From NCBI GenBank assembly GCA_005878385.1, contig VBMN01000081.1, positions 1 through 33,354 of the forward strand: a stretch of 33,354 bases of DNA. The letters are read 5' to 3'. Of this stretch, positions 1-33,354 are shown piece by piece. Every line of letters starts with the position of its first letter. The stretch's first letter is position 1. The notes below the pieces were generated by a model, which saw only the letters and a program-made list of their open reading frames with translations, was not told the origin of the DNA and searched no databases. A program made the translations under genes and the position numbers. Origin of the DNA: Methanobacteriota archaeon. GTDB taxonomy: Archaea > Thermoplasmatota > Thermoplasmata > RBG-16-68-12.

Positions 1-1806
1 GGTCGACACGGTGAACGGACCTGCATAGGTCTGCCAAGACCCGCCGTCGAGACGGTATGAGGTCGATGCGACGCCGCTCGCGTCGTCCGTCGTTGCCAGA
101 GAAACGGTGACGGTTGAGACGAACCAGCCGTTCGTGCCGGATGTCCCCGCCAGGGAGGCCGTGGTGACGGGTGCCAGGTCGTCCACGGTCACCACGCGAC
201 CCATCACGCCGGCGAGGCCCGTCGGCGTCCGGACCTGGAGGACGAGTGTGAAGTTTCCAGGAGACCCGTAGGAGTGCTCCGCCGTCTGGTTCACCGACCA
301 CGGTGTGTCCCAGGTCCCGTCGCCCTCCCAGTCCCAGCGATACTCCAGAGAGGGATCCGATGCATTGCCGCTGTCCGAGGCGGACGCGTCCACGACGAAA
401 AGGGTCGTCAGGTTCCCCCGACTCGGTGTCACGGTGAAAGACGCGCTCGGAAGGGTGGGCCGTGGGACGAAAGCCGGTAGAATTTCCATCGTCCCCCTCA
501 TGACCGTTGGGTAGAATCCGCATTCGTACGTGAAGTTCCCAGCCGTCGTCGGCGTGAATTCGAACCACTGGGCTCCGTAGGTGAAGTTGGGAGACAGGGG
601 CTCGCCCGCATCCGGAATTTGGTTCCCGTTGTAGTCGAGGAACCAGTTGTACAGATTCCCATTCACGCCGTAGAGGGTCAGGTTCACCGGCACATCCAGG
701 TAGGCCAGGAGAATCGGGCCGGGACTCGTCTGGTTCGTCGGCGTGTGACCCCAGCCGGCGAGGGCGCTTCCGTACAACGTATGAAACATGATCGGCACGG
801 GGCGGTAGGGGGACATCAACGGGAACCGGTCGGAGAAGTTTCCGGGGAGGCTCGGGTCGAAGGTCCAGATCGTCATGGGGGTGTCTCCGATTCCGTCTCC
901 GCCGGTGCACACGTTCTGGGCTGGCCCGGTGCACAGGTCCATGCCGGGATACGAAGACCAGAAGTTCCCTCCGCTCGGGTAGCCATCGTCCCACGTGTTG
1001 TTGCCGGCGGGCCAAGTGCAGCCCGTCCCGTGCTCATCGAAGTTCACGTCATCGAGCCCGAAGCTGTTCAGGAGGGTGTTGTGGAAAATGTGGATGCGAC
1101 GGGCGGAGGACATCCAGATGTCCGATCGGTTCACATTGAGGTTGTCCTCGACGATTCCGTCGTCCGTGCAACGAAAGTACACCCTCGCATGGTTGAACCG
1201 ATTCCCGGTGACGGTCACATTGTGAGCGTTCCAAGCATAGACGCCTTGGGACCATCCCGAGTTCGGATCTTGAGACCGCACGTCGTTGTTCCGGATCGTC
1301 ACGTTCGTCCCGCCGCCCGTGAAAAAGCCGGTGCTGTTCGAGACAACGGCGTTCCCCTGGATGACAAGGCTCTGTGCTCCGTACTGGTTTACGGCCTCTC
1401 CGTTGCCCAGGAACGTGGAGTTCTCGATGACCCCGTTTGGTGAGGTGGTGAGTACCCCCTTCGCGAAACCATTGGTGGAGTGAATCTGGACGTTCCGGAC
1501 CACCCAGAAAGCGGTCGTCCCTTGGATCTGAATGCCCACGAATGTGGTGGATGAGTCGATGTCCCAACCTGAGATCACGAAGGGATCCGTCGAGGTGCCG
1601 CTTCCGCCCGTGACCCCGTTCGTCGCGTTGAAGCCGGAGTCGTTCGCGATCACGATGGGGGCATGCGAAACGTAGTTGACGGAAGTTTGCGAAACGAGTC
1701 GAGGGTTGATCGGCGCGGGAGCATCTCCGAGCTTCGACGCGCTGGTGGGGGATGCTGAAAGCAGGACGAGTGCGAGTAGGACTCCCGCAACCGCGAGCGC
1801 CTTCAT
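1..1806 (-). CDS. Secreted right-handed beta-helix (NosD/PbH1-like) protein with cupredoxin-like, PKD and OmpL47/Ig-like domains; C-terminus truncated by window edge
   Basis: Manual reverse-strand translation from ATG at 1806: signal peptide MKALAVAGVLLALVLLSASPTSA; beta-helix-like repeats (e.g. NGVIENSTFLGN, NVTIRNNDV, NVTVTGNRF); cupredoxin-like segment ending GNFTYECGFYPTVMRGTMEI; PKD-like EYRWDWEGDGTWDTP...AEHSYGSPGNFTLVLQV; then DDASGVASTSYRLDGGSWQTYAGPFTVST. Open to the window edge, so absent from the ORF track. Confidence 0.85.
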   Translation of the reverse strand, partial: MKALAVAGVLLALVLLSASPTSASKLGDAPAPINPRLVSQTSVNYVSHAPIVIANDSGFNATNGVTGGSGTSTDPFVISGWDIDSSTTFVGIQIQGTTAFWVVRNVQIHSTNGFAKGVLTTSPNGVIENSTFLGNGEAVNQYGAQSLVIQGNAVVSNSTGFFTGGGTNVTIRNNDVRSQDPNSGWSQGVYAWNAHNVTVTGNRFNHARVYFRCTDDGIVEDNLNVNRSDIWMSSARRIHIFHNTLLNSFGLDDVNFDEHGTGCTWPAGNNTWDDGYPSGGNFWSSYPGMDLCTGPAQNVCTGGDGIGDTPMTIWTFDPSLPGNFSDRFPLMSPYRPVPIMFHTLYGSALAGWGHTPTNQTSPGPILLAYLDVPVNLTLYGVNGNLYNWFLDYNGNQIPDAGEPLSPNFTYGAQWFEFTPTTAGNFTYECGFYPTVMRGTMEILPAFVPRPTLPSASFTVTPSRGNLTTLFVVDASASDSGNASDPSLEYRWDWEGDGTWDTPWSVNQTAEHSYGSPGNFTLVLQVRTPTGLAGVMGRVVTVDDLAPVTTASLAGTSGTNGWFVSTVTVSLATTDDASGVASTSYRLDGGSWQTYAGPFTVST

Positions 1807-1885
1807 TCGCTAAGCACCCTCTTCCCGAATAATTGACTCACCCTCCCATGAAGCTTCGCCAAACGACGCTTCCGAGACGAGACAC

Positions 1886-3514
1886 TCATGGAAGAATCTG
1901 GACGATAAAAATACGGTCACCAACAGGGCCCGCAGTCCACACGACGCGGTTCGAGGTGAGGAATGCCGCCACGATTCCCTGCGGAAGGACGATATTGGGA
2001 GCGGGGTGGACTTGCGCCCCGACGGTCGACCATCGCTCCAAGACGACCGCGTAGTCCGCACCCACGAGGCATTCGTTGTCCCGCAATTTCCGCGGGAGGT
2101 CGGCGTTGGCCGAATACCCGAACCACATCCTTCCGACGTCGGCGAGGCGCTGATCCGTCGTCACATTCCGCGCGCCGAGCGAACCGAGTACGGCCAACGC
2201 GTGGAACTCCTCCGAGGTCGTGACGTTCTGGACGCCGAGGACCGCGGGCGTGTTCCAGGCCATCGGCGTGCTCGCCAACAGGGCGACGAGGAACCCCGTC
2301 ACGAGCGCGGCTCGGGTGGGACGCGAGGGTCCTACCGCCCTCCAAGCCCCGACGAATGCGATGGCGATCAGGACGGCCAAGGCGTAATCGAGGAAGTCGA
2401 ACGCCCGGTACACGAGCAAGAGTCCTCCGGGATCCAGGCCGCGGAAGAATCCGAACAAGATGAGCGCGACGGGGGCGACGAACATCGCTACGATGAGGTC
2501 GCTCGTCCGATTCACGGTGCGTCGCACGAGCTGGAACCCTCCCACAGCGAACGCGGCGAAGAGGACGATCGAAGGCACGACAAGGAAGAAGGCTGACTCC
2601 GTACGCCCGGCCCCGACGAACAGATTCGTTGCCGCGTTCCCCGCCAAGAGGACGAATCCGACGACCGGCGGAAGGATGACCTTCGTCGCTGGAGAAACGA
2701 GGCGGCGACCCATCCGACGCGGAACGGGTCGGACCATCGGAGCCATGAGGGCGGTGAGGAGGACGACCACCGCGAGGAACAGGACCAATGCCTCCGGGGC
2801 GAGAATGTCCGAGAGGAACGGCAGGTCCACGGAGACGTAATAGGCCCAGGCGCCGAGGGCCAGTGCGGGGCCCGTCACGACATCGAGTGCGAAAGCACGC
2901 CAGGAGAATCGCCCTCGCATGAGCGCGCGGCGCTGCGTGAGGACGACGAGCGCCGCGACCATGCCGAGGGTCAGGAACGTGCTGAGCGAATGGAGGAATG
3001 GGAGGAACAGCAGAAGGAGGACCGCGAGCGCGCGCTTCCTCGGATCCGTGCGCTCATGGAATAGCAGGACCGCCACGGGGAACACGAGGAGTCCGATCGA
3101 CTCCTTCGCGGCGGCGCTCGTCAGGAGGAGGAAGCTACCGAAGAGTGCGACGAAAAGACCGGCGGCGAATCCACCGAGCCGCCGACCGGTCGCTCTCGCC
3201 CCGAGAAGGTACGCAGGCAGGACCGTGAAGCACGTGATCATGGGCAGGAGCAGCTGGACATGGAGGAGCGGCGAGATCCCTCCGACTTGAGCTGCGGCTG
3301 CCCACAACAGCGAGAACCCAGGCAGTTTCTGATTGTAACTGTTCACGTCGGCGGGATCGATCCGCCAGACCCCGTGCGCCGCCATGTCGGTCGAAATCCG
3401 AGCCAATGCGAACCCGTCGATGCTGAACGGGAGAGGACTGAACGTCAACGGCACGAGGCGCGCGGCGAGGGCGATGCACAATAGGGCGGCCACGACCGCC
3501 CCATCCGTCCTCAA
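1886..3514 (-). CDS. Multi-pass membrane protein, GT-C / ArnT-PMT-like glycosyltransferase candidate
   Basis: Many hydrophobic helices; N-terminal loop PFSIDGFALARISTDMAAHGVW...DVNSYNQKLPGFSLLWA resembles GT-C proteins. Likely TTG start (3512-3514) overlaps the upstream stop as TTGA; the listed ORF start at 3823 runs antiparallel in-frame through the upstream gene region and is unlikely. Confidence 0.7.
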   Translation of the reverse strand: MRTDGAVVAALLCIALAARLVPLTFSPLPFSIDGFALARISTDMAAHGVWRIDPADVNSYNQKLPGFSLLWAAAAQVGGISPLLHVQLLLPMITCFTVLPAYLLGARATGRRLGGFAAGLFVALFGSFLLLTSAAAKESIGLLVFPVAVLLFHERTDPRKRALAVLLLLFLPFLHSLSTFLTLGMVAALVVLTQRRALMRGRFSWRAFALDVVTGPALALGAWAYYVSVDLPFLSDILAPEALVLFLAVVVLLTALMAPMVRPVPRRMGRRLVSPATKVILPPVVGFVLLAGNAATNLFVGAGRTESAFFLVVPSIVLFAAFAVGGFQLVRRTVNRTSDLIVAMFVAPVALILFGFFRGLDPGGLLLVYRAFDFLDYALAVLIAIAFVGAWRAVGPSRPTRAALVTGFLVALLASTPMAWNTPAVLGVQNVTTSEEFHALAVLGSLGARNVTTDQRLADVGRMWFGYSANADLPRKLRDNECLVGADYAVVLERWSTVGAQVHPAPNIVLPQGIVAAFLTSNRVVWTAGPVGDRIFIVQILP

Positions 3515-4554
3515 CCTCGCAGGATCGCCTCCAGGGATCGCGGCGGCTCGACCGCGATAGTCTCTCGAATCGACTCCGTCGGCCGGAGTCGCAACGTACC
3601 GCGGAGCAGGACGAAGGCAGAGCCGATCGAAATCGCCACGATGACCAGAAGGATGAGCACGAACGTGACGACGTCCAAGGAGATCGGGACTTGGTGCCCG
3701 AATACGACGAGGTTCACCTCGGGCTGGAGGAATCTTCCCGCAAAGAATCCGAGGATGCCTCCGGTGAAACCCGCGAGAAGCGAGAACGGCATCGTCTCGA
3801 TGAGGAGCCGGCGTCGCATCCATCCGTTGCTGGCACCCACCGCGCGCAGGATGCCGACCGTAGAAATGCGATCGGCAAAGGACCTCGCCTGGACCGCGTG
3901 GACGCCGAAGGCGACGAGGATCCCCAGGAGGACTGCGATGCCGTACGCGACGACACGGACCGACGTGGTCGCCTCCCCGACCGCCGTCGCGAGGTAATCT
4001 CGCGGCGCGCCACCCAATCCAGTCCGCAGGATCGCGTTCGCCAGGCGCTCGTCGCTCGGAGGATCGCTGTGGATGTCCATGCGGACGAGGCCGGGACCGG
4101 TCACGTGCACGCTCGCCTGGAATCCGTCGAGGAAGCGCACGAGGGCCGCGGGATCGGAGGTTCGAACGCGAATCGAGTGATAGTTCAGCGGGCCGATCCC
4201 GGTGAGAAACCGACCCATGCCGAAGTCGACGAGCAGCTCGTCATTCGCCGCCGATTCGGTCCGGAACGTCCCCGTGATCCGGAGGAACGCGAGGCGAGGC
4301 GCGTATGCGCCCGCGACCGTCACGGTGTCACCCGTAGCGAGTCCGAAACGGAGGGCGAGATTTTCTCCCGCCAACGCGAATTCACTCCCCCCCATCGAAC
4401 CGGTCAGCGGGACGGCGTTTTCCAGCCGCAGGAACGCATCCGGATCCACGGCGCGCACGACCACGGGCTCCTCTTCGAGCGTGGTGAGGCCGAGGATCTC
4501 CGGGCTTACGGTCCTCGCCCACGAGCTCGCCGTGAGGTTACTCACGAGGCTCAC
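3511..4554 (-). CDS. ABC transporter permease, FtsX/MacB-like (N-terminus probably extends to about 4711)
   Basis: C-terminal FtsX-type helices with VGILRAVGASNGWMRRRLLIETMPFSLLAGFTGGILGF. Upstream in-frame sequence encodes a first TM helix (RAFAGLVLCAFLLGATWPVLGALP), so the listed GTG start is probably internal. Confidence 0.82.
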   Translation of the reverse strand: MSLVSNLTASSWARTVSPEILGLTTLEEEPVVVRAVDPDAFLRLENAVPLTGSMGGSEFALAGENLALRFGLATGDTVTVAGAYAPRLAFLRITGTFRTESAANDELLVDFGMGRFLTGIGPLNYHSIRVRTSDPAALVRFLDGFQASVHVTGPGLVRMDIHSDPPSDERLANAILRTGLGGAPRDYLATAVGEATTSVRVVAYGIAVLLGILVAFGVHAVQARSFADRISTVGILRAVGASNGWMRRRLLIETMPFSLLAGFTGGILGFFAGRFLQPEVNLVVFGHQVPISLDVVTFVLILLVIVAISIGSAFVLLRGTLRLRPTESIRETIAVEPPRSLEAILRG

Positions 4555-4706
4555 GTTGATCGAAAGAGGACCCGTCCCTTGTGTGATCGCGTACGCATCC
4601 CCGGCAACGATTCGGGCCGGCTCGCTCGGGAGGGCCCCAAGGACCGGCCAGGTCGCCCCGAGGAGGAAGGCGCAGAGGACGAGTCCCGCGAAGGCCCGCG
4701 GACGGA

Positions 4707-5804
4707 TCAGGATCGGATCGCCCCCTTCGATCGGACCAAGACCGCGGCGCGTCGGGACGGCACGAGGCCCGCAAAGAACGCCGCGACGAGAGCGACACTC
4801 AGGGTGAGTCCGACCGCTTCGATCGGCGGTGCGAGGATCACGAGATTCGGGAATCCGAAAAGCGGGGCGAAGGAGACGACGGCGTGGGCCACCACGATTC
4901 CCAACGCAGTGCCCAGGAAGGCGCCGACCAGGGAGATCAGGACGGACTGCGCCTCGTAGACGGCGGCGACTCGACCCGGGGTCGCTCCGAGACTCCGCAA
5001 CGTCGCGATCTCCCGCCTCCGCGCGTGCACCTCGAGCGACATCGCTGCATACACGAGCAGGGCGATCACGAGGCCGATGACGAGGGCGAGGAGGCGCAAC
5101 GTCCCCTGAATCTGGGCCACACCGCCGCGGACGAAACCGACCGCGCCGACGGCATCGATCCGCGTGAACGCGAACCGCGAAACCGTCGATGCATCGAGCG
5201 AGGCATTCGTGAGAATCGCCTGCACGGATCCGCCATGCATGAGGTCCATGCCGACGAGGAGGTCCGCCCGGACGTAGGCCCAGGTGTCCGGGAACAACGG
5301 TGAACGCGTCGGCGGCGGGGGCACGATCGGCAGAGCCGTGAGGCGGATGCCGAAGAGGCTCAGGTTTCCGGAGTTCTCCACTGGCCTCTCACTCATCTCC
5401 AGGATGCGTTCGCGCAGTCCTCCGTCGAGCGACAGGTCGCGGGCTCCCAAGGGATATGAATTCGTCGCGTTCCCACCCTGGTAATTCACGAGCGCGACGA
5501 CCATCACCGGGAGGGACTCGTTGTTGATTTCCAGATTCCCTGCGTGAGCACGGAGCGCGAGAAAGTCGCCCGGAATCTCGGAGAGCACGGCCGGATCGAT
5601 CTCGCTCGCGAGGAGTTCCCGCCCGCGGATATAGACCGAAGGACCGGAACCGATCCGATCGGCGACGGATCCGATGCCGTCCGCGAATCCTTCCGCGAGG
5701 CTAAGCGTGCCGACGAGGACCATGCACGCGAAGGCGATCGCCCATGCGGTCGTCCGGGTGCGTCGCGTGAAGCGGGTCGCGAGCCGAAGGACCGGTCTCG
5801 CCAT
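4707..5804 (-). CDS. ABC transporter permease, FtsX/MacB-like
   Basis: MARPVLRLATRFTRRTRTTAWAIAFACMVLVGTLSLAEG N-terminal TM, large extracytoplasmic domain, ...RRREIATLRSLGATPGRVAAVYEAQSVLISLVGAFLGTALG typical of FtsX permeases. ATG at 5804 preferred over upstream 5876. Confidence 0.85.
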   Translation of the reverse strand: MARPVLRLATRFTRRTRTTAWAIAFACMVLVGTLSLAEGFADGIGSVADRIGSGPSVYIRGRELLASEIDPAVLSEIPGDFLALRAHAGNLEINNESLPVMVVALVNYQGGNATNSYPLGARDLSLDGGLRERILEMSERPVENSGNLSLFGIRLTALPIVPPPPTRSPLFPDTWAYVRADLLVGMDLMHGGSVQAILTNASLDASTVSRFAFTRIDAVGAVGFVRGGVAQIQGTLRLLALVIGLVIALLVYAAMSLEVHARRREIATLRSLGATPGRVAAVYEAQSVLISLVGAFLGTALGIVVAHAVVSFAPLFGFPNLVILAPPIEAVGLTLSVALVAAFFAGLVPSRRAAVLVRSKGAIRS

Positions 5805-5987
5805 GCGTCCGTCGGCGGAAATCGACCTGGCCGGATAAACATTCGGCGGGAGGCTTTCCACTCGCGTTCGAAACACGTCCCGGGCGACCGTCGATGCGGT
5901 GCCGTCGGACCTTCTGGTTAGGGATTGGTCAGGCTCTGGTCACTTTCTCCAAGACCCTGTGGCCTCTTCGGCCCGTCCGTGAACCGC

Positions 5988-7247
5988 ATGCTTGGGACGG
6001 AATCGGGTATCGGACTCGCGACGGAGGACGTCTGGGACACGCTGGTCGGGCTCCTCGACGGCTTCGGTCGAGCGGCGGAGGGGTATGCGGCGCGATTCGA
6101 TCTCGGGATCTCGCCGACCCGGGTTCGCGATCGCATCGAACCGATCCTCGACGATGCACGAAGGATCCGGCGCGCGGGATGGGACGCACTGCCGGGCGGA
6201 GCCGCGCTCCGAGAATGTCTCGAACGGCTGCGCGAGCTCGCACCGAACACGCATCGTAAGACCATCGCCCGGATCGCCGGGGTGTCCGTGATCCACGCCC
6301 ACTTTCGATCCCGCATGACGGAGAAGGGCATCCGACGTGCGATTGCTGCGAGCTCCTTGTACGAGATGACGCAGGACTTGCTTGATGACCTGCTCGATGG
6401 CGGTGGCTGGACGTTCCCCGAAGCGGTCCGACTGTACGACCGATGCCTCCGTCCGCTCACGGACCCCACGGTCTCGATGGAAGGACTCGAGGCCGACCTT
6501 GCGGACCTCATGGGACCCGGGCAGGACGGCCTGGAACGTGTCCTTGCCGTGGCGACCCGAGAACTCCGAGGACTTCTGGGTTCGGGCGATGAGCGAGTCC
6601 GACGACTCTTGGCCAAGGGACACGAAGCGCTGACCCGTGCGCAAGCCGCGACGATCTACTTCCGACGCGAGACGCTCGATCTCGTAGCGATGAGGGACAT
6701 CGCCGCGGGCCTTCCCTCGCCGGACCCGTCCCTCCCGTGGCTCGATCGCCTCGCGATCTACGCGTCATGGCCTTCGAACATCGCCCTCATCGACGCAGGC
6801 TTCGCTTCGTCGCCCGTGGCGCAGAAGGAACTGACGGCGCATGCACGCGCCTGGCTCGCATTCGACGAGGCCGTTTCGTTCTTGGAACACTTCGCGGGAA
6901 CCGAGGCCGACGTACGCGAGGGAGTAGTCAACTTCGCATGCCTCTACGCAAACCTCTCGGCCACGATCCTTGAAGAGAACTCGTTCGGAGGATTCACATC
7001 GCGGCAACGTCGATCGATCTTCGAGAAAGCGACCGAGTGCCTCGTGCACGCTGTGCGCGAAGGAGTCGCGGGTGGTGGACCTGCCGAGGAATACGCGCTG
7101 TTGGCCGTGATGATCCCGACCATCATCTTCGCCATGTGCAAGACGCCGGCGGACCAGGCGGCCTCGTTTTTTGCGATCCTCGCTCCCGCACTCCGGGCCA
7201 CGAGGGGGACAGGTCATGTCATGTCGGAGGGGACCATCCCCGCGTAA
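5988..7247 (+). CDS. Hypothetical, mostly alpha-helical protein with DDLLD (DDxxD-like) motif
   Basis: Long ORF; ATG at 5988 (MLGTESGIGLATEDVW). Contains SSLYEMTQDLLDDLLDGGGWTFPEAVRLYDRCLRPLTDP, faintly like class I isoprenoid synthase Asp-rich motifs. No confident family. Confidence 0.65.
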   Translation: MLGTESGIGLATEDVWDTLVGLLDGFGRAAEGYAARFDLGISPTRVRDRIEPILDDARRIRRAGWDALPGGAALRECLERLRELAPNTHRKTIARIAGVSVIHAHFRSRMTEKGIRRAIAASSLYEMTQDLLDDLLDGGGWTFPEAVRLYDRCLRPLTDPTVSMEGLEADLADLMGPGQDGLERVLAVATRELRGLLGSGDERVRRLLAKGHEALTRAQAATIYFRRETLDLVAMRDIAAGLPSPDPSLPWLDRLAIYASWPSNIALIDAGFASSPVAQKELTAHARAWLAFDEAVSFLEHFAGTEADVREGVVNFACLYANLSATILEENSFGGFTSRQRRSIFEKATECLVHAVREGVAGGGPAEEYALLAVMIPTIIFAMCKTPADQAASFFAILAPALRATRGTGHVMSEGTIPA

Positions 7248-7253
7248 GCAGGC

Positions 7254-8105
7254 CTACCAAGTGACGTGGTATTCGCAACAGGGGTCACCCGCGCGGACAC
7301 ACCGGACCTTCCGCACCTGGCCATCGATGCCTCGCCAGTGAAGGATGCCCTCGTAGATCCCGTGGAACATGGCGCACATCGCGGGCGTCGGCATCCAGTC
7401 GAAGTGACGGAGGTCGGCGCTCCTCGGGGTTGTCTCGACCTCGAGCCGACCGAAGTTCCACTCCTTCGCATATACGACGGGGGCCCTCTCGGACAAGGCG
7501 CGCAAGGACATCCGGCGGGCGAGCTCCCCGCGAATCGTCGGGAAGGAAGGGGCCGTCGTGGCGAACACCGCGCGGATGAAGGCGTAGCTCCCGTCCCCGA
7601 ATCGCGCCTCCACCAGCTCGAGGAGTTCGGCGCACGCGTCGACGGAGATCCAGGAGTCTTCGGTGATCTCCCGCGGGTCGATCGTCCACGATCGGATGGC
7701 TCCGTCAAGGGCCTCCTTGCCCTTGGAATCTCGGAGAGCCGCGAGAATCCGGAGGACGCTGGAGCCTCGAATCTTCGGGACGAATCCGACGTACGGGGTC
7801 CCACGGGCAGACGCCGGAACGAACCGACGGCTGGAGCGATCGAAGTAGGCGAGCAGCGTGACGCCCGCCTCCGTGACGCCGTAAATCCGGCCGCGGGCTT
7901 TCGCCTCGGGATTGAGGCATTCGACAAGGCCTCGCCCTCCCATCTCCCGGAGCGCTCGGCTGACGTGCGTGATGCGGAGGGTCGTTTCGCGGGCGACGTC
8001 CTTCGGGAACTTCGGTTTGCGCGACAAGGCGTTCAGGACGCGTTCGCGATAGCCGCTCGCCGCCACGAAACTGAAATCGGACCAGACATGGCTGCCGGAC
8101 TCCAT
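7254..8105 (-). CDS. ArsR-like winged-helix regulator fused to V4R/HNOB-like C-terminal sensor domain
   Basis: N-terminal wHTH (YRERVLNALSRKPKFPKDVARETTLRITHVSRALREMGGRGLVECLNPEAKARGRIYGVTEAG); C-terminal ...IYEGILHWRGIDGQVRKVRCVRAGDPCCEYHVTW like the end of V4R-type domains. ATG at 8105 preferred. Confidence 0.78.
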   Translation of the reverse strand: MESGSHVWSDFSFVAASGYRERVLNALSRKPKFPKDVARETTLRITHVSRALREMGGRGLVECLNPEAKARGRIYGVTEAGVTLLAYFDRSSRRFVPASARGTPYVGFVPKIRGSSVLRILAALRDSKGKEALDGAIRSWTIDPREITEDSWISVDACAELLELVEARFGDGSYAFIRAVFATTAPSFPTIRGELARRMSLRALSERAPVVYAKEWNFGRLEVETTPRSADLRHFDWMPTPAMCAMFHGIYEGILHWRGIDGQVRKVRCVRAGDPCCEYHVTW

Positions 8106-8194
8106 GGCTCGGCGGGAACAAGCCGAGCCGGTAATAACGTTCTCGCCGCCGACGGGTTGGCCGCGATCGGTCGTGTGCCTCGATTGCCTGGATA

Positions 8195-8722
8195 ATGGAG
8201 ACCCAAGGAATAAGCGAGACGACATGCATGCTTCGCGGGATGCCCGCCGCGTCCGGATCGGAGCCCTCGGGACCGCCGCAGATTCGGAAGCACCTCAGAT
8301 TCTTCGTTGCGTTCGTGGTGGCCCTCGTCCTCACAGGAACTCTGTTCGCCTACGAGCTGTCCCTCTTTCTCGGGCCTTCGCTGTTCGTTCCAGCGGGGAC
8401 GGTGGTCGATCAATCCGGCGCGACGATCGAATTCACCGTCGCCGGTCGCCCTGGGCAACTGGTGGGTCGTTGGCACGCGACCCAGGGAGGCGTCCTTTGG
8501 CTCAATCCGCCGGATTTTGGATCGCTGCGCTCGTCGCCGTGCATCGCCGATCGGGACTGGAATGGAACGGCCAACGTTTCCCTGTGGCCCGGGCGCTACA
8601 CCCTTGCGATCGTTCCCAATCCTCAGGGCAAGGTGATCGTGACCGAAACAGTCCGAATCGTCTACCCGGGCGATCGGAACGCCACCGACCATGCGCTCTT
8701 CGCTAGCTGGTGCGGCGGATAG
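8195..8722 (+). CDS. Hypothetical single-pass membrane protein (extracytoplasmic beta-rich domain)
   Basis: One TM helix (FFVAFVVALVLTGTLFAYELSLFLG) then a domain with two Cys (SSPCIADRDW, FASWCGG). Alternative start ATG 8228. Confidence 0.6.
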   Translation: METQGISETTCMLRGMPAASGSEPSGPPQIRKHLRFFVAFVVALVLTGTLFAYELSLFLGPSLFVPAGTVVDQSGATIEFTVAGRPGQLVGRWHATQGGVLWLNPPDFGSLRSSPCIADRDWNGTANVSLWPGRYTLAIVPNPQGKVIVTETVRIVYPGDRNATDHALFASWCGG

Positions 8723-8793
8723 GGAACAAGTTACGCTCGGCATGCTCGGATCATTGAAGGAAACGATGAGCCATCCGTTCCCGACGGGCCGGG

Positions 8794-9135
8794 ATGCCGC
8801 AAGCGTCAAAAGCGATCCGACGCTTCGTCCCTCGGTTGTGGAGCCTCCGGTTCGTCGGTTTCGGGGTCGCCACGCATTTCTTGCTGGATCGGCTGTGGGA
8901 GACCCCCCGGATCGTGCTGTACCCTTCCTACGGATGGGCGTTCAGCCTCGCGGCGTTTGACACGGGGCGATGGTTCGACGCGCTGTTCCATGATCCGTAT
9001 GTGCAGGCGGGCGAGATTGTGGGCGCCGTAATCCTCATCGTCTTCGTGTGGCGAAAAGGCCTCTTGTCGTGGGAGGCGCTTCGAGAGTTCGCGCGCCATG
9101 GGATTCTACCGCGCGTCGCGCCGAATCAACGCTGA
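8794..9135 (+). CDS. Small membrane protein, possibly DUF457/YdjM-like (membrane-bound metal-dependent hydrolase-like)
   Basis: VGFGVATHFLLDRLWETPRIVLYPSYGWAFSLAAFD resembles the HxLLD...YP..GW motif region; short ORF. Confidence 0.55.
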   Translation: MPQASKAIRRFVPRLWSLRFVGFGVATHFLLDRLWETPRIVLYPSYGWAFSLAAFDTGRWFDALFHDPYVQAGEIVGAVILIVFVWRKGLLSWEALREFARHGILPRVAPNQR

Positions 9136-9205
9136 ACAAGGTTGCCTCAATGGCGGTCGGAGCTCACGCTAGGGAATCACGACTCGGCCCGGACAGCATA
9201 GGGTG

Positions 9206-9652
9206 TCACGGATTCTGTTCCAGAGGTGGCAAAAGGCCAAGCTGGGCCATCAGGCCCGCCTGATCGAAGTACAGGTTGATCTCCGCGAACTTGCCGCCCT
9301 CGAGCTTCGAAATCATCGCGACTGAGAGTTGAACAGGCTTGTTCGTGGCGGGAATCGACTGGCCCCCCTGGATCTCCAAGGGTCCCGTGTGGGTTCCTCG
9401 CATGTGGCCCAGTTGGGTTACCCAATCCCCGGCGCCGAACTGCGTTTCCGTCGCGAACCGAATGTCGGGAAAGGCCTTGAGAAACGGCTCGAGAGACGCA
9501 CGGATCGCCTTCGGCCCCTTAATCCCCTGGGGATTTTGTGGGTCCCGCTGAAGGACCGAATTCAGATGGAGGCTCTCGAACGTGTCCAAGTCGCGGTCAT
9601 TCAGGGCCTTCGTCGCCTTTTCGATCACTCTGAGATTTTCTTCTACGCTCAT
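9206..9652 (-). CDS. SnoaL-like / ester cyclase family protein
   Basis: MSVEENLRVIEKATKALNDRDLDTFESLH...PFLKAFPDIRFATETQFGAGDWV...KFAEINLYFDQAGLMAQLGLLPP; typical SnoaL/NTF2-like pattern. ATG at 9652 is internal to the listed ORF. Confidence 0.85.
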   Translation of the reverse strand: MSVEENLRVIEKATKALNDRDLDTFESLHLNSVLQRDPQNPQGIKGPKAIRASLEPFLKAFPDIRFATETQFGAGDWVTQLGHMRGTHTGPLEIQGGQSIPATNKPVQLSVAMISKLEGGKFAEINLYFDQAGLMAQLGLLPPLEQNP

Positions 9653-9772
9653 TGATTCACCTCCTCCTTCCGCTAAGGCCTTGGGTATGCTAAACGCGCC
9701 CCTCCTCGGCTCCCATCCCGGTTCCGCATCCATGTTCCTCCGTATAACTGTTGCATCCGTCCGCCCTCACGG

Positions 9773-10294
9773 TCACGGTGCATCTCGCTCGCAAATCGAG
9801 GCCGCCGTTGGCCACCCTCTTGCCAACATGCGCAGAATGCGTCGCCCCATGAGCCGCGCGACGATCCGTCCCAAGGGCCCGGCGGGTGTGATGGTGCTTC
9901 GAATCTGCAGTCGAGTGCCATCCCCGCTGGGAATAGCCTCGAACTCATCGTGAATCCGGAGTCCCATGGCCCTCGCATCGAAGGTCCAACTGCCATCCTC
10001 GCGCACACGGAGGGCCTCCGGGAGGAGCCTCTCCGTCCCGAAAGGGCCGCGCCAGGTGCCCACCAGGTCGATCCGATTGCCGTCCCGAGCCAGGACGCGA
10101 ATCCGGTGAGGCTGTTCGCGCGGATCCTTCGCGACGTAGTCATCCGGCAGATCCGTCCACCACGCCCGGACGGACGGTGGCGGTCGGTGGATGCTCAACT
10201 GCAGGTCCAGCTTGAGCGATCGGCCGACCCGGGTTGCGACGTCGGTCGAATGAGAAGTCACATGCCCCCGCGCATCCCTGGTTCCAACGCTCAT
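9773..10294 (-). CDS. SRPBCC / polyketide cyclase-like protein
   Basis: SLKLDLQLSIHRPPPSVRAWWTDLPDDY...GSWTFDARAMGLRIHDEFEAIPSGDGTRLQIRSTITPAGPLGRIVARLMG; START/SRPBCC-like pattern. Confidence 0.68.
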   Translation of the reverse strand: MSVGTRDARGHVTSHSTDVATRVGRSLKLDLQLSIHRPPPSVRAWWTDLPDDYVAKDPREQPHRIRVLARDGNRIDLVGTWRGPFGTERLLPEALRVREDGSWTFDARAMGLRIHDEFEAIPSGDGTRLQIRSTITPAGPLGRIVARLMGRRILRMLARGWPTAASICERDAP

Positions 10295-10459
10295 TTAATC
10301 CCCCGGATCGCCTACTCGGAGGATGTTCCATCGCCACTTGTATCTTTGTCGGCGGGGTCTCGCGGAACGCGAATCGGTTTCAGGTTGAGCGTCGGGTTCC
10401 GCGGGTCGTCTTTGGCGGGACCGTCAAGGCCAAGGCAACGCAATCCCCTGACCCTTCCA

Positions 10460-11410
10460 GTGGACGCTCTCGACAATCTCGACTTCGATATCTTGCGGGA
10501 GTTGATGGTCGGGAGCGGAGCCTACCTGCGGAACGATCGTGTAAGCCTTGGGACGATGGCCCGTGCGGTGGGTGTCCACCGCTCGACCGTGGCCGATCGA
10601 ATCGCGAAGTGGACTCGCATCGGGTTCCTCGGGGACTGGACCATCGACGTGGATCCGGCGGCGCTCGACCTCGTCGGGGCCCATGTCCATTTCGCATCGA
10701 GAGCGCAACCCCGCGAGCGCGCGTTGCACCTCGCGGCGCTCGTCGAAGGCGTCGAGGGCGTCCTTTCGTTCGATCAAGGGTGGGTCGGCGTCATCTTCAT
10801 GGCGGATTCACCCGCCGCCCTCGCGCGGACCGAGACCCTGCTCGCTCGAATCCTCGAAGCCGAGCGGAGCTCACGCATGGTCGATACGGCCGTGGATTAT
10901 CCCGAGACGCGCCCGTTCCCGCTGTCTCCGCTCGACGCCAAACTTCTGACGGTCCTGCTGCGTGACTCGCGGCAGACTCCGGCGGGAGTGGCCAAGAAGA
11001 CACACGTCACCGTGCGCACGGTGGAGCGGCGACTCGAGCGGCTCCGAACGGCCGGAGTCTATTACGTCCGACCCATCATTCACTTCGGCCACATCCCGGG
11101 TGTCAGCTTCGGGCTCTTGTGTTTCCAGTATTCCGGGGGAGAGCGGGGCACGGTGTTGCAGCGGGTCCTTCGGCTCGTCACGAATCAGATCGGCCGACAG
11201 GTCGAAGCCCCCACGAGAGGCATGCTCGTGATTCACGGCTCCGCGCGGGAACTCAGTGAGTCCGCAGAAACGACGGCGTCTGTCCCGGGTGTGCACGATG
11301 TCGTCCTCCGGACGTTTCTGGGAGAGACCGAAGCGCCCGGGTTTCCAGCTTGGTTGTCGGAACGGATCGATCGCCAATCTCGGGCCTCGAGGGTCGCCAT
11401 CCCTAAGTAG
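10460..11410 (+). CDS. Lrp/AsnC-like transcriptional regulator with two HTH regions
   Basis: First HTH VSLGTMARAVGVHRSTVADRIAKWTRIGFLG, second HTH QTPAGVAKKTHVTVRTVERRLERLRTAGVYYV. GTG at 10460 is in frame; listed upstream extension to 9950 is antisense to the SRPBCC gene. Confidence 0.78.
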   Translation: MDALDNLDFDILRELMVGSGAYLRNDRVSLGTMARAVGVHRSTVADRIAKWTRIGFLGDWTIDVDPAALDLVGAHVHFASRAQPRERALHLAALVEGVEGVLSFDQGWVGVIFMADSPAALARTETLLARILEAERSSRMVDTAVDYPETRPFPLSPLDAKLLTVLLRDSRQTPAGVAKKTHVTVRTVERRLERLRTAGVYYVRPIIHFGHIPGVSFGLLCFQYSGGERGTVLQRVLRLVTNQIGRQVEAPTRGMLVIHGSARELSESAETTASVPGVHDVVLRTFLGETEAPGFPAWLSERIDRQSRASRVAIPK

Positions 11411-11453
11411 CGGACGGAGTATTCGTCCTGAGAGCAGCGGGGAGGGAGAATCG

Positions 11454-11888
11454 TTGTCAGCGAAGGAGAACAGGGCCCTAATTCGGCGTTACTTCGACGT
11501 GATGGATCAGCCGAACGCAACAGCGGACATGCTGGATGAATTCGTCGACCCCGGGATCGTCGTGCACAATGCGCCTCCCGGATCACCGACGGACCTCGCG
11601 GGACTGAAGAAACAATTCACCATGTTCCAGACGTCGACTCCCGGGTATCACACGGTGGACGTCTTGGTCGCAGAAGGAGACAAGGTCGCGGCGAAGATCA
11701 CCGGTTACGGCACCCACGAGGGCGAACTCCTCGGCATTCCTCGAACGGGCAAGAAGATCCAGATGAGCGGCATCGTGATCTGGCGCATCAAGAACGGCAA
11801 GATCGTCGAGCACTGGGGACAGAACGACACTCTCGGTTTGCTCCAACAGCTCGGCGCCGTACCGCCACTGGGAAAGCCTCCAACTTAG
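11454..11888 (+). CDS. SnoaL-like ester cyclase
   Basis: LSAKENRALIRRYFDVMDQPNATADMLDEFVDPGIVVHNAPPG...GKKIQMSGIVIWRIKNGKIVEHWGQNDTLGLLQQLGAVPP; TTG start preceded by SD-like GGGGAGGGAG. Confidence 0.88.
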   Translation: MSAKENRALIRRYFDVMDQPNATADMLDEFVDPGIVVHNAPPGSPTDLAGLKKQFTMFQTSTPGYHTVDVLVAEGDKVAAKITGYGTHEGELLGIPRTGKKIQMSGIVIWRIKNGKIVEHWGQNDTLGLLQQLGAVPPLGKPPT

Positions 11889-12089
11889 CGGCCACGCAGA
11901 GGGAAGGGGTCGCCGTCCGAACGCCGGAGGGTCGAACGACCATCATGGATGTCAAGACGCTCGACGCCTTCCGGCCGTCTTCGAGGAACGTGGCTTCGAG
12001 AGGACGATCCTGGCTACGACGACGCAGAATCCCTCCAGAGAAAGTATTTTCCCACTCATGTGCCTACGGGCTCCTGAGGAGATTTTGAG

Positions 12090-12407
12090 TTGGAGCAATT
12101 CGCTTTGATAGCCACGCATCCGCCAGATCAGTGTCCGACCGCCAACGAGACGATTCGAAAGTTTTTCCTGAATCGATCTCCAGACATGACGAAGACCGCC
12201 GAGAAACACGGGGTCGAGTACCTCGCAGGGCCCATCATCACGACGGAGCACAAGAGCTACGCGATCGTGAAAGCCAAGAATGTCGAAGCGGTTCGAAACT
12301 TCGTCATTGAGAGCGGCCTCATCCAGTGGAATAGCGTGGACGTCGTCCACGGGGTCTCGATGGAACAAGCCCTCGAGGAAATCGACAAACTCAAGCCGAT
12401 TTACTGA
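12090..12407 (+). CDS. Small conserved protein, ferredoxin-like alpha+beta fold (DUF3303/GYD-like candidate)
   Basis: MEQFALIATHPPDQCPTANETIRKFFLNRSPDMTKTAEKHGVEYLAGPIITTEHKSYAIVKAKNVEAVRNFVIESGLIQWNSVDVVHGVSMEQALEEIDKL; TTG start. Confidence 0.65.
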   Translation: MEQFALIATHPPDQCPTANETIRKFFLNRSPDMTKTAEKHGVEYLAGPIITTEHKSYAIVKAKNVEAVRNFVIESGLIQWNSVDVVHGVSMEQALEEIDKLKPIY

Positions 12408-12555
12408 AGGCCCGCTCCGCGTCCGCCTGGGGACATCCGCGAGGGATGAATTACGGGATCGGCTCTGGCATCCGGGGACACTAATCTGTGGTAGCTACCT
12501 TAAACAAGGCTGATCTTAGGCCTCTCCGGCAAATCGCGATCTCGACCCTCGATGC

Positions 12556-14865
12556 TCATGTCCTTTGGGGATCTGTGTTGCGTGAGCCCCTCCGCGCCCA
12601 CTCCTGGAGCAAGAGGTTCAGGTTGCTCCGACGAAGCATGTATAGGTTCACAACCTCTCCCGTCGTCCAGCGCAGGACCCAGTGCGCGCCCTTCCCGCTC
12701 GTCATGTGGATGTCCTGGATCTCCGCCCATGGGAACACCGTATCACTCAGATGCCGATCGTACGGAGATTCGAACCACATCCGGAATCCGACATCGTCAA
12801 TGGCCACGTAGGACGGCCGACCGACTCCGCCGAATAGCAGCATGTAGGAGAAAAGTCCCGCGCTTAGGACCACGATCGTCCCTATGAAACCAAGACCCCA
12901 GTACCCCGAGTCCGCTCGTGGACCGAGTCCGGGATAAACCGCGAGAAGGGCGACACCGCCGAGGACGACCCCCATCGCACCGACGCCTCGCTTCCTTGGA
13001 GTGGTGCCTCGTCCGTTCGGGATCCAGCTCCGGTTCGGGTCCCGCGACTCGGCGGAGGCGTCGAGGGCAAGCATGGGTTGTCCGTGGAGGGCGCGCCTAC
13101 TGCGGACCCGGCGCGCGAGGAGCACGACCGCGCCCGCGACGGAGATCGCTCCGATCAAAGAGGGGATTAGCAGGAGAAGAGCCGCGCTCATCACGCTCGG
13201 CTCCAGTGTGATGAGGGGAACGGCTGCCGCCTGCGATGCAATCTGCGCGTCGAGATGAAGCGTGCCGTTCCCGAGTCTCGAGACGCTCCCGACGATCTGG
13301 ACGCGGTCCCCTCGCTCGTACACCCACATCGTCGTGTGAGGGGCCCACCATGCCATATGCGGCCCGTTGTAGATGAGGTACCAAGCTCCCGTCGCGACAA
13401 GGAGGGTTCCCGTCGCGTCGCCGAGCTCGAAGTTGTCGGTCGTGTTCCACGTCCAGCTCCACCCCGTTTTGGAGTAGTAAACCTCATGTCCACCCCACGC
13501 GACGAGACTGGACGAGAGGATCGTCCCGTCCACCTTGGCAATCTCGCCCGGAGTGAGGTCGGCGATTGGGGTCGGGTTCGTGTTCCTCCACGCGTTCGTC
13601 AGATTGTAGTCATAGGAGACGGCGGGATACCAGATTGCGAGGAACGCGACTCCGAGGACGACAGCCCCGAGGATCCTAGACGGCTTCGATGTCGCCTTTA
13701 TACCGCGCCCATGGCCCTCCTGGCATCCCTCCCGCCAGCAATTCCGACAGACGTAGAAATGATCGACTTTGCACCAGAGCAAGCGGAATCCCTCCAGGCC
13801 CGGATATCGGACGCGGCAGCGGACACACGCGACCCCCCGCTGAGAGCGGCTCGTCTCGGTCGCAATCGGAGTCGTGACGTGGGGAAAAGTTCGCTCCGGC
13901 GACGGGGTACCGGAACCTTCGCCCTTCCGTGGTGGAGTTTGCGTCCTGGGGGAACTGGGCCGAACCGCTCGGTGCAGCGGCCACTCGCTTGCGATGATCT
14001 GTGCGTTTTCCGAATCGATCCGGAGGAACCGCACGAGCCTTGTAATCGGGTCCGCTCCACCCGGGGTACTAGATCGGAGGACATTCAGATCGGTCCACGA
14101 CAACACCTCGCGAGCTGTGCGGCGGTCGTACGGAGAATCGTACCAGAAATGGATTCCATCGTCCGCCACCGCGACTTCCGAGGGCACGGACCAGGGGAGT
14201 GCGGCCACGAGGGCGGCAATCGAGCCGAACAGAGTGGCAAGGACAATCCCGGCTCCAAGCATTCCCAGGGATGCCGGAAAACTCGAGCTGGCAATCAAGA
14301 AAACGAGGACGAGGTCGAGCGCCGTCGCCACGACCGCCACGGCGACGACTGTGACCATCCTCTTCGGGAACACCGCCTTGTTGGACCGCCACGACCACTG
14401 CGGGTTTGGCACATCGGTAAACGATTCCGGTGGGACGGGCCTGCTACCGCTCACCTTCTGTCGATGGAGGGAGCCCCGGACGAGAACGGAGACCGCGAGC
14501 CAGACCACGCCGGCGAGAACCAAGACAGAGATCGCGAGGGCGATGGTTTCGTTGTCCATCAGAGAGCCCGGCACCGTCGGGAAGACGAACAAGACTGCCG
14601 CGAGCGAGAGAAGGGTCGGACCGAAGATTGCGAGAAGACCGATCCCCAGCATTCGATACGACTTACGAATCAACGGGGTCTTTCCGTGGGATGGCTCGCA
14701 TGCTTCACGGTAGCATTGCAGGCAGTAGTAGCAACGATCGGATCGACACCAAACCATCCGCCATGCCCGTCGACCGGGGAACGCGAGATGGCATCGCGCG
14801 CACTCCCTCACCACGAGCCAAAACTGATTGAGAGGTCCATAAGCTTGATGCGTAGACCTGCACAC
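12556..14865 (-). CDS. Internally duplicated membrane protein: two B-box-like zinc fingers, TM helices, two PH-like segments and one GIDE/OB-like insertion
   Basis: Two fingers with identical spacing CX2C-X14-C-X7-C-X2-C-X4-C-X3-H; two matching segments ADDGIHFWYDSPYDRRTAREVLSWTDL and IDDVGFRMWFESPYDRHLSDTVFPWAEI. True start may be GTG 14814. Confidence 0.82.
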   Translation of the reverse strand: MCRSTHQAYGPLNQFWLVVRECARCHLAFPGRRAWRMVWCRSDRCYYCLQCYREACEPSHGKTPLIRKSYRMLGIGLLAIFGPTLLSLAAVLFVFPTVPGSLMDNETIALAISVLVLAGVVWLAVSVLVRGSLHRQKVSGSRPVPPESFTDVPNPQWSWRSNKAVFPKRMVTVVAVAVVATALDLVLVFLIASSSFPASLGMLGAGIVLATLFGSIAALVAALPWSVPSEVAVADDGIHFWYDSPYDRRTAREVLSWTDLNVLRSSTPGGADPITRLVRFLRIDSENAQIIASEWPLHRAVRPSSPRTQTPPRKGEGSGTPSPERTFPHVTTPIATETSRSQRGVACVRCRVRYPGLEGFRLLWCKVDHFYVCRNCWREGCQEGHGRGIKATSKPSRILGAVVLGVAFLAIWYPAVSYDYNLTNAWRNTNPTPIADLTPGEIAKVDGTILSSSLVAWGGHEVYYSKTGWSWTWNTTDNFELGDATGTLLVATGAWYLIYNGPHMAWWAPHTTMWVYERGDRVQIVGSVSRLGNGTLHLDAQIASQAAAVPLITLEPSVMSAALLLLIPSLIGAISVAGAVVLLARRVRSRRALHGQPMLALDASAESRDPNRSWIPNGRGTTPRKRGVGAMGVVLGGVALLAVYPGLGPRADSGYWGLGFIGTIVVLSAGLFSYMLLFGGVGRPSYVAIDDVGFRMWFESPYDRHLSDTVFPWAEIQDIHMTSGKGAHWVLRWTTGEVVNLYMLRRSNLNLLLQEWARRGSRNTDPQRT

Positions 14866-14972
14866 GGTGCTCGTCCCATCGGCTCGGTCTGGGGGCCTGG
14901 AACCCCTATTCCGAGTCCCCGTGAACGCCAGTTGGCCAGATGGAATAGCCCGTCAACATTGTTCCCGCGGCC

Positions 14973-14979
14973 TTTATGA
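14973..14979 (+). promoter_or_regulatory. TATA-like box for 15004 CDS
   Basis: TTTATGA, 25-31 nt upstream of ATG 15004. Confidence 0.5.
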
Positions 14980-15003
14980 CCCAGCCGTCCCAACCGTTTT
15001 TCC

Positions 15004-16005
15004 ATGGCGGACGCAGGCGCCCACCCGAATCGGCGGCCCCTCCTCGCGCTCATCCTCCTCTCTCCGGTCATCGCGGAGATGCTCTCTGGATCCACACCAC
15101 CCTTGGAATGGCTGAATCCGATCGCGGCCCTCTTCTTGATCTGGTTGTACGGCGCCGGCGTCCTCGTCATGCGCGAGACGGCGGTGCGGTGGAAGACCGG
15201 ATGGCCGAGCATCCTGCTCCTCGGCGCGGCGTACGGGATCATCGAGGAAGGCCTCGCGGTGAAATCGTTCTTCGACCCGACTTGGATGGACCTCGGGACC
15301 CTCGGCGTCTATGGCCGATGGCTCGACGTGAACTGGGTCTGGGCCGTCTGGCTCACGATCTACCATGCGGTCGTCAGCATCGCGATTCCGATCTTCCTGA
15401 TGGAATGGATCTGGCCTCGCGTCCGCGGCCATCCGCTCACCTCGCGGCGCGGCTACATCGCCTCCATCGCCCTTCTCGCGGGGGCGACGATCTTCATCAA
15501 CCTCTTGCTCACGCCGTACCGGCCGTCCGCCTGGCATCTCCTCGGGGCCTCCCTGACTGTGGTCCTCCTGATCTGGGCCGCGAAGAGGTACGCGGGCGTC
15601 CTCTGGTCTCGGCTGCCGTCGCGAAAACTTCCTCCCGCGCCGCGGGTCTACGCGCTCGCCGGTTTCGGGTTCCTGATGGGCTCCTTCCTCCTCTATGGCG
15701 GAGGACCGTTCTTCGGAGTGATCCCGGTCCTCACGGCCCTGGAAGGCGCCGTCGTCCTCGTCGGCGTCATGTTTCTCGTGCGCCGCACCTCGGATGACCC
15801 GGTCACCTGGGCCCGGCAGCGGTTCGCGTTCGTCGCGGGATGCGTCGGATTCCTGATCGTCCTCGCGGCGTTCCTCGAAATCGCCGGATCACGAGGCATG
15901 GCGGTCGCCGGCGCGGCCTTCGCGTACCTCCTGGTGCGCCTGTATCGGAAAGCGTTTTCTTCCCGAGAGATTCTCGTGACGCCCGCCGGACCCCCAACGC
16001 CCTAG
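15004..16005 (+). CDS. Multi-pass membrane protein, CPBP/PrsW-like candidate
   Basis: About 8-9 hydrophobic helices; LLGAAYGIIEEGLAVKSFFDP and later IYHAVVSIAIP give an EE...H pattern reminiscent of intramembrane proteases; TATA-like box about 27 nt upstream. Confidence 0.72.
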   Translation: MADAGAHPNRRPLLALILLSPVIAEMLSGSTPPLEWLNPIAALFLIWLYGAGVLVMRETAVRWKTGWPSILLLGAAYGIIEEGLAVKSFFDPTWMDLGTLGVYGRWLDVNWVWAVWLTIYHAVVSIAIPIFLMEWIWPRVRGHPLTSRRGYIASIALLAGATIFINLLLTPYRPSAWHLLGASLTVVLLIWAAKRYAGVLWSRLPSRKLPPAPRVYALAGFGFLMGSFLLYGGGPFFGVIPVLTALEGAVVLVGVMFLVRRTSDDPVTWARQRFAFVAGCVGFLIVLAAFLEIAGSRGMAVAGAAFAYLLVRLYRKAFSSREILVTPAGPPTP

Positions 16006-16027
16006 CATTCATCGCACCGGCGCAATC

Positions 16028-16035
16028 CTTTATGA
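16028..16035 (+). promoter_or_regulatory. TATA-like box for DinB gene
   Basis: CTTTATGA, 25-32 nt upstream of ATG 16060. Confidence 0.5.
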
Positions 16036-16059
16036 TTCCCGCGCTCGTTCGCGGCGCCC

Positions 16060-16578
16060 ATGACGACGGCGGCGGACTTCCGATCCATCTACGAATACAA
16101 TTGGCAGGTCCTGCGCGACTACGGCGAGGCCCTCGAGAAACTCCCCCGAGAGGAGCTGGTCAAGAACCGCGAAGCGACGCACGGATCGTTGAAGAACATC
16201 TTCCACCACATCCTTTCCGTCCACGACGGCTGGCTGAACGTGACCGCGCAAGGCGTATCCGCGGATCCTGCGATGCGCGAGAAGGATTTTGACGAGGTCC
16301 CTTCGATGGAACCGCTCCGGGGATATCTCGAGAAAATCATCGCGAAAGAGACATCGTTTCTGGCCAAGCTGAAGGACAAAGACCTCGGCCGCCGGGTGAA
16401 GCCGGAATGGAAGGAACGATCGCATCCGCTGAGTGATGCCTTGATGCAGGTGACGATGGAACAGGCGCACCATCTCGGGGAGCTCATCGCGCTCCTGTGG
16501 CAGATCGACGTGGAGCCGCCGGAGATGACGTGGATCGACGTGCGCCTCGCGATGAAAGGGGACCCCGGCCCGTCATAG
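16060..16578 (+). CDS. DinB family protein
   Basis: SLKNIFHHILSVHDGWLNV and MEQAHHLGELIALLWQIDVEPPEMTWID: His-containing four-helix DinB pattern. Confidence 0.85.
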   Translation: MTTAADFRSIYEYNWQVLRDYGEALEKLPREELVKNREATHGSLKNIFHHILSVHDGWLNVTAQGVSADPAMREKDFDEVPSMEPLRGYLEKIIAKETSFLAKLKDKDLGRRVKPEWKERSHPLSDALMQVTMEQAHHLGELIALLWQIDVEPPEMTWIDVRLAMKGDPGPS

Positions 16579-16605
16579 GAATCCGGAAGCGCTCCCGCAA
16601 AGCCT

Positions 16606-18090
16606 TCACGCGAAGATCGACGGAGTTCCCGTCGGGAACTGGACCCGATAGCCGAGCGGCACCGTCCGGGCCTGGGTCGCGGGGACCGTCTCGATGAGAT
16701 TCCCCGCGGAATCCTTGAGGGACCAGGGGTCCGTCGACGCCACGACGACCGGCGTCGTGACGACCACGTATTCTCCGGTCGTCGGGGCGGAGTTGGTCCC
16801 CCCGGCACCGACGAACGACATGGGCGTCGACTCGAAGAACGGCGTCGCCAGTTTGCCGAACGGGGTCACGCCGGACATGTTCCCCAGATACACCCGGAAG
16901 AACTGGTTCGGGTTCAGGTTCCCGAGGGCCATCGTGCCGACGCCGTCCTTGTACCCTCCGTTCACCCGCAGGACCTGTTCACGCGACATCCAGCTCGTGT
17001 TCCGGTTGTCGAGGAGGTTCACCGTCTTTCCGATCTCATCCGAGATCGCGAGTTCATCGATCGTGAGGACGAACCAACACGCTCCCGCCCCGGAGGCGGG
17101 TTCGATCGTCACAATCGTGTGCGGGGACGTGTAGTGCTGCTCGAAGAAGAACCGATCGATGTTCATCTGACGCAATCCCTTACTGGGTTCCGACTGCGCC
17201 TGCATCAGGATCGGCCGGAGCCCGATTCCCGACGTTCGGGCGGATTGTTCGACCACGGAGAGATTTTCGAATCGGATCGGCGTGCCGGTCTCCGCGCCGC
17301 TGGACACCTTGATGGCGACGGGAGATCCCGCCGCGTCATACTCCGTCTCGATGCTCGTGTTCCCGCTGAACGTGATGTGGCCAAAGCCGGAGTTCGTATT
17401 CCCGAATTCGATTGCCGAGTAGTCCGCCCCGGTGCCGGATAAGGCGACCTTCAGGTTCTGGATCTCGATGTACTGCATGTAGCCGGCGCTTCCGAGAAAG
17501 CGGAGGCCTTGCTGATTCGGCTGCCCGGTCGGGTGCATCGAAATGTCGCGCAGGACCATCATCTGCTGGTTCCCGGTCCCGTCAAACTGGAGCTCCCGAC
17601 AGTGCAATCCTTGCAGCAATCCGCCGCGGACGACGCCCGTGTACTGAATCTTCTGAATGTGCGGCCGCGGTGTGTTCCGGTAGCGAGGCGGGGGATCCCG
17701 GAGCGAGACCAGGGAGACGCTGTCCTTGTTAATCATGACGATCCCGTTCGGGGCGTCGAGGTCTTCGGTAATCCAGATCGTTCCACCGAGGTCGGATGGG
17801 AGGGCGTCGATCGCGCTTTGGACGACGACCGCGCCGTCCGCTTGCGAGAACTCGTCGGTCCCGGTGGCCAGGTTCCTCCGTCGAAAGAGGGTCGCGGCCT
17901 TGTCGAACCACACCAGATAGGACCCGGCCTGGGGAAAGGGAGAGGGGCCGGTTGGCGGCGGGGGGGCGGCCGTGGGCCGTAAGGAGGGTGCCAGGACCGC
18001 GGTCCCAACCACCGCGGCGCTCGCCCCCCCGATGATCGCGGCCTTCACGAAAGCCCGTCGAGAGGTCGGCTTGGGCTTCTCCTCCTCCAT
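16606..18090 (-). CDS. Tat-exported protein with pectate-lyase/tailspike-like beta-helix
   Basis: Twin-arginine signal TSRRAFVKAAIIGGASAAVVGTAVLAP; ADGAVVVQSAIDALPSDLGGTIWI start typical of phage-tailspike/pectate-lyase-like folds; beta-rich middle. Confidence 0.75.
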   Translation of the reverse strand: MEEEKPKPTSRRAFVKAAIIGGASAAVVGTAVLAPSLRPTAAPPPPTGPSPFPQAGSYLVWFDKAATLFRRRNLATGTDEFSQADGAVVVQSAIDALPSDLGGTIWITEDLDAPNGIVMINKDSVSLVSLRDPPPRYRNTPRPHIQKIQYTGVVRGGLLQGLHCRELQFDGTGNQQMMVLRDISMHPTGQPNQQGLRFLGSAGYMQYIEIQNLKVALSGTGADYSAIEFGNTNSGFGHITFSGNTSIETEYDAAGSPVAIKVSSGAETGTPIRFENLSVVEQSARTSGIGLRPILMQAQSEPSKGLRQMNIDRFFFEQHYTSPHTIVTIEPASGAGACWFVLTIDELAISDEIGKTVNLLDNRNTSWMSREQVLRVNGGYKDGVGTMALGNLNPNQFFRVYLGNMSGVTPFGKLATPFFESTPMSFVGAGGTNSAPTTGEYVVVTTPVVVASTDPWSLKDSAGNLIETVPATQARTVPLGYRVQFPTGTPSIFA

Positions 18091-18115
18091 AGCCGTCCGA
18101 AAACCGTCCCGATTT

Positions 18116-18124
18116 GAGATAACC
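18116..18124 (-). promoter_or_regulatory. TATA-like box for Tat beta-helix gene
   Basis: GGTTATCTC on the minus strand, 26-34 nt upstream of ATG 18090. Confidence 0.4.
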
Positions 18125-18157
18125 CTTGCGCTTCGGAGCGAACTCAGCCCGCGGCGG

Positions 18158-19756
18158 TCACAGGAACAGGCGACTTGTCATGGCCTGCAAGCCCGCGACG
18201 GCACCCACGTCACCGGACCACTCCGACATCAGCGGCCCATACCGCCGTTCGGCCCGCTCGAGGAACACCTGCATCTCCTCCCGCATGTCGGCCGCAGCAG
18301 GGCCAGAGACAGCGACCGCGAGGATGAACCGTTGGCTCCGTTCAATCACGACCGTCTTCTGGCCGAGTTCGAGCCGTCGCAATTCGTCGGATCCCCCCGC
18401 GAACGCCACGCGCGAGAAGTTCATGATCGCGGTGAGCATGCCGGCCATCACGTCGGGGTCGTTGTCGACCTCGTCCGAGCGAGAGGCGTGGGTGAGCAAG
18501 ACCCCGGACCCGTCGATCACGAAGACGTCCTCGACGCTCGTGCCGACCTTCGCCGGGAGTTCCAGCGGCTCGAAGTCCCGTTCCAGGGACGCCGTGATCG
18601 GTTCTTGCAGGGAGCCGAGGTCCGCGCTGACGAGCAGGACGCCCCCGCCCGACGTCGTCAGGTCTCGGATTGTGTGGAGGCATCGGACGAGACGCTCCGT
18701 GTCGACATAGATGGCCATGTACTCGAGGCCCTCCAGCGCCACCACGGCAGTCGGCTGTTTCGTGATGAACTCCCGCACGACGCGCTCGAGCATCTCGGGC
18801 GGCATCGGGGCGAGGCGGTTCTGCCCCAGGGCCGACGTGAGCCAGATCATCGGCGTGGCGGGGAGGTCGTAGTCCTCCCGCAACTCCATCGGCGCGCGGC
18901 GGGAGATCACGAGCCCGATCGACCCGCGCCGGACCGCTTCCGCGAGAGCCAGGAAGACGAGCTTGGGCCTGCGCTCCCGGAAGAAGTACGCGCGGCCGGC
19001 CTTGAGATCGAACCGACGCGGCAGGGACATCGGCTCCTCTTTTTGCGGCGTGACGACGAGCATCTTGTACCGCAGAACAGCGGTCGCGAAGCAGGCCGCC
19101 ATCGCGAGGGCGGTGAGCGTGAGGTAGGGCGGTGGGTAGAGGTCCAAGAAGATCTTCGAGAACGCGTACGTCTCCGCGCCCACCCCGTGGATGACGACGC
19201 CCGCGGTCATCAGGATCGTCTGCTTCCGGACGATCGGATCCTTGTTCCGGATCAACGTGCGAACGAGGACCGCGAGGGCCGTCGACATGAAGATCGTCGC
19301 AAACAGAGCGAGGGTCGCGGTGGCCGAAGCGTCCTCGATGACCACGCCGATGCCCCCGTATTCGTTCGACAAGGTCGTGACCTGGACCGTGACCCCGATC
19401 GCGACGACCAGGAGGGAGGACTGGAGGAAGAGGTTCACGAGGCGTCGCCGCATCAGCTCGAATCCGAGGAAGTATTGTCCGATGAACGAGGCCACGAATC
19501 CGACGGCCAGCATGTGGAAGAAGTAGAACAGTCGGGCGATTGCCAGGGGCCCGCTATTCGAGCCGTAGTAGTCCAAGGTGGACGTACGGAGCAGATAGGC
19601 GAACGTGCCCGCGAGGACGAAGAAGATCATCGCAAGGACGAACGTGTCCCCGGCTCGGCGGTTCGGGATCTTGCGGACGACGTAGGCGGCGAGGAGGAGA
19701 GCCACCGAGCTGCTCGAGACCGAAATCAGAGAGTACCACTGGGAGGCTTCGACCAT
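18158..19756 (-). CDS. Multi-TM sensor + DUF835 + Roadblock/LC7-like C-terminal domain
   Basis: N-terminal about 7 TM helices; DUF835-type segment FDLKAGRAYFFRERRPKLVFLALAEAVRRGSIGLVISRRAP...PMIWLTSALGQNRLAPMPPEMLERVVREFITKQPTAVVALEGLEYM; C-terminus VEDVFVIDGSGVLLTHASRS...DPDVMAGMLTAIMNFSRVAF...LGQKTVVIERSQRFILAVAVSG. Confidence 0.85.
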   Translation of the reverse strand: MVEASQWYSLISVSSSSVALLLAAYVVRKIPNRRAGDTFVLAMIFFVLAGTFAYLLRTSTLDYYGSNSGPLAIARLFYFFHMLAVGFVASFIGQYFLGFELMRRRLVNLFLQSSLLVVAIGVTVQVTTLSNEYGGIGVVIEDASATATLALFATIFMSTALAVLVRTLIRNKDPIVRKQTILMTAGVVIHGVGAETYAFSKIFLDLYPPPYLTLTALAMAACFATAVLRYKMLVVTPQKEEPMSLPRRFDLKAGRAYFFRERRPKLVFLALAEAVRRGSIGLVISRRAPMELREDYDLPATPMIWLTSALGQNRLAPMPPEMLERVVREFITKQPTAVVALEGLEYMAIYVDTERLVRCLHTIRDLTTSGGGVLLVSADLGSLQEPITASLERDFEPLELPAKVGTSVEDVFVIDGSGVLLTHASRSDEVDNDPDVMAGMLTAIMNFSRVAFAGGSDELRRLELGQKTVVIERSQRFILAVAVSGPAAADMREEMQVFLERAERRYGPLMSEWSGDVGAVAGLQAMTSRLFL

Positions 19757-19782
19757 GCGGCGGGGGCGGACCCGAGCCAGGG

Positions 19783-19790
19783 CCTAAAAG
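19783..19790 (-). promoter_or_regulatory. TATA-like box for DUF835 gene
   Basis: CTTTTAGG on the minus strand, 27-34 nt upstream of ATG 19756. Confidence 0.4.
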
Positions 19791-19900
19791 ACCTTGCCCG
19801 CGACTCTCGAAAATGAACATGAAGGCGGTTCCCCTGGCGGGACTCCTCCCTCCCGTGGAAGGGCAACCCATTTAGGCAGGGCGGCCATCCATCGGGAGTC

Positions 19901-20773
19901 ATGGCGGCCATCGGAACGACTCCGCTTGAAGACCGGGTGTGGCTCGTCACGGGCGCCTCGTCCGGGATCGGGAAGGCGACCGCCCTCGGACTCGCCCGAC
20001 TCGGCGGCACGGTCGTCCTGGCGTGTCGGGATGCGACCCGGGGCGAGGCGGCCCAGCACGAGATCGTCCGGGACTCCAAGAATCCGAAGGTCACCCTCAT
20101 GATCGTCGACCTGGCGAGCCAGGCATCGATCGTCTCGTTCGCCGAGGAGTTCACGCAAGACTACAGACGTCTCGACGCCCTCGTGAACAACGCGGGCGTC
20201 TTCACGCGCGAACGGATGACCACGCCGGACGGCCTCGAGCTGCAGTTCGCGGTGAACTACCTGGGAGGATTCTTGCTCAGCCACCTCCTCCTCGATCTGT
20301 TGCTCGCCTCCACACCATCGCGGATCGTGAACGTCTCATCGAGCGCACACAAGGGAGCGACGATCAATTTCGACGACCTGCAGGGCGAACGCAAGTACGC
20401 GGGTTACAAGGCCTACAGCCAGTCGAAGCTCGCGCAGATTCTTTTCACTGTGGAATACGCGCGGCGACTCGCGGGGACCGGCGTCACCGTGAACGCGGTC
20501 CATCCCGGCGTGATCAAGACGAACCTCGCCAGCGACGAAACGCCCAAAATCTTCCGATTCGTCCGGATGTTTTTCAAGAGCCCCGCGAAGGGGGCGGAGA
20601 CCCCGATCTTCCTCGTCGCATCGCCGACGGTCGCGAACCTGAGCGGTCAGTATTTCGTGCAGCGCCATGTGAAGGCGCCTTCCCCACAAGCGCAGGACCC
20701 GGCCGTCGCCCGCCGACTGTATGACGTCAGTGTGAAGCTCGCGGGACTCGAATCGGGCGGGACGCCGTCGTGA
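19901..20773 (+). CDS. Short-chain dehydrogenase/reductase (SDR, retinol dehydrogenase-like)
   Basis: LVTGASSGIGKATALGLARLGGTVVLACRD, NNAGVF, YKAYSQSKLAQILFTVEYARRL, VNAVHPGVIKTNL. Confidence 0.95.
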   Translation: MAAIGTTPLEDRVWLVTGASSGIGKATALGLARLGGTVVLACRDATRGEAAQHEIVRDSKNPKVTLMIVDLASQASIVSFAEEFTQDYRRLDALVNNAGVFTRERMTTPDGLELQFAVNYLGGFLLSHLLLDLLLASTPSRIVNVSSSAHKGATINFDDLQGERKYAGYKAYSQSKLAQILFTVEYARRLAGTGVTVNAVHPGVIKTNLASDETPKIFRFVRMFFKSPAKGAETPIFLVASPTVANLSGQYFVQRHVKAPSPQAQDPAVARRLYDVSVKLAGLESGGTPS

Positions 20774-20822
20774 TGTGAAACGAATTCCTCCTCCCGCAGG
20801 GCCGACATGGAGCGGAAACGTT

Positions 20823-21800
20823 ATGCCAAACCTCTCCGTGCGTCCGGAAAGAATGGACGGCGCGCGGGTTCTCGTGACGGGTGGCGCGGGGTTCATTGGA
20901 TCCCATCTGGTCGATCGACTGGTCGTACGGAATGAGGTGACCGTGATTGATGACCTCTCTACGGGGACGCTCCGAAATCTGGGCCGCGCGCGCGGCAAGG
21001 TCCATCTGAAAAAGGCCTCGGTCCTCGAGACTGATACCCTTGCCGGGGCGATGGAGGGTCAACAGACCGTCTACCATCTCGCGGCGAAGACGTCGGTCCC
21101 AGAGAGCGTCGCGAAGCCCGACGCATATTGGCGCACGAACGTGGAGGGCACGGTCGGCGTCCTCAAGGCCGCGGCCGATGCTGGCGTGGGTCGTGTCGTC
21201 TTCGTCTCGAGCGCGGCCGTGTACGGGAACTCGCCCGAGATGCCGAAGGTGGAATCCATGCGTCCGGACCCGGCATCCCCCTACGCCACAACGAAGATGG
21301 TCGGCGAGTTCGCCTGCGAGGAGATCCGTGGGATGACCGGGATCGAGACCGTGGTCGTCCGCCTCTTCAATGCGTACGGCCCGCGACAGGACCCCTCCGC
21401 ACCCTACTCGGGCGTCGTGGCGAAGTTCTGCGCCGCCATCGCGGCGCACCGGCCTCTCGAAATCTACGGCGACGGCGAACAGACGCGGGACTTCCTCTTC
21501 GTCGCCGACATCGCCGAGGGACTCGAACTGGCCGGCACCCAGCCTGTGAACGGCGTCACGTTGAACATGGGGAGCGGCGAGGCCTTCACGGTGAACGAGG
21601 TCGTCCGCCTCCTGTCCGAGATCGCGGGCGAACCGATCCGCGTGACCCGCAAGCCGGAGCGGCCCGGCGATGTCGGGCATTCCCGCGCGGATGTCTCGAG
21701 GGCGAAGGAGAGACTCGGTTTCACCGCGCGCACTTCCGTGCGGGAGGGCCTCAAGAAGACCCTCGAGGACGCCCGGAAGCGGTCCTCGCGTTCCTCCTAG
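20823..21800 (+). CDS. NAD-dependent epimerase/dehydratase (UDP-glucose 4-epimerase-like)
   Basis: VLVTGGAGFIGSHLVDRL, VYHLAAKTSVPESV, SSAAVYGNSPEMP, YATTKMVGE, RLFNAYGPRQDPSAPYSGVVAKF. Confidence 0.95.
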   Translation: MPNLSVRPERMDGARVLVTGGAGFIGSHLVDRLVVRNEVTVIDDLSTGTLRNLGRARGKVHLKKASVLETDTLAGAMEGQQTVYHLAAKTSVPESVAKPDAYWRTNVEGTVGVLKAAADAGVGRVVFVSSAAVYGNSPEMPKVESMRPDPASPYATTKMVGEFACEEIRGMTGIETVVVRLFNAYGPRQDPSAPYSGVVAKFCAAIAAHRPLEIYGDGEQTRDFLFVADIAEGLELAGTQPVNGVTLNMGSGEAFTVNEVVRLLSEIAGEPIRVTRKPERPGDVGHSRADVSRAKERLGFTARTSVREGLKKTLEDARKRSSRSS

Positions 21801-21801
21801 G

Positions 21802-23805
21802 TCATCGGCCTTCGCGGTTCAGCCAATTCTCGAACGCGTCGAACGAGAGCGGTCGGCCCAGGAAGTCTTCGATCAACTCGGACGCCGGCTTCCGGCTGCC
21901 GGGTGTGAGGATCGTCTCGCGGTATCGCCGCGCGACCTTCGGGTCGAGGATCGTGTCGCCTTCCTGGAACTTAGAGAAGAGGTCTTTCGCGATCACGAGG
22001 GACCACATGTACGTGTAATAGATTGCGGAGTAGGCGTTCAGGTGGCCGAAGTTGCATTGGAAGTGGGTTCCCGGATGGAACGGCACGAGCGGGAACCGCC
22101 GAAAGACCGCCTCGAGCGTCTTCGTCGTGTCGATCCCGGTCGGGTCGCCGTGGTAGTACTCGAAGGAGAGGGTGCCCAGGACGAGCTGCCGCTGCACGTC
22201 GAGCGCCCGCGAGACGGCGTCGGCCCGCCGTAACTTCGCGACGAATTCCGCGGGCACAGGTTCGCCCGTCTCGTGGTGGTGGGCGAACCGCCGCAAGGTC
22301 GCGGGATCGCGGATCCATTCCTCGAGCATCTGCGACGGGGCCTCGATGAAGTCCCACTCGATCCCGTCGTCCGTGTTCTTGATCCATCGACCGTGGCCCA
22401 TGAACATCGCGTGGAGCAGATGCCCGAACTCGTGGAAGAGCGTCTCCACCTCCAGGTACTCCATGAGCGCGGGCCCCTCCTTCGGATCCGGGAAATTGCA
22501 CATGAGGGCCGCCTGGGGCAGTGCGCTCGCCGCGATCCCACGGACGAGGATCGAGGCCGCGGCATGCGAGTACTTGTCCTTCCGCGGATGGAGATCCAAA
22601 TAGAAGCGACCGATCCGTTCGTCCGCGTCGAAGACGTCGTATACGTCCACGGACGGATGCCAGACCGGCACGCCGGACACGCGTTCGTAACGGACGCCGA
22701 ACAGCTCTCGGGTGATCTCGAAGAGGCCCTCGAGGACGTTCGTGAAAGCAAAGTACGGCCGAAGGAGTTTCGCGTCGAAGTCGAAATTCTCGGCGCGCAC
22801 CAGCTCGGAGTAGAAATTCGTGTCCCAGGCGTGGAGGGACGCCGCGCCCGGCGTGTCCTTCCGTTTGCGGTCGATCAGGATCGCGGAGTCTTCCTTCGCG
22901 CGTTCCTCGGAAGCGGCGCGGACCTTCGCCAGGAAGTCGCCAATGCCTTTCGCGGATCCGATCATCTTGTCCTGCACGATGTAATCCGCGAAGCTCTCGT
23001 ATCCCAGGATCCGCGCGAGTTCGTGGCGCGTCGCCATGAGCCTGGACAACGTCCCGAGGTTCGCGGGATGACCACGGTTCAGGTGCTCCCACTGGAGCCG
23101 CCGTCGGACCTCCGGGTCCCTCGCATACCGGAAGACCGGGATGATGTCCGGGTACTGGGTCGTGATCGTGATCTTGCCGTCCGGCCCGGGCGGATGGGCT
23201 TTCACAAAGTCGTCCGGCAGACCCGCGAGGGCCGTCGCATCGTCGACCTGGATCGAACGCTCGTCCTCGCGGATCGTCCGATCGAACTCCTGACCGATCG
23301 CGGTCATCTCGTCCCGCAGTTCCTTGATCCGGTCGCGGGTCGCCACATCCCGGTCGACCCCGGCGAGCCGGAAGTCCCGGAGGATCTTGCGCACGGCATA
23401 CTTCGTGTCCGGATCCTCCTTCGACACGTCCAGGTCCACGAACGCGTCATAGAGAGGACGGTTCAGAGCGAGGTCCGTGGCGAACCGCTCCGACTCCTGG
23501 TACCACTTGTCGGCCGTGGCACGGACCGCGGCGTCCGGGTGCACGTCGAAGAGGAATTTGCTTTGCCCCTGGAGCTCGGACAGTGCGGACAGGAGGCGGT
23601 CGTAGGGTACGAGCAGGTTGTCGATCGTCCGCGGCCCGCCGTGCGCGAGGATCGCCTCCAGATGTTGGCGGCACTCCGCCAGGCCCGCACCGGCCTCCGT
23701 CGCCAAGGACTCCGCATCGGACGCGAACAAGTACCGCGGGACGGTGAGGGGACTTGCGTCCGAACGAAGGCTTCGCTTCGGTGGTGTGCGGCGACTCGCA
23801 GGCAT
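21802..23805 (-). CDS. M3-family metallopeptidase (thimet oligopeptidase-like)
   Basis: ETLFHEFGHLLHAMF (HEXXH) with downstream EAPSQMLEEW glutamate; full-length alignment character of M3A peptidases. Confidence 0.95.
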   Translation of the reverse strand: MPASRRTPPKRSLRSDASPLTVPRYLFASDAESLATEAGAGLAECRQHLEAILAHGGPRTIDNLLVPYDRLLSALSELQGQSKFLFDVHPDAAVRATADKWYQESERFATDLALNRPLYDAFVDLDVSKEDPDTKYAVRKILRDFRLAGVDRDVATRDRIKELRDEMTAIGQEFDRTIREDERSIQVDDATALAGLPDDFVKAHPPGPDGKITITTQYPDIIPVFRYARDPEVRRRLQWEHLNRGHPANLGTLSRLMATRHELARILGYESFADYIVQDKMIGSAKGIGDFLAKVRAASEERAKEDSAILIDRKRKDTPGAASLHAWDTNFYSELVRAENFDFDAKLLRPYFAFTNVLEGLFEITRELFGVRYERVSGVPVWHPSVDVYDVFDADERIGRFYLDLHPRKDKYSHAAASILVRGIAASALPQAALMCNFPDPKEGPALMEYLEVETLFHEFGHLLHAMFMGHGRWIKNTDDGIEWDFIEAPSQMLEEWIRDPATLRRFAHHHETGEPVPAEFVAKLRRADAVSRALDVQRQLVLGTLSFEYYHGDPTGIDTTKTLEAVFRRFPLVPFHPGTHFQCNFGHLNAYSAIYYTYMWSLVIAKDLFSKFQEGDTILDPKVARRYRETILTPGSRKPASELIEDFLGRPLSFDAFENWLNREGR

Positions 23806-23892
23806 GGCGCGACGGAATCTTCGCCGAGCTAAGTACCTTGTCTCCCGGAGCGGGGAAGAGGAATGCCTTCGGGTCCTCCGTTCGTTTCCGGT

Positions 23893-25818
23893 CTACAGCT
23901 CTTCATCCAATGTCGGGGACGGCGGCCCCGTTTGCGCGGACCCCGCCTGCGGCGCCATGATGACCGGTCGCGGATTCTTCGGCTTGCGGACCTGGATGTA
24001 GAGGATCAGGATCAGCAGCACGACGATCACGACCTCGAGCCCCGTGCTGAGGAGGGCGGTCGACTGCATCGCGGCCTGGGATTGCAGGTTGCTCAGGGCA
24101 TTCTGCAACGCGGTGATTTGATCCTTCAACGCGCCGAGGTTTGTGTTGGACGTGGACTGGAGATTGTTCAAGGCCTGTTGCAGCGCGTCGATCTGATCCT
24201 GCAGGCTCGGTCCCACCTGTGCCACCGCCGACGCGGAGGAATGGCTCGGCGTCCCCATCGTGTCGATGGCTTGGACCTGGTACCAGTACGTTCCGTTGGC
24301 CAGATTCGTATCCACGTAGCTGGTCGTCGTGCCGCCCACGTTCGCGACGAACGCCCAGTTCGTCCCGTCCGTGCTCCGATATACGTTGTAGCCGGCGACA
24401 TCCCTCTCCGGCGGCGCCGTCCATCGGACCGTCGCGTCGTGTCCGGACACGCTCGTCGGATGAATCGTCGGGGCTGAGGGCGGCCCGTTCCACCAGAGCA
24501 GGTTGAGGGCGTCCTGCGTGGCGCCAGTCTGATCCACGGTCTCCGCCGCCGCCCAGAACGTCCCGTCCCCGTCTGGGGCGATCTGCGCGTACGTGATGTT
24601 CTCGTTGTTCACGCCCGGATTCACGAAGCCCAGATATTGCTCCGAATACCAAGAGACTCCCGCGTCCGCCGAGATGGAGTAGCCCAAGCCGGTGTGTTGG
24701 ATGCCCCCAATCATGCGGGTGCCCGGCCAGGTAATCATCACCGTCCCCTGGTGGACGGCGAGCGAGGGGAAGGAATTCGGGTTCGAGGTGTGATCCCCGA
24801 TCGACCGCTGAGTCATCCAAGAGGCCCCTCGATCGCTCGAGCGCGTGTACCACACGGTGAGTCCACCGCTGTACCCGGATCGACCGTCGATCCACGCGAG
24901 GTGCAGATTGTCGTGTACGTCCACGGCAAAGCTCGGGTACAACGCGATCCCTGCGGACGGGGTCAGGGTCGCAGAGGACGACCATGAGACGCCATCGTCC
25001 GACCCAGTCATGTTGAGATGGTACTGATTCGTCGTGTTGAAGTCCGAGTCGACCGCAATGAAGACCACGTACGCGCGGCCGCGGGAGTCGAAGGCCATGC
25101 TGTCGAGGATTGCCTGCCCACCCGGGCCCTGCATGGAGATGTTGCGCTGATTGATGAAGGAGTTCCCTGCGTTCGTGCTCATCGCGAACGCGATGTTATA
25201 GAACCACACGGAGGGCGTCGTCGGCCTGTATCGGGTCCACGCGACGTACACGTTCCCGTCCGGAGCGGCCGCGATCGTGGGGTAGATGTCGTGCGTCCCA
25301 TCCGGAGGAATGCCGACGCGGACCGCGTTCAGCCAGGTCCGGCCACCGTCCACCGACTTGCTCACGTAGATGTCCTCGTAGTCCGGGGCCAGGCTCGTCC
25401 GGGTCCAGGCGACGTACAGGTTCCCGTCCCCGTCCCGGGTCGCACTCAGGTAGCCACCGACCTGCGCGACGTTCGAGACGTCGTTGATCTGTTTGTCGAA
25501 CCAGAGGACGGGACCGCCGATCGGAGTGCCACCCGTGGAATTGAACTTCGCGACTCGAATGTTCCCGACGCTAGGAATGGTCGACGAATTGCCTTGGTTG
25601 TAGAACACGTACACATGGCCTTGGTCGTCCGTCACCACGGCAGGATGATAGTTCGCGATCACCGCCGACCCGGAGACGACTTCGCCGATCGAGGCCCAGG
25701 GCACCGTGTTGTGGTCCGCCCGTGCGACCGGAGGGGCGAGGAGAAGACCCAGTCCCAGGAGGGCGACGACGAGGACAGAGACGACGGCACCATGTCCGGC
25801 TGAAACGTGGGAGTGCAT
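23893..25818 (-). CDS. Secreted/anchored Asp-box (sialidase-like) beta-propeller + FN3 + coiled coil + C-terminal TM
   Basis: Signal peptide VVSVLVVALLGLGLLLAPPVARA; Asp-box-like SVDGGRTW, STNAGNSF, SDDGVSW, SSDRGASW, SADAGVSW; FN3 PTSVSGHDATVRWTAPPERDVAGYNVYRSTDG; heptad-rich LQDQIDALQQALNNLQST...LKDQITALQNALSNLQSQ; TM TGLEVVIVVLLILILYIQV. Start ATG at 25818, far inside the listed ORF. Confidence 0.88.
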   Translation of the reverse strand: MHSHVSAGHGAVVSVLVVALLGLGLLLAPPVARADHNTVPWASIGEVVSGSAVIANYHPAVVTDDQGHVYVFYNQGNSSTIPSVGNIRVAKFNSTGGTPIGGPVLWFDKQINDVSNVAQVGGYLSATRDGDGNLYVAWTRTSLAPDYEDIYVSKSVDGGRTWLNAVRVGIPPDGTHDIYPTIAAAPDGNVYVAWTRYRPTTPSVWFYNIAFAMSTNAGNSFINQRNISMQGPGGQAILDSMAFDSRGRAYVVFIAVDSDFNTTNQYHLNMTGSDDGVSWSSSATLTPSAGIALYPSFAVDVHDNLHLAWIDGRSGYSGGLTVWYTRSSDRGASWMTQRSIGDHTSNPNSFPSLAVHQGTVMITWPGTRMIGGIQHTGLGYSISADAGVSWYSEQYLGFVNPGVNNENITYAQIAPDGDGTFWAAAETVDQTGATQDALNLLWWNGPPSAPTIHPTSVSGHDATVRWTAPPERDVAGYNVYRSTDGTNWAFVANVGGTTTSYVDTNLANGTYWYQVQAIDTMGTPSHSSASAVAQVGPSLQDQIDALQQALNNLQSTSNTNLGALKDQITALQNALSNLQSQAAMQSTALLSTGLEVVIVVLLILILYIQVRKPKNPRPVIMAPQAGSAQTGPPSPTLDEEL

Positions 25819-25974
25819 CACGATCCCTTCGACGGCCGGGCGTAGCGACGACGGGTTTCTAAATCTTTCGTCGCCGCGGATTCGCGGACTTCGAGCGAGG
25901 AAAATTCCAAACCCCACGGAGGCTCGGCGTGTCCGCAAAGACTTTGTCGGAGGGGACGCGATGGCGTCCGTGGT

Positions 25975-26640
25975 ATGGCGACGACGGTCCTCGCGGCATC
26001 CGGGCTGTGGAAATCCTACGATGGACGGTCCGACGTCCTCCGCGATGTGAGCTTGGAGGCGGACGCGGAAGACGCGCTCCTCATCTGGGGAGCGAACGGG
26101 AGCGGGAAGACGACGCTGCTCTCGATCCTCGGCGGACTCGACGTCCCGACCAAAGGCTCCGTGATCCTGGGAGGTCGCGAGATCGCACGACTCAAGGAAT
26201 CGGCCCTCGCGAAAGTTCGTCTCCATGATGTGGGATTCGTCTTTCAGACCCACAACCTGATCGACGACCTCACGGTCGAGGAGAACGTCGCGTTGCCGTT
26301 GCGACTCGCACGCCGTCCGGCCGACGCGCGCGTCACGGACCTCCTCCAGGCCTTCGACCTCGGTCGACTCGCGACCCGCCATCCGAACGAGATCTCCGTG
26401 GGCGAGGGTCAACGGGTCGCGGTCGCCCGCGCGCTCGCGAACGGCCCCAGGGTGATCCTGGCCGACGAGCCGACCGCCGCGCTCGATGCCGAAGGAACCT
26501 ACTCGGTCCTCACCGCGTTCGAACTCGCGCGCACCTCGTTTCACGCGGCCCTCATCGTCGCGAGCCATGATGCCGCGGTCCCAGGGTTCCGCGCCGATGC
26601 GTACCGTCTCGAGGACGGAACGTTGAGCCCCACCGGGTGA
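25975..26640 (+). CDS. ABC transporter ATP-binding protein (LolD/MacB-like) with variant signature motif
   Basis: Walker A GANGSGKTT; FQTHNLIDDLTVEENVALPLRL; signature ISVGEGQRVAVARAL; Walker B VILADEPTAALD; H-loop region VASHD. Confidence 0.93.
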   Translation: MATTVLAASGLWKSYDGRSDVLRDVSLEADAEDALLIWGANGSGKTTLLSILGGLDVPTKGSVILGGREIARLKESALAKVRLHDVGFVFQTHNLIDDLTVEENVALPLRLARRPADARVTDLLQAFDLGRLATRHPNEISVGEGQRVAVARALANGPRVILADEPTAALDAEGTYSVLTAFELARTSFHAALIVASHDAAVPGFRADAYRLEDGTLSPTG

Positions 26641-26650
26641 GGACGAAGCC

Positions 26651-26657
26651 TATATCC
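26651..26657 (+). promoter_or_regulatory. TATA-like box for flippase gene
   Basis: TATATCC, 25-31 nt upstream of ATG 26682. Confidence 0.5.
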
Positions 26658-26681
26658 CGGTCCGCGATAGGGCCCCGCGGA

Positions 26682-28037
26682 ATGGGCATGGACCGGGCTC
26701 GGAATCGAATGGTCGAGCTCGTGGGCCGCGGGTGGGACCAGGTCAAGAGCCCTCTGTATCGCAACGCGCTTTTCATCATGATGACCACCGTGATCGGAAG
26801 CGGCCTCGGCTTTTTCTTCTGGGTCATCGTCGCGAACAAGTATGCGAAAGAGGACATGGGCGCCGCGGTCACGTTGTTCCAGACCTTGGGTTTCCTCGGG
26901 GCCCTCGGGAACCTGGGCATCGGGATCGGACTCATTCGATTCATCCCGGAGACGGAGGACAAGCAAACTCTGCTGAACACCGGACTCACGGTGTCCGGCA
27001 TCGTGACGTTCGTCCTGAGCGTGGGCTTCCTCCTCTCCCTTCCGATCGTGCTCCCGAACCTCTCGTTCGTCCTGCTGGATCCGTTGTACATCATGACGAT
27101 CATCACCTGCACCGTGGCGGTTGGGCTGGCGCCGATCTTGGACGGCGCCGCGATCGCCGTGCGTCGGGCGGACTTCCAGACCTGGCGGATCACGATCTTT
27201 GCCTTCCTCAAGATCCCGTTCGCGCTCATCGTCCTGGCATCGCCCTTCTTGAAAGGGCGTGCGGGCATCTTCCTGTCCCTGGCCGCGTCGTTTGGCATCA
27301 GCGTGGTCGTCCTCGGATTCGTCCTCCTCCGACGGGCCGTGCCCGGATATCGACCCCGACTCGACTTCCGGTTCGACCGAATCAAACCCCTCCTCAGCTT
27401 TTCCTTGGGCAACTATGTCGCCGCGGCGATCGGTGCGGCGGGCATCCTCCTCCCGACGCCCCTCATTTACGATGCCCTCGGGCCGAGCGCCGGGCCCCTG
27501 AATGCCGCGTATTTCTACGTGGCGATCGTCGTCGCGACCCTCCTGTACATCATCCCCGGTGCGGCCTTCACGTCGTTCTATGCGGAAGCGTCCCACAAGG
27601 ACATGGACCGACGTCGCGGGGAGCGGCAGGCGATTGTCCTGAGCCTCGGACTGTTGATCCCGGCCATCGCGGTGATGTGGCTTTTCTCTGAACCGATGCT
27701 GCGGTTGTTCGGCGATCCGGCGTACGCCGACGAAGCGGTCACGCCCCTCCGCATCCTCTCCTTGGCCTCGATCCCCGTCTTCTTGAACGGCGTGTTCGGG
27801 ACGCGCGTGCGCGTCCGCAAGAGGACGCTCCCGCTCATCGTCGCGGCGACGATCAGCACCGCGATCACACTGGGTCTCGGCTGGATCCTCTTGCAGAACC
27901 CGGACCTGGAGATCGACGGACTCGCGTATGCGTACGTCCTCGGCCAAGCCGCCGCGACCCCGTACCTGTTTTTCAAGGCGCGGAAGTCGTACGAGGCGAT
28001 CCCGACCGAATCGATGCTGGGGCAACCCTTGGAGTGA
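26682..28037 (+). CDS. Flippase / polysaccharide biosynthesis protein (MOP/MATE superfamily)
   Basis: About 12-14 TM helices; LGFFFWVIVANKYAKEDMGAAVTLFQTLGFLGALGNLGIGIGLIRFIP typical of RfbX/Wzx-like flippases; ATG at 26682 with TATATCC about 25-31 nt upstream. Confidence 0.9.
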   Translation: MGMDRARNRMVELVGRGWDQVKSPLYRNALFIMMTTVIGSGLGFFFWVIVANKYAKEDMGAAVTLFQTLGFLGALGNLGIGIGLIRFIPETEDKQTLLNTGLTVSGIVTFVLSVGFLLSLPIVLPNLSFVLLDPLYIMTIITCTVAVGLAPILDGAAIAVRRADFQTWRITIFAFLKIPFALIVLASPFLKGRAGIFLSLAASFGISVVVLGFVLLRRAVPGYRPRLDFRFDRIKPLLSFSLGNYVAAAIGAAGILLPTPLIYDALGPSAGPLNAAYFYVAIVVATLLYIIPGAAFTSFYAEASHKDMDRRRGERQAIVLSLGLLIPAIAVMWLFSEPMLRLFGDPAYADEAVTPLRILSLASIPVFLNGVFGTRVRVRKRTLPLIVAATISTAITLGLGWILLQNPDLEIDGLAYAYVLGQAAATPYLFFKARKSYEAIPTESMLGQPLE

Positions 28038-28040
28038 GTC

Positions 28041-28898
28041 ATGGCCACGGCGACCGCGACGGCCGAAGTGGCATCCGCGAGGACCTCGCGCTGGACCTAT
28101 CTGCTCGCCTACCTCGCCGCCGTGATCGTCGCCGAGATCCTGATCGCGATCCCGGGCCCGCCGAACGGGGAGGGACGGCCGTTCCAACCGATCGGCCTCG
28201 CCATGCACATCCTCCTCGTCTTCACCCTCATGTTCGCCTCCGTCTTCCTGCAGACGAAGGACACGCCCCTCGCGTCCCTGCTCGTCGCGGTGAGCCTCGG
28301 GTCCCTCGTGCGCGTCTTCTCCCTCGCGGTCCCTCGTTTCAATTTCATCGCGACGCCGGAGACGGATCCGTTAAACACAATCCCGTGGCTCGCGCTCGTC
28401 AGCGTCCCGCTCCTCGTGTCCGTCGCCGCGGTCGCGTACGTGCAAGGATTGCGTCCGCGGGATCTCGGCCTTGTGATTCGACGCTGGAACGAGGTCCCCC
28501 TCCAATTGGCGGTCGCGATGACCGGGATCCCCCTCGGGCTGCTCGAGTTCGCGATCCTACGACCACCGAAGTGGATCCCTCAGGAGACGATCGTCGCCCT
28601 CCTGGGCGGCGGACTCGTCATCTTCCTGGCGACCGGCCTCTCCGAGGAACTCATCTTCCGCGGGATCCTGCTGAAGCGCGCGGTCGAAGCGCTCAACGAC
28701 CGGGACGGCCTCCTGTATGTGACCCTGATTTTCGCCAGCCTCCACATCTTCTTCCTGAACGGGCTCGACCTGGTGTTCGTCTTCGCGGTCGGCCTGTTCT
28801 ACGGGTTCGTCGTGCTGCAGACGAAGAATCTGTGGGGCGTCATCCTGAGTCACAGCCTCGGCAACGTGATCCTCTATCTGGTCGCGCCGTTCCACTAG
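28041..28898 (+). CDS. CPBP family intramembrane metalloprotease
   Basis: ATGLSEELIFRGILLKRAVE (EExxxR), FASLHIFF, GVILSHSLGNVILYL motifs. Confidence 0.93.
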   Translation: MATATATAEVASARTSRWTYLLAYLAAVIVAEILIAIPGPPNGEGRPFQPIGLAMHILLVFTLMFASVFLQTKDTPLASLLVAVSLGSLVRVFSLAVPRFNFIATPETDPLNTIPWLALVSVPLLVSVAAVAYVQGLRPRDLGLVIRRWNEVPLQLAVAMTGIPLGLLEFAILRPPKWIPQETIVALLGGGLVIFLATGLSEELIFRGILLKRAVEALNDRDGLLYVTLIFASLHIFFLNGLDLVFVFAVGLFYGFVVLQTKNLWGVILSHSLGNVILYLVAPFH

Positions 28899-28943
28899 GG
28901 AGCGGGCGTCCGAGAAACCGGTGCGGTCCCGAGGGCCGCAGAC

Positions 28944-29177
28944 CTAGAGCACTTCGACGACCTTCACCGCGACGATGAAGGCGAACACGACCAGGAGTGG
29001 GGTGATCGGGATGAGCAACGTGTGGGAGAGGACCTTCGACTTCAGGCTACCCGTCTCCTCCGCGTGGGCGCTCGTGAGCTCACGCATGATGAGGAACAGA
29101 ATCAGGGACGCGACCGCGGCGGCGCCGAAGCTTCCCGCCAGAAACGTGGACGTGACGGTCACGACGGTCGTGATCAT
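28944..29177 (-). CDS. Small two-TM membrane protein
   Basis: MITTVVTVTSTFLAGSFGAAAVASLILFLIMRELTSAHAEETGSLKSKVLSHTLLIPITPLLVVFAFIVAVKVVEVL; AT-rich TATA-like sequence upstream. Confidence 0.78.
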   Translation of the reverse strand: MITTVVTVTSTFLAGSFGAAAVASLILFLIMRELTSAHAEETGSLKSKVLSHTLLIPITPLLVVFAFIVAVKVVEVL

Positions 29178-29294
29178 GTCTGGACCCTCTACCCTTTCTA
29201 CGGAATATTAAACGTAACCCTATATAAATCCATCCCCCACACGTCGTTTTTTCGAGAACCGGAACGTCCTCCCGCGGTGGAGGACCGCGGGCCA

Positions 29295-30014
29295 TCACCT
29301 CTTCCGACCGCCGGCACCGCCGCCGACGAGCCCGTACACGGTCAAGGCGACGTACCATCCGACGCCGACCCAGCTGTATCCGATCCCCAGGATCAATGCC
29401 GTGTTCAGCCGATGGTTGAACTGCGCGAAGCCGTCGGCCCCGGGGAGCATGACGCCGGAGAGTCCGAGGATCAAGGATGCAATGACGCCCGGTCCGATCA
29501 GGTACCGTCCGAGGAACTTGCGGCGCTGCATGAGGCGCTGACGCTTCGAACCGATTTTGGTGTCGTCCTCGTCGCCACCAGACGAGCGACCGCCCGCGGA
29601 CGGATTCGCGTCCATCGCCTGCGCCTCCCGGCTCGCGTTCGCCTCCACCTCGCTCAGGCTCTCGAGGAGCTCGTCGATGTCTCGGTCCACCGTGTCGCGC
29701 AGGTTCGACTGCGGCTCCGGCAACGGAGGCGGGAGCGCCTCTTGCGAGGACTGCCGCACCACCGCGCCGAGTCGCGCATCGACCTCGCGGATCTGCCGCG
29801 AGAACGACGCCCGGATGCTAAGGCCGAGGCCGGCGAGTCCCACGAGGAAGATCGCGGCGACGAGCATGTATGTGGTGTAGATCCAACGCGTGATGTCCGC
29901 AGGATACCAAGCCGCCGAAAGGCCCTGCGCGAACTGCCACGAGGCGATGCCGATGATGGCAAAGTAGATGCCGAATCCCGCCGCGAGCACGCGCGGTCGC
30001 AACTGCCTCGCCAT
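29295..30014 (-). CDS. Conserved membrane protein with about 4 TM helices and acidic/charged central loop
   Basis: TM helices at both ends flanking a charged region VDARLGAVVRQ...DTVDRDIDELLESLSEVEANASREAQAM; TATA-like ATATATTT about 27-34 nt upstream of ATG 30014. Confidence 0.78.
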   Translation of the reverse strand: MARQLRPRVLAAGFGIYFAIIGIASWQFAQGLSAAWYPADITRWIYTTYMLVAAIFLVGLAGLGLSIRASFSRQIREVDARLGAVVRQSSQEALPPPLPEPQSNLRDTVDRDIDELLESLSEVEANASREAQAMDANPSAGGRSSGGDEDDTKIGSKRQRLMQRRKFLGRYLIGPGVIASLILGLSGVMLPGADGFAQFNHRLNTALILGIGYSWVGVGWYVALTVYGLVGGGAGGRKR

Positions 30015-30040
30015 TCGCACCCCGCCTGATTCGGGACCGG

Positions 30041-30048
30041 ATATATTT
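30041..30048 (-). promoter_or_regulatory. TATA-like box for 29295-30014 CDS
   Basis: AAATATAT on the minus strand, 27-34 nt upstream of ATG 30014. Confidence 0.55.
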
Positions 30049-30175
30049 CATCACCTCCTTCTCACTTTTGATTCCAGCGGAGGGTCCGGCCAAAGGTATA
30101 TCCCACCCTCGTTCCCTTCCACGTAGGAGGAAGGCCCGCCCCCATACGGAGGTCGGCCCGTCGGAGGAGCCTGGG

Positions 30176-30730
30176 ATGGGATTCCAAACGCGTTCGTCAC
30201 GGTTTGTGCTCCGGGAAGTCCTATTGGTCGGCCTCGCGGCCGCCGCCGCGTTCGTCTTCATCAACCACGACAATCTCTACCTGTCCCATCCCTTCCGCCT
30301 CGCGGACGCGCGGATCGAGTCGTATGCCCTCGCGACCGCGATGATCTATCTGTTCCTTCGACTCGTGATCGTCGCACTGGAACTGCGCCCGCCGCGATCG
30401 CATGAGGAACTGGTCCGGTGCCCGGAGTGCGGATAGTGGCTCGACGATCCGACCGCCGCCGGCCTGGAGGCCCACCGCCGGATCGAGCTCACGCCGAAGC
30501 CGTCGCGGAAGGAGATCGTCTCCGCGGTCGCCCTTCGGAAGGCGGTGGACGCGGCGCGCCGTGGGAACCTGAGGCCTCCGCATCCCGGCGTCGTCGAGCC
30601 GAACCCCGCGGTCCCGAATCCGACGAACGTGACGAGCGAGGATCTGGTCGCGGCCCTGAACGACCCGGACTTCCTCGAACGGGCAAGGCACAGCCCGGAG
30701 CCGCCGGTCGATCGGCGCCTCAAGCGCTGA
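30176..30730 (+). pseudogene. Two-TM protein with C-terminal CPECG zinc-finger-like segment, interrupted by in-frame TAG at 30434-30436
   Basis: ATG at 30176 after GGAGGAG; frame reads ...EELVRCPECG-TAG-WLDDPTAAGLEAHRRIELTPKPSRKEIVSAVALRKAVDAARRGNLRPPHPGVVEPNPAVPNPTNVTSEDLVAALNDPDFLERARHSPEPPVDRRLKR-TGA (30728-30730). Could be a pseudogene, a readthrough/recoding case or a sequencing error. Confidence 0.72.
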
Positions 30731-31295
30731 GGCCGACGAACACGAGGAGCTCCTCGAGCACTCGATACGTGAAGCCCCAGATCAGCCACTCGCGGTGCGT
30801 GTACGAAGGCACGAGCAGTTCGCCCAGGATCGTGGGCACGAGCGTCTTGCCTTGGGCCGGCGGCAGCTGCGCCAGGGGCGTCCAGAAGACGGCGGTCATC
30901 TCCGGGCCGGGAGTCGGCTCGACGGGTGCGGACGCGAGGGCCACGAAGGGGACGACGAGCAATTCGGGCTTGTTTCCCGGAGCCCGCGGCGCCATGTGGC
31001 CGAGGACCTCCGCACGGCCGTTCAGGTCGATCCCGACCTCCTCGCGCGTCTCACGGATCGCCGTGTTGAGCAAGGTCCCGTCCTCGGCATGGTGTCGTCC
31101 GCCGGGTAGGCCGACTTGTCCGGACCACGGGTCGCCCTCCCGTTTCCTCCGTTCACCGAGGAGGACCTCGAGGCCGTCCGGCTCCTCCCGCAGCAGGATC
31201 ATGACCGCGGCCGCCGGTTTCGTCTTCAGTTCGGCCTCCGCGAGTTCCAGCGGGAGCAGGAATTTTCGCAGCCGTTCGAGCGACGCGTTCGACAA
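30720..31295 (-). CDS. Nudix hydrolase, CoA pyrophosphatase (NudL)-like
   Basis: GLEVLLGERRKREGDPWSGQVGLPGGRHHAEDGTLLNTAIRETREEVGIDL, Nudix box in NudL-like context. Confidence 0.93.
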   Translation of the reverse strand: MSNASLERLRKFLLPLELAEAELKTKPAAAVMILLREEPDGLEVLLGERRKREGDPWSGQVGLPGGRHHAEDGTLLNTAIRETREEVGIDLNGRAEVLGHMAPRAPGNKPELLVVPFVALASAPVEPTPGPEMTAVFWTPLAQLPPAQGKTLVPTILGELLVPSYTHREWLIWGFTYRVLEELLVFVGLSA

Positions 31296-31440
31296 CCGGA
31301 CGCCGAAAGGACATTCGCGCTATTTGGTATTCGCCGCGCCGGCTTCCACCGTGCGCCGAGGAGGACCCAGGACTCGATCCTCAACTTTGTCCGAGGCGAA
31401 CGCCGCCGACGGGTCAATGAACCGGGATGAACCGAAATCG

Positions 31441-31447
31441 ATTTATC
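31441..31447 (+). promoter_or_regulatory. TATA-like box for DUF998-like gene
   Basis: ATTTATC, 23-29 nt upstream of ATG 31470. Confidence 0.5.
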
Positions 31448-31469
31448 ATGCTTCGGAGTGGGACTCGCC

Positions 31470-32114
31470 ATGGGTCGCGCGGGCCGCACTCTCCCTAGTC
31501 ATCAGATTGCGGGCTTGTTTCTCCTGGCCGGAAGCGCCGTGTTCGCCCTCGGCATCACCATCGCGGAGACTCTCTATCCGGCCTACAGCGTGTCGCACGA
31601 CTTCCTTGCCGACTTGGGCGGGGGACCCAGCGCGCTCGTCTTCAATTCGTCGATCACATTCTTCGGCGTCGCCCTCATCGCCGCGGGCGTGTTTCTTTTC
31701 CGGGCGTTCCGAGATCTTCCGCTCACCGTCGCCTTGGTTCTCGCGGGAATCGGGGCGATCGGCTTCGGCTTGGTACCGGCCACGGACAATCTCGCGCCGG
31801 AGACGTACCGTAACCTCGCGATCCACACCGGCTTCGCCCTCGCGGCCTACTTCTTCGCCGCCTTGGCAGCGATCCTCGCGGTCCGAGTGGTCCGGTCCCC
31901 GTTCGGCTACATTTCGGTCGCCCTCGGGATCGTCTCCCTTGTGGCCCTCGGATTGCTCGGGACGGATCAGTACGGAATCCTCGGCCGGGGAGGAATGGAA
32001 CGGATGGTCGTGTGGCCTCTCCTCCTCTGGGGCGTCGCGGTGGGAGGATCCCTACTGACGATCCGGTCGCTCGACAAGAAGGGCGTCGCGTCCGTCGGAA
32101 CGGCCCAGACCTAA
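31470..32114 (+). CDS. DUF998-like membrane protein
   Basis: ALGITIAETLYPAYSVSHDFLADLGGGPSALVFNSSITFFG; about 6 TM helices; ATG 31470 with ATTTATC about 23-29 nt upstream. Confidence 0.85.
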   Translation: MGRAGRTLPSHQIAGLFLLAGSAVFALGITIAETLYPAYSVSHDFLADLGGGPSALVFNSSITFFGVALIAAGVFLFRAFRDLPLTVALVLAGIGAIGFGLVPATDNLAPETYRNLAIHTGFALAAYFFAALAAILAVRVVRSPFGYISVALGIVSLVALGLLGTDQYGILGRGGMERMVVWPLLLWGVAVGGSLLTIRSLDKKGVASVGTAQT

Positions 32115-32307
32115 TCTTGCGGACATCGTGAAGTTCGTCGCGAGACGACGGAATCGAAGCCCTGATTGCGGAGTCGCCGGGCTCCGGGAACTTCTCGCCG
32201 CGGCATTTCGGGGAATCCTTATTCGCCGATTCTTATTGCGTCCATTCGTGGGCGTCGTCGAAGGATGGGAGTTCCCCTGGATAGAGCCGCGGCTTTCGAC
32301 CGGACCG

Positions 32308-33354
32308 ATGGACGAGTCGGCCATGGTCCGCGAGCAGGGAGGCTGGGTCCTCACCTCCGCGATCGCCAATTCCTCCCTAGGTTTCATCTTCTGGGCGTTC
32401 GCGGCCCGACTGTTCACCTCGGATGCGTTCGGCATTGCTGCCGCTCTGGTCTCTCTGTCTTCCTTGGCGACGTCCATTGGCATCTTGGGGCTGGACAACG
32501 GACTCGTCCGGTTCATCGCGCGGGCCGATCGACCGCGCGCCTTGATGCGGAAGCTCCTCCTCATCGGTGGATCTCTCTCCGCCGTCACCGGGCTCGTGCT
32601 TTCCTTCTCAGTGCTCGCCATCAGCAACGCCGCGGCACAGCAATGGTCGGTGCTCGTCCTCCTTGCGGTCGTACTCACGACCGCCCAGACGTGGTTCCAA
32701 ATCACGGACAGCGGGATCCTGGCCGCGCGCCGAGGCCAATTCCTTGCGACCCGCGCCATCGCGTTCGGCGTGGTCAAGATTGTCGTCCTCGTCGCCATCG
32801 TCGGGGCAGGCGCGAGCGGTCTCTTTGCGGCGTACGTCCTCCCGCTGCTCGCGGTCGTCCTCGTGAGCTTGTTCTTCGTCGACCGCCTTTGGCCGGAACG
32901 GAACGAGGCGGGCGCCCCGGTCCGCTTCCGGGAGGTGGCCCACCTCTCCGTGGGGAACTGGATCTCCGGACTCGCCTATTCGATGCCAAGCCGCGTGGGG
33001 CCGTCGATCATGCTCATCTTCCTCGGGCCGAGTCCGGTCTCGTACTTCTTCATCGCCTTGCAGGTGGCGGAGGTCCTCAACTACATCCCCGAGGCCCTCT
33101 CGAAGTCTCTCTTCGCCCACGCCTCGATCCAAAATCGCCTGGGCGCTGCCTTGACGTCGAGCATGCGTCGTTTGCTCGGGGTCATCATGTTGCCCCTGGT
33201 CGCCTTGGGCATCGTCCTCGCGTCCGTGGGCATGACGATCGTCGGAGGGACGCAATATGGGACCCACGGCCTCGCCTTGCAACTCTTCCTCGTGGCGACG
33301 TTGCCGAAGGCCGGCATCCAACTGTACAAGGCGCAATTCAACGTGGACCGCAGG
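32308..33354 (+). CDS. Flippase / polysaccharide biosynthesis protein, 3' end cut by window
   Basis: Manual translation MDESAMVREQGGWVLTSAIANSSLGFIFWAFAARLFTSDAFGIAAALVSLSSLATSIGILGLDNGLVRFIARADRP...; open to the window end, so absent from ORF track. Confidence 0.85.
   Translation, partial: MDESAMVREQGGWVLTSAIANSSLGFIFWAFAARLFTSDAFGIAAALVSLSSLATSIGILGLDNGLVRFIARADRPRALMRKLLLIGGSLSAVTGLVLSFSVLAISNAAAQQWSVLVLLAVVLTTAQTWFQITDSGILAARRGQFLATRAIAFGVVKIVVLVAIVGAGASGLFAAYVLPLLAVVLVSLFFVDRLWPERNEAGAPVRFREVAHLSVGNWISGLAYSMPSRVGPSIMLIFLGPSPVSYFFIALQVAEVLNYIPEALSKSLFAHASIQNRLGAALTSSMRRLLGVIMLPLVALGIVLASVGMTIVGGTQYGTHGLALQLFLVATLPKAGIQLYKAQFNVDRR

Follow-up and report, generated by a model that had tools for sequence, protein, structure and literature searches.

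The locus and the question

Does the amber codon that interrupts a small membrane-protein gene in this archaeal genome end the protein, stand for an amino acid, or reflect a wrong base in the assembly? The window (the whole stretch of DNA analysed, 33,354 nucleotides, contig C166) belongs to a metagenome-assembled draft genome of 1.87 Mb in 179 contigs, 77% complete. The organism, probably one of the Thermoplasmata, is very likely a soil archaeon, as its near relatives are metagenome assemblies whose sample names give depths in centimetres. A single forward-strand frame runs from an ATG at 30176, with a Shine-Dalgarno-like GGAGG upstream, to a TGA at 30728-30730 and holds one in-frame TAG: 86 codons lead up to the motif CPECG, the TAG follows as codon 87, and 97 sense codons remain before the TGA (joined protein of about 184 residues). 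Sequence and translation agree with the frame described in the initial annotation, as they do with the tail-to-tail overlap reported there: the TGA of the neighbouring Nudix-like gene lies at 30720-30722 on the reverse strand, and the two genes share 11 bases. The features of the region are as follows.

29295..30020, reverse strand: gene for a 241-residue membrane protein, conserved divergent neighbour
30176..30433, forward strand: 5′ half of the gene, with two predicted membrane helices (residues 4-35 and 47-69) and the first part, CPECG, of a zinc-finger-like motif
30434..30436, forward strand: in-frame TAG, codon 87; CAA or CAG (Gln), GAG, AAG or CGC in relatives
30437..30730, forward strand: 3′ half of the same gene with its TGA stop; it evolves under purifying selection and encodes the almost invariant H100 as well as the conserved helix PSxKEIVSAVALRKAVDAAR
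30720..31295, reverse strand: Nudix-like gene (a putative name, from the initial annotation), conserved convergent neighbour; overlap 30720-30730

Both neighbours are kept beside the gene in most related loci. An internal restart after the TAG was considered and is unlikely, as the sole in-frame start codons there are GTG 30545, within the conserved helix, and GTG 30629.

Homologs and conserved residues

The joined protein was searched against 100 related genomes. It is present in 15 of the 19 genomes of the genus (source genome counted) and in two of three genomes of a second genus in the family, with one marginal match farther out; 15 other genomes of the order among those searched lack it. 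Judging from these sequences, the family is a lineage-restricted small membrane protein with a zinc-finger-like motif. Eight homologs from seven congeneric genomes (G001, G004, G007, G008, G014, G016 and G018) align over nearly their full length with no stop, and the nearest five (84%, 83%, 68%, 68% and 63% identity) span practically the whole 184-residue length stop-free. These five have CAA (Gln) at the TAG position, and farther copies have CAG, GAG, AAG or CGC; in terms of residues, the eight congeneric homologs carry Gln (CAA, CAG) or Glu, and more distant copies Lys or Arg. No stop was seen at this position in any relative: the stop is not conserved. The homolog comparison that the initial annotation had proposed therefore returned glutamine in most copies, and its view of a single continuous gene broken by a TAG fits orthologs that read through in the same frame. 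Two outcomes that it had named for testing were looked for: no homolog ends at CPECG, and homologs of the 97 downstream codons exist in that frame. No second copy of the gene was seen in the source genome (77% complete).

Conservation spans both sides of the TAG. Invariant in the alignment are E14, A21, H31, L34, Y58, L59, L61, C82, C85 and G86 before it and P109, L120, R121, A123, D125 and A127 after it. The family’s most conserved helix is encoded within the 97 codons 3′ of the stop, and the block AHRRIELTPKPSRKEIVSAVALRKAVDAAR is the same in the source protein and both nearest relatives. The idea that a C-x2-C...H motif is completed downstream is borne out by the invariant C82, C85 and G86 together with the nearly invariant H100. 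A low-confidence structure model (pTM 0.36) has two long helices, a further helix at 111-132 and, where the CPECG...H motif lies, a short hairpin with a helix.

Copy number and, apparently, integrity vary within the genus. One genome (G014, contig C48, 24799-27661; L007, L019, L021) has two tandem full-length paralogs about 130 bases apart and a third, partial family match about 1.5 kb beyond them; from such sequences the family appears to duplicate and diverge inside the genus. In another (G015, contig C142; L020, 1495-1761), an 88-codon open reading frame with the same neighbours has lost roughly residues 36-133 in frame, which takes out the zinc-like motif along with membrane helix 2, through either a true deletion or an assembly collapse. 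Given this internally deleted copy, loss of the gene seems to be tolerated in the genus.

TAG elsewhere in the genome

Called open reading frames end in TGA 520 times, TAG 202 times (about 25%) and TAA 77 times. About 1.0 Mb of the source genome, including the window, was compared with 0.76 Mb of the relative G014: 58 of 62 TAG-ended genes stop within 10 codons of the end of the G014 homolog, as do 173 of 188 with TGA and 24 of 27 with TAA. No other convincing TAG-interrupted gene appeared in the roughly 80,000 aligned codons of this comparison, which covers about half of the genome. One TAG-interrupted alignment (L119) proved on six-frame inspection to be the antisense reading of a conserved gene encoded on the opposite strand, and the remaining stop-interrupted alignments, judged by where they lie and by mismatches in codon position, resemble shadow frames or genes with over-long starts. 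The codon-position filter is imperfect: it labelled the window case itself a “shadow”, since the 45%-identical paralog used for it is saturated. Within the window, the TAG stops listed earlier at 7254 (reverse strand), 11410, 11888, 16005 and 28898 are all TAG, and the accompanying judgement that genome-wide reassignment is unlikely accords with the share of TAG stops and their placement at homologous ends. TAG is a working terminator here, and there is no sign that it is read as an amino acid.

The tRNA complement was also surveyed. Among 34 above-cut-off tRNA hits there is none with a CUA anticodon, in a 77%-complete draft from which some tRNAs are missing; one hit (contig C80) has a CAT anticodon, read by eye, and tRNA-Gln(UUG) is present. 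Introns in tRNA genes are common in archaea, and here ARAGORN places introns of 32-39 bases in tRNA-Tyr, tRNA-Met and tRNA-Lys (contigs C7, C19 and C129).

Constraint on the downstream half

An open frame past the TAG is in itself weak evidence of coding, as about 22% of stops in this GC-rich genome (21-24% for each stop type) are followed by at least 97 open codons, and the lack of further stops in the 3′ half is likewise uninformative by itself. Codon usage says more: the score of this extension was matched or beaten by only three of 327 extensions of at least 40 codons, in line with the coherent downstream codon usage remarked on earlier. Homology goes further and shows that the 97 downstream codons are coding.

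How long the stop has been there can be approached through selection. Parsimony counts on the window branch looked relaxed after the TAG (13 S : 1 N before it, 2.5 S : 7.5 N after), a reading overturned by a codon model of the eight homologs that gives each half an omega of its own. In that model omega for the 3′ half is 0.157 on the window branch, compared with 0.132 in the background; setting it to 1 on that branch costs 7.0 lnL units and is rejected, and with M0 and M1 only 1.2 lnL units apart for two parameters, omega of this half has not risen significantly. No more than about 20% of the window branch could have been neutral for it (lnL drop of 1.92). Constraint implies that translation of the 3′ half went on during most of the interval that separates this lineage from its closest relatives, and hence that the stop is young, that complete protein continues to be produced, or that the base call is incorrect. 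It argues against an old truncation. No second lesion, whether a frameshift or a further stop, was seen in the 3′ half, an absence equally expected for a recent allele, for readthrough and for a base error.

Explanations for the stop

The most likely explanation, and a probable one, is that the gene, an ortholog intact in every other respect, recently acquired a nonsense mutation; a consensus error or minority-strain base comes next, and then leaky readthrough. Glutamine is the most likely ancestral residue (encoded by CAA in the closest relatives and by CAG in others), and TAG could have arisen through a CAG intermediate followed by a C-to-T change. A nonsense mutation was among the origins suggested by the initial annotation, and a change from Gln to TAG fits the codons of relatives; counting against it, the CAA of the nearest relatives needs two base changes to become TAG. 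Under ordinary decoding the ribosome would release a product of 86 residues in which both membrane helices remain but half of the metal-binding-like motif and all of the conserved C-terminal helix are missing, and with these parts lost the allele is probably loss-of-function, its product presumably inactive. The base itself is presumably real in the organism.

A less probable explanation, though one of some weight, is that the base is an assembly or consensus error, or comes from a minority strain in the metagenome, and that the main population has a sense codon. One base away from CAG is enough, the draft genome is fragmented, and the 3′ half combines full constraint with the lack of any other lesion. 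Against this, the site has no homopolymer or repeat, the CAA of the nearest relatives is two bases from TAG, and the sampled half of the genome contains no other clearly stop-interrupted conserved gene, which argues that the assembly is not error-ridden.

It is improbable that termination is leaky, with a near-cognate tRNA-Gln or an unseen amber suppressor reading the TAG and so sustaining both full-length synthesis and the constraint. If UAG were misread by a near-cognate tRNA, the glutamine of relatives could be restored, and the genome has the tRNA-Gln(UUG) for it; the continuing constraint on the 3′ half fits as well. Opposed to this are the lack of a CUA-anticodon tRNA among the hits in this incomplete genome and of a second candidate gene in the genome comparison. 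Nor are there signs of programmed readthrough: relatives have no stop at the site, and the RNA after the TAG gives no hint of a stimulatory structure, its computed fold being no more stable than those of shuffles (fold z-score 0.12). The specific claim that full-length protein is made by glutamine-inserting near-cognate or suppressor readthrough, in an archaeon without pyrrolysine, is more doubtful still. If true, it would be a kind of archaeal stop readthrough beyond selenocysteine and pyrrolysine, the only ones named as demonstrated in a 2021 review (PMC8211752).

Slightly less credible again is selection for a stable protein of 86 residues, with the 3′ half in decay: the parsimony counts had pointed that way, but the codon model rejects neutrality for that half without a significant rise in omega, and the block shared with both nearest relatives is unchanged. 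Pyrrolysine, raised in the initial annotation, can practically be set aside: the class does have Pyl genes (PylD above cut-off in eight of the 100 genomes, all of one family), but PylD is unmatched in the source genome and never exceeds its cut-off in the 11 other genomes sampled from the order, PylS gives only two sub-threshold hits in the source genome (19.8 and 19.7 bits, the cut-off being 178, scores also reached by ordinary synthetases of control genomes), the genome being 77% complete, and relatives encode glutamine at the site.

As it stands, a single premature stop in a single gene of a single draft genome carries small weight; only peptides that demonstrated readthrough would give it importance, as no pyrrolysine system is seen in the genome. 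In practice, automatic annotation will call a truncated protein that misses the conserved C-terminal half.

Comparison with known systems

The protein resembles zinc-ribbon and C2H2-like zinc fingers (PF24460, PF13248) in its C-x2-C-G...H spacing and predicted short hairpin plus helix, but its matches fall far below Pfam cut-offs and it has just three conserved ligand-type residues. With the archaeal pyrrolysine amber genes mtmB, mtbB and mttB it shares an in-frame TAG with continued homology beyond; it differs in the kind of protein, in the glutamine of relatives and in the lack of detected Pyl machinery (PylS, PylD). The closest likeness is to an ordinary premature stop or young pseudogene, that is, a single stop at a glutamine position of an intact conserved gene, in a genome that otherwise ends genes with TAG. 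Nothing tested sets the gene apart from that class, and the fact that no second lesion has yet accumulated points to a recent origin.
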